Source: Fibrisoma limi BUZ 3
Lineage (GTDB): Bacteria; Bacteroidota; Bacteroidia; Cytophagales; Spirosomataceae
Length of the DNA stretch: 64,000 bases
Assembly (NCBI RefSeq): GCF_000296815.2
Contig: NZ_CAIT01000009.1
Location: 744,001 to 808,000 of the forward strand
Reading direction: 5' to 3'
How positions within the stretch are numbered: the first letter of the stretch is position 1; the number at the start of each line of letters is the position of its first letter. The notes below the pieces were generated by a model that worked only from the letters and a program-made list of their open reading frames with translations, had not been told where the DNA came from and made no database searches. Positions 1-64,000 of this stretch are shown here, one piece after another. Made by a program: the position numbers and the translations under genes.

Positions 1-4
1 TGAC

Positions 5-1081
5 ATGGCACAAGCTACGGCAAATGCTAATGACAACAAATTAAAAGCCCTTCAAACCACGATTGAGAAACTGGACAAAGCCTTCGGGAAAGGCACCGTT
101 ATGCGGCTGAGCGAAAGCAAAGTTGTGGACGTTCCGGTAATCTCAACCGGCTCGCTGGGCCTTGACCTGGCATTGGGTATCGGCGGTGTGCCGCGTGGAC
201 GGGTCGTTGAAATCTACGGACCGGAATCGTCGGGTAAAACAACGCTGACGATGCACTGCATCGCCGAAGCACAGAAAGCGGGCGGTATGGCGGCCTTCAT
301 CGACGCCGAGCACGCTTTCGACCGTGTGTATGCCGAAAAGCTGGGTATTGACACCAACAACCTTTTGATTGCTCAGCCGGACAACGGCGAACAGGCACTC
401 GAAATCGCCGAGCATCTTATCAGCTCCGGTGCTATTGATATCATCGTTATTGACTCCGTTGCTGCCCTTGTCCCCAAAGCTGAGATTGAAGGCGAAATGG
501 GCGAAAGCAAGATGGGTCTACAGGCTCGTCTGATGTCGCAGGCACTGCGGAAACTGACGGGCGTGATCAACAAAACCCAGTGCTGCTGCATTTTCATCAA
601 CCAGTTGCGCGAGAAGATCGGTGTGATGTTCGGTAACCCCGAAACCACAACCGGTGGTAACGCCCTGAAGTTCTACGCATCCGTTCGTCTGGACATCCGC
701 CGGATTGGTCAGATCAAGGAAGGTGCCGACAACGTAGTGGGTAACCGCGTGAAGGTAAAAGTCGTGAAGAACAAGCTGGCGGCTCCATTCAAAGTTGTCG
801 AATTTGACATCATGTACGGTCAGGGTATTTCCAAAGTCGGCGAAGTGCTCGACCTGGCTGTTGAGATGGAGATCGTGAAGAAGTCAGGCTCGTGGTTCTC
901 TTACGACGGCAACCGTCTGGCACAGGGCCGCGACGCGGTGAAAGACCTGCTGCTCGATAACCCTGAGCTAATGGCCGACATCGAAAACAAAATTCGTGCG
1001 AAGATCAACGAAGACGAAAACGCGCTGCTTGATCCAATCGGCGGCACAGAAGACGACGACGAAGGAGCCATCGAGGATTAA
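5..1081 (+). CDS. recA: Recombinase RecA
   Basis: RecA, 358 aa, is the ATP-dependent strand-exchange protein of homologous recombination and the co-protease that triggers LexA-type SOS cleavage. The Walker A motif GPESSGKT is at residues 72-79. The Walker B strand ends at Asp150 ([10 protein letters not shown]), and the L2-side segment [11 protein letters not shown] is present. The C-terminus is the usual short acidic tail ([10 protein letters not shown]). Length is normal for the family. The ATG four bases into the window gives the expected N-terminus, so the gene is probably complete, but its promoter lies outside. It converges on gltA, with a strong hairpin between them. Confidence 0.98.
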
Positions 1082-1114
1082 TATCCTGATAACCTTTCGA
1101 CGATTGTGCTTAAA

Positions 1115-1150
1115 GCAAACAGCCCCGGCCATCTGGCCGGGGCTGTTTGC
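1115..1150. terminator. Hairpin between recA and gltA
   Basis: A perfect 16-bp inverted repeat (GCAAACAGCCCCGGCC and its complement) with a 4-base loop lies between the convergent recA and gltA genes. It is very GC-rich and placed to stop transcription from both sides. A long U tract is missing on either strand. Confidence 0.8.
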
Positions 1151-1200
1151 CTTCGTATCAGGACACTACGTTGATCTTTGTAAGAACGACGTAGCAAGCT

Positions 1201-2487
1201 TTATCGATTCTCCATCGGAACGAACTCGCGCATGGTAGAGCCCGTGTAAATCTGACGCGGCCTACCAATCGGCTCTTTCTGGGCGCGCATTTCCAGCCAC
1301 TGAGCAATCCAGCCCGGCAGACGACCGATGGCGAACATCACCGTAAACATATTGGTTGGGATACCGAGCGCCCGGTAAATGATACCCGAATAGAAGTCCA
1401 CGTTCGGGTATAGTTTCCGCTGAATGAAATAGTCATCGTTCAGAGCGGCTTCTTCCAGTCCTTTGGCAATCTCCAGCACCGGGTCATTCACACCCAGTTT
1501 GCTCAATACATCGTCGGCGGCTTTCTTAATAATTTTGGCCCGCGGATCGAAGTTTTTGTACACCCGGTGACCGAAACCAAACAGCCGGAAACCGGTTTGC
1601 TTGGCATTTTTAGCCATCTCAACGTATTTGGCCACATCCCCCCCATCGTTGCGAATGTCCTCGAGCATCTCAATCACTTCCTGGTTTGCCCCACCATGCA
1701 GCGGTCCCCATAGTGCATTGATGCCCGCCGACACCGACGAGTAGATGTTGGCCCGCGATGAGCCAACGAGCCGTACTGTCGACGTAGAGCAGTTCTGTTC
1801 GTGATCAGCGTGAAGAATCAGCAGTACGTTCAACGCATCAGCCACAACCGGATCAACTGTATATTCTTCGACCGGCAGCGCGAACATCATGTGCAGGAAG
1901 TTAGGAATATAGTCGAGCGTATTTTTGGGATAGTTGACCGGATGCCCCTGCGACTTCTTGTACGACCAGGTAGCCATCGTCGGCAGTTTGGCCAGTAGCC
2001 GAATGATATGCAGGTCGGTTTTATCCTCAGCTTTGTCGTCGTACGAATCGGGGTAGAACGTACTCATCGCACTCACCAGCGACGACAAAACACCCATTGG
2101 GTGAGCATTAACCGGAAAGCCTTCAAAGATTTTACGCATGTCTTCGTTCACCAGCGTATGGCGACGAATTGCGTTTTCAAACGTGGTGTACTGTTCGTTG
2201 GTGGGCAGTTCACCGTAGATAAGCAGGTACGCTACCTCCAGGAACGACGCCTTGGCAGCCAGCTCTTCAATGGAATAGCCCCGATACCGAAGGATTCCCT
2301 GTTCGCCGTCGAGGAAGGTGATGGCGCTCTGCGTGGCACCGGTGTTTTTATAACCTTTATCGAGGGTAACGTAGCCCGTGTGGTCACGGAGGTTCGAGAT
2401 GTCGATGGCTTTTTCGTGTTCACTTCCCTCTACCGTGGGGAATTGAAACGATTTACCATCAACGGTTAGCTCAGCAGTGTTTGCCAT
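1201..2487 (-). CDS. gltA: Citrate synthase
   Basis: Type II (hexameric-type) citrate synthase, 428 aa. It condenses oxaloacetate and acetyl-CoA at the entry to the TCA cycle. The catalytic residues fit the family: His264 in GPLHGGAN, His307 in GFGHRVYKNFDPRAK, and Asp365 in YPNVDFYSG. The segment LHADHEQNCSTSTVRL (225-240) is the usual oxaloacetate-side signature. The N-terminal beta-rich extension is typical of the Gram-negative long form. The ATG start is clear and the gene stands alone, facing recA. The 210 bases upstream hold no other gene and no clear promoter was found. Confidence 0.97.
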   Translation of the reverse strand: MANTAELTVDGKSFQFPTVEGSEHEKAIDISNLRDHTGYVTLDKGYKNTGATQSAITFLDGEQGILRYRGYSIEELAAKASFLEVAYLLIYGELPTNEQYTTFENAIRRHTLVNEDMRKIFEGFPVNAHPMGVLSSLVSAMSTFYPDSYDDKAEDKTDLHIIRLLAKLPTMATWSYKKSQGHPVNYPKNTLDYIPNFLHMMFALPVEEYTVDPVVADALNVLLILHADHEQNCSTSTVRLVGSSRANIYSSVSAGINALWGPLHGGANQEVIEMLEDIRNDGGDVAKYVEMAKNAKQTGFRLFGFGHRVYKNFDPRAKIIKKAADDVLSKLGVNDPVLEIAKGLEEAALNDDYFIQRKLYPNVDFYSGIIYRALGIPTNMFTVMFAIGRLPGWIAQWLEMRAQKEPIGRPRQIYTGSTMREFVPMENR

Positions 2488-2698
2488 ACAGAAAATCAGG
2501 GTAGAGTATTCAGAAATAACGGATTATCCGTTGGTTAGAAACCATAAAGCGAATCCAGTGTACCGGTCAACCGGCCCGGCGAATCCATGCCGGGCGAAAT
2601 TAAACCAAAAACATAAACGACGGATAAAACCATCGCAAAAAAGCCATATCTGGCAGGCATTTATTTTGTAACCCAACAGCTACGCAATAAGTTTACCC

Positions 2699-3979
2699 TT
2701 AACGCTGGTATAGCGTTCCGCCCTTCATAACCAGTCTGATACGTCGGATATCCGCAATAGTCGTTACCGGATTTCCCGTAACAGCCACCAGATCGGCCAG
2801 CAGGCCCGGCCGGACACGTCCGCGGTCAGCCAGGTGAAATACATCGGCATTGATCGACGTAGCTGATCGTAATACATCCAGCGGTTTCATCCCATACTGA
2901 ACCATCATCTCCAGCTCGCGGGCGTTATCGCCGTGGCTAAACACACCTACGTCGCCCCCAGCGCAGATCGTTACCCCCGCATCCAGCGCCTGCCGGAACG
3001 TAATCCGCTTTTGCCGAATGCGCTCGGGTTCGGGCTCCTGGCCTTTCTTCCAGCCCCGGTACTGGCTTACGGCATCACCTGCGGCCAGTGTAGGACACAG
3101 AGCGGTACTGTGTTGCTTCATCAAGTTGAAAATCTCCGGCGTCCCGACATCACCGTGTTCAACCGTTTCACAACCAGCCAGAATGGCACGGCGCATTCCT
3201 TCGGCGCTTGCCGCGTGGGCCACGACGCCCCTCCCGCTGCTTTTGGCTACTTCCACAATCAGTTTCAACTCATCGAGTGTGAACGTCGGGCGAGCTTCTG
3301 CCATGAGACCCCACCGGTAATCGGCATACACCTTGATGACATCAGCCCCCTTGCCGATTTGCCGTCGAACAGCCTGGATAAGCGCATCATGTCCATCAGC
3401 CTCTTCGGCCCCTTGTGGTACGTTGATGTCGGGACTAAAACCTTTAGGGGCATAGCTACCGGTGGCGATAAGTGCTCGCGTAGCCACGACCATCCGCGGA
3501 CCGGCAATAATGCCCTGATTGATGGCCTGTTTTAAGCCTACATCATCGTAATCGGCCCCTTCAGTACCCAGATCACGTACCGTCGTGAAACCGGCCAGCA
3601 AGGTTTTCTGCGCGTGTACGGTTGCGCGGGCTACCCGCAATGACCGGGCTTCTTTCAACACCTGATCATCCCAGGGTGTTTCGTTGTAGGGGTGCAGCAG
3701 TAAATGAGAATGGCCTTCGATCAAACCGGGCATCAACGTAGTGCCTTTCAGATCGATAAGTTCGGCACCAGTTGCACTGACAGAACCCGCCGGCCCGGCA
3801 GCCTCGATCTTATCACCTTTTACACGAACCACCCAATTTTCGTGAACGGTTTCGCCATCGAACACCCGATCAGGCCGCAGCAGATACGTCTGGGCCAAGC
3901 TCCCGTTTGGTCCTAGCAACTGAATAAACAGGCCAAGCAGGAGCCTGGCCCAGACAGTTAACTTCTTACTCAAAGTCAT
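2699..3979 (-). CDS. Secreted amidohydrolase with REP-derived signal peptide
   Basis: Amidohydrolase of the imidazolonepropionase/Xaa-Pro dipeptidase-like group, 426 aa, probably a periplasmic or exported hydrolase of amide or peptide substrates. Seen: the metal motif GHSH (His90, His92), a possible carbamylated-Lys region (ADVIKVYADYRWG), further metal-site His in VVAHAAS and VEHGD, and a late Asp in CAGGDVGVFSHG. The N-terminus is a signal peptide ending near SLAQ. Residues 9-31 are encoded by two degenerate REP hairpins matching those upstream of the neighbouring RAYT gene, so the leader was apparently rebuilt from REP DNA. Its ATG overlaps the end of the RAYT gene by 14 bases. The substrate is unknown. 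Confidence 0.88.
   Translation of the reverse strand: MTLSKKLTVWARLLLGLFIQLLGPNGSLAQTYLLRPDRVFDGETVHENWVVRVKGDKIEAAGPAGSVSATGAELIDLKGTTLMPGLIEGHSHLLLHPYNETPWDDQVLKEARSLRVARATVHAQKTLLAGFTTVRDLGTEGADYDDVGLKQAINQGIIAGPRMVVATRALIATGSYAPKGFSPDINVPQGAEEADGHDALIQAVRRQIGKGADVIKVYADYRWGLMAEARPTFTLDELKLIVEVAKSSGRGVVAHAASAEGMRRAILAGCETVEHGDVGTPEIFNLMKQHSTALCPTLAAGDAVSQYRGWKKGQEPEPERIRQKRITFRQALDAGVTICAGGDVGVFSHGDNARELEMMVQYGMKPLDVLRSATSINADVFHLADRGRVRPGLLADLVAVTGNPVTTIADIRRIRLVMKGGTLYQR
3888..3955. repeat. Degenerate REP pair inside the amidohydrolase 5' end
   Basis: Two 27-base arms (3888-3914 and 3929-3955) lie in inverted orientation 14 bases apart. Each matches the intact REP at 4615-4687 with a few substitutions. 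They sit immediately downstream of the RAYT gene and inside the reading frame of the amidohydrolase, where they encode its signal peptide. Confidence 0.8.
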
Positions 3980-4610
3980 TATAGATCGCTTTAATGTAAG
4001 TCCACTTCCAATCCTGCCAGTGCTTACACAAGCCAGCTTTTACAGGGTTGTTCAACACGTATTGCACGATACGATACAGCTCTTCTTGATTACGCACCAG
4101 TCGATCATAGTTTCGGTCTGACCAAAAAGCCCCCTCCCGACTAAGCAAGCGATTACATTTTTTGGCAGAAAAACTTTTCACGCTTTGAACAACCTGCTGT
4201 AACGACCGTACTTGATTGCCGGATTTTTCATCGAACAACGTGAACACAACATGAATATGGTTCGACATGATGGTGTAGGCGATTAATTCATAGACTTTTC
4301 CGTCCCAATACTGGAAGGCATCGGCTACAACCTTTGCTGCTACATCATCCGCCAGCCATCGTGGTCCAAAATCAGCTTTATCCAGTAGCGCTTCATATTC
4401 AGCAAAAAAGTCCCTTTCTAATCGATCCAGGTCAGCGGAGAGTTTCGGTGAATTGGCCAGCACCTGACGTTTCTTCAGCGCATAGTCTTCCGCCAACCGC
4501 TTCTTTTCAATCTGAGGCACGGAGCCTGCCAATCGGGTTGTCAGAAAAAAGGTGCCGCCAAGTGGTTGTAAATGAGGAAGTCCTTTGTAAATGTATAAGT
4601 CACGGTGCAT
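3966..4610 (-). CDS. REP-associated tyrosine transposase (RAYT, Y1_Tnp family)
   Basis: Single-domain Y1/HUH transposase of the IS200-like RAYT group, 214 aa from the ATG at 4610. These enzymes cut and join single-stranded DNA at REP hairpins and are usually domesticated. Seen: N-terminal PHLQPLGGTFFLTTRL, the HUH motif NHIHVVF, and the likely nucleophile Tyr in RIVQYVLNNPVKAGL. The frame is open 17 codons further up to about 4661, but that part is REP sequence, so the internal ATG (MHRDLYIYKG) is preferred. REP pairs lie on both sides (3888-3955 and 4615-4687). The stop overlaps the amidohydrolase start. Confidence 0.9.
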   Translation of the reverse strand: MHRDLYIYKGLPHLQPLGGTFFLTTRLAGSVPQIEKKRLAEDYALKKRQVLANSPKLSADLDRLERDFFAEYEALLDKADFGPRWLADDVAAKVVADAFQYWDGKVYELIAYTIMSNHIHVVFTLFDEKSGNQVRSLQQVVQSVKSFSAKKCNRLLSREGAFWSDRNYDRLVRNQEELYRIVQYVLNNPVKAGLCKHWQDWKWTYIKAIYNDFE

Positions 4611-4614
4611 ATAT

Positions 4615-4687
4615 GTCCTGGCCAAGCTCCCGCTTGGCCTTATTGTAACAGATTTTAACAAAGGCCAAGCGGGAGCTTGGCCAGGAC
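4615..4687. repeat. Intact REP (BIME-like) pair upstream of RAYT
   Basis: Two 27-base arms, 4615-4641 and 4661-4687, are exact inverted copies separated by 19 bases. Each arm is itself a hairpin, GGCCAAGC-GGGA-GCTTGGCC. The pair ends directly against the stop codon of the membrane-protein gene. This is the expected substrate architecture for the adjacent RAYT. Confidence 0.9.
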
Positions 4688-5092
4688 TTAACGGCGCTTG
4701 GTACTGACCGAATCAAACAAACCCTTACCGAACACCAATACCACCAATCCGGGCAGCAGGATGGCGCCCGCCCGGAAGCCTGAGCCCGTCAGTTTATAAA
4801 CGCCGGAATTGTATTGCGTGAAGCTTTGAAAGAGGTAAAACGCCGAAGCGGCCAACAATACGGCCATCAATACTATATTCAGCGGCCGGCTTACCCGACT
4901 GACGATCCAGCTCAGCAACAAAGCCGCACCCACGACAATGGCGACCGTACTGATCGCACGGGGAAATGTTTCGAGGTAGGTGTAATCAAAGAAAAACACC
5001 CCAGCCTGACCAATCAGATTGGGGTGTGATAGCAGCCAGCCGTCAAGAACGACCAGTACCAGCAGAAGAATGTAGAAAAAGGGGTTACGCAT
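4688..5092 (-). CDS. Small integral membrane protein, unknown function
   Basis: A 134-aa protein from the ATG at 5092 (MRNPFFYILL); a TTG four codons earlier is also in frame. Four hydrophobic segments are visible: the N-terminal FFYILLLVLVVLDGWLL, then AISTVAIVVGAALLLSWIV, LNIVLMAVLLAASAFYLF and AGAILLPGLVVLVFG. Short charged ends (VSTKRR) close it. No catalytic or binding motif is recognised. It is the next gene after uvrA on the same strand, so it may be co-transcribed with it. A REP pair touches its stop codon. Confidence 0.75.
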   Translation of the reverse strand: MRNPFFYILLLVLVVLDGWLLSHPNLIGQAGVFFFDYTYLETFPRAISTVAIVVGAALLLSWIVSRVSRPLNIVLMAVLLAASAFYLFQSFTQYNSGVYKLTGSGFRAGAILLPGLVVLVFGKGLFDSVSTKRR

Positions 5093-5121
5093 AAACCTTA
5101 GCAAACGTAATTACTGAATGG

Positions 5122-8031
5122 CTAAGGTAGCGAATTTTGCGGCTGAGCCGCGTCTAATTCCATTTTTAGAAACTTTCCGGTGTAACTGCCCTTTACCTCG
5201 GCCACCTTTTCCGGTGTTCCTTCGGCGATGATTTTACCGCCTTTGTTACCGCCTTCCGGACCAAGGTCGATCAGGTGATCGGACACTTTGATTACGTCCA
5301 GATTGTGCTCAATGATCAGGACCGTATTACCCTTGTCGGCCAGTTTATTCAGGACATCAAGCAGGTGCGAAATATCCTGGAAGTGCAGACCCGTGGTCGG
5401 TTCGTCCAGAATGTAAAGCGTCTTGCCGGTATCTTTCTTCGACAGTTCTTCGGCCAGTTTGACGCGCTGCGCTTCTCCGCCCGACAACGTAGTGGCGTGT
5501 TGACCCAGCGTAATGTAGCCCAGCCCAACGTCGTTCAGCGTCTGAACTTTCCGCAGGATTTTCGGCTGGCTGGCAAAGAACTCTAATGCCTGCTCAACGG
5601 TCATATCCAGTACGTCGGCGATGGATTTACCCTTAAACCGTACTTCGAGGGTTTCGCGGTTAAAGCGCTTGCCTTTGCAGGTTTCGCAAACGACATGCAC
5701 GTCGGGCAGAAACTCCATTTCGATCTTTTTCATACCAGCCCCTTCGCAATCTTCGCAACGGCCCCCTTTCACGTTGAACGAGAAACGCCCCGGTTTGTAG
5801 CCACGAATCTTGGCTTCTGGCAGTTCGGCGAACAGCGTCCGGATCTCCGAAAACATGCCCGTATACGTAGCGGGGTTTGAGCGGGGCGTCCGACCAATAG
5901 GCGACTGATCGACTTCGATCACCTTGTCCAGATGCTCCAGACCCTCCACCGACTTGAACGCCAGTGGCTCCCGCTTCGACTTGTAGAAATGCCGGTTCAG
6001 AATTGGGAACAGCGTTTCGTGAATCAGCGACGACTTGCCGCTGCCCGATACGCCCGTAATCGTCACCATCTTGCCCAGCGGCAGTTTGAGCGTTACGTTC
6101 TTGAGGTTATGCCCGGTTGCCCCCTTGATGATCAGAAACTTGCCGCTGCCTTTCCGCCGTTCGGCGGGAATTTCGATGGCCCGCCGACCGCTCAGGTAAT
6201 CGGCCGTGGTGCTGCCGTTCTGCAGAAACTCGTCGGGTGTACCGATACCGACAACCTGTCCACCGTGCCGACCAGCGCCGGGACCAATGTCCAGAATGTA
6301 GTCCGATTCGAGCATCATGTCCTTGTCGTGTTCCACCACCAGTACCGTATTGCCCAGATCGCGCAGGTTCTTCAGCGAGTCGATCAGTTTTACGTTATCG
6401 CGCTGGTGCAGACCGATGCTCGGCTCGTCCATAATATAGAGGACACCTACCAGTTGCGTACCAATCTGGGTAGCCAGCCGAATCCGCTGGGCTTCTCCGC
6501 CCGAGAGTGTACGTAGCGGTCGGTCGAGGGTGAGGTAATCCAGCCCAATATCGAGCAGGAAGCCGATCCGTTTCCGAATCTCTTTCAGCACTTCCTTAGC
6601 AATTACGTTCTGCCGCTCCGACAACCGGCTTTCCAATCCATTGAACCAGGCCGACAACTCCGAAATGTCCATCTGGGCGAGTTCGGAGATATTTTTGCCA
6701 TCAATGCGGAAATACAGCGACTCCTTTTTCAAGCGGGCACCGTTGCATTCCGGACAGGTCTTAACGACCATGAAGTCTTTAAGCCACTCCTGAATTTTGT
6801 CGGTACCGTTTTCCTGCTGGCGTTTCAGGAAGTTGACGATGCCCTCAAATTTGAAGCTGTAATAATCCTCTCCCGGGTATTTCTTCGACGGTACGGCCGC
6901 TTCTTCGTCGGTGCCGTACATCAGCGCATGAAGCAGTTCGGGAGGATACTTTTCGACCGGTGTCGTCAGACTGAGTTTGTATTTTTTCAGTATGACTTCA
7001 ATCTCCTTAAAGAACCAAAGCTCCCGATATTCACCCAGTGGAGCAATAGCTCCTCGACTCACACTCAGCTTTTTATCCGGAATAACTGATTCTTCCGTAA
7101 TTTCTTCAATGGACCCGAGACCGTTACAAACCGGGCAGGCACCGTAGGGTGAGTTGAACGAAAACGTGTTCGGCGAGGGCTCGTCGTAGCTGATACCCGA
7201 CTCCGGGTCCATCAGGTTCTGCGAAAAGTAGATCAGTTGTCCCTCCTGATCGAGTGCCTGCATGGCTCCCTTACCCTGCTTCAGGGCCGTTTGTACGGAC
7301 TGACTCAGGCGATAGCGATCTTCGGGTTTGGGCACAATCCGGTCGATCACGATCTCAATGTCGTGAATTTTATACCGGTCAAGCTGCATTTTCGGTACGA
7401 TTTCCTGCACTACGCCATCCACCCGAACTTTCGTGTAGCCAGTTTTGGCAATCTGCACGAATAATTCGCGGTAATGTCCCTTACGTCCCTTCACGACCGG
7501 AGCCAGCAGAGTCATTTTCTGTCCGGCGTATTGCTGCAGGATAGTATCGATGATCTGGTCCTGGGACTGCCGTTCCATCTTCCGGCCCGTTACGTACGAA
7601 AACGCTTCGCCGGCGCGGGCGTAGAGCAGCCGCAGAAAGTCGTAAATCTCGGTCGTGGTTCCGACGGTCGAGCGGGGGTTTTTGGAGGTCGTTTTCTGCT
7701 CGATGGAAATCACCGGGCTTAACCCGTTGATTTTGTCCACGTCGGGTCGCTCCATATCGCCGATAAACGAACGGGCGTAGGCCGAAAAGCTCTCCATGTA
7801 ACGCCGTTGACCTTCGGCGTAAATAGTATCAAACGCCAGCGACGACTTGCCGCTGCCACTGATACCGGTCACGACTACCAGCTTGTTGCGGGGAATCGTG
7901 ACGTCAATATTTTTCAGGTTATGTTCGCGGGCACCGAGCACTTCAATCTGCTCATAGCCGGTAAGTTCTACGTCCGTGAGTCCAGTATGAGACACGGTAG
8001 GCTGATGATCAACGGGCTTGTTTTCTGTCAC
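5122..8031 (-). CDS. uvrA: Excinuclease ABC subunit A
   Basis: UvrA, 969 aa, is the damage-recognition ATPase of nucleotide excision repair; it loads UvrB onto lesions. It has two ABC halves. Walker A motifs are GISGSGKSS (residues 56-64) and, in the second half, [13 protein letters not shown] signatures are [12 protein letters not shown] and [12 protein letters not shown]. Zinc sites are visible as CPVCNGLG with CPECNGARL, and CEDCEGAG with CETCKGKR. The protein ends in a short Gln/Pro tail. Length is normal. It is a single gene on the minus strand with about 110 bases upstream containing no clear promoter. Confidence 0.98.
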
Positions 8032-8141
8032 GTTGCAATATACCGCCGAAGCGGTTGGGTTATTCTTTAGGCTAACAGCAAAACAGCCGGGGTAGTTTCC
8101 TGAAAACAGGGCAACTTATGAAGGCTCAGCCAATTCGCTGA

Positions 8142-9353
8142 TTAATTCGTGGGCCGTTCGGGTACGGGTGCCGATGCGTGGAATTCCGTGTAAATTCGCT
8201 GCATATACGCATCCAGCAACTGCAACACCCGCGCTTGATCCGACGACTGCACAATAAGTCCTACGTGGTATTCTTTGTTGATACGCCACCAGATTTCCGG
8301 ATCGTCGAACAGGCTCAGGTCAGGCCACTGCTGCCGGGCCAGCGACACGATCAGACCGGCGTAATTATGCTGTTCTTCCGGCAACTCATACGGCTGATTC
8401 AGGGCAAGGGCCGTTTCGAGTCGCGCCCATTCTCGCCAGAGGCTAATCCCCGAAGCCGCTTCAACCATTTCGGCAATGTGTGCGCCACCGACCCGCGATG
8501 CCGTTTCCAGAAAGTACAGTTCGCCATCGTGATCACAGCGAATGTATTCGGAATGTGACGCGCTGTGGCGCATACCAAACGCGGCCAGTACCTGATCGTT
8601 TATTTCGCGCAGCGCCGTAGTCTCAGCACTATCGAAGGGCAACACCATCGTCCGGAAAATCCCGCCCCCGTGCGCCACCTCCATGGGCGTTGCCAGATAC
8701 TGACTGGCTCGCGTGAACACCGATTTGCTATCGACCGACAGCGCATCAACGTGATAAACCCGGCCCGGCTTGAATTCTTCAATAAGATAATTATGCCGCA
8801 GATCTCCCAGCGAGTGAATCACCTGCCAGGCCTCCTCCAATGAGTAGACTTTGCGAATACCCGTGGCCGAAGCCTCCGTGCGGGGCTTGATGACCCAAGG
8901 TGAATCGGTCGTGCGGAGGTATTCCGTAATGCTTTCATCGTGAAACAGGGGGCTGAACCGCGGGATTCGAATACCCGCTTTCTGCGCCCGGAGCCGCATG
9001 GCGAGCTTGTCCCGGAAATACCGCGAGGTAGTCTGACCCATACCTGGCACCCGGAACACCTCGCGAATCAGCGCTCCTTTTTCCACGTCAAAATCATCGA
9101 GCGCAATGACCCGGTCAATTTTCCGCGACCGCATTACGTGTGCCAGACCCAGAATCATCCGGTCCAGGTTCTCACTCGAATTGCTTTGCGCGGGCAGGTA
9201 AAAGGTTTCATCAATGGACTCGAACGGCCACGGGCTGTCGCGTAGTTTTTCATACGTCAGCAGGTATACCGTATTGCCAAGTTCTTTGCAGGTTTTCAGA
9301 AACGCTTCGCCTTTAAAGTACGTCGCAACGCACAGGAATGAGAGTTGACTCAT
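8142..9353 (-). CDS. ATP-grasp domain protein
   Basis: A 403-aa protein with an ATP-grasp fold of the carbamoyl-phosphate-synthase/biotin-carboxylase type. Such enzymes join a carboxylate to an amine or thiol through an acyl phosphate. Seen: a Rossmann-like N-terminus (SFLCVATYFKGEAFLKTC), an ATP-binding Lys in SPWVIKPRTEASATGIRKV, the strand YLIEEFKPGRVYHVD, and a metal-site segment LYFLETASRVGGAHIAEM with the expected Glu and Arg. The substrate cannot be read from sequence. It lies 33 bases after pepA on the same strand, so the two may be co-transcribed. No peptide precursor gene is adjacent, so a RiPP role is not supported. Confidence 0.85.
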   Translation of the reverse strand: MSQLSFLCVATYFKGEAFLKTCKELGNTVYLLTYEKLRDSPWPFESIDETFYLPAQSNSSENLDRMILGLAHVMRSRKIDRVIALDDFDVEKGALIREVFRVPGMGQTTSRYFRDKLAMRLRAQKAGIRIPRFSPLFHDESITEYLRTTDSPWVIKPRTEASATGIRKVYSLEEAWQVIHSLGDLRHNYLIEEFKPGRVYHVDALSVDSKSVFTRASQYLATPMEVAHGGGIFRTMVLPFDSAETTALREINDQVLAAFGMRHSASHSEYIRCDHDGELYFLETASRVGGAHIAEMVEAASGISLWREWARLETALALNQPYELPEEQHNYAGLIVSLARQQWPDLSLFDDPEIWWRINKEYHVGLIVQSSDQARVLQLLDAYMQRIYTEFHASAPVPERPTN

Positions 9354-9386
9354 AGACAGATGAGGTTATGGTTGGGAATATACAAA

Positions 9387-10841
9387 TTAACTACGCAGGT
9401 AGTCAATCAGCAGGCGGATTCCATATCCTGTGGCATTTTTCTGCGAGCCAAATTCGGTGTCGGCAAAGGCCGTTCCGGCAATATCGAGGTGCGCCCAGGC
9501 TGGATGTTCATCCGTAAACACTTCCAGAAATTTGGCCGCCGTGATCGCTCCGGCCAGCGGTTTGCCGCTGTAATTTTTCACATCGGCCACGTCTGACTTA
9601 ATATCCTCCTTGTAAACATCCCAGATCGGTAAGCGCCAGAGCCGTTCGCCGGTCTTGTTGGCGGAAGTCAGCAGATCAGCCGCCAGTTCGTCGTTCTGGG
9701 TGAACAGGCCAGCCGCATGGTATCCCAGCGTAGCAATAACACTACCCGTTAATGTGGCCAGATCAATCAGTACGTCGGGCTGGAAATTGCGCACCATATA
9801 GCTCAACCCATCGGCTAGAATAACACGTCCTTCGGCGTCGGTGTCAATGATCTCGATGGTTTTCCCGCTGTACGACCCCACTACGTCGCCGGGTTTGGTA
9901 GCCCGGCCGTCGACCATGTTTTCGGTAGTAGGCACAATACCGATCAGGTGAACGGGCAGTTGCAGTTTGGCTGCTACGTCGAGCGTTCCTAATACGGCAG
10001 CGGCCCCGCCCATGTCGCTTTTCATCAGGTGCATGTTGGCCGATTGCTTGATCGAAATGCCACCCGTATCGAACGTAATCCCCTTGCCGACAAGGCCCAC
10101 TTTTTTGAGTCCTTCACCGGCCGGTTTGTATTCAGCGATAATAAAGCGGGGAGGCAGGTCGCTGCCACGGTTCACGCTCAGCACTGCCTGTAGGCCCTGC
10201 CGCTCCATCTCGTCTTTATCAAACACGGTAACTGAATAGCCGTACCGCTCACCCGACGTTGCAGCCCAGTCGGCCAGGGTCTGCGGAGTAACGTAGTTCG
10301 ACGGGGCGTTCATCAGGTCAAGGATTTCACGCTGGGTTTCGGCCATGGCTTCGGCCCAGCCCAGAGCGTCGTCGGCGGCTGCCAGTTGATCCTCCGCAAC
10401 CTGTATGGTTAACTGCCCTGCGTCAGAGTAAAACACCGGTCCTTCGGCTTTGTCCGTCTGATACAAGCGCAGGTCGTAGCCACCCCCCCGAATGCCGAGG
10501 ACTACGTCTTCAACCACCGCAGCATCGAAGCTGGTTAGATCGACATGAACCGACTGCGGCAACCGATCTTTCTGCCGGAAGCTAAACTCACGGAAGGTTT
10601 TCAACCAGTCCATAGAACCCGGCTCCTTACCAAGTCCGAGCAGGTACATTTTTCGGCCATCGGGATGATAGAGCGGCAGGACTTCTTTCGCATTGGCCTT
10701 AAAATCGTTCTGCAAAACCGCAGCCGGAATACCGGCGGTTTCCGACAGTGTTGCTAAGGTATCTGATAATGTATCGGTTTGAACAACCGGTACAATGTGT
10801 GCTTCTGATGAGGTTTGCCGGGAAACTAATGTGATGTTCAT
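9387..10841 (-). CDS. pepA: Leucyl aminopeptidase (M17)
   Basis: Cytosolic leucyl aminopeptidase, 484 aa, a two-metal hexameric M17 enzyme that removes N-terminal residues from peptides. Metal and catalytic motifs are seen in order: VGKGITFDTGG (Lys and Asp ligands), MKSDMGGAAAVLG (Asp), and DTDAEGRVILADGL, which corresponds to the family signature NTDAEGRL with the first Asn replaced by Asp. The N-terminal third is the less conserved M17 N domain. Length is normal. The start ATG is at 10841, 56 bases after the esterase gene, so a transcription unit with that gene is possible. Confidence 0.93.
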   Translation of the reverse strand: MNITLVSRQTSSEAHIVPVVQTDTLSDTLATLSETAGIPAAVLQNDFKANAKEVLPLYHPDGRKMYLLGLGKEPGSMDWLKTFREFSFRQKDRLPQSVHVDLTSFDAAVVEDVVLGIRGGGYDLRLYQTDKAEGPVFYSDAGQLTIQVAEDQLAAADDALGWAEAMAETQREILDLMNAPSNYVTPQTLADWAATSGERYGYSVTVFDKDEMERQGLQAVLSVNRGSDLPPRFIIAEYKPAGEGLKKVGLVGKGITFDTGGISIKQSANMHLMKSDMGGAAAVLGTLDVAAKLQLPVHLIGIVPTTENMVDGRATKPGDVVGSYSGKTIEIIDTDAEGRVILADGLSYMVRNFQPDVLIDLATLTGSVIATLGYHAAGLFTQNDELAADLLTSANKTGERLWRLPIWDVYKEDIKSDVADVKNYSGKPLAGAITAAKFLEVFTDEHPAWAHLDIAGTAFADTEFGSQKNATGYGIRLLIDYLRS

Positions 10842-10897
10842 AATTTGAATTCAAGCGCAGAGGAGCAGCGTCTGTAGCATTAACTAAGCAAGTATGC

Positions 10898-11971
10898 TTA
10901 ATAATACAACCACTCCAGCGCTTTAGGAAATTCTTTTCCCCATGTTTCTTCATTATGTTCCCCGAGTGGATCAACTGATACCTGTAGCTCAATGGGATAC
11001 CCGCCGTATTTTTGCTTGACCAGCGCGTTTTCGAACCGCTTGATATTCGGCACCATATACGCCGATTCAGCCTCGCCCCCATACGCATAAATCTTCATTG
11101 GCACGGCGGCCTCAAACTTGATCGCATCGAAGTAGATTTTGGGAGTTGTCCAGAGCGCCGGTGAGAACAACATCAGCCGTCCGAATACGTCCGGGTAAAC
11201 CAGACCGGCATAAATACTGATCAGCCCCCCCAGCGAACTTCCTCCGATACCCGTGCAGCTAGGTTCGGGCAACGTCCGGAACGTTTTGTCGATATATGGT
11301 TTGAGTGTCTGCGTGATAAATTGCAGATAGCGGTGCCCACGGCCATCGCCGATCCTGGTTCGCCCGAGGGTATACTCCCGGATGCGCTCCTCCACGCCGT
11401 GGTCGATAGTAACGAGCATAACTTCATGATGCCCGCGCCCTGCCAGAATGGCCATTTTCTCTTCTACATTCCAGCTACCGTAGCCAACGCCTTCGCCGAT
11501 CAGATTCTGACCATCGTGCAGGTATAACACAGGGTAGCGTTTCTCAGGATTAGTGTCGTAATCGTAGGGAAGCAGCACATTCACCCGGCGGGTGGTATCA
11601 AGCTGGGGCAGATACACATCGTTACTAATCAGCGTAGGTCTGAGGTCAGGATTGAAGGGCCGACCGTACCAGCGCCAATGCGGTACGTGATTACGCTCAA
11701 TGCGCTGGTCCCGAATACTGATCCGATTGGGGACCCCGCCACCGGACGCCCCCAATTCGACATGCTCCCAGCCACCTTTGTTATATTTATATTCCAGTTC
11801 CTCGGGTAATGGCACCCCGGCTGGCCAGTCGAGTACGTATTCACCCGCTCCAACGGGTTGCATCTGAAACAATTCGGGGGCAGGTGCCCAATCGCAGAAA
11901 TTACCGGACACAAAAACCGGACGGTCGTCAATAACAGGGGTACTTAATTCAAATCGAAACGCTTTAGGCAT
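10898..11971 (-). CDS. Esterase of the Fes/esterase D type with N-terminal E-set domain
   Basis: A 357-aa alpha/beta hydrolase of the putative-esterase family, which includes esterase D and enterochelin esterase. The first ~105 residues look like an early-set (CBM48-like) beta domain (FRFELSTPVIDDRPVFVSG, YKYNKGGWEHVELG). The hydrolase domain follows with PVLYLHDGQNL, the nucleophile elbow GIGGSSLGGL (Ser in GSSLGG), and a late His in GEHNEETWGKEFPKALEWLYY. There is no signal peptide, so it is probably cytoplasmic. The substrate may be a siderophore ester or a sugar ester; the sequence does not decide. Confidence 0.82.
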   Translation of the reverse strand: MPKAFRFELSTPVIDDRPVFVSGNFCDWAPAPELFQMQPVGAGEYVLDWPAGVPLPEELEYKYNKGGWEHVELGASGGGVPNRISIRDQRIERNHVPHWRWYGRPFNPDLRPTLISNDVYLPQLDTTRRVNVLLPYDYDTNPEKRYPVLYLHDGQNLIGEGVGYGSWNVEEKMAILAGRGHHEVMLVTIDHGVEERIREYTLGRTRIGDGRGHRYLQFITQTLKPYIDKTFRTLPEPSCTGIGGSSLGGLISIYAGLVYPDVFGRLMLFSPALWTTPKIYFDAIKFEAAVPMKIYAYGGEAESAYMVPNIKRFENALVKQKYGGYPIELQVSVDPLGEHNEETWGKEFPKALEWLYY

Positions 11972-12035
11972 AAAGTAATAATCTCAATATCCAATGGGCA
12001 CGGATTGCTGCCCACTCCACCTTTATAAACACAAA

Positions 12036-12073
12036 CGGACCGTTCACCGTTTCAGAAAACGGCAAACGGTCCG
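12036..12073 (-). terminator. Terminator after the S8 protease gene
   Basis: Nested inverted repeat: outer arms CGGACCGTT (12036-12044) and AACGGTCCG (12065-12073), with an inner CCGTTT/AAACGG hairpin. It lies 20 bases after the protease stop on the minus strand and is followed by a T-rich stretch. Confidence 0.65.
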
Positions 12074-12093
12074 GTATATGAACTTATATTATT

Positions 12094-13680
12094 TTATTTA
12101 GCTTTATCGCCTTCCTGAGCCAGCGCCAGTTTCACGGCTTCGTAGAGGTTCACAACCCCGCCCGTTTTCGACAGCGTTGAGAAATCGACCATTTCATTAC
12201 TCTCCGGTTTTTTCACCTGGGTTTTGTACGGGACGGCTGACTGCACAATGATCCGCTTCAGATCCGCGTAGGTCAGCTTCGGAAAGTATGATTTCAGCAC
12301 CGCAGCTACGCCGGCTACGACAGGAGCGGCCATACTCGTTCCATCGCTGTTCTGATACTGGCTACCGGGAACGGTCGAGAATATGGTTTTACCCGGAGCA
12401 AACACATCGACTGAGCCTTTGCCGTAGTTAGAAAAACTAGCGGCTAGTTCGTCGCCGGTTGAGCTACTGCTTGCTCCAACCGTAATCATGTTCGGAATCT
12501 CCTTGCCGTCCATGAACTTATCGGCCGGGTAACTCGCCGTGGTATCAAGGTTTTTTCCGTCGTTACCGGCTGCGTGTACGAGCAGCACTCCCTTCGACAA
12601 AGCGTATCGCTCAGCCTCCTCAACTGCCTGGCGCTGGGGCGAGTAGTCTTTACCAAAGCTCATGTTGATGATCTGAGCGCCGTTATCGACCGCATACCGA
12701 ATGGCGTTTGCTACGTCCTTGTCGCGCTCGTCACCATCCGGCACGGCCCGAACCCCCATAATCCGAACGGCGTCCGACACGCCCAGAATACCCAGCGAAT
12801 TGGTGCGATCAGCACCAATGATACCGGCTACGTGCGTACCATGGAAAGGATCAGGCCCCATGATATCAGCGTTTCCGTAGTTACGCTCGTTCACGTTTTC
12901 GGGCTGGTCGCCAACCACGGCGCGTCCGTCGAAGTCCGGATTGTAAGCGTATTCGGCCCGGGCTTTCAACTCATCCAGAATTTTGTCCAACTGCCCTTTC
13001 ATGGCATCGGTATCGGCTACATCCTGTTGTTTCAGCACCCGGTAGATGGCCCCGGCCTGCCGCGACGACGAAGCCGCCTGCCGAAGATCGGTGGTATCGA
13101 GGTTCTTTTTCTGAAGAGATGTTTTCAGTTCATCGACAATGGTGGTGTACTGCTCGTAGAACTGCTTGATACCCTGATACTGCGTCTGGTATTCGAGCCG
13201 CTTCGACTCAACCTCAGCTTTGGTCTTTACGTACAGATCGTATTCTTTCTGCTGGTCTGGCTTAAGCGAAGCGCGGTTTTTTCCTTCGTACTGAGGTCGT
13301 AGTTTTCTGTAGAGACGAGTTACCTCGGCCGTTTCGTACTGAACGTTTTTACCATCCTTCCCACCAATAAAATTCCAGCCGTGGATGTCGTCCACGTAGC
13401 CGTTCTTATCATCGTCTTTGCCGTTGCCGGGGATTTCTTTTGGATTGACCCACAGCACCCGACGCAGGTCTTCGTGAGTAGAATCGATGCCCCCGTCGAT
13501 TACGGCGACTACCACAGGAGTTGGCTTACGGTCTTTCAGAAGTTCGCGGTATGTCCGGTCAGTAGCGATACCCGGTATATTATCTGCTTTGGGATCGCGA
13601 TGATACCACTGTAGGGTATCCTGCGCCGAAGCTGCCATCGACAGCAGGCAGATCGACGCACTTAAAAGGAGTTTCTTCAT
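12094..13680 (-). CDS. Secreted subtilisin-like serine protease (S8)
   Basis: Subtilase, 528 aa, with signal peptide MKKLLLSASICLLSMAASAQ. The triad is visible as Asp in VAVIDGGIDSTHEDL, His in DPFHGTHVAGIIGA and Ser in DGTSMAAPVVAG; the oxyanion Asn is in LLVHAAGNDGKN. About 165 residues separate the Asp and His motifs, instead of the few tens usual in subtilisins. The insert is Lys/Glu/Gln-rich and predicted by eye to be helical or coiled coil. Neither a C-terminal T9SS sorting domain nor a clear pro-domain is seen. It is probably periplasmic or exported and involved in protein turnover. Confidence 0.9.
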   Translation of the reverse strand: MKKLLLSASICLLSMAASAQDTLQWYHRDPKADNIPGIATDRTYRELLKDRKPTPVVVAVIDGGIDSTHEDLRRVLWVNPKEIPGNGKDDDKNGYVDDIHGWNFIGGKDGKNVQYETAEVTRLYRKLRPQYEGKNRASLKPDQQKEYDLYVKTKAEVESKRLEYQTQYQGIKQFYEQYTTIVDELKTSLQKKNLDTTDLRQAASSSRQAGAIYRVLKQQDVADTDAMKGQLDKILDELKARAEYAYNPDFDGRAVVGDQPENVNERNYGNADIMGPDPFHGTHVAGIIGADRTNSLGILGVSDAVRIMGVRAVPDGDERDKDVANAIRYAVDNGAQIINMSFGKDYSPQRQAVEEAERYALSKGVLLVHAAGNDGKNLDTTASYPADKFMDGKEIPNMITVGASSSSTGDELAASFSNYGKGSVDVFAPGKTIFSTVPGSQYQNSDGTSMAAPVVAGVAAVLKSYFPKLTYADLKRIIVQSAVPYKTQVKKPESNEMVDFSTLSKTGGVVNLYEAVKLALAQEGDKAK

Positions 13681-13845
13681 ATAAAAAGTAAAACAGACCG
13701 GCGTCGGAGATGGAAGCTTGACGTTGATTTAATAACCACGCCGGGCCGTCAGTGTTTATTCTGACAAGATACAAAGAAACAGCTAATCGAGTGACTTAAA
13801 AAAACTTAAAACTATGCAGCGTGTACTTCGGTGTGTACTACCTGC

Positions 13846-14910
13846 TTACTTCGCTTTGTGCTGGCTCTCATAATGTTCGCGAAGCAGATCCTCCCCAAAA
13901 TCGTTGGTCAGATCACGCACCACCGTATGGATGTGATTTGCGTTCGTTTGTGTGTTGTCGTACTCAATCAGAATCGTTGGGCCGTGGATACGGTAGTACC
14001 AGCCTTTCCCCTCGCCCAGTTCCGGTGTCAGGTCGCCCGCCCAGGCGAAGCGCAGCTTATCCAATCCGGCTTTTTCCAACCGGGCAAACTGCTGCTTAGC
14101 TAGCGTAATGCGGTAGTTGTTGAGGTACACCTGCAGGAGTTCCAGAAAGAGTTTGCGCTGATCGGCCTTCATATCGGTCAGCGTCAGGCCTTCCATCTTT
14201 TCGAGTGATGCCTTCCGCTTGTTACTAGTAATGATTTCAGGATATGCCACGGTGCCAATAACCGCCTGCTTGCGCTGTTCATCCGAGAGCGTTTTCAGCA
14301 ACGCAAAGGCCAGATCGGTTTCCTGTTTCAGCACGCGTTTTCCTTTCTGAGGAACATCGGCCCGCACTTCGCCCGGATTGCTGCCGAAGAAAGTCGGCGT
14401 TTGCGCCAGCACCCGTCCCGTCAGCGACAGGAATTGCAGCGAGATGTGGTGCCCTTCAATACGCCAGCTCCACGGCTCGCGGCCGCCCGGTTCGCCAAAT
14501 ACGGTGAAAGAGTAATTCTCCGGATCACGATAGGTATCATTCGGAGGTCGGTTTTCAACCACGCGCAGTACATTCTCCAGGTCCATGATGGCCGTCGCTT
14601 TGTCGTATCCCTGATCACTGAGGCCGGTTTTCAACAGGGCCATCGCTGCCTTACGCTGTTCATCGGTCATCTGTTTCAGGGGCAGGCCTTTACGCGTACG
14701 CGGCACAAAGTGCCAGTTGAAGCGTTCCTCATTATCAAAAGGATACGTAGCCTGCGCCCGCTGCTCCGGCGTGAGCAGTTGCAGGAAACGCTGGGTAACC
14801 GCTGCCATCTCATTTTTAACCTGCTGCTGGGCAGGCTTTGACGGTGCAACCGTCTGTGCGGCAACCTGTGTGGCCAGCAAACAACCAACGACAAAACGAA
14901 ATGGGCCCAT
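13846..14910 (-). CDS. DUF3500 family exported protein
   Basis: A 354-aa protein with a signal peptide (FRFVVGCLLATQVAAQ). The rest matches the DUF3500 pattern: repeated TPEQRAQATYPFD and LSDEQRKQAV motifs, a central WSWRIEGHHISLQF, and a near C-terminal WYYRIHGPTILIEYDN followed by NHIHTVVRD. The family has no proven function in my knowledge. The paired HH/HIH segments suggest a metal or small-molecule site, which is inference. It faces the opposite way to the membrane-protein gene at 15067 and has no evident operon partner. Confidence 0.8.
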   Translation of the reverse strand: MGPFRFVVGCLLATQVAAQTVAPSKPAQQQVKNEMAAVTQRFLQLLTPEQRAQATYPFDNEERFNWHFVPRTRKGLPLKQMTDEQRKAAMALLKTGLSDQGYDKATAIMDLENVLRVVENRPPNDTYRDPENYSFTVFGEPGGREPWSWRIEGHHISLQFLSLTGRVLAQTPTFFGSNPGEVRADVPQKGKRVLKQETDLAFALLKTLSDEQRKQAVIGTVAYPEIITSNKRKASLEKMEGLTLTDMKADQRKLFLELLQVYLNNYRITLAKQQFARLEKAGLDKLRFAWAGDLTPELGEGKGWYYRIHGPTILIEYDNTQTNANHIHTVVRDLTNDFGEDLLREHYESQHKAK

Positions 14911-15066
14911 AGTTTTTCTGATTTATCAATGACTAAAGCGGCCCCTGAAATAGATATACTATGTACGTCGATTTTGTTCTGGTGAGTGCCCATGACCTAT
15001 CATGAAATTGCTAACAAGAGCCCGCTTTTTTTAGTTGTGGAGATAGTTCCACTGTCTCTGCTGACT

Positions 15067-16179
15067 ATGTCAACCCTGCCTCCAAATGAAAACCGCGGCC
15101 CGCTCGACCATCTGGCGTTACGCTACCTGCGGCAGGCCCTCAACGATCCTCACCCGCACGACGAACCCTATGTACTGAGTGAAGCCGAACACCGCATTAT
15201 CCGGCACGTCCGACGGCAAACGCTGGTTGCTGCCGCGCTGATTGGCGTATTGGGTGTGGCTTTAATGTACTTACCACAGTATGGCTGGCCCGAACTGTTT
15301 GTCGAACTTCCCTTGTCTTTTTTCGGTCAGACCTATTCGCTCCCTATCACGGCGCTGCTCTACGGACTGATACTGGTTTATCTGGAAATCACTTTACTAA
15401 TCAGTATCAACCTCCGGGCAACGAAACTGATAATGGCAGCCTGCCAGTTTCCCCGCGCTCATGATGCCCGCTACGACCATCACCTTAAGGACATCGCTAT
15501 GGCCTCGCACCGACGTCGGCGTTCGACCCGTGTGGTACCGAGGCTGGGCATCGACCCGTATCTGAACCTGCCTCGCTGGGGATTGGCTACGTTTTTCCTG
15601 CTGAATATCCTGAAAGCGGTATTCAGTGCTCAGATACTACGGTATGCCCTGAGCCGCCTGTTCAGTCGCGTTCTTCGGCCGGTTATTGATCTGGCTGGCA
15701 TGCCTATTTATGCATTCTGGAATGCGTATGCGTCGTGGCAGGTGGTCCACGAAGCGCAGATTCGGGTAATGGCCCCAACCACCATACGGGAGTTTGTAGG
15801 CGAACTACACGACGAACTGGGGAAAAACGAGCAGTTCCGGTCTATGATTCTCGATGCGTTACAATACATCGCTGTGCTCAAGCGACAATACAATTACGCT
15901 CATTTTCTTTTCACGGAAACCCTGCTCGACCGGTTTAATCTTCGCACCAGCACTCCACAACCCGGCGAATTTGCGGAACGCCTGACGCAGGCCCCTCCCG
16001 AAGTCCGTCGTGGTTTAGAGCGCCTGCTTGTCTTCGGAGCCGTGGTTGACGGACGCCTGTCATTACTTGAAAAATGGCGGTTTCGGCAATTGCGTAGAAA
16101 AGGGCTGCTCACGCATTCACGGGCAGCGATCGGTCGTATGAGTGCTGATTATAACCACGGTCGGGGCCTTTGGGTCTGA
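15067..16179 (+). CDS. Membrane protein, possibly LBF_2804-like
   Basis: Start chosen at the ATG at 15067 (MSTLPPNENRGPLDHL), giving 370 aa; the frame is open to 14986, but those 27 codons look like leader DNA. Hydrophobic segments are TLVAAALIGVLGVALMYL, SLPITALLYGLILVYLEITLL, WGLATFFLLNILKAVF and a weaker one near VIDLAGMPIYAFWNAY. The C-terminal ~130 residues are soluble and helical, including VFGAVVDGRLSLLEKWRFRQL, which resembles a TerB-like acidic-helix region. I weakly recall similar proteins as the LBF_2804 family. The function is unknown. Confidence 0.7.
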   Translation: MSTLPPNENRGPLDHLALRYLRQALNDPHPHDEPYVLSEAEHRIIRHVRRQTLVAAALIGVLGVALMYLPQYGWPELFVELPLSFFGQTYSLPITALLYGLILVYLEITLLISINLRATKLIMAACQFPRAHDARYDHHLKDIAMASHRRRRSTRVVPRLGIDPYLNLPRWGLATFFLLNILKAVFSAQILRYALSRLFSRVLRPVIDLAGMPIYAFWNAYASWQVVHEAQIRVMAPTTIREFVGELHDELGKNEQFRSMILDALQYIAVLKRQYNYAHFLFTETLLDRFNLRTSTPQPGEFAERLTQAPPEVRRGLERLLVFGAVVDGRLSLLEKWRFRQLRRKGLLTHSRAAIGRMSADYNHGRGLWV

Positions 16180-16190
16180 AATGCGACTAA

Positions 16191-17012
16191 CTACTCAGCC
16201 GTTTTTACAGGAAAGTACCGGGCCATAGCCAGCATGAACAACGACATCATGACTAAGCCTACAGCCGCTAACAGTTGCAGCCACGATCCGCCCGGAACCG
16301 CCCACAGCGCCTTGATCAGATCGTCCATGTTTTTCACCCAATCCGGGTCTTTGGCCAGAGCACCTTTCACGAGATACCCGCCAACGCCACCCAAAATGCC
16401 ACCCACGGTTAGGAAACCGGCAAGACTACTTACCCGCAACATTACCTTCCAGATACGATTCAGCCGATCAATTTTCAAGGCGTTGTACACATTGCCCGAC
16501 AGCCCTTTGTAAACCTGCATGCCTGCCCAAATTAGCATAACCCCACCGACCAGCATCACAATCCAATCACCCCCTTCGATTTGCAGGAGTTTAGCCACCC
16601 AGATCTTCTTACCGTTGCCATCGCTCTTCTCGTTTGTCACTACCAGTTTAAAGGCCGTAACCCCAAGCGACGCGTAGGTGATAGCACTCATCAGGTAGTT
16701 GAGCCGGTATAGCCAGCCTCCTACCCCTTTCCCTTTTTTATACGGGTCATTCCAGATTTCGTACAGGCGCCACAACGTATGACCTGCCAGCGATATAACG
16801 ATCAGCCCGATCAGAATTTTTCCAAATGGGTTTTCTGTTAATTGTTTTAATACCTCATTCCGGTTTGGTTCGGGAGCGCTTAAACCTGCCCTGTATCGGA
16901 ATATAAACGTGGCAATACTGCCGTAGAAGATGGCTTTTGCTACATAACTTGCCCTGGCCAATAGCTCAACCGCCCGGTTCGATCGCTGGGCAATCTGTTT
17001 GTTAACTACCAT
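16191..17012 (-). CDS. DUF1206 membrane protein
   Basis: A 273-aa integral membrane protein of the DUF1206 family. It shows three repeats of a two-helix unit: ARASYVAKAIFYGSIATFIF with FGKILIGLIVISLAGHTLWRLYE; YRLNYLMSAITYASLGVTAFKL with WIVMLVGGVMLIWAGMQVYKGL; and RVSSLAGFLTVGGILGGVGG with WLQLLAAVGLVMMSLFMLAMA. The repeated small-residue pattern with Gly-Arg-type turns is the family hallmark. No enzymatic motif is visible and the role is unknown. It converges on the gene ending at 16179, 11 bases away, without an obvious terminator. Confidence 0.85.
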   Translation of the reverse strand: MVVNKQIAQRSNRAVELLARASYVAKAIFYGSIATFIFRYRAGLSAPEPNRNEVLKQLTENPFGKILIGLIVISLAGHTLWRLYEIWNDPYKKGKGVGGWLYRLNYLMSAITYASLGVTAFKLVVTNEKSDGNGKKIWVAKLLQIEGGDWIVMLVGGVMLIWAGMQVYKGLSGNVYNALKIDRLNRIWKVMLRVSSLAGFLTVGGILGGVGGYLVKGALAKDPDWVKNMDDLIKALWAVPGGSWLQLLAAVGLVMMSLFMLAMARYFPVKTAE

Positions 17013-17086
17013 TCGCTGAATTATTTAACGGCTTAACTGCCCGGAAAGCCTTACCTTTACAGGCTAGTTGATTCTGTAGTTCGATA

Positions 17087-19117
17087 ATGTCCAGCTTGAT
17101 TAAACCGTTACTCATCATTTGTTGTTATGTTTTCTTTTCATTGCATGCGTTCGCGCAGTTAACCATTTCGTATCCCCTACCCCAACTTGTTATACAGCGT
17201 AACCAGCACAATACAGCCCCGCTTTCTATTGCTGGTACGTTTTCTGTCCCTGTTGATCGCATTGAAGCGCGGCTTGTCCCAATCAATTCCTCAACCAGCC
17301 GCCCCACCGACTGGAAAGTGGTTCAACAAACGCCCCGGAATGGACTGTATCAGGGTACCATTACGGCCCCCTCTGGCTTGTTTCAATTGGAAGTTCGGGG
17401 AATCAGGACGAACAAAACCGTGAGCCAGGCGACGGTATCACGCGTGGGCATCGGTGAAGTGTTTCTGATTGCGGGACAGTCGAATGCAATGGGGCTACCT
17501 AAACTTGGGGCAAAAGGAGCCTCCGACCGGGTAGTATCGTTCAATGCCTGGAACCGGTTCTGGAACAAAAACAACGTACTGGAATCCTCGGACAAGCCGT
17601 TTCCCGTACCCATGTTCTCCCAACTCGAGGCTAATAACCTAATCTTTCCGACCGGCGAAACAGCCTGGTGCTGGGGTGAACTGGGCGACCAGATTGCCGA
17701 CCGTTACCACGTACCAGTCGCTTTTTTCAACGTGGCTATTCCGGCTACGGTGGCCGAGAATTGGAGCGCCACGGCCAATGGCATTCCTGCCAAAAACATA
17801 TTTAACAGTACATACTGGCCGTTTTTACAACCCTACACCAACCTACGGAATGCATTGCAATATTACCATAGTTCGTTCGGCATTCGGGCGATACTATGGC
17901 ATCATGGCGAGTCAGATGCTGTGCCGCTCCACACAACCAAAGACGATTACTGCCGCTTGGTGCAGGAGTTGATTGATCACAGCCGGGCTGATTTTGCAGC
18001 GGATCTGACCTGGGTTATATCCCGGTGTTCTATAACCCCGGCGGGGCCTGTTCCCAATCAGGCTATCCGGGCTGCCCAGGATTCGTTGATAAACAGGGCT
18101 GACAACAATGTGTGGGCAGGTCCCGATACGGACACCATCCAGTCGCCACGTCCCGAACACGGTCATTTCGAAAACATCCCAAATGGGGTACAGGGGGTAT
18201 CTGTTTTTGCCCGCTCCTGGAACAATAGCCTGACCGATAGCTTTTTCGACCGGTCAAAACCTCAGCAACCGCGTCAGTTTATTCAAACAGGCCTGGTGCC
18301 GACTGAGCTGTCGGCCGGAGAAACCCTTCGTGTTCCGTTTGCCACAATCGGCTTTGAGAGTTCTCCCGATGTCTCGGTACAGTTGCTCAACGATCGGGGC
18401 TGGTACGTAATGGAAGTTGGACAAGGACAAGGATTTGGGCCGGTAGAGGTACACTTGCCTGATACATTGAGTGCTGGAACGTACCGGCTTCGGGTGGTAG
18501 CAATTAATCCAGCCATGATCGTTGGAAACCCCACCCCTGCTTTTCGTGTAACCACCCCTGGCAAGTCCGGGCGTTTTTTTGTTGATCAGCAAACCGAGCA
18601 GGACAGCGCTTTCTCATACGTTTACTGGCTCACCACCCATGAACCCTCAGGCAGCCGCTTTTTTGTTGAACGTCAGGAAAGGTCAGGATCTTTTCAGACA
18701 ATCGGCCAGGTAGAAGGTATAGTCGACGGGCAGTTTTCGCATCTGTATTCGTTTGCGGAGCCACTTGACCAGTCCGGTAGCCGTATTTATCGCGTTCGGC
18801 TGGAATTGCCCGATGGCTCAGTGCAGTACAGTACTCCGCTCATACTGGCGGTACCCGACGAAGCGTTACCACAACCCCTCGTGTATCCAAACCCGAGCGA
18901 CGGTACGTCTTTTACCGTTCAGTTACCACGCAGCGGTACGTGGACATTATCATTAACCGATCTCAACGGCCGTATGGTCTGGCATCAAACGCATGAGGTG
19001 CGCGCTGACCAGCCGCAAACCGTATGGTTGCCGATGGGGCTTGCCGATGGGCTGTATATTCTGCAATGTCAATGGAATAACCAGCGCCACAGCCAGCGGT
19101 TATTGATTCGGCACTGA
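17087..19117 (+). CDS. T9SS-exported sialate O-acetylesterase-like protein
   Basis: A 676-aa secreted protein. After a signal peptide (ICCYVFFSLHAFAQ) there is a short beta domain, then an SGNH/SASA esterase domain: GEVFLIAGQSNAMG (nucleophile Ser), a conserved Glu in ILWHHGESDAV, and a candidate acid/base pair in RPEHGHFENI. Further beta domains follow. The last ~80 residues form a T9SS type A sorting domain (VYPNPSDG, LTDLNGRMVW, DGLYILQCQWNNQ, RLLIRH), so it is probably exported to the surface. The likely role is deacetylating sugars such as sialic acid or polysaccharides. A TACCTTTA box at 17052-17059 may be the -7 element. Its end overlaps gldE by 18 bases, convergently. Confidence 0.85.
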   Translation: MSSLIKPLLIICCYVFFSLHAFAQLTISYPLPQLVIQRNQHNTAPLSIAGTFSVPVDRIEARLVPINSSTSRPTDWKVVQQTPRNGLYQGTITAPSGLFQLEVRGIRTNKTVSQATVSRVGIGEVFLIAGQSNAMGLPKLGAKGASDRVVSFNAWNRFWNKNNVLESSDKPFPVPMFSQLEANNLIFPTGETAWCWGELGDQIADRYHVPVAFFNVAIPATVAENWSATANGIPAKNIFNSTYWPFLQPYTNLRNALQYYHSSFGIRAILWHHGESDAVPLHTTKDDYCRLVQELIDHSRADFAADLTWVISRCSITPAGPVPNQAIRAAQDSLINRADNNVWAGPDTDTIQSPRPEHGHFENIPNGVQGVSVFARSWNNSLTDSFFDRSKPQQPRQFIQTGLVPTELSAGETLRVPFATIGFESSPDVSVQLLNDRGWYVMEVGQGQGFGPVEVHLPDTLSAGTYRLRVVAINPAMIVGNPTPAFRVTTPGKSGRFFVDQQTEQDSAFSYVYWLTTHEPSGSRFFVERQERSGSFQTIGQVEGIVDGQFSHLYSFAEPLDQSGSRIYRVRLELPDGSVQYSTPLILAVPDEALPQPLVYPNPSDGTSFTVQLPRSGTWTLSLTDLNGRMVWHQTHEVRADQPQTVWLPMGLADGLYILQCQWNNQRHSQRLLIRH

Positions 19118-20443
19118 ATCCGCTACTTTCGTAACCCGGACTTCATTGATCCGCTTATCATCGGCCGACAGCACAAGAAACGTAAAGCCAGCGCTGGTTA
19201 CCTCTTCACCAGCTTTGGGCAACCGGCTGAACAACTCCAGCAGCAGCCCACCCAACGACTCGCTCTCACCCCGAATTCCCTCGAACGTACTGGCGTCCAC
19301 ATTCAGGATTCGACAAACATCAGTTAGGGGGACTTTTCCTTCAAACACCACCGTACGTTCATCTTCCCGCCGATAACCTACAGGGTCTTCCTCATCAAAT
19401 TCATCGTTGATGTCGCCGAAAATTTCTTCGATTATATCCTCCAGCGTAACGAGCCCACGCGTTCCGCCATACTCATCCACGACAATGGCCATATGAACCC
19501 GTCGTTTCTGAAAATCCTGGAGCAGATCGTCCACTTTCTTGGTTTCCGGAATGAAAAACACCGGTCGCAGCAAAGCCTGCCAGCGGAACGAATCATCATT
19601 GTGCAGGTGGGGCAGGAGATCCTTAATGTACAGAATTCCCTCAACCTGATCCAGCGACTCATGAAAAACCGGCACCCGGGAATAACCCGACGCATTAATC
19701 TGCGCCATCAGTTCCGAAAACGACAGATCGTCTGACACGGCCGAAATGTCGAGCCGGGCGCGCATCACCTGGCGGGCCGTCAGGTTACTGAAATTAACAA
19801 TGCCCTTAAGAATCTCCCGTTCTTCGGAGGTGGCGTCGGTACCGGTTAATTCAACAGCCTGACTAAGTTCCTCGGCCGAAAGCCGATACCCACGGCGTTG
19901 TATTCGTTTATCGACCTGGTTGCTAAGCGTTACGAGCAATTTGGATAACGGCAGAAAGACAAACAGCCCAATCTGAGCCAGCGGAGCTGTACGACGAGCC
20001 ACAGTCAGATTATTCTGGCTGGCATACACTTTAGGAATTATTTCGCCGAACAGGACAATAGCAATCGTTGTGAGCAGCGTAACACCTACCAGCAACCCAA
20101 CCGAGGCATGAGTAGCCTGAGAGAACTCCCAGGTCAGGTACGTTACGATAACGACAATGGCAATATTCAGCAGGTTATTGAAGATAACCAGCGAAGCCAG
20201 CAACCGTTTGGGGCGGTCGAGCAGGGTGGAAATACGCTGGTATTCAGCCCGGTCACTTTCCCGGCAACGGCCCCGTTCTTCGGGAGATAGAGAAAAGAAA
20301 GCAGCTTCAGAAGCTGACACTAAACCGGCCAGCGTCATCAGCAGCAGAATCAATGCCACATACGGGGCATATAAATCAAAATAGGTGCCCCAGCCGTCAC
20401 CGGCCAGGAGCACCTTTCGAGGAAGAGGATCACTAAGGTCCAT
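19100..20443 (-). CDS. gldE: Gliding-motility-associated hemolysin-like protein GldE
   Basis: A 447-aa CNNM/CBS/CorC_HlyC membrane protein. The N-terminal CNNM domain has hydrophobic segments (YVALILLLMTLAGLVSASEAAFFSL, LVIFNNLLNIAIVVIVTYL, VGVTLLTTIAIVLFGEIIP). Paired CBS domains follow (VMRARLDISAVSDDLSF to HMAIVVDEYGGTRGLVTLEDIIEEIFGDI), then a C-terminal CorC_HlyC domain (RTVVFEGKVPLTDVCRIL). GldE assists gliding and T9SS function in Flavobacterium, where it can support GldD. The call rests mainly on context: it follows ssb by 36 bases and mutY precedes ssb, an arrangement I recall as conserved for gldE in Bacteroidota. A plain CNNM ion transporter is the alternative. Confidence 0.85.
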   Translation of the reverse strand: MDLSDPLPRKVLLAGDGWGTYFDLYAPYVALILLLMTLAGLVSASEAAFFSLSPEERGRCRESDRAEYQRISTLLDRPKRLLASLVIFNNLLNIAIVVIVTYLTWEFSQATHASVGLLVGVTLLTTIAIVLFGEIIPKVYASQNNLTVARRTAPLAQIGLFVFLPLSKLLVTLSNQVDKRIQRRGYRLSAEELSQAVELTGTDATSEEREILKGIVNFSNLTARQVMRARLDISAVSDDLSFSELMAQINASGYSRVPVFHESLDQVEGILYIKDLLPHLHNDDSFRWQALLRPVFFIPETKKVDDLLQDFQKRRVHMAIVVDEYGGTRGLVTLEDIIEEIFGDINDEFDEEDPVGYRREDERTVVFEGKVPLTDVCRILNVDASTFEGIRGESESLGGLLLELFSRLPKAGEEVTSAGFTFLVLSADDKRINEVRVTKVADSVPNQ

Positions 20444-20479
20444 GCAACTTAAATCAGGTTCAACAATTGCCCCAGCGGC

Positions 20480-21013
20480 TTAGAATGGTAAATCATCATC
20501 GCCACTGTTGCTTTCGAACGACACCGGGTCGGGCTCCCGCTTGGCTGGTTGCGGGCGGGGTGCGGCCTGCTGACGAGGAGCCGGCTGAGACTGGGGTTGA
20601 GGGGTTGGAGCAGCCTGCTGACGCGGCCGTTCCGGCTGCGCGGCCGGGGCCTGCTGATATGATTCCTCCTGACCATCCGGACGGCCACTGCTCAAAAACT
20701 GAAAGGTGGTAGCCCGAACACCCAGCGAAAAACGTTCTTTACCATCACGATCGGTGTACGTCTCAGTCCGGAGACGGCCCTCAACGTAAATTTGCTGACC
20801 CTTACGAAGGTATTTCTCAACTGTTTTGGCCTGTTCATTCCAAACCTCTACGCGGAACCACTCCGTCTGCTCAACCTGCTCGCCGGTGCGCGTGGTATAA
20901 CGCTCGTTGGTGGCAACGCTGAAACGGGCTACTACACCTCCTCCATCGAAATAACGGACTTCAGGATCGTTACCCACGTTACCAATTAAAATCACTTTGT
21001 TAAGGCTTGCCAT
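20480..21013 (-). CDS. ssb: Single-stranded DNA-binding protein
   Basis: SSB, 177 aa from the ATG at 21013 (MASLNKVILIGNVGNDPEVR). The frame is open 27 codons further upstream, but that extension lacks homology and overlaps mutY. The OB fold spans residues 1-110 (TEWFRVEVWNEQAKTVEKYL, GQQIYVEGRLRTETYTDRDG). A Gln/Pro/Ala-rich linker follows, and the acidic tip SGDDDLPF that recruits partner proteins ends the protein. It binds ssDNA in replication and repair. It sits between mutY and gldE on the same strand, probably in one transcript. Confidence 0.96.
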   Translation of the reverse strand: MASLNKVILIGNVGNDPEVRYFDGGGVVARFSVATNERYTTRTGEQVEQTEWFRVEVWNEQAKTVEKYLRKGQQIYVEGRLRTETYTDRDGKERFSLGVRATTFQFLSSGRPDGQEESYQQAPAAQPERPRQQAAPTPQPQSQPAPRQQAAPRPQPAKREPDPVSFESNSGDDDLPF

Positions 21014-21086
21014 GCTAAATTTTTTGTTTGGATTGTCTAAAATGTACGGTGGCTTAAGGAGGATAAAGATACTGAAATGAAACCAC

Positions 21087-22178
21087 TTATCCAAGTGATC
21101 GTTGCAAATAGTTAGTGATCAGAACGGGCTTCGGAAGTTCATCAATTTCGGCCGTCAAATACCATTGTAAGCCTGTCGGCAAGGGTGTATCCACGTTGTC
21201 GGGCAGCTCAATTTCATAGAACCAGGCCCGAACACGCTGGTGCGAAAGCAACTGCATCATGTCAACGGGAACGCCGGTCTGAACACCCTTTTTCAGTAAC
21301 GCTGCTATGGGATCGGGAAACGCTAGTCTGGTCAACGGAACGGCCGGTTCTTCGTCTTCAACGAGAAAAAATTCGTACAAATTCTGCCAGATGTCCCGGG
21401 CTATTCGCTCCTGCATCGCAACCTTTCCGTTCTGCCTGAATACTATATACGTAAAATAACGTTCCCGAACGGGGGCCTTCTTACTCTTAACCGGCAACAG
21501 ATGCTGTCGTCCGGTCAGGTAAGCCTGGCACTGCTGCTGGAGTGGACAAAGTAAACAATCAGGTGCAACCGGCGTGCATTGTATAGCCCCAAACTCCATA
21601 ATGGCCTGATTATACGTAGCCGGATTATCAGCCGCCTGAATAAGCTCTACCGCAAGGGTTGCAAAGGTTTTTTTGGCCTTTGTGGTTGTGATATCCTCAG
21701 TGATACCGAACACCCGGGCGAGTACCCGATAAACATTCCCGTCTACAACCGGTACTCGTTCTCCAAAGGCAAATGAAGCAATGGCTGCGGCCGTATACGA
21801 ACCTATCCCTTTCATTTTCAGTAACTCATCATACGTTTCAGGAAACTTTCCATTCAGTTGAAGGGTTACATAACGGGCAGTCTGGTGCAGGTTTCGGGCC
21901 CTGGAGTAATAACCTAATCCCTGCCAGAGTCGAAGCAATTCGCGCTCATCAGCCCGGGCCATGTCCGACACGGTTGGGTAGGCGGCTACAAACCGTTCGT
22001 AGTACGGTCGGCCCTGGGCAACCCTGGTCTGCTGAAGAATAATTTCTGAAAGCCAGATTCGATACGGGTCATTTGTGTGTCGCCATGGAAGATCGCGCTT
22101 GTGGTGTTCGTACCAACGTTCGAGCGTTTGGGCAAAAACAGGTTTGACCGAAGGGTTATAGTCTGATAGCCAATCCAA
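21087..22178 (-). CDS. mutY: A/G-specific adenine glycosylase MutY
   Basis: MutY, 363 aa, removes adenine mispaired with 8-oxoguanine. The helix-hairpin-helix is LLKMKGIGSYTAAAIASFAFG. The catalytic Glu is in WLSEIILQQTRV and the catalytic Asp in VVDGNVYRVLARVFG. Four Cys of the 4Fe-4S cluster are in CTPVAPDCLLCPLQQQC (C-x6-C-x2-C-x5-C). The C-terminal NUDIX-like 8-oxoG recognition domain is present (RYFTYIVFRQNGKVAMQER). The frame starts at a TTG (22178), since no ATG is available before the catalytic domain; in this genome TTG and GTG starts recur (nuoN, HU, RNase G). First gene of the mutY-ssb-gldE group. Confidence 0.94.
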   Translation of the reverse strand: MDWLSDYNPSVKPVFAQTLERWYEHHKRDLPWRHTNDPYRIWLSEIILQQTRVAQGRPYYERFVAAYPTVSDMARADERELLRLWQGLGYYSRARNLHQTARYVTLQLNGKFPETYDELLKMKGIGSYTAAAIASFAFGERVPVVDGNVYRVLARVFGITEDITTTKAKKTFATLAVELIQAADNPATYNQAIMEFGAIQCTPVAPDCLLCPLQQQCQAYLTGRQHLLPVKSKKAPVRERYFTYIVFRQNGKVAMQERIARDIWQNLYEFFLVEDEEPAVPLTRLAFPDPIAALLKKGVQTGVPVDMMQLLSHQRVRAWFYEIELPDNVDTPLPTGLQWYLTAEIDELPKPVLITNYLQRSLG

Positions 22179-22250
22179 AGTAAAAGCAAAATTTGTATTG
22201 CCTGGCAGGAAAACTGAGCAATATGACTTTTAAAGTTTAATGGAAAGCCC

Positions 22251-22258
22251 TACCTTTG
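22251..22258 (+). promoter_or_regulatory. Bacteroidota -7 box upstream of HU
   Basis: TACCTTTG is a perfect match to the Bacteroidota -7 consensus TAnnTTTG and lies 62 bases before the HU start. A clear TTG -33 element at the usual distance is not visible, so confidence is moderate. Confidence 0.55.
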
Positions 22259-22319
22259 TGCTCCCATTTTGGACACCTGATTTTTCAACATTATAGTAAA
22301 CGTTAAAGTTTTAAAAGTC

Positions 22320-22622
22320 GTGACGAAAGCAGACGTAATTGCAGAGATTGCCGATAAGACCGGGATCGATAAGGCGGAAGTAACGCATACTCTGGAAACT
22401 TTTTTTTCGGTAGTTAAGGACTCGTTAGCCGAGGGGGAGAACATTTATGTGAGAGGGTTCGGTAGCTTCATCAACAAGAAAAGAGCGAAGAAAGTAGCCC
22501 GTAATATCTCGAAGAATACCGCTATGGTAATCGACGAGCACTATATTCCAAGCTTTAAGCCCGCCAAGATTTTCGTTGAGCAGGTGAAAACCAGCGATAA
22601 AGCGAAAGTCTCGGCTGAGTAA
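22320..22622 (+). CDS. HU-family DNA-binding protein
   Basis: HU/IHF-type nucleoid protein, 100 aa. Seen: MTKADVIAEIADKTGIDKAEV at the dimer-forming helices, the GFGSFINKKRAKKVARN beta arm, and the IPSFKPAKIF C-terminal strand. The usual arm-tip Pro-containing RNP sequence is replaced by RNISKNTAM, so tip Pro intercalation is uncertain. It bends and compacts DNA as a dimer. The start is GTG at 22320 without a Shine-Dalgarno sequence. The TPR gene follows 39 bases later on the same strand. Confidence 0.93.
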   Translation: MTKADVIAEIADKTGIDKAEVTHTLETFFSVVKDSLAEGENIYVRGFGSFINKKRAKKVARNISKNTAMVIDEHYIPSFKPAKIFVEQVKTSDKAKVSAE

Positions 22623-22661
22623 TCTGCGGTAGCCCTGCAACGTTTGCGACGCATTTTCATC

Positions 22662-23540
22662 ATGAGTAAATCCATTCTTCTTGTTGTTGTCCTGGCTTCA
22701 GCCCTTACAGCAGGTTTGTATTCCCTGCCTAAGGTTGTTGTGCGCGATGAAAACAAGCAGCTGAGTGCAACGGAGGGTGGTGGGCATACGTCGCAAACGT
22801 CAGGGGCACGCCAGGCTGACGGAACTAAATCCCAGTCTACGGATGCAGCTACGTCAAACTCAACGATGAATCATGAACAGTCGCTGTCACCTGAGCAACA
22901 AAAACAGGTGGCGGGACTACGGGCCAAGTTTCAGGTCTCAGAAACCGCTGCCAAACAGGCAGCCGGTGAACAGTTGATTACGTTTTTCCGTGAAGCCAGT
23001 CGTTTCGACAGTGCCGCTTACTACGCTGGCCTGCTGGCCTCCGTCCAGCCCGATGAACGCAATTTGCTGCGGGCGGGCGATCAATATTTTGAAGCGTATA
23101 CCTACGCGGTAGACGAAGCAAAAACAGCAAGTCTCGGCGAAAAAACACGGGAATTTTATCAAAAAGCGCTCGAAAAAAATCCTAACTTGCTGGCTGCTAA
23201 GGCAAACATGGCTATGACGTATGTCAATACCCAGACGCCGATGCAGGGAATCATGTTGCTGCGCGAGGTGTTGCAACAAGATCCGACCAACGAGCTGGCC
23301 CTGTTCAATCTGGGCTTGTTGTCGATGCGTTCAGGACAGTACCAAAAAGCGATTGAGCGATTCCGCCAGATCATAGTGGTTAATCCCTCAAGTCGGAAAG
23401 CTCAGTTCTACCTGGGTGTTAGCCTGGCGGAGGCTGGTCAGAAAGCTGAAGCATTACGGGTGCTTGGGCAGGTAAAAGAACAAGAGAAAGATCCACAGAT
23501 ACTAGCGGCTATCCGCGAGTATGAGGAACGCTTACAGTAG
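22662..23540 (+). CDS. TPR-repeat protein with N-terminal membrane anchor
   Basis: A 292-aa protein from the ATG at 22662 (a TTG six codons earlier is less likely). An N-terminal hydrophobic segment (SILLVVVLASALTAGLYSLP) is followed by a Ser/Thr/Gln-rich linker and then helical TPR repeats. The clearest are AKANMAMTYVNTQTPMQGIMLLRE, NELALFNLGLLSMRSGQYQK and KAQFYLGVSLAEAGQKAEAL. TPRs scaffold protein complexes. A HU-TPR-RNase G order is common in Cytophagales as I recall, suggesting shared housekeeping expression. The partner is unknown. It is probably periplasmic and inner-membrane anchored. Confidence 0.85.
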   Translation: MSKSILLVVVLASALTAGLYSLPKVVVRDENKQLSATEGGGHTSQTSGARQADGTKSQSTDAATSNSTMNHEQSLSPEQQKQVAGLRAKFQVSETAAKQAAGEQLITFFREASRFDSAAYYAGLLASVQPDERNLLRAGDQYFEAYTYAVDEAKTASLGEKTREFYQKALEKNPNLLAAKANMAMTYVNTQTPMQGIMLLREVLQQDPTNELALFNLGLLSMRSGQYQKAIERFRQIIVVNPSSRKAQFYLGVSLAEAGQKAEALRVLGQVKEQEKDPQILAAIREYEERLQ

Positions 23541-23684
23541 CTTTCGGTTAAACGTCTGCGGTTTTCAGCTACTCTCATTTTGTGAGCTAGATTCAGCCGA
23601 AACCCGTAAATAGTATAACCAGCAAAAAAGGGCTTGCCGAGTGGCTGGCCGTCACTTATTAAACCATTTAAATACGTTTACACA

Positions 23685-23774
23685 ATGCCTTGCGGTAAGA
23701 AACGGAAGCGGCATAAAATTGCCACCCACAAGCGGAAAAAGCGGCTCAGAAAGAACCGGCATAAAAAGAAATAG
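23685..23774 (+). CDS. AURKAIP1/COX24-domain peptide (bS22/mS38-like ribosomal protein)
   Basis: A 29-codon gene encoding a very basic peptide that begins MPCGKKRKRHKIATHKRKK and ends in RLRKNRHKKK. It matches the AURKAIP1/COX24 (DUF1713) pattern, the family of mitochondrial mS38 and the small bacterial ribosomal protein bS22, so it is probably a small-subunit ribosomal protein. It fills the gap between the TPR and RNase G genes. A TACGTTTA sequence about ten bases upstream resembles a -7 box, but is too close to the ATG to be certain. Its size is below usual gene-finding limits. Confidence 0.85.
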   Translation: MPCGKKRKRHKIATHKRKKRLRKNRHKKK

Positions 23775-23866
23775 TTTACAGTTCTGTAGTTTACAGTTTT
23801 CAGTTATAGAGTTCTGACCGATAACTTCAAACTGAAAACTATAAACTGAAAACTCATCTTGCGGAA
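23775..23866. repeat. Non-coding hairpin spacer of TTTACAGTT-type repeats
   Basis: After the small basic gene come short direct repeats of AGTTTACAG/AGTTTTCAG and then complementary copies (CAAACTGAAAACT, AAACTGAAAACTC), so the stretch can fold on itself. A similar repeat occurs at 54058-54132. No ORF is present. It could be a terminator or processing site ahead of the RNase G gene. Confidence 0.5.
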
Positions 23867-23941
23867 GCCTCGTGCCGGTCTGAATGGTCCGAACGTGGCT
23901 TCTTTCTTTTTATACAGTCATCTTAACCGTAGATTCATCTT

Positions 23942-25504
23942 GTGAGTAATGAATTAGTTATCAGTTCTACTCAGAAAGGTGATCGGATTGCACTCTTGCA
24001 AAACAAGAGATTGCTGGAGTATCACGAAGAAGAGTTAGACAGCAGCTTCACCGTTGGCGATCTGTACTTAGGAACAGTCAAAAAACTTTCGTCGGGCCTT
24101 AACGCGGCTTTTGTTGACGTTGGTCACGAAAAAGACGGTTTTTTGCACTATCAGGACTTGGGGCCGAATGTTAATTCGCTCAACAAGTTTGTCAAAGACA
24201 TAATCGCCAAGCGCGTCACTACCGGCCGGCTCAACGGTATGAAACTGGAGCCGGAGATCGAAAAAATCGGAAAGATCGATAAGGTACTGACGAAAAATGC
24301 TCCGATTCTGGTTCAGGTGGTCAAAGAGCCCATCTCAACCAAAGGCCCGCGCCTTTCCTGCGATATATCCATCGCAGGTCGCTATCTGGTTCTCGTTCCG
24401 TTCTCGGACGGCGTTAACCTTTCTAAAAAGATTACCGATCGCGCCGAACGATCGCGCCTGATTCGGCTGATGTCGTCAATCAAGCCGCAAAATTTCGGCA
24501 TTATCGTCCGGACAGTTGCTCAGGGTAAAGACGTTGAAGAACTCGACCGCGATTTGCAGAACTCGCTCGATAAATGGGAGCAGGCTGTCAAAGTGCTAGC
24601 CGAAGCCAAACCCCGGGATCGGGTACTGGGTGAGATGAATCGGGCATCATCCATCCTGCGTGACATGCTGAACGAGTCGTTCGACAGCATTACGGTTGAC
24701 ACTCGGGAGTCGTACGACGAAATCAGAAATTACATTCACACCATTGCGCCCGAAAAAGAGAAAATTGTAAAGCTCTATAACGGGAAAACGAAAGTTTTTG
24801 AAGCCCTCGGGCTAGAAAAGCAACTTAAATCTCTATTCGGACGTTCGGTTAGCCTTCCAGGTGGTGGTTATCTGATCATTGAACATACTGAGGCTCTGCA
24901 CGTTATCGACGTCAATAGCGGCAATAAATCAAACTCAGAGGAAGACCAGGAGGCAACCGCTATCAGCGTAAACCGAGAAGCGGCTAAAGAAATTGCCCGG
25001 CAGCTTAGGCTACGCGATATGGGCGGTATTATCGTTGTCGATTTCATCGACATGAAAAAGCAGGAAAATAAAAAGCTCCTGCAGGACATCATGCGCGACG
25101 AGATGAAATCGGATCGATCCAAGTTTACAATTCTGCCCCTAACCAAATTTGGGCTGATGCAGATTACGCGTCAGCGAGTCCGGCCCGAGATGAACATTGT
25201 TACCCGCGAGGTTTGCCCTACCTGCGGAGGTACCGGTACAATTCAGGCGAGTGTGCTGGTAACGGATGTAATTGAGAATAATCTTGATTATATTTTAACC
25301 AGACAAAATGAACGGGGCGTATCCATTGCTGTTCACCCGTTTCTGCATGCCTACTTCACCAAAGGCTTTTACTCACGTCAGATTCAATGGTACGTTAAGT
25401 ACAAAACTTGGATTAAGCTCGTGAAAGACAGCTCACTTGGCATTGTCAACTTCAAGTTTTACAACAAGTCTGGTGATGAGATTGAGGTAGGTAGCGGGGC
25501 TTGA
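23942..25504 (+). CDS. rng: Ribonuclease E/G family endoribonuclease
   Basis: RNase G-type endoribonuclease, 520 aa, for rRNA and mRNA processing. It has an S1-like RNA-binding N-terminus (GDLYLGTVKKLSSGLNAAFVDVG, EKDGFLHYQDLG). Catalytic Mg-binding Asp residues are in HVIDVNSGNKS and GGIIVVDFIDMKKQEN. The Zn-link motif is CPTCGGTG, near residue 424. The C-terminus stops shortly after, so it lacks the long degradosome scaffold of RNase E and fits RNase G size. The start codon is GTG at 23942. It ends before a bidirectional hairpin shared with the acyltransferase gene. Confidence 0.94.
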   Translation: MSNELVISSTQKGDRIALLQNKRLLEYHEEELDSSFTVGDLYLGTVKKLSSGLNAAFVDVGHEKDGFLHYQDLGPNVNSLNKFVKDIIAKRVTTGRLNGMKLEPEIEKIGKIDKVLTKNAPILVQVVKEPISTKGPRLSCDISIAGRYLVLVPFSDGVNLSKKITDRAERSRLIRLMSSIKPQNFGIIVRTVAQGKDVEELDRDLQNSLDKWEQAVKVLAEAKPRDRVLGEMNRASSILRDMLNESFDSITVDTRESYDEIRNYIHTIAPEKEKIVKLYNGKTKVFEALGLEKQLKSLFGRSVSLPGGGYLIIEHTEALHVIDVNSGNKSNSEEDQEATAISVNREAAKEIARQLRLRDMGGIIVVDFIDMKKQENKKLLQDIMRDEMKSDRSKFTILPLTKFGLMQITRQRVRPEMNIVTREVCPTCGGTGTIQASVLVTDVIENNLDYILTRQNERGVSIAVHPFLHAYFTKGFYSRQIQWYVKYKTWIKLVKDSSLGIVNFKFYNKSGDEIEVGSGA

Positions 25505-25536
25505 CCAAGTAATCAGCGTTTTAATAATTAATCATA

Positions 25537-25581
25537 AAAAAGCACCTCGCTGGTAGATTGACATCCCAGCGAGGTGCTTTT
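25537..25581. terminator. Bidirectional terminator between RNase G and the acyltransferase
   Basis: A near-perfect inverted repeat, arms at 25537-25553 (core AGCACCTCGCTGG) and 25565-25581 (core CCAGCGAGGTGCT), with A runs before and T runs after. It serves both convergent genes. Confidence 0.9.
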
Positions 25582-25593
25582 GCTTTAGAGCGA

Positions 25594-26709
25594 TTAGCAC
25601 AGAACTTCCATCTCTACTAGTTCGCCGAACATTTCTTCGCCAACGAGGCCTTCAACCGAGTCTACTTCATTTAGGTTTAACAATAGATCGCGAAGATCCT
25701 CGGAGATTTCATACGTCTGATAAAGCCGTCTGTCAAACAGAACGGGTGCCTGCTCCAAATCGCATAACGTATAGCGATCCTGATTAAAGGTGGGATGTTC
25801 AGGCCGTTTTCTGGACGACGATTGTTTTGGTGTTTCCCGCTCGAGGAATGAATGAATGTAGTTCCATCCTTCCCATTGGCCGGGGTTCTGGATTAACTGA
25901 GCCCAGAGCGCATCGTAGAGCTGTTGCATTGCTTCCTGACAATACATTTCCCGGTCGCTGTTTCGGATAGGACGGATCGGGTCAAGGAAGTGTAATACGT
26001 TAGATAAATCGGGTTGCCGGTACGTCACCACCGGTACGATCGGTACACCAGCCGCGTGGGATAGATAACCAACTCCTTTGCGAGTCCACACGCGCCGGCT
26101 CCCCAGCTTTACTGATAAAAATTTATCAGTTTCGTTTGCTTCCGGAGCCGTTTCGGGGCTACCATCAACGTACACAATCAGCGACTTTCCAGCTTTTAAT
26201 TCACGCAGAACCGACAGTCCGGCCGATGGATGGCCCGCTTCGATGACCCGGAAAGAATTCTTGCAATTACGCTGTCGACGCAATTCGTCGATGTGCGCAA
26301 GTATGTCGTCTCCTTGATGACGGTTTGTATTATTCCCAATCAGCAGCACACAATCTGTGCCACGCCGGAACAATAAACTGGTTAATATTCGGTAAGAACC
26401 GAAGTGATAAGTACAGTATATACGCGGGCTATCTTGCCGCAAGGCCCAATCATGCGCACCCCGTAGCTTGATCAGATCGCCGGCAGAGAGGCACTGGTGA
26501 TCAAACATGGTAAACACCTGTTGCAGTAACAGCTCATGGAACAGGGCCTCGTGCCTACTACGGGGGATGGAGGGCATAATGTTCTCCATATTGGCTGAGA
26601 AAGTCGTAAACTTCATCAGGTACCCCCGTTCTTTGTGCAGATCGATTTGCTCGAAGTTTTCCCGGCACCGAGTCAATTCCTGCTTATACAGACGTAATGC
26701 GGATGACAT
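25594..26709 (-). CDS. LpxL/HtrB-like acyltransferase with PqqD-like C-terminal tail
   Basis: A 371-aa protein. Residues ~60-285 resemble the lipid A lauroyl acyltransferase (LpxL/HtrB) family: TYHFGSYR at the catalytic position (His102), an intermediate helix DDILAHIDELRRQR, and SLIVYVDGSPE. The canonical HxxxxE motif reads H102 to Arg107, so the Glu is missing. Residues ~308-370 (YTLCDLEQAPVLFDRRLYQTY, EISEDLRDLLLNLNEVDS, MFGELVEMEVLC) have the spacing of a PqqD-like RiPP recognition element. Twenty-two bases upstream on the same strand lies a 55-aa peptide gene that is present twice. Inferred role: modification, perhaps acylation, of that peptide. An ordinary phospholipid acyltransferase is the alternative. 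Confidence 0.7.
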   Translation of the reverse strand: MSSALRLYKQELTRCRENFEQIDLHKERGYLMKFTTFSANMENIMPSIPRSRHEALFHELLLQQVFTMFDHQCLSAGDLIKLRGAHDWALRQDSPRIYCTYHFGSYRILTSLLFRRGTDCVLLIGNNTNRHQGDDILAHIDELRRQRNCKNSFRVIEAGHPSAGLSVLRELKAGKSLIVYVDGSPETAPEANETDKFLSVKLGSRRVWTRKGVGYLSHAAGVPIVPVVTYRQPDLSNVLHFLDPIRPIRNSDREMYCQEAMQQLYDALWAQLIQNPGQWEGWNYIHSFLERETPKQSSSRKRPEHPTFNQDRYTLCDLEQAPVLFDRRLYQTYEISEDLRDLLLNLNEVDSVEGLVGEEMFGELVEMEVLC

Positions 26710-26731
26710 GGTAATGCTAGAATAAGGTTGA

Positions 26732-26899
26732 TTAAAGAGAGAAAACGGTTTCGCGGTTGAGGCCGTGGAAGTAAGGCATCGTCTCGCAGCACTCGCCAGG
26801 CTTGAGGAACTTCAGCAGGTTGTGGGCTTCTTTCTTGGCAGCAGAGGCAACAGCGTTCTTTTGGTTCTGGACCGGCTTGATAGAGAATTGCTTTTTCAT
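26732..26899 (-). CDS. Putative peptide precursor, copy A (55 aa)
   Basis: A 55-aa peptide starting MKKQFSIKPVQNQKNAVASA, with a charged helical middle (AKKEAHNLLKFLKPG), an adjacent Cys pair (ECCETMPYFHG) and the tail LNRETVFSL. It looks like a leader-plus-core precursor: basic, Ala-rich N-terminal part and Cys/aromatic C-terminal part. No signal peptide or GG protease site is visible. The product is identical to copy B. Its stop lies 22 bases before the acyltransferase start, so they probably share a transcript. It was found by direct translation, being below common size limits. Function as a RiPP precursor is inference. Confidence 0.8.
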   Translation of the reverse strand: MKKQFSIKPVQNQKNAVASAAKKEAHNLLKFLKPGECCETMPYFHGLNRETVFSL

Positions 26900-27002
26900 G
26901 GGACTTTGTAGCTTTACGATTTGATAGGTGTAACCTGTGACATAAGGGCTATCGCGTCGTCAGAATAGAAGACCAGCCTTGGCGATAACCGGGTGAAATG
27001 GA

Positions 27003-27170
27003 TTAGAGAGAGAAAACGGTTTCGCGGTTGAGGCCGTGGAAGTAAGGCATCGTCTCGCAGCACTCGCCAGGCTTGAGGAACTTCAGCAGGTTGTGAGCTT
27101 CTTTCTTGGCAGCAGAGGCAACAGCGTTCTTTTGGTTCTGGACCGGCTTGATAGAGAATTGCTTTTTCAT
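27003..27170 (-). CDS. Putative peptide precursor, copy B (55 aa)
   Basis: A second gene for exactly the same 55-aa peptide as copy A, 103 bases upstream on the same strand. The duplicated block is 196 bp (26730-26925 and 27001-27196), including 26 bases before the ATG. The two blocks differ at only two positions, both silent third-codon changes (Leu codon at 27006, Ala codon at 27096). The upstream sequence differs from that of copy A, so B probably carries the main promoter. Confidence 0.8.
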   Translation of the reverse strand: MKKQFSIKPVQNQKNAVASAAKKEAHNLLKFLKPGECCETMPYFHGLNRETVFSL

Positions 27171-27243
27171 GGGACTTTGTAGCTTTACGATTTGATGTTA
27201 GTTTCCTTTGTGAGAGCGCATCCGTTGCGCTGTTTGAACATTA

Positions 27244-27274
27244 CAAAGGTCTATGTTTAATAGAGGGGCATCAA
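27244..27274 (-). promoter_or_regulatory. Candidate promoter of the peptide operon
   Basis: On the minus strand, GACCTTTG (27244-27251) is one base from the TAnnTTTG -7 consensus, and TTG at 27272-27274 lies 20 bases upstream, the usual -33 spacing. The box is 74 bases before the copy B start. It occupies the divergent region shared with the LytTR gene. Confidence 0.45.
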
Positions 27275-27353
27275 TCGCAAAAAAGTCTCAATATGAGGTG
27301 GTGAAATAGTCAAATATTACCACTATCTTAGTACTGATTTATGCTAAGGGATA

Positions 27354-28361
27354 ATGAAGGAGTTACAGTTACATCGAACATATTTACGTAGGCCAATTAA
27401 AAGTATAGCTATCTTAATGGTAGTTGTCCTGTTGGTAGAGACCATGACTTGGTCTCTTGCCTATCCCGTAAAGATGGGGATGGTTGAAAGAGCAGGTGGT
27501 TTTCTACAATATTTCGGCTTTTCTCTACGTAGCCTGCTTTTACCCGAAATATTTACACTATATATACTTCTCACTCTTCTTAGTGAATTTCATGTTGTAT
27601 TTAAGATTAAATCGATAGAAGCTAGTTGGCCAGCTATTGGCCGTTATGAGTTACGATTGCTACCTGTCATTTTACTAGCATTCTTCGTATTTAATCCTGT
27701 TACCCAAACAGTCCGTTTTTTACTTGAACGGTTTCCGAACTACTCGTTCTCAAACTACTGGCATACTTACATAGCAAATACGTTCACGTTCGCCACGTAT
27801 TTCAAGTATCTTATACCGGTACTCCTCATTGGGTATGCCGCCACCAATCTCTCTCTGTTTTCTGATTACCTGCGCCGTCGGCAGGAAGATGAGAACCGAG
27901 AAAAAGCTGCTGGTACCATTACTCCTCAGGTTCAGTTATCTCCTCCCGAACCTGCTCCTGCCCTATCTCGTACCTATACCGGTCACTTAAAAGGCCGAAA
28001 CGCTCATGGGGAATTAGACTTTCCTGTTACGGATGTCTATTTCTTTACCGTTGAGGAGCGGTATTACTATGCAGAATTGTCAAAAGGACGGTATCTGATC
28101 AGTAAAACACTCAATGATTTAGAAACCGAGCTGGACCCCTTTCATTTCTTCCGTATCAAGCGCGATTATATTGTCAATAGACGGTCCGTTTTGAACTACG
28201 CCTACTGGGAAAACGGCAAATATATCGTGAGGCTTGACACTCCCGACAGGCATGAAATTGTTGTTCCCCGCGCCAGAATGCAGGAATTCAGAGAGTGGCT
28301 ACAGGGAAGTCAACGCTCTACCTCCGCAGATGAGTCGACTGGCTCACTTGTTTTCGCCTAA
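27354..28361 (+). CDS. Membrane-anchored LytTR-family transcription regulator
   Basis: A 335-aa regulator. The N-terminal half has four hydrophobic segments (SIAILMVVVLLVETMTWSLA, LLLPEIFTLYILLTLLSEF, LRLLPVILLAFFVFNPV, YFKYLIPVLLIGYAATNLSLF). A Pro-rich linker leads to a C-terminal LytTR DNA-binding domain (DVYFFTVEERYYYAELSKG, HFFRIKRDYIVNRRSVLNY, HEIVVPRARMQEFREWL). No receiver domain or kinase is present, so it may sense a membrane signal directly. It is divergent from the duplicated peptide genes and is the likely local regulator of them. The stop overlaps the end of the LuxR-type gene by four bases. Base composition is more AT-rich than its housekeeping neighbours. Confidence 0.85.
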   Translation: MKELQLHRTYLRRPIKSIAILMVVVLLVETMTWSLAYPVKMGMVERAGGFLQYFGFSLRSLLLPEIFTLYILLTLLSEFHVVFKIKSIEASWPAIGRYELRLLPVILLAFFVFNPVTQTVRFLLERFPNYSFSNYWHTYIANTFTFATYFKYLIPVLLIGYAATNLSLFSDYLRRRQEDENREKAAGTITPQVQLSPPEPAPALSRTYTGHLKGRNAHGELDFPVTDVYFFTVEERYYYAELSKGRYLISKTLNDLETELDPFHFFRIKRDYIVNRRSVLNYAYWENGKYIVRLDTPDRHEIVVPRARMQEFREWLQGSQRSTSADESTGSLVFA

Positions 28362-28678
28362 AGGTAGTTCTTCACTGATATTCCGTATCGAGGCAGTTGT
28401 CTACAGCTTTTCAATTCCAACTTCTGAGCAATTCTAGCTTTATGGTTTACGGCAGTCCGGTAACTAATACCTAACTGATCGGCAATTTCATTGGCTGTGT
28501 GACCATTGGCAACCATACGGAGCACTTCACGCTCACGATCAGACAAACGGCTCAACTCATTTCGGGTGCTTTCTGCCATTACTTCTACACCGTAATTTTT
28601 AAGTAACGACATAAATCCGCTGCTATAGTAACAACCACCGTTACTTACCGTCTGAAAGCACTTATATAGTTCCTCCAA
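28358..28678 (-). CDS. LuxR-type HTH half of a frameshifted response regulator
   Basis: The C-terminal part of a NarL/LuxR-like regulator, 106 aa in this frame: receiver end (EELYKCFQTVSNGGCYYS), then the HTH (LSDREREVLRMVANGHTANE, IADQLGISYRTAVNHKARIAQKL). It begins at a TTG inside what should be the receiver domain, so it is not a natural start. The upstream frame continues sensibly as GFLYASDGLEELYK once one T is added to the T6 run at 28703-28708. See the entry at 28645. If truly broken, the HTH part might still be made from the internal ATG at residue 23. Confidence 0.75.
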   Translation of the reverse strand: MEELYKCFQTVSNGGCYYSSGFMSLLKNYGVEVMAESTRNELSRLSDREREVLRMVANGHTANEIADQLGISYRTAVNHKARIAQKLELKSCRQLPRYGISVKNYL

Positions 28679-29067
28679 GCCGTCACTGGCATATAAAAAG
28701 CCAAAAAACCCATCTGCATTGCGTTAGCAACTAATCGTAAATCGGGCTTGCTTGTATATAAAATGAACTTAGTCCGCTGATTTGACTCCCGCATTTGCTC
28801 AACTATATCAAAACTTCGACGGCCTGAAATTTCAGACTCAAGTATCACACACTCAGGGCGCTTAACCCTGATCTGTTGAAGTGTATCTTCCATTTCAACA
28901 GCCCGGCCCACCACATTATATCCCTGCTCTTTCAACAACTGGCTCAACACTTCACAGTTGAACAACTCGGATTGAGCAACAAGGATAGAGAAATCTTTAC
29001 GTCGAATCGAAAAGTTTTTGCCGGTTGTGCTACGTTCGGCGTCCTGGCCGTTGATCGGTTGATTCAT
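28645..29067 (-). CDS. Receiver half of a frameshifted response regulator (degenerate receiver)
   Basis: The N-terminal part of the same gene. From the start at 29067, residues ~26-122 form a CheY-like receiver (DFSILVAQSELFNCEVLSQL, KFILYTSKPDL, LVANAMQMG). The phospho-acceptor position is Glu77 (CVILESEISG), the acidic pocket pair is Gln32-Ser33, and the conserved Lys is absent in the repaired frame (GFLYASDG). So it is a pseudo-receiver, probably phosphorylation-independent. After Gly120 the frame runs into unrelated residues (LAFYMPVTAWRNYISAFRR) because of a one-base deletion in a T run. Sequencing error, recent mutation, or slippage are all possible. The intact protein would be about 235 aa. 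Confidence 0.75.
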   Translation of the reverse strand: MNQPINGQDAERSTTGKNFSIRRKDFSILVAQSELFNCEVLSQLLKEQGYNVVGRAVEMEDTLQQIRVKRPECVILESEISGRRSFDIVEQMRESNQRTKFILYTSKPDLRLVANAMQMGFLAFYMPVTAWRNYISAFRR

Positions 29068-29133
29068 GACAAGTTTTCGGTATCAGGAGATGAATCTAAT
29101 TACATAACTGATTCTTTTGCAACCTCGTTCGTC

Positions 29134-29217
29134 TGAAATCACTACAGACATGGATGAAATCACCCAAATATAACACACTAAAATTAGGTGATTTCGTCTG
29201 GTCAAATGGTGATTTCA
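29134..29217. promoter_or_regulatory. Symmetric four-site operator
   Basis: Four copies of one 9-mer: TGAAATCAC at 29134-29142 and 29155-29163, and its reverse complement GTGATTTCA (one mismatch in the third) at 29188-29196 and 29209-29217. The two on each side are 21 bases apart, two helical turns, and the whole array is exactly symmetric about 29175.5. It lies between the LuxR-type gene and the divergent gene at 29297, so it probably controls one or both. Confidence 0.7.
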
Positions 29218-29296
29218 CACAAAACAGGTTGTTTTTAACGATTTAGGGCTACTATTTTGGTTCATCGATCAGCAAGTACCATTTGCGAACTTTTGT

Positions 29297-29677
29297 ATGA
29301 TGAAGCAAGATGAAACGCCGACGTTTGGCTACGAAGCTACACCGGCAGAGATGCAAAACGTGATTCTGGATTGGGTGAAAGCGACTGAGGAGTTCCACCG
29401 GCGCTATTCGCAGCTGACCGAAGTGATCAATGCATTGCAGGCTTCGGCTCGGCGACAGCCCACGGCAAACCGGACACGTCTCCGTACGCTTACGGCTTTA
29501 CGTCAGCATATGAGTGATGTACTCATGACGCTGTTACTTGATATGACCGGCCAAAAACCCGGTCGCTCTGCTCAACCATCCAAGCCTGGCCAGTTGCAAT
29601 CGCATGCTCGCTTGCTGGAAGAGCTGAACCGCAAAATCGATAAAGAATTGATGCGGTTCACAACAGCACAAGCTTAG
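29297..29677 (+). CDS. Small helical protein, unknown function
   Basis: A 126-aa protein starting MMKQDETPTFGYEATPAEMQ; either of two adjacent ATGs may be used. It is rich in Arg, Gln, Leu and Thr and appears all-helical (ILDWVKATEEFHRRYSQLTE, LRTLTALRQHMSDVLMTLLL, RLLEELNRKIDKELMRF). There is no signal peptide, membrane segment or recognised motif. It lies downstream of the four-site operator and is convergent with dnaG across a shared terminator. I do not recognise the family. Confidence 0.65.
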   Translation: MMKQDETPTFGYEATPAEMQNVILDWVKATEEFHRRYSQLTEVINALQASARRQPTANRTRLRTLTALRQHMSDVLMTLLLDMTGQKPGRSAQPSKPGQLQSHARLLEELNRKIDKELMRFTTAQA

Positions 29678-29702
29678 TGTTCACCTTCCCCCATGATAAA
29701 GG

Positions 29703-29731
29703 AAGCCCCACACCTATGGGTTGGGGCTTTT
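29703..29731. terminator. Terminator between the small gene and dnaG
   Basis: Stem AAGCCCCA/TGGGGCTT, extended by an ACC/GGT pairing, followed by a T run on the plus strand. It lies between convergent genes. Confidence 0.75.
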
Positions 29732-29736
29732 GCTTT

Positions 29737-31788
29737 TTATCCTGAAATAACCGTTCCCAGCAAGCTGGATATCTCCATATCAATACGTTTATAGTGCATA
29801 AATTCCACCAATAGCTGGTCGGTTTCATCAGTAGTTTTCCCCACCGATTCGCGTAACTGCTGTTGCAGCGATGCCATCCGTTGTTCAGCCAGCATCTTTT
29901 TAATCCGTAATATATTCCGGTAGGCAGCATCAGCCAGAATACCAATCTCTTCTTCCGATGGTACGTAAATCTCATGCTTTATCCACCCTTCGCTGATCTC
30001 ATAACGAGGTGTAGTCAATGTAATAGCGTGATGCTGAAGATCGTTTTCCTGAGGTACGGTAAAAAAATCATTAGATGTCAAGATTTTCCCCTGGCTGTAA
30101 GCCTCTCGGAACAGCGTCAGCATTACGTCATAAGGTGGCGTTTGAAAGTTAACTTCATGTAATTCGCTTAGTATGTAATGGCACAATGTAACTCCCGGCT
30201 CCAGCTCTCGCATACCGTGGTTGATCAGTAGCCGAATGCATTCCTCCTCCTGATAGGAAAGAGGAGTTCGAACAGCTTTGCCTCGGTCGGCAGTAGACCG
30301 CTGAACGGGCTCTGTCACCTCTTCATTGAAAGATGGCTCAATTCCCGCTTCGTTCAATAAAGCATTGATATCATCGAACGACGGCTCGGCTGGTCCGCCA
30401 CCGGTTGGTTGCTGACGGCTCTGTCGCTCTTTCTGCCGCTCATAATCCTTTTGAACCTGATCCTGCTGCTTTCGAAGTAGGCGATTACTTTCGGAGATCA
30501 GCGTTTGTTCATCAACATGCAGTTGCTGGGCAGTAGTCCGGAAAAATACCTGCCGCTGAAGGGGATCAGGAATTCGGGTAATGCTGCTGACAATTTCCGA
30601 AATCACCTCGGCCCGCTTGAAAGGGCTGTCTCCAGCGTCCCGCAACAGCATATCTGTTTTGAACCGGATAAAGTCGTGCGTATTCTGCCGGATGTATGTT
30701 TTAAAGGCTTCGGCGCCCACCTGTCGAACGTAACTATCGGGGTCTTCACCGTTAGGGAACGTAACGATACTTACGTTTAAGCCTTCTTCCAATACCATGT
30801 CCAGGCCGCGAAGTGCAGCCTTAATTCCTGCAGCATCACCGTCGTATAGTATGGTAACGTTAGGCGTAAATCGACTGATCAGGCGAATCTGTTCGATCGT
30901 AAGTGAAGTACCTGACGACGCCACTACGTTTTTGATACCGGCCTGGTGCAGCGATATAACGTCGGTATAGCCTTCGGTTAAATAGCAGACATTTTCCTGA
31001 CGAATGGCCTGTTTTGCCTGAAAAATACCGTACAGAACCTGGCTTTTATGGTATACTTCGGTTTCGGGAGAGTTAAGGTATTTTGGCTGGTTTTTGTCGG
31101 CTTTGAGGATACGGGCACCAAAAGCAATCACACGCCCTGATACATTATGGATTGGAAACATGACCCGGCCACGAAAGCGATCGAACAGTTTATGAGAACC
31201 GCCGTCAGCCCCTTCCTTGCTGATCACAAGCCCTGCTTTTTCAAGCAATTCGCGGTTGTATCCCCGTTGCGTAGCCTCCTTCAGCAGTGCGTCCCATTGA
31301 TCAAAACTATAGCCGAGATCGAACGCTTCGATAGTAGGATTCGAAAACCCTCGCTCACGAAAATAACTCAGCCCAATGCTCTGCCCTTCTTCAGATGTCA
31401 GCAAAGCTTCCTGAAAAAACGTTTTGGCAAAATTGAGAACGATAAAGAGGCTTTCGCGTTCGTTCTGCCGAATGACCTCTTCCGGTGTCTGCTCCTGCTC
31501 TTCAATTTCAATGCCGTATTTTTTGGCCAAATACCGCAAGGCTTCCCCATAGCCGATATTTTCGACATCCATCACGAATTTTACGGCATCGCCCGCCTTT
31601 CCGCAGCCAAAACATTTGTAGATCTGTCGGCTCGGATTAACGTTGAACGATGGCGTCTTTTCGTTGTGAAACGGACAACACGCGATCCAGTTACTGCCTC
31701 GCTTCTTGAGTGAAACAAAGTCATTTACAACCTCGACGATGTCGGCCGCCTGACGAATTCGCTCGACGGTTTCTTCAGGTATACGCAT
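29737..31788 (-). CDS. dnaG: DNA primase
   Basis: DnaG primase, 683 aa, makes RNA primers at the replication fork. N-terminal zinc-binding domain: CPFHNEKTPSFNVNPSRQIY then CFGCGKAG. The catalytic core has the TOPRIM motifs CYLTEGYTDVISLHQAG and ILYDGDAAGIKAALRG. A Gln/Arg-rich linker (QDQVQKDYERQKERQSRQQ) leads to a C-terminal helicase-interacting helical region. Length is somewhat above the E. coli protein (581 aa), mainly through the linker, as is common in Bacteroidota. The ATG at 31788 starts the usual MRIPEETVERIRQAADIVEV. Confidence 0.97.
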   Translation of the reverse strand: MRIPEETVERIRQAADIVEVVNDFVSLKKRGSNWIACCPFHNEKTPSFNVNPSRQIYKCFGCGKAGDAVKFVMDVENIGYGEALRYLAKKYGIEIEEQEQTPEEVIRQNERESLFIVLNFAKTFFQEALLTSEEGQSIGLSYFRERGFSNPTIEAFDLGYSFDQWDALLKEATQRGYNRELLEKAGLVISKEGADGGSHKLFDRFRGRVMFPIHNVSGRVIAFGARILKADKNQPKYLNSPETEVYHKSQVLYGIFQAKQAIRQENVCYLTEGYTDVISLHQAGIKNVVASSGTSLTIEQIRLISRFTPNVTILYDGDAAGIKAALRGLDMVLEEGLNVSIVTFPNGEDPDSYVRQVGAEAFKTYIRQNTHDFIRFKTDMLLRDAGDSPFKRAEVISEIVSSITRIPDPLQRQVFFRTTAQQLHVDEQTLISESNRLLRKQQDQVQKDYERQKERQSRQQPTGGGPAEPSFDDINALLNEAGIEPSFNEEVTEPVQRSTADRGKAVRTPLSYQEEECIRLLINHGMRELEPGVTLCHYILSELHEVNFQTPPYDVMLTLFREAYSQGKILTSNDFFTVPQENDLQHHAITLTTPRYEISEGWIKHEIYVPSEEEIGILADAAYRNILRIKKMLAEQRMASLQQQLRESVGKTTDETDQLLVEFMHYKRIDMEISSLLGTVISG

Positions 31789-31963
31789 GGAGAAAAATTA
31801 TACCGAACAAAAAATATAGTTTTACCAGAGATGACAAGTTACAATTCCTCCCGAACAACCGCTGAAAAAAGGATCATGGCTCTGGCAACATTTTTGCTCA
31901 AATCATTTAAAATAAATGCATTAGATAAAATGCTGTCGGACTTTTTGTCAACCACCAGCAACT

Positions 31964-33367
31964 ATGAAGCACAATTTACTTGATTTTTATTCTCCAACGT
32001 CGTCCGGGTCTCGAAATCGCTTAGGGCAATTTGTGGTCTGCTTAGCCCTGATCGTTTTGCAAGCCTGTCAAACACCGACCGACGAGCCCCTGGCTCCCGA
32101 TGCAACCGGTAAGCCTGCCGATCAATACAATGCCGAGGTGGCCTTGAAGTGGAGTTCTTTAGAGTTGCAACTGGTCCGAACCGCCAGCGGTTTTACTCCA
32201 CCGGTCGCAGCCCGTGCGTTCGGGTATGCGGGCCTTACCATGTACGAATCGATTGTACCCGGCCTACCTACGCATCGTTCACTCGTAGGTCAGCTTCAGG
32301 AGTTTACTACACTCCCTCAACCCGAGGCCAACCAACGATATAATTGGGCTATCAGTGCAAACGCTGCTCAGGCCACCATTCTGAAAAGTCTTTTTGCCAA
32401 CCTTAATGACGCCGGTAAGGCAAGGGTTGACTCGTTGGAGAACGCTTTGTTTACCCAGCTAAAAGAGACAGATGACGCCATCAACGAGCGCTCCGTTGCC
32501 TTCGGGCGGGCCATTGCTGCGGCTATATTTGATTACTCGAAGACCGATGGCGGTCATGAAGGCTACAACCGTAACTTCCCGGCCAACTACGTAGTACCCA
32601 CCGGACCGGGCCTTTGGCAACCAACCGAGAACGGTCGTAAGATTCCCATGCAACCGTATTGGGGAAAAAACCGAACTTTTCTGAGTGCGGTTACAACCAT
32701 GACCATCCCATACCCACTGCAAGTTTCTACGGACATAAAATCGCAGTATTTCGCGCAGTACCTGGAAGTCTACACCAAACACAAATCGTTAACCCAGGAA
32801 GAGAAGGAGATTGCAGTCTGGTGGGCAGATGATCCCAGCGAAACCTTCACACCGCCCGGCCACTCTTACAACATTGCCCGTATTGTTATTCAAAACTCTA
32901 ACGCAAACCTGGCCAAAGCCGCCGAGACCCTTGCCCGTACCGGTATTGCCGTTGCAGACGCGTTCGTCATGTGCTGGAAATGTAAATACACGTTCAATAA
33001 TGAACGCCCCTACACTTATGTCCGGCGCGCAATTGACCCCAATTGGATACCCTTCTGGCCGGCCCCGCCCTTCCCGGGTTATTCGTCGGGCCATGCGACG
33101 CAGTCGGCTGCAACAGCTACTGTTCTTACGGGCCTCTATGGCGAACAGTTTGCCTTTACCGACAACTCCCACGTTGGGCGGATACGGGACGCGGTCCGTA
33201 ATGTTGAGTTTAAAGCGCGTTCCTACAAATCATTCTGGGAAGCAGCCGAGGAGTCAGCCTGGTCGCGGTTCCTGGGTGGAATTCATACCCGGCAGGACAA
33301 TGATACAGGGTTGCGGGAAGGCCGTAAAATAGGGCAGTTCATTAACGCCCTGAACTGGACAAAATAA
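31964..33367 (+). CDS. Vanadium-haloperoxidase-type PAP2 lipoprotein
   Basis: A 467-aa protein of the vanadium-dependent haloperoxidase/acid phosphatase superfamily. The N-terminal signal peptide ends in a lipobox (LALIVLQACQ), so it is a membrane-bound lipoprotein. Vanadate/phosphate-site motifs are KCKYTFNNERPY (Lys and Arg), PGYSSGHATQSAA (Ser-Gly-His), and SRFLGGIHTRQDNDTG (Arg and the nucleophilic His). Such enzymes oxidise halides with H2O2 or hydrolyse phosphate esters; the sequence cannot decide between them. It stands alone and converges on purF across a hairpin. Confidence 0.87.
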   Translation: MKHNLLDFYSPTSSGSRNRLGQFVVCLALIVLQACQTPTDEPLAPDATGKPADQYNAEVALKWSSLELQLVRTASGFTPPVAARAFGYAGLTMYESIVPGLPTHRSLVGQLQEFTTLPQPEANQRYNWAISANAAQATILKSLFANLNDAGKARVDSLENALFTQLKETDDAINERSVAFGRAIAAAIFDYSKTDGGHEGYNRNFPANYVVPTGPGLWQPTENGRKIPMQPYWGKNRTFLSAVTTMTIPYPLQVSTDIKSQYFAQYLEVYTKHKSLTQEEKEIAVWWADDPSETFTPPGHSYNIARIVIQNSNANLAKAAETLARTGIAVADAFVMCWKCKYTFNNERPYTYVRRAIDPNWIPFWPAPPFPGYSSGHATQSAATATVLTGLYGEQFAFTDNSHVGRIRDAVRNVEFKARSYKSFWEAAEESAWSRFLGGIHTRQDNDTGLREGRKIGQFINALNWTK

Positions 33368-33380
33368 GAGGCTAAAAAGC

Positions 33381-33425
33381 GGAAAGGAGAAGAGGACGCT
33401 GTAGAGCAATCCCTTTCTCCTTTCC
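33381..33425. terminator. Terminator between haloperoxidase gene and purF
   Basis: A perfect 11-bp inverted repeat, GGAAAGGAGAA (33381-33391) and TTCTCCTTTCC (33415-33425), lies in the gap between convergent stops. A third pyrimidine-rich copy follows at about 33434. Confidence 0.65.
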
Positions 33426-33448
33426 TGCCACCCAGTCCTTTTCTCCTT

Positions 33449-35341
33449 TTAATAAGCCCTTACCAGCTTACCTTCCATGAAGTTAACGAAGGATTTATTG
33501 ACAACCAGGTTACCACCCGGGGTTGGGTAGTTACCGGTAAAGTACCAATCGCCACTATGGTTGGGACAGGCGCGGTGCAGGTTTTCCACCGTCTGATAGA
33601 CCACGGCTACGTTTGCGTTCAGGTCGGCCGGGGTAATGATCTGGGCCACCTTCCGCGACAGTTCTTCGTGCGTAAACGGTTCGAAAAGCGCTTTAACGTA
33701 GTTCTGCTGACTTGCATTACCGGACTCGATTGCCGCTACAGACTGAGCGTACACTTCGTCCATGATATACTCTTGCCCGCGTTCGCGGAGTAACTCAAGA
33801 GCTGCCCGGAAGGCCACGAACTCCTTCACCTTCGACATATCAATGCCGTAGCAGTCGGGGAAGCGAATTTGCGGAGCAGACGAGACGATGATAATCTTTT
33901 TCGGCCCCAGCCGGTCGAGCATACGAAGGATACTCTTCTCGAGAGTGGTACCACGCACAATAGAGTCGTCGACAACCACTACGTTGTCTTTCCCCTTTTT
34001 AATTACCTCAAATGTGGTATCGTACACATGCGACACCATGTCGTCGCGTTGGGAATCATCCGTGATGAACGTACGGAGCTTAACGTCTTTCGACACCAGC
34101 TTTTCAATACGAGGCCGGAAAGAAAGCACACGATCCAGATCCTGCTCAAACAGGATGCCTTCCATAATGGCTTTCTTACGTTGCTTATACAGGTACTCTT
34201 CTAATCCCTCAACCATACCGAAGAATGCGGTTTCGGCCGTGTTGGGTATGTAAGAGAAGACCGTATTTTCGAGGTCGTAGTTGATTTCCTCAAGAATCTG
34301 GGGAACCAGCAGGCGACCCAGTTCTTTCCGTTCGTTGTAGATATCAGGGTCAGTCGCCCGTGAGAAATAGATGCGTTCGAAGCTGCACGACCGCTTTTCA
34401 ATGGGCTGAATAAATTGATATTCGCCGAACTCACCATATTTATCGATGATCAGCGCATGGCCAGGCTTAACTTCCTGAATCGCGTCATAATCGGCGTTGA
34501 AAGCAGCTTTGATAGCCGGCTTTTCGGAAGCAACGACAACAATTTCATCATCGGCGTAGTAATAGGCCGGGCGAATACCAGCCGGATCACGAGCCACAAA
34601 CGATGCGCCGTAGCCGGTCAGCCCAACCATGGCGTAGCCTCCGTCGAAATCGCGGCATGAACGATGCAGTACCCGCTGGAGGTCAATGTTATCTTCAATG
34701 ATATCCGACAGGTCCGGGTTCTCGTAGATGCCCTTGAACCGATCAAATACCCGCTGGTTTTCTTCGTCGAGGAAGTGGCCGATTTTTTCCATAACGGTCA
34801 CGGTGTCCACTTTCTCTTTTGGGTGCTGACCCAGCGAAACGAGCTTATCGAACAGCCCGTCCACATTGGTCATGTTGAAGTTACCGGCCATGACCAGGTT
34901 GCGGCTCCGCCAGTTGCTTTGCCGCAGCATCGGGTGACAATTCTCAATCTCATTGGCCCCGTGAGTACCGTAGCGCAGGTGTCCCAGCCAGACCTCGCCG
35001 GTGAAAGCTACGTTCTCCTGCAGCCAGCGGGCATCGCGGGCTTTGTCCTTATTCCCCTTGATGGATTTGCGAAATTTCTTGTTTACCTTCTCGAAGATAT
35101 CCGTAACGGGACGTTGATCAACGGAGCGGTAGCGACTAATGTAGCGGTGGCCGGGCGGAACGTCGATCTTGATATTGGCGATACCAGCGCCATCCTGACC
35201 TCGGTTAACCTGCTTTTCCATGAGCAGGTACAGTTTGTTGGCCGCGTAGAGGGGCGTGCCATACTTGTCAATGTAATACTGATACGGTTTACGGAGCCGA
35301 ATCAGGGCAATTCCGCATTCATGTTTGATGGCGTCGCTCAT
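33449..35341 (-). CDS. purF: Amidophosphoribosyltransferase-like protein (PurF family)
   Basis: A 630-aa PurF-family enzyme, first committed step of purine synthesis (PRPP plus glutamine to phosphoribosylamine). Start chosen at the ATG at 35341 (MSDAIKHECGIALIRL); the frame is open 15 codons upstream without homology. The Ntn-glutaminase Cys is residue 9, so a short propeptide would need to be removed to expose it. Class II glutaminase features include EVWLGHLRYGTHG and MAGNFNMTNVD. The PRPP-binding motif is VVVVDDSIVRGTTLEKS. It is about 120 residues longer than E. coli PurF, as I recall for the Bacteroidota form. Confidence 0.9.
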   Translation of the reverse strand: MSDAIKHECGIALIRLRKPYQYYIDKYGTPLYAANKLYLLMEKQVNRGQDGAGIANIKIDVPPGHRYISRYRSVDQRPVTDIFEKVNKKFRKSIKGNKDKARDARWLQENVAFTGEVWLGHLRYGTHGANEIENCHPMLRQSNWRSRNLVMAGNFNMTNVDGLFDKLVSLGQHPKEKVDTVTVMEKIGHFLDEENQRVFDRFKGIYENPDLSDIIEDNIDLQRVLHRSCRDFDGGYAMVGLTGYGASFVARDPAGIRPAYYYADDEIVVVASEKPAIKAAFNADYDAIQEVKPGHALIIDKYGEFGEYQFIQPIEKRSCSFERIYFSRATDPDIYNERKELGRLLVPQILEEINYDLENTVFSYIPNTAETAFFGMVEGLEEYLYKQRKKAIMEGILFEQDLDRVLSFRPRIEKLVSKDVKLRTFITDDSQRDDMVSHVYDTTFEVIKKGKDNVVVVDDSIVRGTTLEKSILRMLDRLGPKKIIIVSSAPQIRFPDCYGIDMSKVKEFVAFRAALELLRERGQEYIMDEVYAQSVAAIESGNASQQNYVKALFEPFTHEELSRKVAQIITPADLNANVAVVYQTVENLHRACPNHSGDWYFTGNYPTPGGNLVVNKSFVNFMEGKLVRAY

Positions 35342-35580
35342 ACCGCAGGCCGTTCGGAAACGTGAGAACCGCTGATGACGTACCAAACGCTGGTTCGCCG
35401 AAGCGGTTTGGTTTTAATTTGTTAATAAAATGGTAACGACGCCCGGGGCTGTTTCGTTCAGCGGGGCGCTGAACAAAAGTAAGAAAAGATAGAGATAAGC
35501 ACCGGTCGGCTTTACAATTTAATCCATGATTCAGCCGCCAGCATCGGCCCTGGATGGCGCACTTTTCACTGTTTGTTTCT

Positions 35581-36066
35581 ATGTCTGTACTCATTCCCAA
35601 TACAATCCGGTTTACCGGCCGCATCTGGATCGATGCCAATGATACCCGCCTGTTAGGGCCTGGGCGTATTGAACTATTGGAAAAAATAAAGGAGCATGGC
35701 TCTATCTCAAAAGCGGCACGAGCCATGAACATGTCATACCGAAAAGCCTGGCGGCTCATCGATGAACTGAACCAGTTTTGCCTGACGCCGGCTGTATTGA
35801 CTCAGAAAGGGGGCGAAAAAGGGGGAGGAGCCGAGGTGACCGCTACCGGCGACGCCTTAATTATGTACTATCGGGGTCTCGAAAAGCGATTTGCAGATTT
35901 CATGGAGCAGGAAAGGCGGGCCTTTGTTTTGTTAGTCAGAACAGGCGTTATATCTTCGCATACATATCGCCTTTGGCTGCTCAACTTTCCTGTATGGCTC
36001 CACCGCTACGTATCCTGCTTACTGGTTTTCTTGGACTACCCCAGGTTCTGCTTGGCCAGTTGGTGA
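35581..36066 (+). CDS. ModE-like winged-helix regulator
   Basis: Start at the ATG at 35581 (MSVLIPNTIRFTGRIWIDAN), 161 aa. The first ~110 residues match the ModE N-terminal DNA-binding domain: LLGPGRIELLEKIKEHGSIS, KAARAMNMSYRKAWRLIDEL, then a Gly-rich turn QKGGEKGGGAEVTATGDAL and the helix YYRGLEKRFADFMEQERR. The C-terminal molybdate-binding (TOBE) domains are absent. After residue ~120 there is a 40-residue hydrophobic tail that overlaps the next gene by 73 bases and resembles nothing in ModE; a one-base frameshift would end the protein normally at about 35947. It is probably a regulator of the two genes downstream. Confidence 0.75.
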   Translation: MSVLIPNTIRFTGRIWIDANDTRLLGPGRIELLEKIKEHGSISKAARAMNMSYRKAWRLIDELNQFCLTPAVLTQKGGEKGGGAEVTATGDALIMYYRGLEKRFADFMEQERRAFVLLVRTGVISSHTYRLWLLNFPVWLHRYVSCLLVFLDYPRFCLASW

Positions 36067-37985
36067 GTAATGATACCAGTCAGTTTCACAACCGGGTTTT
36101 CCGGCTGGGTGAGGTCACTGTCAGCGGACAACGCAGCACCGATTCGGTCAGCCAGGCAACGATTCGGCATATAGAAGCCTTCAACCGGACGGACGCGGCC
36201 CGCGCCCTCAGTCTGCTGCCCGGCGTAACGCTGGCGAGTGTAGGAGCCCGCAACGAATCAGTGGTTTTTGTGCGGGGGTTCGATTTGCGGCAGGTACCAG
36301 TCTTCATCGATGGCGTTCCGGTTTACGTACCATACGACGGCTACGTTGATCTGGCCCGCTTCACAACGTTCGACCTGTCTGAAATTAACGTATCCAAAGG
36401 GTTTACCTCCGTCGTGTACGGCCCGAATACCCTGGGCGGAGCGATTAATCTCGTGTCGCGCCGACCCCAGCAGCGCCTGGAATTCGACGGGCGGGCGGGC
36501 TTGCTCAGCGGACGCGGTCACCGCCTGAATCTGAATATCGGCTCCAACCTGGGAAAGTTCTATGTACAGGGCTCGGCTTCGCAGTTCAAGCAATCGACGT
36601 TCCCTCTATCGGCTGATTTTACACCTAAACCGCTGGAAGACGGCGGTGATCGGGACAATGCATTCCGGGATGATGTGAAATACACGCTGAAGGCTGGTTT
36701 TACGCCCAATGCCACGGATGAATACGCCATCAGCTATGTAAACCAGCAGGGGGCTAAAGGTACCCCACCCTACGTAGGCAGCGATCCGTTGCAGCGAGCC
36801 CGTTTCTGGCGGTGGCCCTATTGGGATAAAGAAAGCTGGTACTTTATCTCCCGAACGGCATTAAGCACCAATAGTTACGTAAAAGCGCGGTTGTACTACG
36901 ACCGGTTCAAGAACCGGCTGGATGCCTACGACGATGCTACGTACACGACCCAACGGCGGCCGTCGTCGTTCCAGAGTTTTTACAACGACGATACGTACGG
37001 CGGTTTGATTGAGTATGGCAATCAACTCACAAAGCAACATAGCCTGCGGGCATCGATCCATTACAAGCAGGATCGGCACCGCGAAAACAACGCCGGTGAA
37101 CCCGTTCGAACGTTTATCGACAATACGATGTCGATTGGCCTGGAAGATGTGTTTTCGCTGGGTAAAGGCTGGTCGCTGGTTCCGGGCATCAGCCTGAACA
37201 CCCGGAATAACCTGCGGGCCGAAAATTATGACAGCAATACGAAGCGTGTTACAGACTTTGCGGATAATGATAGCCAGGCCTTCAACGGACAATTGGGCCT
37301 GTTCTACGCACCAACCCAATTCCGGCAGCTAAGCCTGACGGCAGCCCGCCAGACGCGTTTTGCCACCATTAAAGACCGCTATTCTTTCCGGCTGGGAGCG
37401 GCCATTCCAAATCCGGATCTGAAAGCCGAATCAGCCCTGCACTACGAACTGGCGTATGGCGACCGGATTGCCCGGCTGCTTCAGGTGAAGGCCAGTGTGT
37501 TCTACAGCCGGATCACGGATGTTATTCAGCAGGTGAACAACGTACAACCCAACATTTTTCAGCTACAGAACACCGGCGAAGCTGAATTTTACGGCGCTGA
37601 ATTGTCGATGAACGTACCGATTTCTACCGCTTTCCAAACCGGGGTTCAATACAGCTACCTGGAGCGGAAAAACCTGAGCAACCCGACGATTCAGTTCATT
37701 GACGTACCCAACCATAAACTCCTCCTTTACGCCGTGGTGCAACCCATTCGCCGGGTATCGCTGGTCGGTAGTCTCGACTACAACTCTGCCCGATACAGCA
37801 CCAGCTACGGCATTCGGGCTGCGGCTTACACGCTTGTCAATGCACGGGCGTCTGTGCAGTTGATCCGCTACGTGGCCATCGAAGGGGGTGTCAACAACCT
37901 GTTCGACCGGAACTACGCCCTGGTTGAAGGCTTTCCGGAAGCGGGTCGAAACTATTTTGTCAATCTGGTCATCACTAAACGATAA
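35994..37985 (+). CDS. TonB-dependent outer-membrane receptor
   Basis: A 663-aa receptor from the ATG at 35994 (MAPPLRILLTGFLGLPQVLL), with a signal peptide ending near VLLGQ. A plug domain follows (VTVSGQRSTDSVSQATIRHIE, VVFVRGFDLRQVPVFIDGVP, VVYGPNTLGGAINLVSRRP) and then a 22-strand-type barrel ending in EAGRNYFVNLVITKR with a C-terminal aromatic-rich strand. No carboxypeptidase-like SusC domain is present. It imports a scarce metal complex or cofactor using TonB energy. The neighbouring ModE-like regulator and molybdopterin-oxidoreductase-domain protein suggest molybdate or a related oxyanion or cofactor; that is inference. Confidence 0.88.
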   Translation: MAPPLRILLTGFLGLPQVLLGQLVSNDTSQFHNRVFRLGEVTVSGQRSTDSVSQATIRHIEAFNRTDAARALSLLPGVTLASVGARNESVVFVRGFDLRQVPVFIDGVPVYVPYDGYVDLARFTTFDLSEINVSKGFTSVVYGPNTLGGAINLVSRRPQQRLEFDGRAGLLSGRGHRLNLNIGSNLGKFYVQGSASQFKQSTFPLSADFTPKPLEDGGDRDNAFRDDVKYTLKAGFTPNATDEYAISYVNQQGAKGTPPYVGSDPLQRARFWRWPYWDKESWYFISRTALSTNSYVKARLYYDRFKNRLDAYDDATYTTQRRPSSFQSFYNDDTYGGLIEYGNQLTKQHSLRASIHYKQDRHRENNAGEPVRTFIDNTMSIGLEDVFSLGKGWSLVPGISLNTRNNLRAENYDSNTKRVTDFADNDSQAFNGQLGLFYAPTQFRQLSLTAARQTRFATIKDRYSFRLGAAIPNPDLKAESALHYELAYGDRIARLLQVKASVFYSRITDVIQQVNNVQPNIFQLQNTGEAEFYGAELSMNVPISTAFQTGVQYSYLERKNLSNPTIQFIDVPNHKLLLYAVVQPIRRVSLVGSLDYNSARYSTSYGIRAAAYTLVNARASVQLIRYVAIEGGVNNLFDRNYALVEGFPEAGRNYFVNLVITKR

Positions 37986-38008
37986 GTCTAAGCCCATTTC
38001 TACAATCC

Positions 38009-38506
38009 ATGAGCATCCATCCCCTTTTCACCCGGCTTTTTGTTCTGGTAGCCTTCACAGTTGCAGCGATTACGGTACAGGCTCAGGCCACGCTGACCGT
38101 CCAGGGCGAAGTTGAGAAACCCCTGACATTACAGGCCGCTGAGCTGGCAGCCATGCCGCACGTGGACGTAACGGCCAAGGATCATGATGAGAAAAAACAC
38201 CGCTTTTCAGGCGTTCCATTGGTGGATGTGTTGCGGCAGGCCGGGGTTACGCTTGGAGGCAAGCTGCGGGGACCAAACCTGGGCAAATACGTACTGTTGA
38301 CGGCAGCCGACGGCTATCAGGTTGTTTTTGCGTTGCCGGAATTAGACCCGGAATTTACGGATCGCCAGATTCTGCTGGTCGATAAGATGGATGGTAAACC
38401 GCTACCCACCGACGCAGGGCCGTTCCGCATTGTCGTTCCCGACGAGAAAAAGCACGCCCGCTGGATTCGGCAGGTTACCGCAATTCGGGTGAATAAAGCC
38501 AACTGA
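38009..38506 (+). CDS. Small exported molybdopterin-oxidoreductase-domain protein
   Basis: A 165-aa protein with a signal peptide (FVLVAFTVAAITVQAQ). It resembles the sulfite-oxidase-type Mo-binding domain (Oxidored_molyb): TLTVQGEVEKPLTLQAAELA, the FSGVPLVDVLRQAGV segment, YVLLTAADGYQVVFALPELD, and GPFRIVVPDEKKHARWIRQV. The Cys ligand of Mo found in true sulfite oxidases is not visible, so a catalytic molybdopterin site is doubtful; a binding role is possible. It lies 23 bases after the TonB receptor and probably shares its transcript. Confidence 0.75.
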   Translation: MSIHPLFTRLFVLVAFTVAAITVQAQATLTVQGEVEKPLTLQAAELAAMPHVDVTAKDHDEKKHRFSGVPLVDVLRQAGVTLGGKLRGPNLGKYVLLTAADGYQVVFALPELDPEFTDRQILLVDKMDGKPLPTDAGPFRIVVPDEKKHARWIRQVTAIRVNKAN

Positions 38507-38654
38507 TTGGCTTTGCCAAAGATAAAATAGCACCTCTGCTCCCACTCCCTAAAAACACCTGCCTTCCAGTAAATTACCAGAGTGTATCTATTGGGTTAGC
38601 CAATTGGTAGACGCAACTTTAGTTACCGTTGCCGTTCTATCCAATTAGCTAGTT

Positions 38655-41600
38655 ATGAAGATATTATCTATTCTTTTTATTTGCACTGCCCTCCTTTTGG
38701 CTGGCTGGTCAACAGCCGTTGCGCAATCAGGTAACCCTCGGTTCAGTTGCAAAACGGACGATACCCAGCTAACCCCCGCCATGATTCAGCTTATGCAGGG
38801 GCTGAGTCGCGACACGGCTTCGGGCCGCCGGCCGATTGGCCCCCGACAGGAAGCATTCGTGGCGGTTGATGTTGACAACGAATTATACCGACTTTTTGGG
38901 GGCGATGTTCCGGAGATCAAACGATACGTTTACCAGACCATTCAGGCAGCTTCTGCCGTTTTTGAGCGCGAACTAAATATTAAGCTGACCGTCAGCTATT
39001 TCCGAATCTGGGACACAACGGACCCGTATACAAAGCGGGATGACCTGAGTCTGCACCTGGCCGACATGAACAAATGGTGGCAGCAGAATCTAGCCTCCGT
39101 ACCCCGCGATTTCATTCTGGGCTACTCAGCCAAAGAAGATCCGCAGGCATCGGGCATTGCCTATCTCAACGGCACCAGTTTTTCCGAAGCGGCCGTTGTC
39201 GGGTACCACCACCCGGGAGCCACCGATCGTAGCATAACCATCATCCATGAGATTGGGCACGTAATGGGGTCACCCCATACAAACAACTGCAACTGGCCCG
39301 GCGGACCGATTGATTTCTGCGGCTCCGTCGAAGGTTCCTGTTATACGGGCCCAGTTACTCCCCGCATTGGTACCGTGATGAGTACGTGTCAGACCGTCGG
39401 TAACGGCAAGCAGGAGGCCACGTTTGCCCCATTTTGCATTGCCCTGATCCGGAAAAATTCCGATGCTGCCTTATCCGACCAGACAATCGGCCAGGCACCA
39501 GCCGTGCCAACGGGTGTTGCTGACGTAACCGCCCAGCGCCCTGACCCCAACCTCGAATGGACTATTACGCCCAGGGCCGAGCAGTATCGATTTCAACTGG
39601 CAACGTCGGCTACGTTTGCAGACGGCATCGTAATGGACACCCTGCTGGCTTTCCCACTGTTGCAGCTCAGCAACGTACAAAACCGGACGTATTTCTGGCG
39701 CGTCAAATCAATTAATACGCAGGGTGAGAGTAACTGGACGGCCGCAGCTCAACTGACTGTTACGGCTTCGCCGACGCTCCGCCCGCCCAGCCAAAGGTTT
39801 CCCGCAGCCAATGCCAGGATGGTTCGTAATGCTGTGGTAAACTGGTTTCCGGCCGAAGAGGCAACCAGCTACGTACTGCAAGCCAACTACAGCCCGACTT
39901 TTACCAGCCCGGTCTATTCAAAAACCCTGGCTGCTTCGGCTATGGGGCAGGACTTTACGCAGGATAATTTCGGAACCTGCGCCAACTGTCAGATTTTCTG
40001 GCGCATCAAAAGTACCAACGGCGGCACCGAAAGCGCGTGGTCACCGATACGGTCTTTCGTAAAAGCGCCACAGGTTACGTCGGTCTGGCCCGCAGCCAAC
40101 CGGGCTACGGCCGTAAAGCATCAGTTGGGTATCCCGATTTCCTGGTTTGAGACCAGCGAAGAAGCCAGTACGTCGACCGTTCAACTGGCCACAAATCCCG
40201 ATTTTACGAACCCGATCTTTACGAAAAGCCTCACCTATAACCAACTGAACGAACCTTCAATCCGAACGCACCTGGTTGTAATGGCCGACTCGTTGCAGCC
40301 AAACAGAACGTATTACTTTCGGATTAGGGTCAAAAACCTCGAAACGGGTTACGAAAGCCCCTGGACAACCAGTTCGTTTCAGACCGGACCCGACAACCGG
40401 CGGTGGGCGTATGCCAACCCGGCCAACACCGCCCTACCTATGACTGGCCTGAATAATCTCGCGTTTGATGCTGCCGGCACGGCGTACGTTGCGTCAGAGC
40501 AGGGATTATACCGCAGTTCAAACGGTCGGCAGTGGTCAGCCGTTACTACCGACAATGTTCCGCCAAACATAGCAGCCATTGCCGTCAACGCTAAGAATCA
40601 GGCGTATCTGTTAGCCAACTCGGGTGTTTACCGTCAGACGGGCAGCACCTGGGAACGAATCCCAAATCCGACCGGCACGCCATTACTGACAGGTCAGCTA
40701 CTGGTTGATGGCAATGGGGTTGTGTACGTTATAGCCAGCCGGGCGGTCTATCGCTACAATGGCAACCAGTGGGCCGCTTACACCCAACCTACCCTGCCGA
40801 ATTCGTCTATCGGAGAAGCCGTGCTGGATGCCAACAACCACCTATGGCTTACCTACGGACCCAAAATCGGCCTCGGCCATTTTGATGGATCGAAATGGGA
40901 AGTTCTGACGACATTACCCATTGAAACTCCGTATTCCATCACGGTCGACCGAACCGGCCAGAGTGTAATTGTTGGAGGGGTAAACGGGATAGCACGGCTG
41001 AACCTGGCTGATCAGAGCTGGACCCGCGTTACGTCCAGAGAAATAACCGGCTTCGACAACCGAATCTTTACCCAGATCCGGTTCAACGCCAAAAACAATC
41101 CGGTAGTCCTGTCGTCGGATGCCTTTTACTGGTTTGATGGACAAAGCTGGCTGACCGACAACTTTTTAAGCCTTGGCAACCAGAGCACCAGTATGCACAT
41201 CGGTCCGGACGATCGGATCTGGCTACTGAACAACAGTCATGGACTGAGCCAGTACGAAACCCGCACCATCGTATCCATAGTGGCTAAAACGAATTACTGC
41301 CCCGGCGATGCCATGCAGGTTACGTTCACCCCTACTTTTACCCCCAAGTCGAATGTAAAGTACCGCGCTGAACTCTCCGATCCGACCGGCGTTCAGTTCT
41401 TCCCCGTCGTTAGTTCGGTTGAAAGCGGCACCGCCACCGTACGGATTCCCGCCACTCAATCAAACGGTACCCGCTACAAGGTGCGACTTATTGCCGAACA
41501 GGACGGGATTGACATCTACGGCGACGAAAGCCTGAATTTCATCATTTATCCCATTCCGAGGGCGGGCGTAACGCCCAGTCCAACGGCGGCCGTTTGCGCC

Positions 41601-42305
41601 GGATCGGTACTTACGCTAAAGGCCGATGCCGACATAGCTGCTACGTTGCAGTGGAGTAAAGACGGCGCAGCCATCACGGGGGCCACAATGGAGAGTCTGA
41701 CGGTTAATCAGGCCGGCAGCTATACCGTATCGGTGCTGCTTGACGGTTGCCGGGCTACCTCTCCCCCGGTCGCCGTTACGGTGAAAGAAGGGATCACGGC
41801 TACCATCACCCCGCAGGGACCGACGCGCGTGTTTGTTCCTAATACGGTTGGCTTAGTTGCCAATGGCGGCAGTGGCTATGCCTATCAATGGTTTAAGGAT
41901 GGAGCCGCCGTGACGGGTGCTACCAGCGTCAGTTACGCAGCCCCACAAACGGGCCAGTATAGTGTGCTGGTGACAGCGCCCAACGGTTGTACAGCCACCG
42001 CCACGGCCGTACAGGTTACCATTGACCTGGTTCTGGCTATTGATCCGACATTGAGCAACCTTGGCAACTGGTCAATAAGCCCTAATCCCGTAGAGCGCAC
42101 CTGCACCGTTACGTTTCCTTCGGGCGTGGCAGGTGCGATTACACTAACCTTGGTCGATGCAACCGGACGCGCCATTCAACACAAAACGGTAGCGGCTGGT
42201 CAGCGGAAAGCGGATCTCAACGTAGGTGAACTTCCGCCGGGAACGTACATCCTGCGGATCTCAACAGACCAGACGGAATCTTATAAGCGACTGTTGAAGC
42301 AATGA
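38655..42305 (+). CDS. Giant T9SS-exported zinc metalloprotease
   Basis: A 1216-aa secreted protein. After a signal peptide (LLLAGWSTAVAQS) there is a reprolysin-like (M12-type) protease domain with the metzincin motif TIIHEIGHVMGSPHTNNC, i.e. HExxHxxGxxH, and a downstream Met in GTVMSTCQ (Met turn). Several fibronectin type III-like modules follow (TYFWRVKSINTQGESNW). Then comes a beta-propeller-like repeat section (GLYRSSNGRQWSAV, GVYRQTGSTWERI, AVYRYNGNQWAAY), Ig-like domains (QWSKDGAAITGA, QWFKDGAAVTGA) and a T9SS type A sorting domain ending in GTYILRISTDQTESYKRLL. It is probably a cell-surface or released protease. Confidence 0.87.
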   Translation: MKILSILFICTALLLAGWSTAVAQSGNPRFSCKTDDTQLTPAMIQLMQGLSRDTASGRRPIGPRQEAFVAVDVDNELYRLFGGDVPEIKRYVYQTIQAASAVFERELNIKLTVSYFRIWDTTDPYTKRDDLSLHLADMNKWWQQNLASVPRDFILGYSAKEDPQASGIAYLNGTSFSEAAVVGYHHPGATDRSITIIHEIGHVMGSPHTNNCNWPGGPIDFCGSVEGSCYTGPVTPRIGTVMSTCQTVGNGKQEATFAPFCIALIRKNSDAALSDQTIGQAPAVPTGVADVTAQRPDPNLEWTITPRAEQYRFQLATSATFADGIVMDTLLAFPLLQLSNVQNRTYFWRVKSINTQGESNWTAAAQLTVTASPTLRPPSQRFPAANARMVRNAVVNWFPAEEATSYVLQANYSPTFTSPVYSKTLAASAMGQDFTQDNFGTCANCQIFWRIKSTNGGTESAWSPIRSFVKAPQVTSVWPAANRATAVKHQLGIPISWFETSEEASTSTVQLATNPDFTNPIFTKSLTYNQLNEPSIRTHLVVMADSLQPNRTYYFRIRVKNLETGYESPWTTSSFQTGPDNRRWAYANPANTALPMTGLNNLAFDAAGTAYVASEQGLYRSSNGRQWSAVTTDNVPPNIAAIAVNAKNQAYLLANSGVYRQTGSTWERIPNPTGTPLLTGQLLVDGNGVVYVIASRAVYRYNGNQWAAYTQPTLPNSSIGEAVLDANNHLWLTYGPKIGLGHFDGSKWEVLTTLPIETPYSITVDRTGQSVIVGGVNGIARLNLADQSWTRVTSREITGFDNRIFTQIRFNAKNNPVVLSSDAFYWFDGQSWLTDNFLSLGNQSTSMHIGPDDRIWLLNNSHGLSQYETRTIVSIVAKTNYCPGDAMQVTFTPTFTPKSNVKYRAELSDPTGVQFFPVVSSVESGTATVRIPATQSNGTRYKVRLIAEQDGIDIYGDESLNFIIYPIPRAGVTPSPTAAVCAGSVLTLKADADIAATLQWSKDGAAITGATMESLTVNQAGSYTVSVLLDGCRATSPPVAVTVKEGITATITPQGPTRVFVPNTVGLVANGGSGYAYQWFKDGAAVTGATSVSYAAPQTGQYSVLVTAPNGCTATATAVQVTIDLVLAIDPTLSNLGNWSISPNPVERTCTVTFPSGVAGAITLTLVDATGRAIQHKTVAAGQRKADLNVGELPPGTYILRISTDQTESYKRLLKQ

Positions 42306-42317
42306 ACCGCCGGGGAT

Positions 42318-43916
42318 CTACCAACCACTGATGAATTGCAGCAGGTAGTCCGGTTTAAGGAAAAAAAGTATAATCGGGACGACAAGCGCCAACGACAGCC
42401 ACACCGCAACGCGGGGTAACGGCTGAACGGCCGGATCGTGTTCGGCTATTCTCGAACGGAAAAAGAGCAGAAACGGAATCTTCAGGTAATACGCCAGGGA
42501 GACGATGGCGTTCAGCAGCCCCAGTACGAACAGGGCCAGCAACCAGCCGTTTCCGGACTGCTGCCAGGCGTCGTATAAAGCCGAGAAAGAAAGCAGCTTG
42601 GCCGTGAAGCCAACCGTTGGAGGCAAGCCGGTCAGCGCCAGCATAACAACCGTAAGAGCAACCGAAAGCAGCGGCTGGGAAGCGCCCAGCCCGGCAAACT
42701 GGCTGATCGTCAGGCTACCGCCGTTTTGGTGAGCCAACAGATCAATTAAAAAGAAGGCCGCCAGCGGAATAAACAGGTACGTACCGACATAGAACGTAGC
42801 GGCTTCAAACCCGGTTTCGCTCAGTGCCACTACCCCAACGAGCAGGAACCCGGCCTGCGCGATGGTTGAATACGCCAGCAGGCGTTTGGCGTCGGTTTGC
42901 CAGAGAGCCGACAGGTTGCCCAACGTAATGCCGGCCAGGGCCAGTACGGCAAGGGGTGTTTGCAAAGTCAGCAGCGACGCTCCACCTTCGGTTGGCTCCA
43001 TAGGAAGCGTGGTAACCACCCGCATGATTACCAGCAAGGCAGCCGCTTTCGGCCCGACCGAAAAGAACGCGGCTACCGGTACCGGCGCAGCCTGGTATGC
43101 ATCGGGCGTCCAGATGTGAAACGGCACCCCTGATAACTTGAATAACAATCCCGCCAGCGTAAGCAGGCTCGCCACCGCTACTACGGCCGGCTCGTTCTGC
43201 GTCAGACCAACGCCAAATGCATCAGCGGTGATGTCGAGCGTACCGGTGATGCCGTACAGCAGCGACATGCCGTACAGCATCACGGCCGAGCTGACCGCCC
43301 CGAATAGCAGGTATTTTATTCCTCCCTCCGATGCGCTACGGTCGGCGGTCAGGGCAGTCAGGAGGTAAGAACAGATAGAAACTAACTCGATACTGAGATA
43401 GATCGAGAGCAGGTTCACCGACATAGTCATCAGGAACAGGCCCAGTACTGTAGCGACCAGAAGCGAGTACCATTCAATAGGCAACCGTGTAGACCGCTCT
43501 CCCCCCCTTTCTCCTACCCTAACAGAAGGGAGCGTCTTCATAGAGGAGCCCCCCCTCTCCTCGCCGAGGAGAAGGGCCGGGGGTGAGGTAGAATCCCGGG
43601 ACGTCGCCCATTCAAAACCAACTACCAGCGCGGCTCCCAGCGTTATCAGCACTTGAAAAAAAACAGCCTGACTGTCGATAAAGAGTAACCGAAGAAACAG
43701 AAAACCACGCGTCGGCAGCAGCACCGCCCACAGCCCGGCTATGACAAGAGCCACAAGACTCAAACCCGCCAGCCATTGACGGACTCGACCGGCTGAACGC
43801 TTACGGACCAGCAGTTCGGCAATCAGTAGCCCGCAGAAAGCGATGGATAGCCAGATAACTGGCCCAAAGCCACCAAGGCTGCTTAGTATATCCTGAAGTT
43901 GTTCGCTTAACGACAA
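42318..43916 (-). CDS. nuoN: NADH-quinone oxidoreductase subunit N, with in-frame insertion
   Basis: An antiporter-like proton-pumping membrane subunit of complex I, 532 aa, with about 14 hydrophobic helices. Diagnostic segments are GGIKYLLFGAVSSAVMLYG, FKLSGVPFHIWTPDAYQAAP and SVGPKAAALLVIMRVV. The frame starts at TTG 43916 (no ATG is in frame). Residues ~106-144 (SRDSTSPPALLLGEERGGSS and the following charged segment) are a low-complexity insertion encoded by a palindromic GC-rich element, absent from normal NuoN; they fall in a loop. The rest of the nuo operon is not next to it: terC lies upstream. A TATCTTTG -7 box precedes it. Confidence 0.85.
   Translation of the reverse strand: MSLSEQLQDILSSLGGFGPVIWLSIAFCGLLIAELLVRKRSAGRVRQWLAGLSLVALVIAGLWAVLLPTRGFLFLRLLFIDSQAVFFQVLITLGAALVVGFEWATSRDSTSPPALLLGEERGGSSMKTLPSVRVGERGGERSTRLPIEWYSLLVATVLGLFLMTMSVNLLSIYLSIELVSICSYLLTALTADRSASEGGIKYLLFGAVSSAVMLYGMSLLYGITGTLDITADAFGVGLTQNEPAVVAVASLLTLAGLLFKLSGVPFHIWTPDAYQAAPVPVAAFFSVGPKAAALLVIMRVVTTLPMEPTEGGASLLTLQTPLAVLALAGITLGNLSALWQTDAKRLLAYSTIAQAGFLLVGVVALSETGFEAATFYVGTYLFIPLAAFFLIDLLAHQNGGSLTISQFAGLGASQPLLSVALTVVMLALTGLPPTVGFTAKLLSFSALYDAWQQSGNGWLLALFVLGLLNAIVSLAYYLKIPFLLFFRSRIAEHDPAVQPLPRVAVWLSLALVVPIILFFLKPDYLLQFISGW
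43485..43601. repeat. GC-rich palindromic element inserted in nuoN
   Basis: About 117 bases encoding ~39 residues not expected in NuoN. The core TCTCCTCG-C-CGAGGAGA (43556-43572) is a palindrome with one central base, flanked by C- and G-rich runs (for example CCCCCCTTTCTCC). The unit size is a multiple of three, so the frame is preserved. No second copy is seen in the window. Confidence 0.65.
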
Positions 43917-43947
43917 AATGATGAAAATTAATCAATGAGTCTGTCGG

Positions 43948-43955
43948 CAAAGATA
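43948..43955 (-). promoter_or_regulatory. -7 box upstream of nuoN
   Basis: On the minus strand this reads TATCTTTG, a perfect TAnnTTTG match, 32 bases before the TTG start. No TTG -33 element at 19-20 bases was found. It is flanked by an inverted repeat, TGAGTCTGT (43936-43944) and ACAGACTCA (43966-43974), which may be an operator or terC terminator. Confidence 0.45.
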
Positions 43956-44006
43956 CAATCTACCAACAGACTCACTCATGCCAGCCAGCAACCTGTTTTG
44001 GCCACT

Positions 44007-44819
44007 TTAAAGAATACCGTCCTGCTGAGGTTGCCCTTCGTAACCCCGCAGTTGAACAGGCTCCTGCGTCCTGCGCAGCCGTATGTTCAGAAATTCTACG
44101 AGCAGCGAGAACGCAATGGCAAAGTACAGGTACCCTTTCGGGACGGACCCGATAGGCTGATTGAAGATAACGACCTCCGAAAGGTGCGCGCCCTCAGCCA
44201 CCAGCATAAAACCGATCATGATCAGGAAAGCCAGTCCCAGCATCTGAATAGTCGGGTGTTCGTTGACAAACCGGCCGACGGGCCCGGCAAAGAACATCAT
44301 AATCAGAATCGACAGCACCACGGCAATCATCATGACCGTAACGTTCTGCGTCAGGCCTATAGCCGTCAGGATGGAGTCAATCGAAAAGACGATATTGGTG
44401 AGCGCAATCTGGGTTACGACACTGGAAATCGTCGCTTTGCCTTTCGTTGCCGCTCCGGTGTGTTCGTCGGATGCGCCCTCCAGTTTATGGTGAATTTCAG
44501 ACGTAGCTTTATAAAGCAGAAACAGACCACCGGCAAACAAAATCAGGCTCTGGCCGGTGAAAGCCGCCTGAAACCAGCCGGCGTCGAGGTGTGTGAAGGG
44601 CTTACTGAGCGAAATAACGAACGAAATGGCTAACAGAAGCGCTAACCGGAACGCCATAGCCAGAATCAACCCGATATTTCGAGCTTTTGCCTGATCTTGC
44701 CGGGCCAGTTTGTTGGCAGCAATGGAAATGAAGATGATGTTGTCGATACCCAGAACTATCTCCAGAAAGGTCAGGGTAAGAAGGCTGATGATGGATTGGG
44801 CAGTAAAAAGCTCGCTCAT
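44007..44819 (-). CDS. TerC-family membrane protein
   Basis: A 270-aa integral membrane protein of the TerC/Alx family, linked to metal (manganese) export or tellurite resistance in other bacteria. The hallmark LEIVLGIDNIIFISIAANKL is near the N-terminus and the second acidic motif ALTNIVFSIDSILTAIGLT is in the middle; Asp residues of both are likely metal ligands. About seven hydrophobic helices are present. A charged loop lies at residues ~112-130. The C-terminus is soluble. It lies on the same strand upstream of nuoN with a 90-base gap. Confidence 0.88.
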   Translation of the reverse strand: MSELFTAQSIISLLTLTFLEIVLGIDNIIFISIAANKLARQDQAKARNIGLILAMAFRLALLLAISFVISLSKPFTHLDAGWFQAAFTGQSLILFAGGLFLLYKATSEIHHKLEGASDEHTGAATKGKATISSVVTQIALTNIVFSIDSILTAIGLTQNVTVMMIAVVLSILIMMFFAGPVGRFVNEHPTIQMLGLAFLIMIGFMLVAEGAHLSEVVIFNQPIGSVPKGYLYFAIAFSLLVEFLNIRLRRTQEPVQLRGYEGQPQQDGIL

Positions 44820-45049
44820 AGTTGCTTGAATGATGGGCCGAAATTACCCGCTTCAGCAGACGTCTGCAACTGATTGTGCAAGAAAGAACCCACGAATGGA
44901 CGAAAGGTTTAGCCGTGGCCTGAATGGTGAGTATCAGGAAAGGAATAGCTTTCCAGTAACATATTACCGGTAAACTGCGTTATGAAGGGAGATTTATCTC
45001 AACACTCGACGCACTTCCGGTTCTTTGCTGACTGGATTACTACACGAAC

Positions 45050-48000
45050 GTGAACAAGACGCTTGTCCGCATCCTGATTGGTCTGCTCGCCCTCATCCTG
45101 CTGGTTGTGGGTTTTGTGGCATTGGTGGCCACAACTCCCTGGGGGCAACGCTTCGTTACAAATCAGGTCAATAACTACCTGGCTAAGAAAATTCAGTCTC
45201 CCTTCCGGATTGGTCGGATCACGTACCATATACCCGATTGGATTGAACTGGAAGATGTGTATTTCCAGACGCCTAAAGGCGACACGCTCCTGTCGGGTGG
45301 CAGCATGCGGATTGACCTCGACATGTGGGGTCTCCTCAATAATCGCATTGAACTAAACCAGATTGCCCTCGAACGCATACGCCTGAATGTGTATCGGACC
45401 CTACCAGATACTACGTTTAATTTTCAGTATATCATCGATGCGTTTGATACCGGCCCGACCGATTCGACAACGGTGCGCGATACGGCTGCAGCTCCGCTGG
45501 ACATCAATATTTCGGACGTATTGCTGAAAGACGTTCGGATTCGGTACCGAGACGATGTGGTTGGGGCCGACGTAAACGCGTATGTCGATAGCCTGATGGC
45601 TTCCTTTGATGAAACAAACATCAGCCGCTCACGGTATCACCTCGCAAGCGTAGCCATCGATGGCCTCAATGCGTACACCCGGCTCTATCAGGGTTTGCCG
45701 ACGCCCGACACGCCTGATTCCGATCCGTCTGATACGCTTGATATTGGCCTTGGTAAATGGCAGATCAACCGGGTTAAATGGGACGTGCGCGTCGAGACCG
45801 CCGATTTCCGGACAAAGGGCAGCATTGGTCGGCTGGCCATGGAATCTGATTATTTTTACCTGAACGGTTCCAAAGTGGGCATCCGGTCGCTGGACCTGGA
45901 AGACGCCGATATTGCGGCCGTTCTGACCAAAACGACCCGAAAACCAACATCTGGTACCGCTACTACAGCCTCATCAACACCATCCACACCCGGCGAATCC
46001 ACGCCGGGCTGGCAGGCGAAACTGGGAACCGTTCGCTTTGCCAACAACAGGCTGCGTTTTGACGACGAAAATGCGCCACGTCAACCCACGGGCCTCGACT
46101 ACAGCCATCTCGACCTCCAAAATCTGGGCATCAACGGTCGTTTTCTGACGTATCAGGACCTTGGTGCCGCCGGTCAGCGCATCAGCGGGCAAATCCGCAA
46201 CGGGCGCTTCCGTTCGTCAAGTGGTTTTGTGCTGCAAAACCTGGGAGCCGACGTATCGTATACTGACAAGACAACCTCCCTGACCCGGCTCATCGTTCAG
46301 ACGCCCCAGACGGTGCTACGCGATCAACTGGTGCTGCGTTACGATTCGCTGGGGCAACTGACTAATCCCCGCTTTGCCAGCCGCGTCAGCGTACGGCTTA
46401 ACCTTCAGCAAAGTCAACTGGCTGTAAGTGACATTCTGCAACTGGCACCGTTTCTGGCCGATACGCCACCGTTTGCAGGTAACCGTGGTGCGATTATCCG
46501 CGCCAATGCTCAGGCGACCGGTACGTTGGCGTCCCTGTACATTCCTCGCTTTGACCTGAGTATGCTGGCCGGTACGCAGATTCGCGCCCGTGGTCGGCTT
46601 ACCAACGTTACCGACCCGAACCGGCTGGGGCTGGACGTCGAAATCGTAGAAGCGACCACCCGCACCACCGACATCAACCAGTTGGCCCCGAAAGGGTCCA
46701 TTCCATCGTCTATTTCGCTGCCGCCCCAGCTACTCCTCACCGGCCGACTGAACGGCGAACTGAATAATCTGGTGGTGGATGCCAATCTGCAAACGCCCTG
46801 GGGGAAGGCCGGTTTTGATGGAAAACTGGCGGGCTTTGTGACCGGTAAGAATCAGTCGTATGCCGGTACACTGGATCTACAGAACTTTCAGGTCGGTCGG
46901 TGGACCAACCAGACCGCTACGATTGGCTCAGTAACCGGCCGGGCTACGGTCGATGGCACTGGTATCGACGTTAATACCCTCAGCACCCGTTTCAACCTGA
47001 ACATCCAGTCGGCCGAACTGAACGGATATCGTTACCAAAACCTGGATGCAGTCGGCCGGTTAACCAACGGTAATCTGACGGTGGAGGGTGGTCTGAACGA
47101 TCCGAACGCAAAGGTTCGGCTCAACACCCAGGTCGGTCTGAAGGGCGAATACCCCAGCGTAGCCGGCGAAGTAGCTATTCAGGAGTTGAACTTACAGCAG
47201 TTAAAACTTTACAACGACCCATTGTCGCTCCAGGGTCGGTTGTTGCTGAATCTGACTTCAACCAACCCTACTAAACCGGTCGGTACCGTATCGGCCAGCG
47301 ATGCCGTGGTTACACTACAGGGGAAAAACTATCCGGTCGATTCCCTCTATGCCCGGTTCACGGCCGATAGTTTGACCAAAGGGGTAGTGGCCACGATACC
47401 CGGTGCCCGGCTCAGGCTGAACGGCCAGTTTGAATACGCCCAGTTGTACGACATCATTGCGGGTGAACTCAGCCAGTACATTGCCGTGCCGGCCCTGACG
47501 TACACCCGGATTCCGCCCCCGCATGACTTCACGATTGGTCTGACGGCGTACCAGAACCCGTTGTTACGAGCGTTCGTACCGGCCCTGACCCGGCTGGACA
47601 CCGTGCGCCTGACGGCCTATCTGGACAGTAATCAGGATACCACATTTTCGGCCACACTCCAAACGGGCGTCATTGAATACGACACGACCGTCGTGAATGG
47701 CGTAAACCTGGCGCTTCGGGGCAGTGGTAATCGACTACGGGTGAATGGCCAGATCAACAGCATGCAGGTAAGCGGCTTCAATCTTCAGGAAACCGACCTG
47801 ACAGGTACGGCTGCCAACAACCAGTTGCAGTTTGCGGTCGTCAATAAAGACTCGTCCGGCAGGGATAGGCATGGCCTGGCTGGGGAGCTAAGCATCATCG
47901 ATAGTACTAACTACCGGCTACAGCTCGACCGACGGGGATTGCTCACGAACTACCAGCAATGGACCATTGACACCAGCGGCTACCTCCAGTACGGTGACGA

Positions 48001-50149
48001 CGGCGTGCGGATCAGCAATTTCCGAATTGAGGACGGCGAGCAATTTCTGGAGTTGAGCAACACGGAGTCGTACGGCAATGCCCCGATTCGGGTAACAGCC
48101 CACCGCATTGAACTGGCAAACCTGGCCCGGCTTGCTGAACAGGATACGACCCTGGCCAGTGGCGAACTCAACGGGACCGTAGTGGTGCGGGATTATATTG
48201 GCGAAGACAACAACCTGGCGTTTATCGGGTCAATCTACGTAGACAGTCTGCGGGCCGTTGGGCAACCCATCGGCAACCTGACCGCCCGGTTCCGCAACAC
48301 CAGCGAAGGCCGGATCGACGTGAACACCGTTTTGGCTGGCCCCTACAACGACGCAACCATAACGGGCTACTACAATCCTGAGAATGCCCGCGAAGCGCTG
48401 AATCTGGCAATTAACCTGCAACGACTGGACGCCCGAACCATCGAAGCGTTCAGCTTTGGTGAACTTCGGCAGGCCCGGGGTAAGCTGACCGGTCAGTTCA
48501 CCGTAGCGGGGGCTACCGACAATCCGCAACTCGATGGCAGCGTGGCCTTCGATTCGGTGGCGTTCAACATTAAGCAACTGAATGCCACTTACCGCATCGA
48601 TCAGGAAAAACTGACGCTCAGCGGACAGACCATTACGTTGAATGACTTCAACATACGCGATACGCTCGGCCGGACCCTGACAACGGACGGGACAGTCACA
48701 CTCAAAAACCTGCCCGACGTAGCCTATAACCTGCGCGTTCGGGCCGACCGGTTCCAGGTGTTGAACGCGTCCCGTAAGGATAATGATTATGCCTACGGTA
48801 ATGCCTCCGTCAGCGCGGATGTCCGCATTCGGGGGTCGGGTACGACGCCCGCTATTACGGGTACGATCCGGCTCGAAGATGGCAGTGAGGTATCCGTTGT
48901 GCTGCCCGACGAAAGTATGGACGTAAGCGAATCGCGCCAGATCGTTACGTTTATTGATCATAGTGATTCACTGACGCTCAGCAAATACCTGATCCGGACC
49001 AAGCAGGATACCATCTCGCCCCGACTGACATTCGAGCAGTTGAGCAACGCCAACATTTCGCTCAATCTGGAAGCCACCGACAAGTCGGAACTGACGATCG
49101 TCATCGATGAACTGAACGGCGATAACCTGCGGGCGCGGGGCAATGCCCGGCTCAACGTGGGGATCAATGCCGCGGGGCAGATTACCGTACTGGGCCGCTA
49201 CGACGTAACGGAGGGAGAATACTCGCTGACGTATGAAGTGCTAAAACGCCAGTTTGAGATTCAGAAAGGGAGCTACATCCAGTTTACCGGCGACCCACTC
49301 AAGGCTGATGTCAACATCACGGCTGTATATCAGGTATCAACGGCTCCATCTGACCTGATCGGCAGCGAATCGACAACTACGGGTACTAATACCCAGCGAA
49401 AATTGCCATTCAACGTAGTATTAACCATCAGCGACAACATTACAACGCCCAAGCTGAACTTCGACATCCGGCTGGCGGGGAACAATACCAACAGCGACGC
49501 CAGCTCCAATAGCCCATTGGGTACAGCTATTGAAAACAAACTGAAAACCCTGCGGCAGGATGAATCGCAGATTAACAAACAGGTTTTTGCCTTGCTGATT
49601 CTGAGCCGGTTCCTGCCCGAAAACGTATCGGATTTCTTCTCGGGTGGTACCGGTGGCGGACTGGGTACGCAGGCCGAAGGACTGGCCCGCAACAGCGTCA
49701 GCAAACTCCTGTCCGATCAGTTAGGCCGGTTTGCATCGGGGATTCTTAAAGGGTTTGATGTAGACTTCAACCTGCTTTCGCAAACGGGAGCCGCTAACAC
49801 CGGCGGCACGACGAACGGCGCACGTACGGATCTGAACGTTGGTCTGTCGCGGAGCTTCCTGGAAGGACGGCTGACGGTGACGGTTGGCCGTAATTTCGTG
49901 TTGGAAAACCAGGCCGGCAGCGCAACTCGCAACCCTAACGAGGTATTCGACAATGTGTCGGTCAACTATAACCTCAGCCGCGATGGGCGCTACGTACTCC
50001 GGGGTTACCGGCGCAATGATTACCAGGCCGTATTGGATGGATATGTGATCGAGACGGGCGTCGGTTTCGTCATTACGGTCGATTACGACGTCCTGAGCGA
50101 CATTTTTAAACGGTCGCCCGGCGCAACGACACTCAACAATGTAAACTGA
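45050..50149 (+). CDS. tamB: Translocation and assembly module protein TamB
   Basis: A 1699-aa TamB-family protein (AsmA-like), anchored in the inner membrane by one N-terminal helix (LVRILIGLLALILLVVGFVALVA) and spanning the periplasm as a long beta-taco that moves phospholipids or outer-membrane proteins. The N-terminal region (FRIGRITYHIPDWIELEDVY) is AsmA-like, and the C-terminal third carries the DUF490 domain (GQITVLGRYDVTEGEYSLTY, FDIRLAGNNTNSD, FALLILSRFLPEN). A Ser/Thr/Pro linker is at ~residues 303-323. The start is GTG at 45050. The stop TGA overlaps the tamL ATG, giving translational coupling. Most antisense ORFs across it are artefacts. Confidence 0.93.
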   Translation: MNKTLVRILIGLLALILLVVGFVALVATTPWGQRFVTNQVNNYLAKKIQSPFRIGRITYHIPDWIELEDVYFQTPKGDTLLSGGSMRIDLDMWGLLNNRIELNQIALERIRLNVYRTLPDTTFNFQYIIDAFDTGPTDSTTVRDTAAAPLDINISDVLLKDVRIRYRDDVVGADVNAYVDSLMASFDETNISRSRYHLASVAIDGLNAYTRLYQGLPTPDTPDSDPSDTLDIGLGKWQINRVKWDVRVETADFRTKGSIGRLAMESDYFYLNGSKVGIRSLDLEDADIAAVLTKTTRKPTSGTATTASSTPSTPGESTPGWQAKLGTVRFANNRLRFDDENAPRQPTGLDYSHLDLQNLGINGRFLTYQDLGAAGQRISGQIRNGRFRSSSGFVLQNLGADVSYTDKTTSLTRLIVQTPQTVLRDQLVLRYDSLGQLTNPRFASRVSVRLNLQQSQLAVSDILQLAPFLADTPPFAGNRGAIIRANAQATGTLASLYIPRFDLSMLAGTQIRARGRLTNVTDPNRLGLDVEIVEATTRTTDINQLAPKGSIPSSISLPPQLLLTGRLNGELNNLVVDANLQTPWGKAGFDGKLAGFVTGKNQSYAGTLDLQNFQVGRWTNQTATIGSVTGRATVDGTGIDVNTLSTRFNLNIQSAELNGYRYQNLDAVGRLTNGNLTVEGGLNDPNAKVRLNTQVGLKGEYPSVAGEVAIQELNLQQLKLYNDPLSLQGRLLLNLTSTNPTKPVGTVSASDAVVTLQGKNYPVDSLYARFTADSLTKGVVATIPGARLRLNGQFEYAQLYDIIAGELSQYIAVPALTYTRIPPPHDFTIGLTAYQNPLLRAFVPALTRLDTVRLTAYLDSNQDTTFSATLQTGVIEYDTTVVNGVNLALRGSGNRLRVNGQINSMQVSGFNLQETDLTGTAANNQLQFAVVNKDSSGRDRHGLAGELSIIDSTNYRLQLDRRGLLTNYQQWTIDTSGYLQYGDDGVRISNFRIEDGEQFLELSNTESYGNAPIRVTAHRIELANLARLAEQDTTLASGELNGTVVVRDYIGEDNNLAFIGSIYVDSLRAVGQPIGNLTARFRNTSEGRIDVNTVLAGPYNDATITGYYNPENAREALNLAINLQRLDARTIEAFSFGELRQARGKLTGQFTVAGATDNPQLDGSVAFDSVAFNIKQLNATYRIDQEKLTLSGQTITLNDFNIRDTLGRTLTTDGTVTLKNLPDVAYNLRVRADRFQVLNASRKDNDYAYGNASVSADVRIRGSGTTPAITGTIRLEDGSEVSVVLPDESMDVSESRQIVTFIDHSDSLTLSKYLIRTKQDTISPRLTFEQLSNANISLNLEATDKSELTIVIDELNGDNLRARGNARLNVGINAAGQITVLGRYDVTEGEYSLTYEVLKRQFEIQKGSYIQFTGDPLKADVNITAVYQVSTAPSDLIGSESTTTGTNTQRKLPFNVVLTISDNITTPKLNFDIRLAGNNTNSDASSNSPLGTAIENKLKTLRQDESQINKQVFALLILSRFLPENVSDFFSGGTGGGLGTQAEGLARNSVSKLLSDQLGRFASGILKGFDVDFNLLSQTGAANTGGTTNGARTDLNVGLSRSFLEGRLTVTVGRNFVLENQAGSATRNPNEVFDNVSVNYNLSRDGRYVLRGYRRNDYQAVLDGYVIETGVGFVITVDYDVLSDIFKRSPGATTLNNVN

Positions 50150-52527
50150 TGCATACTGAGCTTCTTTACAAAATACAGTATGGCACCACACGGTCGCTGC
50201 TAAAAGCAGCCTTTGGATTGCTGCTGGGTATGTACTGCCTGTCCGGCTGTAACGTTGCCAAACGCCTGCCCGCCAACGAACGGCTATACATGGGCACTGA
50301 TTTTAAAATCAATGCCGATTCAACCGTATCAGGCGATGAGGTCAGCACGATTGAAGATCAGTTGGCTACGCTGGCGCGGCCAAAACCCAACGCTCAATTA
50401 TTCGGGTTTCCCTACAAGGTTGCGCTCTATTACTGGATTGGTGAACCCAAGAAAGAAAACGGTTTTCGGGCATGGTTCCGGCGTAAGCTCGGGGCTCCTC
50501 CCGTGTTTGCCAGTGCAAAAGCGCTCGGTTCCAACTCGACTATTTTTGCTGCTACGCTCGAAAACCAGGGTTACTTCGGCTCAACGGCCAGCGGTACCCT
50601 GCAGGAAGAGGGCTACAAAGCCCGGGCTCTGTACCAAGTCAATGTAGCGCCCCGGTATTACATCGATTCGGTTGGGTTTCTGGTCGACTCAACACCTGTT
50701 CGGAAAGCGTTGCGGGCGTCCTCAAACCGGACTGTCATAAAAAAAGGGCAACCCTACAATTTTGATAATATCAAGCTCGAACGCGAACGTATTAGCCAGG
50801 CCCTTAAGCAACGAGGGTATTACTATTTTCAGCCCGACTTTATTGCCGTGCTGGCTGACAACGACACGGCCCGGCACCAGACTGATCTGTATTTTGCCGT
50901 AAAGCCCGAAATTCCAGAGGCCGCCCAGCAACCCTACTACATCCGGAATGTGTACATCTACCCAAACTATAGCCTGAGCACATTAAGGGCCGACACAAAC
51001 CGCGCGGAAGCCTACCAGACCAACGAGCGCTTCAACGTTGTAGATTCATCGCGAAACTATGATCCGCGATTATTCCGTAGCGTGGTGGCTGTGCGGCCAG
51101 GACGCCTGTATAACAGTCGGGCGCAGGACCTGACCCTTTCACGGTTTATCAACCTCGGTACGTTTAAATTTGTCCGCAACCGCTTCGCACCGGTGCAGCA
51201 GGGCGATACGTCGATGCTTGACGTTCACTATTACCTGACACCCGCCCCGGAAAAATCCATACGACTGGAGTTAGCCGCAACATCGCGTTCCAACAACTTC
51301 AACGGTACTGGCTTAACGGGTACCTGGCAGCATCGAAATTTCTTTAAACGTGCTGAACAGCTTACAATCAATGCCAACGCTGGTATTGAATTTCAGGTTA
51401 ATTCAGGTGGACGTGGTTTAACTAACTACCGCTATGGAGCTGATGCCATCTTAAGCTTTCCGCGACTTGTTAATCCCTTAATTCGATTCCGATATGACCG
51501 ACGTCAGATTCTTCCCAAAACAAATCTGACCCTCGGGTATGAGAAGGTAATTCGGGGTAATCTCTACAACCTGAGTTCTTTCCGTACTTCTTTTGGCTAT
51601 GCGTGGCGTCAGAACCAGCAGGTTGAGCACTCCTTCTCGCCATTCAATGTCACTTATACAAGGCCATCTAATATTAGCCTGGCCTTTATTGACTCAGCCA
51701 TTAACAATTCGCTTGTATTCAGCCAGTTAGTAAATATCAGGCGTTCGGAGCAATTAATTCTGAGCACACTATACACGTTCAACTTCAACTCACCGGTACG
51801 TACCAATCGACCAACTACGTTCCGGTTGACTACCAACGCCGAAATTTCGGGTAATGTCGCCAATCTACTGTTCAATCGCCGAAACGAGGAAGGCGATAAG
51901 GTCATTTTTGATGTTCCGTTCGCACAATACGCCCGGCTTGACGCTGATGCCCGCGTTTATCGTCGGCTTGGCTCGAATCTGACCTGGGCCAATCGCATTT
52001 TTGCCGGGCTCGGCATTACCTACGGTAACTCAGAAGCCCTCCCGCTCCCCCTGGTCAGGCAGTATTTTGTGGGCGGCAGCAACAGCATACGTGCGTTCAG
52101 ACCAAGAGCCATCGGACCGGGTCTCTACACGCGCGATACCATTCGCAACATTCCATTATATCAGGATGGCGGGGGCGACATCCGGCTGGAAGCCAACACG
52201 GAACTACGTCTCAAACTCAATCAATACATTGAGCTGGCTACGTTCGTCGATGCCGGTAACGTATGGTCGTATTCCGACATTGGAACCTTCGGTCCGGAAG
52301 CAAAATTTCCCGGCTGGAATTTTGCTGACCAACTCGCCGTAGGTACCGGAGTTGGCCTGCGCATCGACCTGTCCTACTTCCTGCTGCGTTTCGACCTGGC
52401 AACCCCTCTGCGCAAACCGTATGAAGTGGACGGCAGCAAGTGGGTCATTGACCAGATCAACTTCCGCGACCGCAACTGGCGTCAGGAAAATCTGGTGTTC
52501 AACATTGGTGTGGGCTATCCATTCTGA
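50149..52527 (+). CDS. tamL: TamL: BamA/TamA-family outer-membrane lipoprotein
   Basis: A 792-aa Omp85-family barrel protein. The N-terminus carries a lipobox (GMYCLSGC), so it is the lipidated TamL form of Bacteroidota rather than TamA. POTRA-like repeats follow, then a surface-antigen barrel (RLELAATSRSNNF, FVGGSNSIRAFRPRAIGPGL, the conserved lid-loop motif region). The C-terminal strand ends in NLVFNIGVGYPF, the classical terminal Phe. It forms the outer-membrane part of the TAM complex with the overlapping tamB product. Its 3' end overlaps the tesA-like gene by 13 bases, convergently. Confidence 0.94.
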   Translation: MHTELLYKIQYGTTRSLLKAAFGLLLGMYCLSGCNVAKRLPANERLYMGTDFKINADSTVSGDEVSTIEDQLATLARPKPNAQLFGFPYKVALYYWIGEPKKENGFRAWFRRKLGAPPVFASAKALGSNSTIFAATLENQGYFGSTASGTLQEEGYKARALYQVNVAPRYYIDSVGFLVDSTPVRKALRASSNRTVIKKGQPYNFDNIKLERERISQALKQRGYYYFQPDFIAVLADNDTARHQTDLYFAVKPEIPEAAQQPYYIRNVYIYPNYSLSTLRADTNRAEAYQTNERFNVVDSSRNYDPRLFRSVVAVRPGRLYNSRAQDLTLSRFINLGTFKFVRNRFAPVQQGDTSMLDVHYYLTPAPEKSIRLELAATSRSNNFNGTGLTGTWQHRNFFKRAEQLTINANAGIEFQVNSGGRGLTNYRYGADAILSFPRLVNPLIRFRYDRRQILPKTNLTLGYEKVIRGNLYNLSSFRTSFGYAWRQNQQVEHSFSPFNVTYTRPSNISLAFIDSAINNSLVFSQLVNIRRSEQLILSTLYTFNFNSPVRTNRPTTFRLTTNAEISGNVANLLFNRRNEEGDKVIFDVPFAQYARLDADARVYRRLGSNLTWANRIFAGLGITYGNSEALPLPLVRQYFVGGSNSIRAFRPRAIGPGLYTRDTIRNIPLYQDGGGDIRLEANTELRLKLNQYIELATFVDAGNVWSYSDIGTFGPEAKFPGWNFADQLAVGTGVGLRIDLSYFLLRFDLATPLRKPYEVDGSKWVIDQINFRDRNWRQENLVFNIGVGYPF

Positions 52528-53246
52528 CGGGATTCCAGCACCGGGCGCAGTACTTGCCAGACCGTATTGGCGACAATCTTGTGGCCAGCGGGCGTGGGGT
52601 GAATGCCGTCGGGTAGGTTCAGTTTCGGGATGCCGCCTACCCCTTCGAGCAGGAACGGAATCAGAATGGCGTCGTTCTTCGTCGCTAATTCCTTGAACAG
52701 ATCGCGGAACTCGCGGGTATAGTCGGTTCCCATGTTCGGCGGAATCTGCATCCCGGCCAGCACAATTGTAGCCTCGGGGCTTTTCCGGCGGACCGTATCC
52801 ATAATGGCCTGTAGATTCTTACGGGTTGAGGCCAGGGGCAGCCCGCGCAGCCCGTCGTTGCCACCCAGTTCCAGTACGAACACATCGACCGGCTGGCGCA
52901 GTACCCAACTGATCCGGCTCAAGCCCCCGGCCGTCGTTTCGCCACTGAGTCCGGCATTAACAACGTCGTAGTTCAAACCGGCCGAGTCGATTTTCTGCTC
53001 CACCAGAGCCGGAAACGCCTGCGACGGCTCAACGCCATAGCCAGCCGTCAGGCTATTGCCATAAAAAATGATCGTGTTTTTCTTACTCGCCGGAGTGGCC
53101 GGTTTCCCGGCGGTTGAACTGGCAGTGTTTGTCTCTTTCTGCGACTGATTCGACTGGTCGGACGAGCCACAGGCCCATACCGCTAAGAGTAGCATCCAGC
53201 CGCTTATCACAGAATACAGTGTTTGTGACGTTAAGGAGAACTTCAT
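52515..53246 (-). CDS. SGNH arylesterase (TesA-like) lipoprotein
   Basis: A 243-aa SGNH hydrolase related to TesA (thioesterase/lysophospholipase I). The N-terminus is a signal peptide with a lipobox (LLAVWACGSS), followed by a Ser/Thr/Lys linker. Block I is IIFYGNSLTAGYG (Ser; the usual GDSL Asp is Asn, as in many TesA relatives, where it reads GDSLSAGY), block III ELGGNDGLRG (Asn), and block V DGIHPTPAGHKI (Asp/His). It is divergent from the ybbA-ybbP-like genes; in E. coli tesA and ybbA-ybbP are also divergent neighbours. It is probably periplasmic and hydrolyses lysophospholipids or esters. Confidence 0.9.
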   Translation of the reverse strand: MKFSLTSQTLYSVISGWMLLLAVWACGSSDQSNQSQKETNTASSTAGKPATPASKKNTIIFYGNSLTAGYGVEPSQAFPALVEQKIDSAGLNYDVVNAGLSGETTAGGLSRISWVLRQPVDVFVLELGGNDGLRGLPLASTRKNLQAIMDTVRRKSPEATIVLAGMQIPPNMGTDYTREFRDLFKELATKNDAILIPFLLEGVGGIPKLNLPDGIHPTPAGHKIVANTVWQVLRPVLESRQNG

Positions 53247-53364
53247 TGGTTATCTGTCAGTTTGCTTAGTTAAACGCAGAAGTAAGAACATAACGCAGCG
53301 TAAACAAAGACCTGCTCAATGTGCCCTGCGTTTAAACAAAGTAGTATCTACTGAAATTTGTTCC

Positions 53365-54057
53365 ATGAGCATCCTGCGCGTCGAAAATCTGAGCAAGACC
53401 TACCAAAGCGGAGGCCGTAGCCTCACTGTGTTGGATAACGTAAGTTTTACGCTGCAACCGGGCGATACGTTCTCGATCGTTGGCCCGTCGGGAAGCGGCA
53501 AAACAACCCTGCTTGGTCTATGTGCCGGGCTGGATCGGGCATCTTCGGGCAGCGTCTATCTGAACGAAATTCAGTTGGACAACCTGAGCGAAGACCAGCG
53601 GGCGGCCGTCCGGAACCAGTACGTCGGTTTTATTTTCCAGAACTTCCAGTTGCTGCCCACCCTGACGGCCCTCGAAAACGTAATGGTCCCACTCGAACTC
53701 CGGGGAGAAAAAGGAGCAGCCCGCACAGCCCAGGAATTGCTGGAGCGGGTTGGCCTGGGGCAGCGCGGCCACCATTACCCTACGCAGCTTTCGGGTGGTG
53801 AACAGCAGCGGGTGTCGCTGGCGCGGGCCTTTGCCAACCGGCCGAAGTTGCTCTTCGCCGATGAACCTACCGGCAACCTTGATGCCGACACCAGCGCAAC
53901 CGTAGTCGACCTGCTGTTTGAGCTCAACCGCGAAGCCGGCACTACACTCGTACTCGTCACCCACGACCTCGAACTGGCGTCGCGTACGCAGCGCGTCATC
54001 CGCATCAAAGGCGGTACGGTCATCTCGGATACCAAACCGGAACGGCTTACGGTATAA
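53365..54057 (+). CDS. ABC transporter ATP-binding protein (YbbA/LolD-like)
   Basis: A 230-aa ABC ATPase of the MacB/LolD/YbbA subgroup. Walker A is GPSGSGKTTL, the Q-loop FIFQNFQLLPTLTALENVM, the signature LSGGEQQRVSLARAFANRP, Walker B LLFADEPTGNLD, and the switch His in LVTHD. It pairs with the very large FtsX-type permease 98 bases downstream. The complex probably lifts or removes lipoproteins or lipids, or has an unresolved envelope role, as for YbbA-YbbP. It is divergent from the tesA-like gene. Confidence 0.92.
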   Translation: MSILRVENLSKTYQSGGRSLTVLDNVSFTLQPGDTFSIVGPSGSGKTTLLGLCAGLDRASSGSVYLNEIQLDNLSEDQRAAVRNQYVGFIFQNFQLLPTLTALENVMVPLELRGEKGAARTAQELLERVGLGQRGHHYPTQLSGGEQQRVSLARAFANRPKLLFADEPTGNLDADTSATVVDLLFELNREAGTTLVLVTHDLELASRTQRVIRIKGGTVISDTKPERLTV

Positions 54058-54132
54058 GGTTTTCTGTTTACGGTTTACAGTGGCTCCGCAACGGTGCGCC
54101 AGCAGAAAACAGTCAATCGTAAACAGAAAACC
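54058..54132. repeat. Hairpin spacer between ABC ATPase and permease genes
   Basis: A 15-bp inverted repeat, GGTTTTCTGTTTACG (54058-54072) and its complement (54118-54132), right after the ATPase stop. Inside are further TTTACGG/TTTACAG repeats. It resembles the stretch at 23775-23866. It could be a partial terminator or an RNA-stability element between the two operon genes. Confidence 0.55.
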
Positions 54133-54155
54133 GTAAACCACAAACTACAAACATC

Positions 54156-56732
54156 ATGACTCCATCTACCAGTACCCAGGACAGGCCACTGGTTAAAGCG
54201 CCCAAAACCGATCCGAACTGGCTTTGGCGAATGGCCTGGCGCGACAGTCGCCGGAGTCGGCAGCGGTTGTTTCTATTTATGTCGGCTATTGTGCTGGGCA
54301 TCGCAGCCCTCGTGGCTATTAATTCGTTCGGCGATAACCTGGCCCGGAGCATCGACGAGCAGTCGCGCGAGCTACTGGGTGCCGATCTGACACTCTCGTG
54401 GAACCGCCCCCCATCGAAAAAAACGCAGCAGTGGCTTAGAACCATAGGACAGGATCGGTCCTACGAAGTATCGTTTCCGTCGCTGGTATCGATTCCCCGT
54501 ACCGGTGGCATTCGGCTGGCGCAGGTCAAAGGTCTGACCGGCAATTTTCCTTACTACGGCGATTGGGAAGTAACGCCTGCGGCTGGCATTCAGGCATTCC
54601 GAAAGGCCAACGAACGCGTAGCTCTGGTCGATGATGCCCTGCTGGTTCAGCTTGGCGCGCAGCCCGGCGACTCCGTGAAGGTTGGTAACCTATCATTTCG
54701 CATCGCGGGCCGGGTTATGAAAACCCCAGGCCAAGCCGCCATTACTTCGACCGTTGCGCCGACTGTTTTTATTCCCAATACGTTCATGAATCAGACCGGT
54801 TTGTTACAGCGCGGCAGCCGGGTCAATTACCGATATTATTACCAGTTTCCGCCGAGTACCGACGTCAGTGCGTACGTCAAAACCATTTCGGCGCGGCTTG
54901 ACAAGGAAGGCATCAACTACGACACCATTGCCGAACGCCAACGGCAGACCGGCCGCGCCTTTGCCGACCTTACTCAGTACCTTAGTCTGGTGGCATTTGT
55001 AGCCTTGTTGCTGGGTTGCGTGGGCGTGGCGAGCGCGGTACAGTTGTATGTCAAAGAGAAAGTCGCGTCGGTCGCCATTCTTCGCACATTGGGGGCCAGC
55101 GGACGGCAGGGGCTGCAAATTTACCTCATTCAAACGGCGTTGATGGGCCTGATTGGAGCCGTCATCGGGGCTATAGTCGGGTCGGTAGTGCAGCTTGTTC
55201 TACCCCAGATCTTTGGCAATTTTCTGCCGGTCGAAGTCGATACGGTCGTGTCGTGGTCGGCGGTACTGGCGGGCGTCGGAACGGGTCTGCTGATTTCGGT
55301 GCTGTTTGCGCTGCTGCCCTTGCTGGCTATCCGTAACGTATCGCCCCTGCGCACGCTCCGCACCTCCTACGAAGACGACCTGAGTGGGCGCGATCCGCTG
55401 CGCTGGCTGGTGTACGGTCTGATTCTGCTGTTCATTATGGGCTTTTCGTACCTGCAAACGCAGGAATGGAAGCTCGCCATTGGGTTTACGGTCGGTCTGG
55501 CGGTTGCGTTCGGCGTCCTGACGGCGCTCGGCCTGGCCCTGATCTGGCTCGTCCGGCGCTTCTTCCCGGTATCGTGGAGTTACGTCTGGCGGCAGAGTCT
55601 GGCAAACCTTTACCGCCCTAATAACCAGACGTTGATTCTGGTGACAGCTATTGGCCTCGGTGCTTTCCTGATCGCTACGTTATCATTGACGCAGGGACTG
55701 CTGCTCAGCCGCGTCGAATTATCGGCCAGCGGTAACCAGCCCAACATGGTGTTGTTTGATATTCAGAACGAACAGCTTGCCGGCGTTCAGTCGCTGGTAA
55801 AACAGCAGAAACTACCGGTATTGCAAGAGGTGCCGGTCGTAACCATGCGCCTGAACGACATCAACGGCCGTACTGCCGAAACCGTTCGGAAAGATACATC
55901 CATCAAGATTCCGGACTGGGCATTTACCCGCGAGTACCGCGTCACCTACCGCGATACGCTCATCAGTTCGGAAAGGCTGGGCACCGGCAAAGCACCTTAC
56001 CAGGACAATGGGGCCGTCTATGTTTCGCTTGAAAAGCCTTATTTCGACCGGCTGAAACTGAAGCTGGGCGACACCCTTAACTTCAACGTCCAGGGGGCTC
56101 CGATTCAAACGATTGTAGGCGGCACCCGCGAAGTAGACTGGAACCGGGTACAGCCAAACTTCCTGGTGGTTTTCCCGGCGGGCGTTCTGGAGAAGGCTCC
56201 CCAGTTCCACGTGGTTATGACCCGCGTCCCGAACAACGAAACGTCGGCCGCTTTGCAACGGCGACTGGTCGCTCAGTTTCCGAACGTATCGGCCATCGAT
56301 CTCGGGCTGGTGTTGAAAACCATCGACGAGATTCTGGACCAGATTTCGTTCGTGATCCGGTTCATGGCCCTGTTCAGCATCCTGACCGGTCTGCTGGTGC
56401 TGGGCAGTTCGGTAGTGATCAGCAAGTACCAGCGGCTCCGCGAGAGTGTGTTGCTCCGTACGTTAGGGGCCAACCGCAACCAGATACTGCTCATTACGGC
56501 CCTCGAATACGGTCTGCTGGGCCTGCTGGCTGCCCTTTCGGGTATTCTGTTGTCGCTGTTCGGTACCTGGGCGCTGGCACAGTACGTGTTTGAAGTCCCT
56601 TTCCGCCCGACCACCCTGCCACTCGTTATTGTCGCCGGCGTCGTTACGCTGCTGACGGTTGCGATCGGCGTCTTCAACAGCCGCGAAGTGCTGGTCCGTC
56701 CGCCGTTGGACGTACTGCGCAGCGAGGGATAA
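54156..56732 (+). CDS. ABC transporter permease, FtsX-like (YbbP-like)
   Basis: An 858-aa permease with two FtsX domains, matching YbbP rather than simple MacB permeases. Membrane segments: a helix near the N-terminus (LFLFMSAIVLGIAALVAIN), a first triplet (LSLVAFVALLLGCVGVASAV, TALMGLIGAVIGAIVGSVVQ, AVLAGVGTGLLISVLFALLP), two central helices, and a C-terminal triplet (FMALFSILTGLLVLGSSVVI, ALEYGLLGLLAALSGILLSL, LVIVAGVVTLLTVAIGVF). Two periplasmic domains intervene. It is the partner of the ATPase upstream. A clear terminator hairpin follows. Confidence 0.9.
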   Translation: MTPSTSTQDRPLVKAPKTDPNWLWRMAWRDSRRSRQRLFLFMSAIVLGIAALVAINSFGDNLARSIDEQSRELLGADLTLSWNRPPSKKTQQWLRTIGQDRSYEVSFPSLVSIPRTGGIRLAQVKGLTGNFPYYGDWEVTPAAGIQAFRKANERVALVDDALLVQLGAQPGDSVKVGNLSFRIAGRVMKTPGQAAITSTVAPTVFIPNTFMNQTGLLQRGSRVNYRYYYQFPPSTDVSAYVKTISARLDKEGINYDTIAERQRQTGRAFADLTQYLSLVAFVALLLGCVGVASAVQLYVKEKVASVAILRTLGASGRQGLQIYLIQTALMGLIGAVIGAIVGSVVQLVLPQIFGNFLPVEVDTVVSWSAVLAGVGTGLLISVLFALLPLLAIRNVSPLRTLRTSYEDDLSGRDPLRWLVYGLILLFIMGFSYLQTQEWKLAIGFTVGLAVAFGVLTALGLALIWLVRRFFPVSWSYVWRQSLANLYRPNNQTLILVTAIGLGAFLIATLSLTQGLLLSRVELSASGNQPNMVLFDIQNEQLAGVQSLVKQQKLPVLQEVPVVTMRLNDINGRTAETVRKDTSIKIPDWAFTREYRVTYRDTLISSERLGTGKAPYQDNGAVYVSLEKPYFDRLKLKLGDTLNFNVQGAPIQTIVGGTREVDWNRVQPNFLVVFPAGVLEKAPQFHVVMTRVPNNETSAALQRRLVAQFPNVSAIDLGLVLKTIDEILDQISFVIRFMALFSILTGLLVLGSSVVISKYQRLRESVLLRTLGANRNQILLITALEYGLLGLLAALSGILLSLFGTWALAQYVFEVPFRPTTLPLVIVAGVVTLLTVAIGVFNSREVLVRPPLDVLRSEG

Positions 56733-56746
56733 ACGAGTTATAGATA

Positions 56747-56804
56747 CGCATGGCGCAGGCCGTATGGTTGCTGAACGGCAATGGTATGGCTTGCGCCATG
56801 CGTT
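56747..56804 (+). terminator. Terminator after the permease gene
   Basis: Arms ACGCATGGCGCAGGCC (56747-56762) and GGCTTGCGCCATGCGT (56789-56804) form a long near-perfect stem, followed by a T run. No gene is visible from here to 56962. Confidence 0.8.
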
Positions 56805-56930
56805 TTTTATGGTATGAGTTGGCCGATGTTTTGTGATACTGTATGTACCAACAAGGACTCACCTTTTCCAGCGTGGCCTGAATTATGATCTAAAGTAGCC
56901 ATTCAAGGCAGCCGTACGACTGAATCTGAA

Positions 56931-56938
56931 TACCTTTG
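56931..56938 (+). promoter_or_regulatory. -7 box upstream of the DinB-like gene
   Basis: TACCTTTG, a perfect TAnnTTTG match, 24 bases before the ATG at 56962. A -33 element was not identified. Confidence 0.45.
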
Positions 56939-56961
56939 GGTACAACAAGCCACCATCCCCT

Positions 56962-57486
56962 ATGACGTTTTCCCTCGACCGATCCATCGAACTCCTCGAA
57001 CGAACGCCGAACGTTTTTAAAATTATGCTACTGGGTCTGTCGGCCGACTGGACGGCGACCAACGAAGGCGGTGATACGTGGAGTCCGTATGATGTGCTCG
57101 GCCATCTGATCCACGGCGAACGCACCGACTGGATACCAAGAGCTGAAGTCATTCTTGCCGAAAACGCCGATAAGACCTTCACCCCGTTCGACCGGTTTGC
57201 CCAGTTTGAAGAAAGTATGGGGAAGTCGTTAGCTCAATTGCTGGATGAGTTTGCGGCCGTACGTAGCCAGAACCTCGACCGGCTCCGCGCTTTCAACCTC
57301 ACTGACCAGGATCTGGACAAAAAAGGTGTTCATCCCGCTTTAGGCGAGGTGACGCTGTCTCAACTATTAGCTACGTGGGTCGTACACGACCTGAACCACA
57401 TTGCCCAGATTTCCCGGGTTATGGCGTATCAGTACAAAAACGAAGTAGGCCCCTGGATTGAATACCTGCGTATCCTCAACTCATAG
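56962..57486 (+). CDS. DinB-family protein
   Basis: A 174-aa DinB/YfiT-like four-helix-bundle protein. Three His residues probably bind a metal: His in DVLGHLIHGERTDWI, and two in TWVVHDLNHIAQISRVMAYQ. The first stretch LDRSIELLERTPNVFKIML and the W-rich TWSPYDVLGHL segment are typical. Members are metal-dependent transferases, often thiol-using, or of unknown role; the name derives from DNA-damage-inducible B. subtilis genes. The ATG is preceded by a -7 box. It is probably cytoplasmic. Confidence 0.88.
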   Translation: MTFSLDRSIELLERTPNVFKIMLLGLSADWTATNEGGDTWSPYDVLGHLIHGERTDWIPRAEVILAENADKTFTPFDRFAQFEESMGKSLAQLLDEFAAVRSQNLDRLRAFNLTDQDLDKKGVHPALGEVTLSQLLATWVVHDLNHIAQISRVMAYQYKNEVGPWIEYLRILNS

Positions 57487-57531
57487 CCGGATGGCGACTA
57501 AACACAACAGTATCGATTAAAACTGTGAATC

Positions 57532-57969
57532 ATGGGCATACCTAACAGAACTCTGTCGGATTATCAGCAAGCCTGGGAAAAGCTGGTTGATAAAGGGTTT
57601 TCTAATTATGAATCCATGACGCCTGCCGAACGAATCTGGTTCAACTTACAAACCTTACTGGACACGGTTGACAATGGTGGCCTTATTAGTCATTATTACA
57701 ACACCGATGCTGACCGAAACAGAGAAACTATCGAGGATTTGATCGTTTTTGGATTTCCAGAGTTAGCTGATTTGCTTCTGTCGATAAATGCATGGTTCCC
57801 GGGTGGACATCCGTCACTGGACATCGAAGAAAGAAACGATGCTATTTCCAACTGGGCCGAAGGTCAGTATGATAGTTTGCTCGAAGAATTTGACAACAGG
57901 TTTTATGCTATGGAAACAGCACTTGAATCAGCGTTAGTGAACCACATTGAACAGAAGGGGTTGAATTGA
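57532..57969 (+). CDS. DMP19/DUF4375-like acidic protein
   Basis: A 145-aa acidic protein resembling the DMP19/DUF4375 group (ERIWFNLQTLLDTVDNGGLI, SHYYNTDADRNRETIEDLIV). DMP19 members are DNA mimics in some bacteria, and similar proteins occur as immunity genes of polymorphic toxins. Here it is followed 19 bases later by another small gene and both are lower in GC than their neighbours. No toxin gene is seen next to them. The function is not proven; immunity or DNA mimicry is a guess. Confidence 0.7.
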   Translation: MGIPNRTLSDYQQAWEKLVDKGFSNYESMTPAERIWFNLQTLLDTVDNGGLISHYYNTDADRNRETIEDLIVFGFPELADLLLSINAWFPGGHPSLDIEERNDAISNWAEGQYDSLLEEFDNRFYAMETALESALVNHIEQKGLN

Positions 57970-57988
57970 GAAAGGCACACAATCGTCA

Positions 57989-58441
57989 ATGGATACACTT
58001 ACAGTAAGGCAGGGCTACAGACGAGGTGAGGTTTCTAAAAATGGCTCTGGAAAAAACGGGCGCTATTACATTGACTTCATTGTTTCAGGCCAGTCTCTCG
58101 AAGAGCTTCTGGATCAGCCCTCTGCGGATCGAATTGGCATATTGGGCTGGATACCCAACCCCGATTATGAACGTAAAAAAATCAACGAGTTCTTGGGTCT
58201 TGAGGAGCCAGAATTAGCCACTGGACGAACCAGTTTTTACGTATGCCCCCTGTGTGGTGATATAGGCTGCGGGGCTATAACCGCAAAAATCGAGGTGACC
58301 GACGAGACAGTGACCTGGAAAGAGTTTGGCTATGAAACGGATTATTCTGAGCCCGATTTAACTCCCTATCAATCCGTTGGACCGTTTGTGTTTAACAAAA
58401 CCGACTACGTCAAAACGCTCGAAGCACTTAAGGTAGATTGA
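57989..58441 (+). CDS. Small protein with CxxCGDxGCGA motif, unknown
   Basis: A 150-aa protein with a distinctive motif FYVCPLCGDIGCGAITAKIE, four Cys residues that could bind zinc or an Fe-S cluster, near residue 85. It has an N-terminal beta-like segment (RYYIDFIVSGQSLEELL) and a downstream TVTWKEFGYETDY. Similar uncharacterised proteins occur in other bacteria, as I recall, but no function is known to me. It lies 19 bases after the DMP19-like gene and probably shares its transcript. Possible immunity protein; this is speculative. Confidence 0.6.
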   Translation: MDTLTVRQGYRRGEVSKNGSGKNGRYYIDFIVSGQSLEELLDQPSADRIGILGWIPNPDYERKKINEFLGLEEPELATGRTSFYVCPLCGDIGCGAITAKIEVTDETVTWKEFGYETDYSEPDLTPYQSVGPFVFNKTDYVKTLEALKVD

Positions 58442-58464
58442 AGGACTAGTACGACTTACCGTAT

Positions 58465-58854
58465 ATGATGACGACCAAACCCAACACCATCGACGAATAC
58501 ATTGCTCTGTTTCCTGCCAACGTTCAGACGGTTTTGCAGCAGGTACGGGCAACCATTCGGAAAGCGGCTCCGGAAGCGCAGGAAACCATCAAATACGCCA
58601 TGCCGACCTACGTCCTCAACGGTAACCTGGTGTACTTCGCGGCTTTTCAGCACCACATCGGATTTTACGCTACGCCCACCGGCAACGAAGCGTTTAAAGA
58701 AGATCTGTCGGGGTATAAAACCGGCAAAGGTTCCATTCAATTTCCGCTGAGTCAGCCCATGCCGCTCGACCTGATCACCAAAATCGTTACGTTCAGAGTG
58801 CATCAAAATCAGGAATGGGCGATGGCGAAGAAAAAAGGAAAGCAGTCCGCCTAG
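58465..58854 (+). CDS. DUF1801/YdhG-like protein
   Basis: A 129-aa protein of the DUF1801 family (YdhG/iron-chaperone-like). Seen: TIDEYIALFPANVQTVLQQV near the N-terminus, APEAQETIKYAMPTYVLNGN with the conserved YxMP motif, and FYATPTGNEAFKEDLSGYKT then GKGSIQFPLSQPMPLDLI. It was proposed for related proteins as iron-binding or DNA-associated; the biochemical role is unclear. A basic tail (AKKKGKQSA) ends it. It is single-domain, cytoplasmic and possibly an independent unit. Confidence 0.88.
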   Translation: MMTTKPNTIDEYIALFPANVQTVLQQVRATIRKAAPEAQETIKYAMPTYVLNGNLVYFAAFQHHIGFYATPTGNEAFKEDLSGYKTGKGSIQFPLSQPMPLDLITKIVTFRVHQNQEWAMAKKKGKQSA

Positions 58855-58926
58855 GACTTTCGATCGGTACGTGCGAAACGATATTTGCCTACATTTACCA
58901 GGTACTCCGTCTGCGCTCAACGTCCT

Positions 58927-60561
58927 ATGCATCGATCCTGGCAACTTACGATCTGGCTATTTCTGGTGTTATCCGGCTTCCACTTAGTACGTGCCCAGTC
59001 AACACCAGAACGTACTTATAAACCCAGCCGGATCGAGGTTCAGATTCTGGATGCAACGACCAAACGGCCAACACCAGCCCGCATCCGGATTACGCAGAAC
59101 GGCCGGGTCGTGCCGCTACTACCCACCGAAGCGGTAGCGGTCATGTATGGCCTGTGGGACCACGAAGATGGATATGCCTACCAGCCCGACAGTTCGTTTT
59201 ACGTAGCTGGAAAATTTACCCTCAACCTGCCGCCCGGTACGTATCAACTGGCGCTTTCGCGGGGAAACGAATACCTGCGGCAGCAACAGGAACTGGTAGT
59301 AAGGCCGGGCGGTGCGGTCCGAAAAACGTATACCCTTCAGCGGTGGGTCAACATGGCCACCCGCAACTGGTATTCCACCGACGGGCATATTCACATTCGC
59401 CGGTCGCCCCGCGAGAATCCGCTGATCATGACCTGGCTCCAGGCGGAAGACGTTAACGTTGGGGCGTTGCTTCGGATGGGCGATTTCTGGGAAACGTACT
59501 ACCCGCAATACGCCTACGGTGAGAAAGGCAACTACCAACAGGGTAACTACCTCCTGACGACCGGCCAGGAAGACCCCCGAACGCCCGAACTCGGTCACGC
59601 CTTTGCCATCGGTGCCAGCAACCGGGTTCGCCAACGCGACCGGTATTATTTTTTCGATGAGGTATTTGACAAGATACATCAGTTGGGAGGCCTCACAGGC
59701 TACGCCCACCAGGCCGAAACCTTCCATGGCTACCGGGGGCTGATTCTCGACGGCCTGCGCGGTAAAGTTGATGCGCTCGAACTCCTGCAATTCTGCGTTG
59801 ATGAGCAGCCGCTGCATACCGAGCACTATTACCACATGCTCGACCTCGGTATTCCCTTAACGGCTACGGCCGGCTCCGACTTTCCGTGGTGCGGTCAGGA
59901 TCATGGGCACGGACCACCCGAACGGACCTCACGCATTGGTAACGCCCGATTCTATACGTTCATAAATGGCCCATTAACGTACCAGAACTGGCGAAAGGCC
60001 GTGCAGACCGGTCATACGTTCGTCTCGAGCGGCCCCATCCTCGATTTCAGCGCCACAACCGCCGATCGACGCAAAGCCATTCCCGGCGACCAGCTGGATC
60101 TGAAACGTACGGATAAGCTTACCGTCACCGTTCATGCCTATGGCCATGCCGACCAGGTTCCGTTGAGCGCCCTGGAGGTAGTCAGCCACGGCAATGTAAT
60201 TGGGCGTATTACACCCACCGACGCCGGGCAGTCAGCGGCTCATCTGTCGCTCGACGTATCGCTCGAATCCATCCAGCGGGGCCAGTGGATTGCCGCCCGC
60301 TGCTACGCGGGTCCTGGTCAGGCGGCTCATACAACACCCATCTACGTCACGGTTGACGGGGGCAGTTTCCATAATCCCGAAACGGCCCCCCGCTATCTGG
60401 ATCTGTGCGAGAAATACCTTACAGAAATTGAACAGGCATTGACCGGCCCCCGCCCCGAAACCGAGCTTCAGGCCTGGAAGTACCGCGACGGTCTACAGAC
60501 ACGCATCGTCGAGGTGCGCCGGATTCTCGATGATCTCCGAAAGAAATACAAGACCCCGTAA
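58927..60561 (+). CDS. Exported CehA/McbA-type metallohydrolase (PHP fold)
   Basis: Start at the ATG at 58927 (MHRSWQLTIWLFLVLSGFHL), 544 aa with a signal peptide ending VRAQ. An N-terminal beta module (RIEVQILDATTKRPTPARIR) precedes a PHP-like hydrolase domain: TDGHIHIRRSPRENPLIMTW (metal His), LTGYAHQAETFHGYRG, and LTATAGSDFPWCGQDHGH. CehA/McbA members hydrolyse carbamates or similar esters in pesticide degraders; the true substrate here is unknown. It is convergent with the SDR gene, with their stops abutting (60561/60562). Confidence 0.85.
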   Translation: MHRSWQLTIWLFLVLSGFHLVRAQSTPERTYKPSRIEVQILDATTKRPTPARIRITQNGRVVPLLPTEAVAVMYGLWDHEDGYAYQPDSSFYVAGKFTLNLPPGTYQLALSRGNEYLRQQQELVVRPGGAVRKTYTLQRWVNMATRNWYSTDGHIHIRRSPRENPLIMTWLQAEDVNVGALLRMGDFWETYYPQYAYGEKGNYQQGNYLLTTGQEDPRTPELGHAFAIGASNRVRQRDRYYFFDEVFDKIHQLGGLTGYAHQAETFHGYRGLILDGLRGKVDALELLQFCVDEQPLHTEHYYHMLDLGIPLTATAGSDFPWCGQDHGHGPPERTSRIGNARFYTFINGPLTYQNWRKAVQTGHTFVSSGPILDFSATTADRRKAIPGDQLDLKRTDKLTVTVHAYGHADQVPLSALEVVSHGNVIGRITPTDAGQSAAHLSLDVSLESIQRGQWIAARCYAGPGQAAHTTPIYVTVDGGSFHNPETAPRYLDLCEKYLTEIEQALTGPRPETELQAWKYRDGLQTRIVEVRRILDDLRKKYKTP

Positions 60562-61314
60562 CTACCGCGCCAAATACCCACCGTCAATCGGGTAATATGA
60601 GCCCGTCACAAACGACGACTTATCCGACGAAAGCCAGAGCACCAGCTCCGCTACCTCCTCTGCCCGGCCCAGCCGCCCAATTGGGTGCAGCGCAATCAGC
60701 ATTTGTTTCTGATCCTCGGGAAGCGCATTCAGCAGCGGGGTTTCGATGTACCCCGGCCCAACAGCATTGATACGTATCCCCTTTGCAGCGTATTCGAGTG
60801 CCGCCGTTTGGGTTAGTCCGACCACTGCGTGTTTGGCCGCTACGTAGCCCGGTGAGTTGGGCGTACCAACTGCCCCCAGAATAGACGCCATGTTGACGAC
60901 AACTCCATTTCCCTGCTGTTGCATGGCCTGGAGTTCATACTTCATGCAGAAGAAAACACTGTTGAGGTTTATGTTGATGATCTTCTGCCAGCCCTCCAGT
61001 GAGTAGTCGGCCGTCATATTCAGTTCCCCGCCAATACCTGCATTATTACAGGCAATATCCAGCCGTCCAAACTGCGAAGTCGCTTCCGTAACGAGTTGTT
61101 CGCACTGGGCCGGATCGCCCACGTCGGCCCGGACAAAATGTCCTTTCACACCCATACTGCTGACCTGATCAGCCACCGCCTGTCCCTTCTCCACATCGAC
61201 ATCAGAGACAAGAACATTGGCACCCTCCTGCGCATACAGCAAAGCGATAGCTTTACCAATGCCCGATGCCCCGCCTGTTACGAGGGCCGTCTTTCCGGCT
61301 AATGTAGCTTCCAT
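60562..61314 (-). CDS. SDR-family oxidoreductase
   Basis: A 250-aa short-chain dehydrogenase/reductase from the ATG at 61314 (MEATLAGKTALVTGGASGIG); the frame opens 10 codons earlier without homology. The NAD(P)-binding TGGASGIGKA motif, the NNAG motif in IACNNAGIGGE, and the catalytic YVAAKH (Tyr and Lys) with the upstream Ser in VNMASILGAVG are all present. The coenzyme-discriminating position after strand 2 reads SDVDV, favouring NAD(H). The substrate is unknown; a glucose/ribitol-type dehydrogenase or FabG-like reductase is possible. Confidence 0.93.
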   Translation of the reverse strand: MEATLAGKTALVTGGASGIGKAIALLYAQEGANVLVSDVDVEKGQAVADQVSSMGVKGHFVRADVGDPAQCEQLVTEATSQFGRLDIACNNAGIGGELNMTADYSLEGWQKIININLNSVFFCMKYELQAMQQQGNGVVVNMASILGAVGTPNSPGYVAAKHAVVGLTQTAALEYAAKGIRINAVGPGYIETPLLNALPEDQKQMLIALHPIGRLGRAEEVAELVLWLSSDKSSFVTGSYYPIDGGYLAR

Positions 61315-61506
61315 ACCAGTTCGTTTTGGGTAAAACAAGCCCATACTTGAAATGTTGGTGATCTCTCATACCAATTAGGTAGTTTCCCGGGCAGGTCTTC
61401 CCGCAAAATCCCCTGATTTGAAAAACCCGTAGGATCGCGCTAAAACCAGTCGGTCGGCTGTGCGATTTTTGCATTACCAAAAACTCGTAATCGACCTCTT
61501 TTTATC

Positions 61507-62199
61507 ATGGAAAAGCAATTCTGGTTCAAATCGTGGGAGTTAGAAGGCCACTACACCAGTTTTCACCGCAAAGACATCCACCCCTACGCCCTGAAACATC
61601 TGCCCCCGCACATGCTGGAAGGCAGATCGGTATTTGTACCCCTGTGCGGCAAAACCCTCGATATGCTGTACTTCAGCAAATTTGCCCGCTGTGTCATTGG
61701 CGTAGAAATCGTTGAGAAAGCGATCCTGCAGTTTTTTGAGGAAAACGAATTAACCTACCAGCGGTTTGGCGACCGGTTTATCTCCGGCAACATCACCATC
61801 TTTTGCCGGGATATGTTTTCATTAACTGCCGAACACCTTGGCCCCATCGACATCGTATACGACCGGGCTTCGCTGGTGGCGCTGCCCTACGCCATGCGGA
61901 TGCGATACCTGCAAACGCTGGAGTCACTCACATCGGTAGGTACCCTCCTGTTTTTGAATACGCTCGAATACGAACCAACGCTGGCATCACCGCCGTTCAG
62001 CATCAGTCCCGACGAGGTAGCCTCGTACTTTCCCAACTACCTGATTCAGCACGTTGAGCAGCCGGTATTACCCAACCACGGTATGGTGCGTAAATTCAAT
62101 CTGTCGTTTCTGATTGAGCACGGGTTTACCATGCATAAACTTTACGATGCGCCAACCGAGCTTCATACACAAGCTATTGTCAATTCGGTGTTAGTCTAG
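61507..62199 (+). CDS. TPMT-family SAM-dependent methyltransferase
   Basis: A 230-aa class I methyltransferase of the thiopurine S-methyltransferase (TPMT) family. Seen: the N-terminal FWFKSWELEGHYTSFHRKDI, the SAM motif SVFVPLCGKTLDMLYFSK, the acidic loop VIGVEIVEKAILQFFEENEL, and DIVYDRASLVALPYAMRMRY. Bacterial members methylate thiols, selenium or tellurium compounds and thus detoxify; the specificity here is unknown. A strong terminator lies after it. Confidence 0.9.
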   Translation: MEKQFWFKSWELEGHYTSFHRKDIHPYALKHLPPHMLEGRSVFVPLCGKTLDMLYFSKFARCVIGVEIVEKAILQFFEENELTYQRFGDRFISGNITIFCRDMFSLTAEHLGPIDIVYDRASLVALPYAMRMRYLQTLESLTSVGTLLFLNTLEYEPTLASPPFSISPDEVASYFPNYLIQHVEQPVLPNHGMVRKFNLSFLIEHGFTMHKLYDAPTELHTQAIVNSVLV

Positions 62200-62558
62200 C
62201 CAGGATCGGAGAAGCGGCCCAATCTGTGCCATGTAACTTATCTACACTATATAATCTGACGTTTACTAAGAAAAAAGGCAGCTTTCTTGCAGAAGCTGCC
62301 TTTTTTCTTAGCTTTCATCCGCCCTTACAGCCTAAACGGCTGTCAAAGGCCTTTCACCATGAATTTAATTTTAAAATAAAGCCAATTCGGAAACAATTTG
62401 TTCTTCAATAAGTTGCTGATTTATTACCTAAAAACGCCGTTTGATAACACTGAAGGCTTAAATTTAACATTTTTTGCAATAAACCATAAGTTATTTATTG
62501 GTAGCTAATTGATAATGAGTTATATTGCAGCGCCTTCGCTTTTAACCTAGACGTAACG
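62200..62558. other. Intergenic region, terminator then AT-rich DNA
   Basis: 359 bases without a gene. The terminator at 62267-62310 is described separately. The remainder, 62311-62558, is AT-rich with no ORF of interest. TATATTGC just before the next gene (about 62522) vaguely resembles a promoter. Confidence 0.5.
62267..62310. terminator. Strong terminator after the TPMT gene
   Basis: Perfect 19-bp inverted repeat: TAAGAAAAAAGGCAGCTT (from 62267) and AAGCTGCCTTTTTTCTTA (to 62310), with a 6-8-base loop. It has A and T runs on either side, so it can work in both directions. Confidence 0.9.
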
Positions 62559-62750
62559 ATGAGCCAATCAAATTCCGACACCTCGTCCATGCAAACCAGT
62601 TGTAACGATCCGGTTGCTGTTTTTGACTCGCTGATGGAACAGTATGTAGTGGCGGTTTCGGAACGGATGACGCCCACCCGGAAAGCAGAACGGGATGGCC
62701 TGAATAAACTGATGTCGCTCGTACGGCAACCAGGCCGTCGTCCTCACTAA
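62559..62750 (+). CDS. Small protein, unknown function
   Basis: A 63-aa ORF (MSQSNSDTSSMQTSCNDPVA, then VFDSLMEQYVVAVSERMTPT and RKAERDGLNKLMSLVRQPGR). It has a Ser/Thr-rich N-terminus and a helical remainder. No signal peptide or known motif. The AT-rich upstream region and position between terminator and the next convergent gene make it plausible but unproven. Confidence 0.5.
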   Translation: MSQSNSDTSSMQTSCNDPVAVFDSLMEQYVVAVSERMTPTRKAERDGLNKLMSLVRQPGRRPH

Positions 62751-62778
62751 TCAGCTATCACTGCAATACGGTTTCTTA

Positions 62779-63012
62779 TTACACGACCCGTAGCCAGCCA
62801 TGCCTAATCAGATCGGAAACAAAATGATCTGGTGTATCTACGCGAAGTGTTAATCCGCCACTCGCCCGCTCAAATCGGGTTGCAACATGGCTCATGTAAG
62901 CATGCAAAGACAAGGCAGTTGGCATGTCGCTCAGCATACGAAACTGCTCTATAACTTCTACAGACGACCTTGCCTGAATTTGATTGATTTCATTTGATAA
63001 CTGATTCTGCAT
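62779..63012 (-). CDS. Small protein, unknown function
   Basis: A 77-aa ORF (MQNQLSNEINQIQARSSVEV, IEQFRMLSDMPTALSLHAYM, SHVATRFERASGGLTLRVDT). Codon use is like real genes and the ATG start is clear. It is mainly helical with a mixed C-terminal part (FVSDLIRHGWLRVV). It converges on the gene ending at 62750. I do not recognise the family. Confidence 0.5.
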   Translation of the reverse strand: MQNQLSNEINQIQARSSVEVIEQFRMLSDMPTALSLHAYMSHVATRFERASGGLTLRVDTPDHFVSDLIRHGWLRVV

Positions 63013-63273
63013 ATCTAGGTCCCTTCACACCAAACATTTTTACCTCTCATATTGCCTCTGGTCTGATTTTTAGCTACCGGCATCCTGCGCAGGGCACACC
63101 TGTAACGCTAACCAGCTATAAATACTTAATTATCAGACAATATTATGGGGATTTTATGGACTAAAAAAATAAAACACTATTCTATACTTTATTTTCACTT
63201 CAATATACACGAAAACTTTTTGTTACCAAATTAACATTAATTAAAATTTTTATGACCCGATGCGGGGTTACCT

Positions 63274-64000
63274 TTATTTTGCCTGTGCGTTTGTGGTTTG
63301 CTTCGGTAGAGATGTGTATTCAGTGATACGGAAAACCTCCTGCCGTACTACGTCGAAGGTGCGGGTCACCTGATCCTGCATCTTTGTAGCCTCGGCGGTT
63401 GATCCGGCCAAACCCGCACTGCTAAGCACATTTAATCCCGTTACAGGTCGGGCTACGAGTAAGCCGTATCCTTTCTCGCTTCCGTTGGGCACTACGAGCC
63501 GCGAAAAATTCCAGCCGCTCAGCGCTGTTTGTTTCATACGCTCTTCGGCCAATCGCTTCATGGAAGCCACCAGTCCCATCCAGCCTGCACCAGCGTCGCG
63601 CAGCCGCATCAGGTCAAGTACAACCAATGGCGTTTTGTCGGGCGCAAAATCCGCATTGAAGGCGGCATCGACGGTCTCCCAGATTTCCATCTTGACAACC
63701 GGAGCCGTAGCCCGATCGCGTTTCTGTAGGTCAGCCATACGGGTCTTCACGCTGTCGCCGTACAATCTCGCCATGGCAGCCGGGGACGCTCCTTTGATAC
63801 TCATCTCCCGGGAAACAATGACAGTTACGTAATCATACTCAGTCGGGTTGGTGTTCGAACTCATCTGCTTTGCGAGCATATACCAGCCAATCAGATTGCC
63901 TTCGTCCACGGCAGCCTGGTTGATAGCCCGCCATTCACGCTCCACCGGCAGCGCATCCTGGATTGTCAGCCCGGGCGACAACTTATGATAGATCAGGTAG
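63274..64000 (-). CDS. Partial hypothetical protein, cut by the window edge
   Basis: The C-terminal ~242 residues of a larger protein; its 5' end lies beyond 64000, since the frame stays open to the edge (YLIYHKLSPGLTIQDALPVE). The internal TTG at 63981 is not a convincing start. The visible part is mixed alpha/beta with Ala, Lys, Met and Thr-rich helices (MARLYGDSVKTRMADLQKRD, GWMGLVASMKRLAEERMKQT) and ends PKQTTNAQAK. No domain is recognised. Upstream sequence is needed to say more. Confidence 0.65.
   Translation of the reverse strand, partial: YLIYHKLSPGLTIQDALPVEREWRAINQAAVDEGNLIGWYMLAKQMSSNTNPTEYDYVTVIVSREMSIKGASPAAMARLYGDSVKTRMADLQKRDRATAPVVKMEIWETVDAAFNADFAPDKTPLVVLDLMRLRDAGAGWMGLVASMKRLAEERMKQTALSGWNFSRLVVPNGSEKGYGLLVARPVTGLNVLSSAGLAGSTAEATKMQDQVTRTFDVVRQEVFRITEYTSLPKQTTNAQAK

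Follow-up and report, generated by a model that had tools for sequence, protein, structure and literature searches.

A putative lipo-RiPP locus in Fibrisoma limi pairing a cysteine-bearing peptide with an LpxL-type acyltransferase

Two genes for one and the same 55-residue peptide stand directly before a gene for a predicted acyltransferase in a 64,000-nucleotide stretch of the Fibrisoma limi genome (hereafter the window), and their arrangement raises the question of whether the peptide is the substrate of the enzyme. The original prediction, made from the letters alone, was of a RiPP-like lipopeptide locus; as a working hypothesis, this is supported by the pairing of the two genes, their conservation, the predicted enzyme fold and the RiPP context of distant homologues. 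With moderate confidence, we read it as a lipo-RiPP locus of minimal size, whose LpxL-type enzyme, guided by an RRE, would acylate the precursor, most likely at an invariant cysteine.

Locus layout and the conserved cassette

The 371-aa enzyme (positions 25594–26709, minus strand) was delimited as an ORF and placed in the LpxL/HtrB superfamily, with a C-terminal RRE-like domain, from weak NCBIfam matches and its predicted fold. Its start lies 22 bases after the stop of the nearer peptide gene on the same strand. Peptide copy 1 (26732–26899, minus strand) and copy 2 (27003–27170, minus strand), both recognised by ORF and alignment, encode the same 55-aa protein, with the invariant Cys38 at 26786–26788 and 27057–27059, respectively; the ORF coordinates thus agree with the twin genes and 22-base spacing initially described. 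Sequence comparison placed each copy in a 196-nt direct repeat unit (26730–26925 and 27001–27196, minus strand), the two units being 99% identical with a start-to-start spacing of 271 nt. A search of the host genome at E≤10 recovered the peptide at these two sites only. On the other side of the enzyme, a terminator-like hairpin discerned by eye (25540–25581) separates it from a convergent gene, which we take from its sequence to be ribonuclease-G-like.

Divergent from the peptide genes lies a LytTR regulator (27354–28361, plus strand; Pfam LytTR domain, E 7.8e-21), whose N-terminal half is hydrophobic (a simple scan marks three such segments), consistent with the membrane regulator originally proposed. 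It is followed by a LuxR-type response regulator gene (28358–29067, minus strand), recognised from ORFs, domain search and neighbourhoods and present here as two ORFs (28358–28678 and 28645–29067). At 36 of 37 related loci, this regulator is a single ORF of 226–282 aa; the split in the window corresponds to a one-base difference from Fibrisoma montanum, either a mutation or a sequencing error.

Distribution was assessed in 149 related genomes, that of F. limi included. An enzyme homologue was found at E≤0.001 in 33 of them, and a profile of 27 precursors, built from the own clade only, matched 25 at E≤0.01. The peptide-positive genomes are exactly those with an enzyme match of E 2.2e-62 or better, and the eight enzyme-bearing genomes without the peptide have matches of 4.0e-59 or worse; with 33% versus 31% identity on the two sides, the border of the peptide-bearing enzymes is narrow. 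With this own-clade profile, no peptide homologue occurred apart from the enzyme in the 149 genomes, all 25 carriers holding the clade enzyme; solitary peptides of this family had been named in the original prediction as evidence that would count against it. In an even sample of the phylum (395 genomes, own included, with at most four candidates scored per genome), the enzyme was found at E≤1e-10 in six.

One scan of genome contigs yielded 57 enzyme loci, in 37 of which (L060–L096) one to three precursor copies are present and the precursor ends 4–43 nt before the enzyme match. This clade comprises Fibrisoma, Spirosoma, Larkinella, Runella, Rhabdobacter, Arundinibacter, Persicitalea and some unplaced Spirosomataceae, and its 37 enzymes form one tree group with that of the window (support 84/99). 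A homologous peptide stands upstream of the enzyme at every clade locus (37/37), and because peptide and clade enzyme also occupy the same 25 of 149 genomes, we regard their pairing as not due to chance. A LytTR gene accompanies the pair at all 37 loci and a LuxR-type gene at 36, the exception (L092) being a 3.9-kb contig. Gene calls in the cassette are longest ORFs, with small spurious ORFs intervening in a few loci. The outer flanks vary among genera, and no protease or transporter/exporter gene recurs within the clade cassette. Its gene composition fits a RiPP locus: one or more short precursor genes with a conserved leader and a variable core, adjoined by a putative modifying enzyme.

Among 27 aligned clade precursors, M1, F5, E24 and C38 are invariant. 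The leader spans residues 1 to ~36 (MKKxFxIK ... AKxE) and precedes a short variable core with one invariant cysteine. The 43 clade precursor genes encode 38 distinct proteins, each with at least one cysteine (30 with a CC pair, eight with a single Cys). A lipoprotein reading was set aside, as inspection by eye reveals no hydrophobic signal sequence in the precursors.

Between lytTR and the peptide genes, a motif count located the dyad TAGT-N11-ACTA (27307–27325, minus strand), a putative operator. TAGT-N8-11-ACTA occurs in 32 of 38 lytTR–peptide intergenic regions, window included, compared with 2.9% of mononucleotide shuffles, the 38 regions being related and hence not independent cases. Five of the six regions without the dyad differ by one base (TACT), and that of L074 is more divergent. 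A TA-N2-4-TTTG element follows in 35 of 38 regions, 71–74 nt after the dyad start; the window has TA-N4-TTTG (27242–27253, minus strand; motif scan), most relatives TA-N2-TTTG, and we take it to be promoter-like on its resemblance to the Bacteroidota consensus. The 19-mer dyad of the window has no second perfect copy in the genome, and three genome matches occur with up to three mismatches versus two for a reversed control. This rarity fits a local regulator; in our reading, the dyad would be the site of action of the membrane-bound LytTR protein and its LuxR-type companion.

A predicted LpxL-type fold with an RRE-like tail

Predicted with AlphaFold2 from 46 sequences, the enzyme model reached a pLDDT of 89.4 and a pTM of 0.87. 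Foldseek returned 16 PDB matches at E≤0.001, all of them LpxM, PatA or PlsC, the best being LpxM (1.9e-11) and PatA (5.9e-11), so that the proposed LpxL/HtrB-like acyltransferase finds its counterpart in the predicted fold. At the sequence level, the window enzyme had no Pfam match at E<1 and did not reach the PF03279 gathering score, three of nine homologues scanned exceeded 22.3 bits with this family, and searches with the enzyme or its profile against Pfam, NCBIfam and PDB sequences gave nothing, or weak or spurious matches. The LpxL assignment is based on weak NCBIfam matches, on relatives and on the predicted fold. Since the window enzyme escapes Pfam, Pfam-based mining would miss further lipopeptides of this kind, for which the enzyme itself provides a search handle.

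The alignment of 46 enzymes revealed a departure from the HX4D/E catalytic motif. H102 and D182 are invariant (46/46), and within H102-F-G-S-Y-R107 (26389–26406, minus strand), position 107, which corresponds to the catalytic Glu of LpxM (5knk title; motif aligned by eye), is Arg in 42 sequences and Gln in four. With the acid replaced, ordinary LpxL catalysis may not apply, and its loss might suit a thiol acceptor.

The C-terminal tail (25597–25791, minus strand) adopts a β-β-β-α-α-α arrangement in the predicted fold, modelled at high confidence; profile support for an RRE is weak and indirect. Modelled alone, residues 289–371 retained this topology with a core pLDDT of ~95, and the same strand–helix order is given for the RRE in passages of PMC12710340. 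The top three PDB matches (E 0.43–0.78, TM 0.48–0.57) were the RRE of PbtF in complex with a peptide and two leader-bound proteins, TbiB1 and a lasso B1 protein. Ten of the first 25 rows were RiPP-enzyme chains, none at E≤0.001 and with WW domains and other folds interspersed.

Profile comparisons gave the tail 0.35% (own clade) and 10.6% (distant set) against PqqD and at most 2.1% against the M50 N-terminal domain (hhalign). The distant-set tail compared with the arginase N-terminal domain at 66% one way and 32% the other, and that domain with PqqD at 29–65%; positive comparisons among the arginase, M50 and PqqD domains span 29–85%, unrelated controls staying below 2%. Judged by these profiles, the relation of the tail to PqqD is indirect, through the arginase N-terminal domain only. 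The PqqD-type tail of the original prediction is thus borne out in its β-β-β-α-α-α topology; its best structural matches are leader-bound RREs, but with a best E of 0.43, and the PqqD profile shows no direct similarity. We regard the tail as a likely RRE.

Distant homologues in RiPP surroundings

At 13 of 20 distant contig loci, the enzyme is accompanied by at least one of LanB, LanC, arginase, M50 protease, ATP-grasp or SPASM partner genes (tblastn, E≤1e-6, family names being tested on examples). Pfam confirmed the LanB and LanC examples; one ATP-grasp (2e-55) and one SPASM partner (4.6e-30) matched NCBIfam below curated cut-offs, as did one M50 protein resembling the daptide metalloprotease (1.6e-26), and the four arginases checked gave E values of 1e-50 to 6e-59. 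Grasp-with-spasm genes are among the RiPP genes of this set. None of the six families was detected at the 37 clade loci (E≤1e-6, up to 8 kb each side), and a class I lanthipeptide reading was rejected for want of LanB and LanC in the same stretches.

Precursors were recognised at 13 of the 20 distant loci, leaving seven without a recognised one. Small ORFs with an ELExRxE motif occur at 10 of 20, with at least nine distinct ones at L101 and six copies at L102. A cysteine follows the motif in 47 of 48 such ORFs across all distant loci examined, a count made irrespective of Cys content, in which L049 and L097 are one locus counted twice and many copies are near-identical. A further type, at L104, L109 and L115 (Gammaproteobacteria MAG), is a 47–49-aa peptide with one Cys, separated from the enzyme match downstream by 184–321 nt. 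L112 may have a Cys-bearing ORF upstream as well, which was left out of the precursor count. Four precursors of the clade type and three of the ELExRxE type were searched against NCBIfam and gave no match. When profiles of the three precursor types were compared, 4, 1 and 1 of 60 column-shuffled profiles scored at least as high as the real ones, with probabilities below 2%; we accordingly do not claim common ancestry of the leaders.

Arginase-family genes stand beside precursors with an R/K–Cys core at L097, L050, L100, L101, L102, L103 and L116. In those inspected, the N-terminal domain is RRE-like, which gives them the look of peptide arginases fused to an RRE.

Genes resembling ketosynthases, ketoreductases and dehydratases were found at L052, L057, L098, L099, L103, L105, L111 and L114, eight entries in which L052 and L111 are one locus; acyl supply is a possible role. 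L099, L105, L114 and L057 may be lipo-lanthipeptide clusters, since lantibiotic dehydratase genes and a gene set resembling a fatty-acid synthase lie near the LpxL-type enzyme there; L099 bears the label Thalassovita, but its genes look like those of Bacteroidota. At L098 and L103, two LpxL-type enzyme genes stand in tandem, with a small ORF that by eye resembles an acyl carrier and with ketosynthase genes in the vicinity of ELExRxE precursors. Very divergent homologues at L053, L055 and L056, in a conserved setting with neither RiPP genes nor recognised precursors, probably have a different function.

Acyl acceptor, alternatives and known systems

In the mechanism that we favour, the C-terminal RRE-like domain would bind the precursor leader, and the LpxL-type domain would load the core with a fatty acyl group whose donor is presumably acyl-ACP, Cys38 being the most likely acceptor, as a thioester. 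The product would probably be a membrane-active or signalling lipopeptide. If acylation does take place, we put the chance that the cysteine receives the acyl group at about even; it is favoured as the sole residue common to all types of precursor. In addition, seven of the distant precursors are devoid of Lys and Arg beyond the leader motif, which counts against an amine side chain as the common acceptor.

Acylation of an amine (Lys, Orn or the core N-terminus), in a selidamide-like or N-terminal manner and with the cysteine serving otherwise, seems unlikely to us. It has precedent, since passages of PMC13060382 and PMC9505594 describe GNAT-lipidated RiPPs as N-acylated and phaeornamide as pairing a peptide arginase with an acyltransferase. 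A lysine follows AKxE in 36 of the 37 own-clade cores scored, although at no conserved position. R/K directly precedes Cys at 7/7 arginase-bearing ELExRxE loci versus 2/6 without arginase (13 distinct loci with Cys-bearing ORFs of this type, L054, L098 and L146 among the latter six being short or cut stretches), yet no arginase match appeared at the 37 clade loci (stretches up to 8 kb each side), and the seven distant precursors devoid of Lys and Arg lack such a side chain altogether. N-terminal acylation would, moreover, have to await cleavage, since an RRE implies a leader-bearing substrate.

LpxL-family enzymes acylate hydroxyls, and Ser or Thr is present in all 37 own-clade cores scored and in all 35 ELExRxE cores scored, the latter set preselected for Cys; O-acylation of a core Ser/Thr would continue this chemistry. 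We nevertheless hold it to be quite improbable, as the aligned precursors share an invariant Cys but not a single conserved Ser/Thr position. Least credible to us is a lipid-modifying or inactive enzyme for which the peptide serves as partner, regulator or membrane anchor, and not as substrate. The LpxM/PatA fold, the HX4R motif and a cassette free of export and protease genes would all suit this alternative, and strict pairing is equally what a subunit would display; against it stand the RRE-type tail, the variable core with one to three precursor copies, and the occurrence of distant homologues next to genes for LanB, LanC and grasp-with-spasm proteins with many precursor copies. The suspicion of an ordinary lipid acyltransferase is favoured by the fold, but disfavoured by the RiPP genes seen at 13 of the 20 distant loci and by the host itself, whose one other PF03279 protein is an ordinary LpxL with HX4E.

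Cysteine acylation remains our preferred reading. More speculatively, and with less confidence than the locus itself commands, we suggest that Bacteroidota and some Gammaproteobacteria make a new RiPP group, thio-lipopeptides, for which LpxL-type enzymes fused to an RRE would S-acylate a conserved Cys behind three leader types. Arginase-bearing relatives would convert the Arg before that Cys to Orn, whose amine could then take over the acyl group from the Cys thioester, and the Spirosomataceae version would be a LytTR/LuxR-regulated lipopeptide signal.

The word 'acyltransferase' does not occur in the main texts of the RRE surveys PMC12710340 and PMC7470986, nor in the main text of PMC10352776 (term searches). 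Among the matches listed in a search of the open-access literature, no title or abstract opening named an LpxL-type RiPP enzyme. The sequence evidence suggests a fatty-acid-tagged peptide made by a route that we did not find described.

Selidamides and lipolanthines share with this locus a ribosomal precursor and an adjoining enzyme gene, with acylation here being proposed. In them, passages of PMC13060382 and PMC9505594 report, a GNAT acyltransferase makes amides on Orn/Lys or the N-terminus, whereas the enzyme here has an LpxM/PatA-like predicted fold of the LpxL/HtrB superfamily, a fused RRE-like domain and a substrate with an invariant Cys. A peptide arginase is a further common element, present for phaeornamide and apparently for some of the distant relatives described here. 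DAG-RiPPs, RiPP–lipoprotein hybrids reported in Bacteroidota (PMC12636315), resemble the proposed product in phylum and in bearing a lipid on a RiPP, but depend on a lipoprotein signal peptide and the Lgt/LspA/Lnt pathway, whereas the present precursors show no such hydrophobic stretch. LpxL/HtrB/LpxM and PatA (PF03279) share the fold and the invariant His and Asp, and differ from the enzymes here, which have HX4R or HX4Q, carry an additional domain at the C-terminus and are paired with a peptide gene; the window copy, moreover, has no Pfam match. Like RRE-fused (PqqD-like) RiPP enzymes, the protein joins a β-β-β-α-α-α domain to a putative tailoring enzyme. We accordingly describe the locus as a variant of lipidated RiPPs with a putative modification. 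If this is true, another enzyme superfamily joins RiPP lipidation and lipid-A-type acyltransferases become tied to peptide natural products, through a peptide–enzyme pair that is small and directly testable in E. coli.
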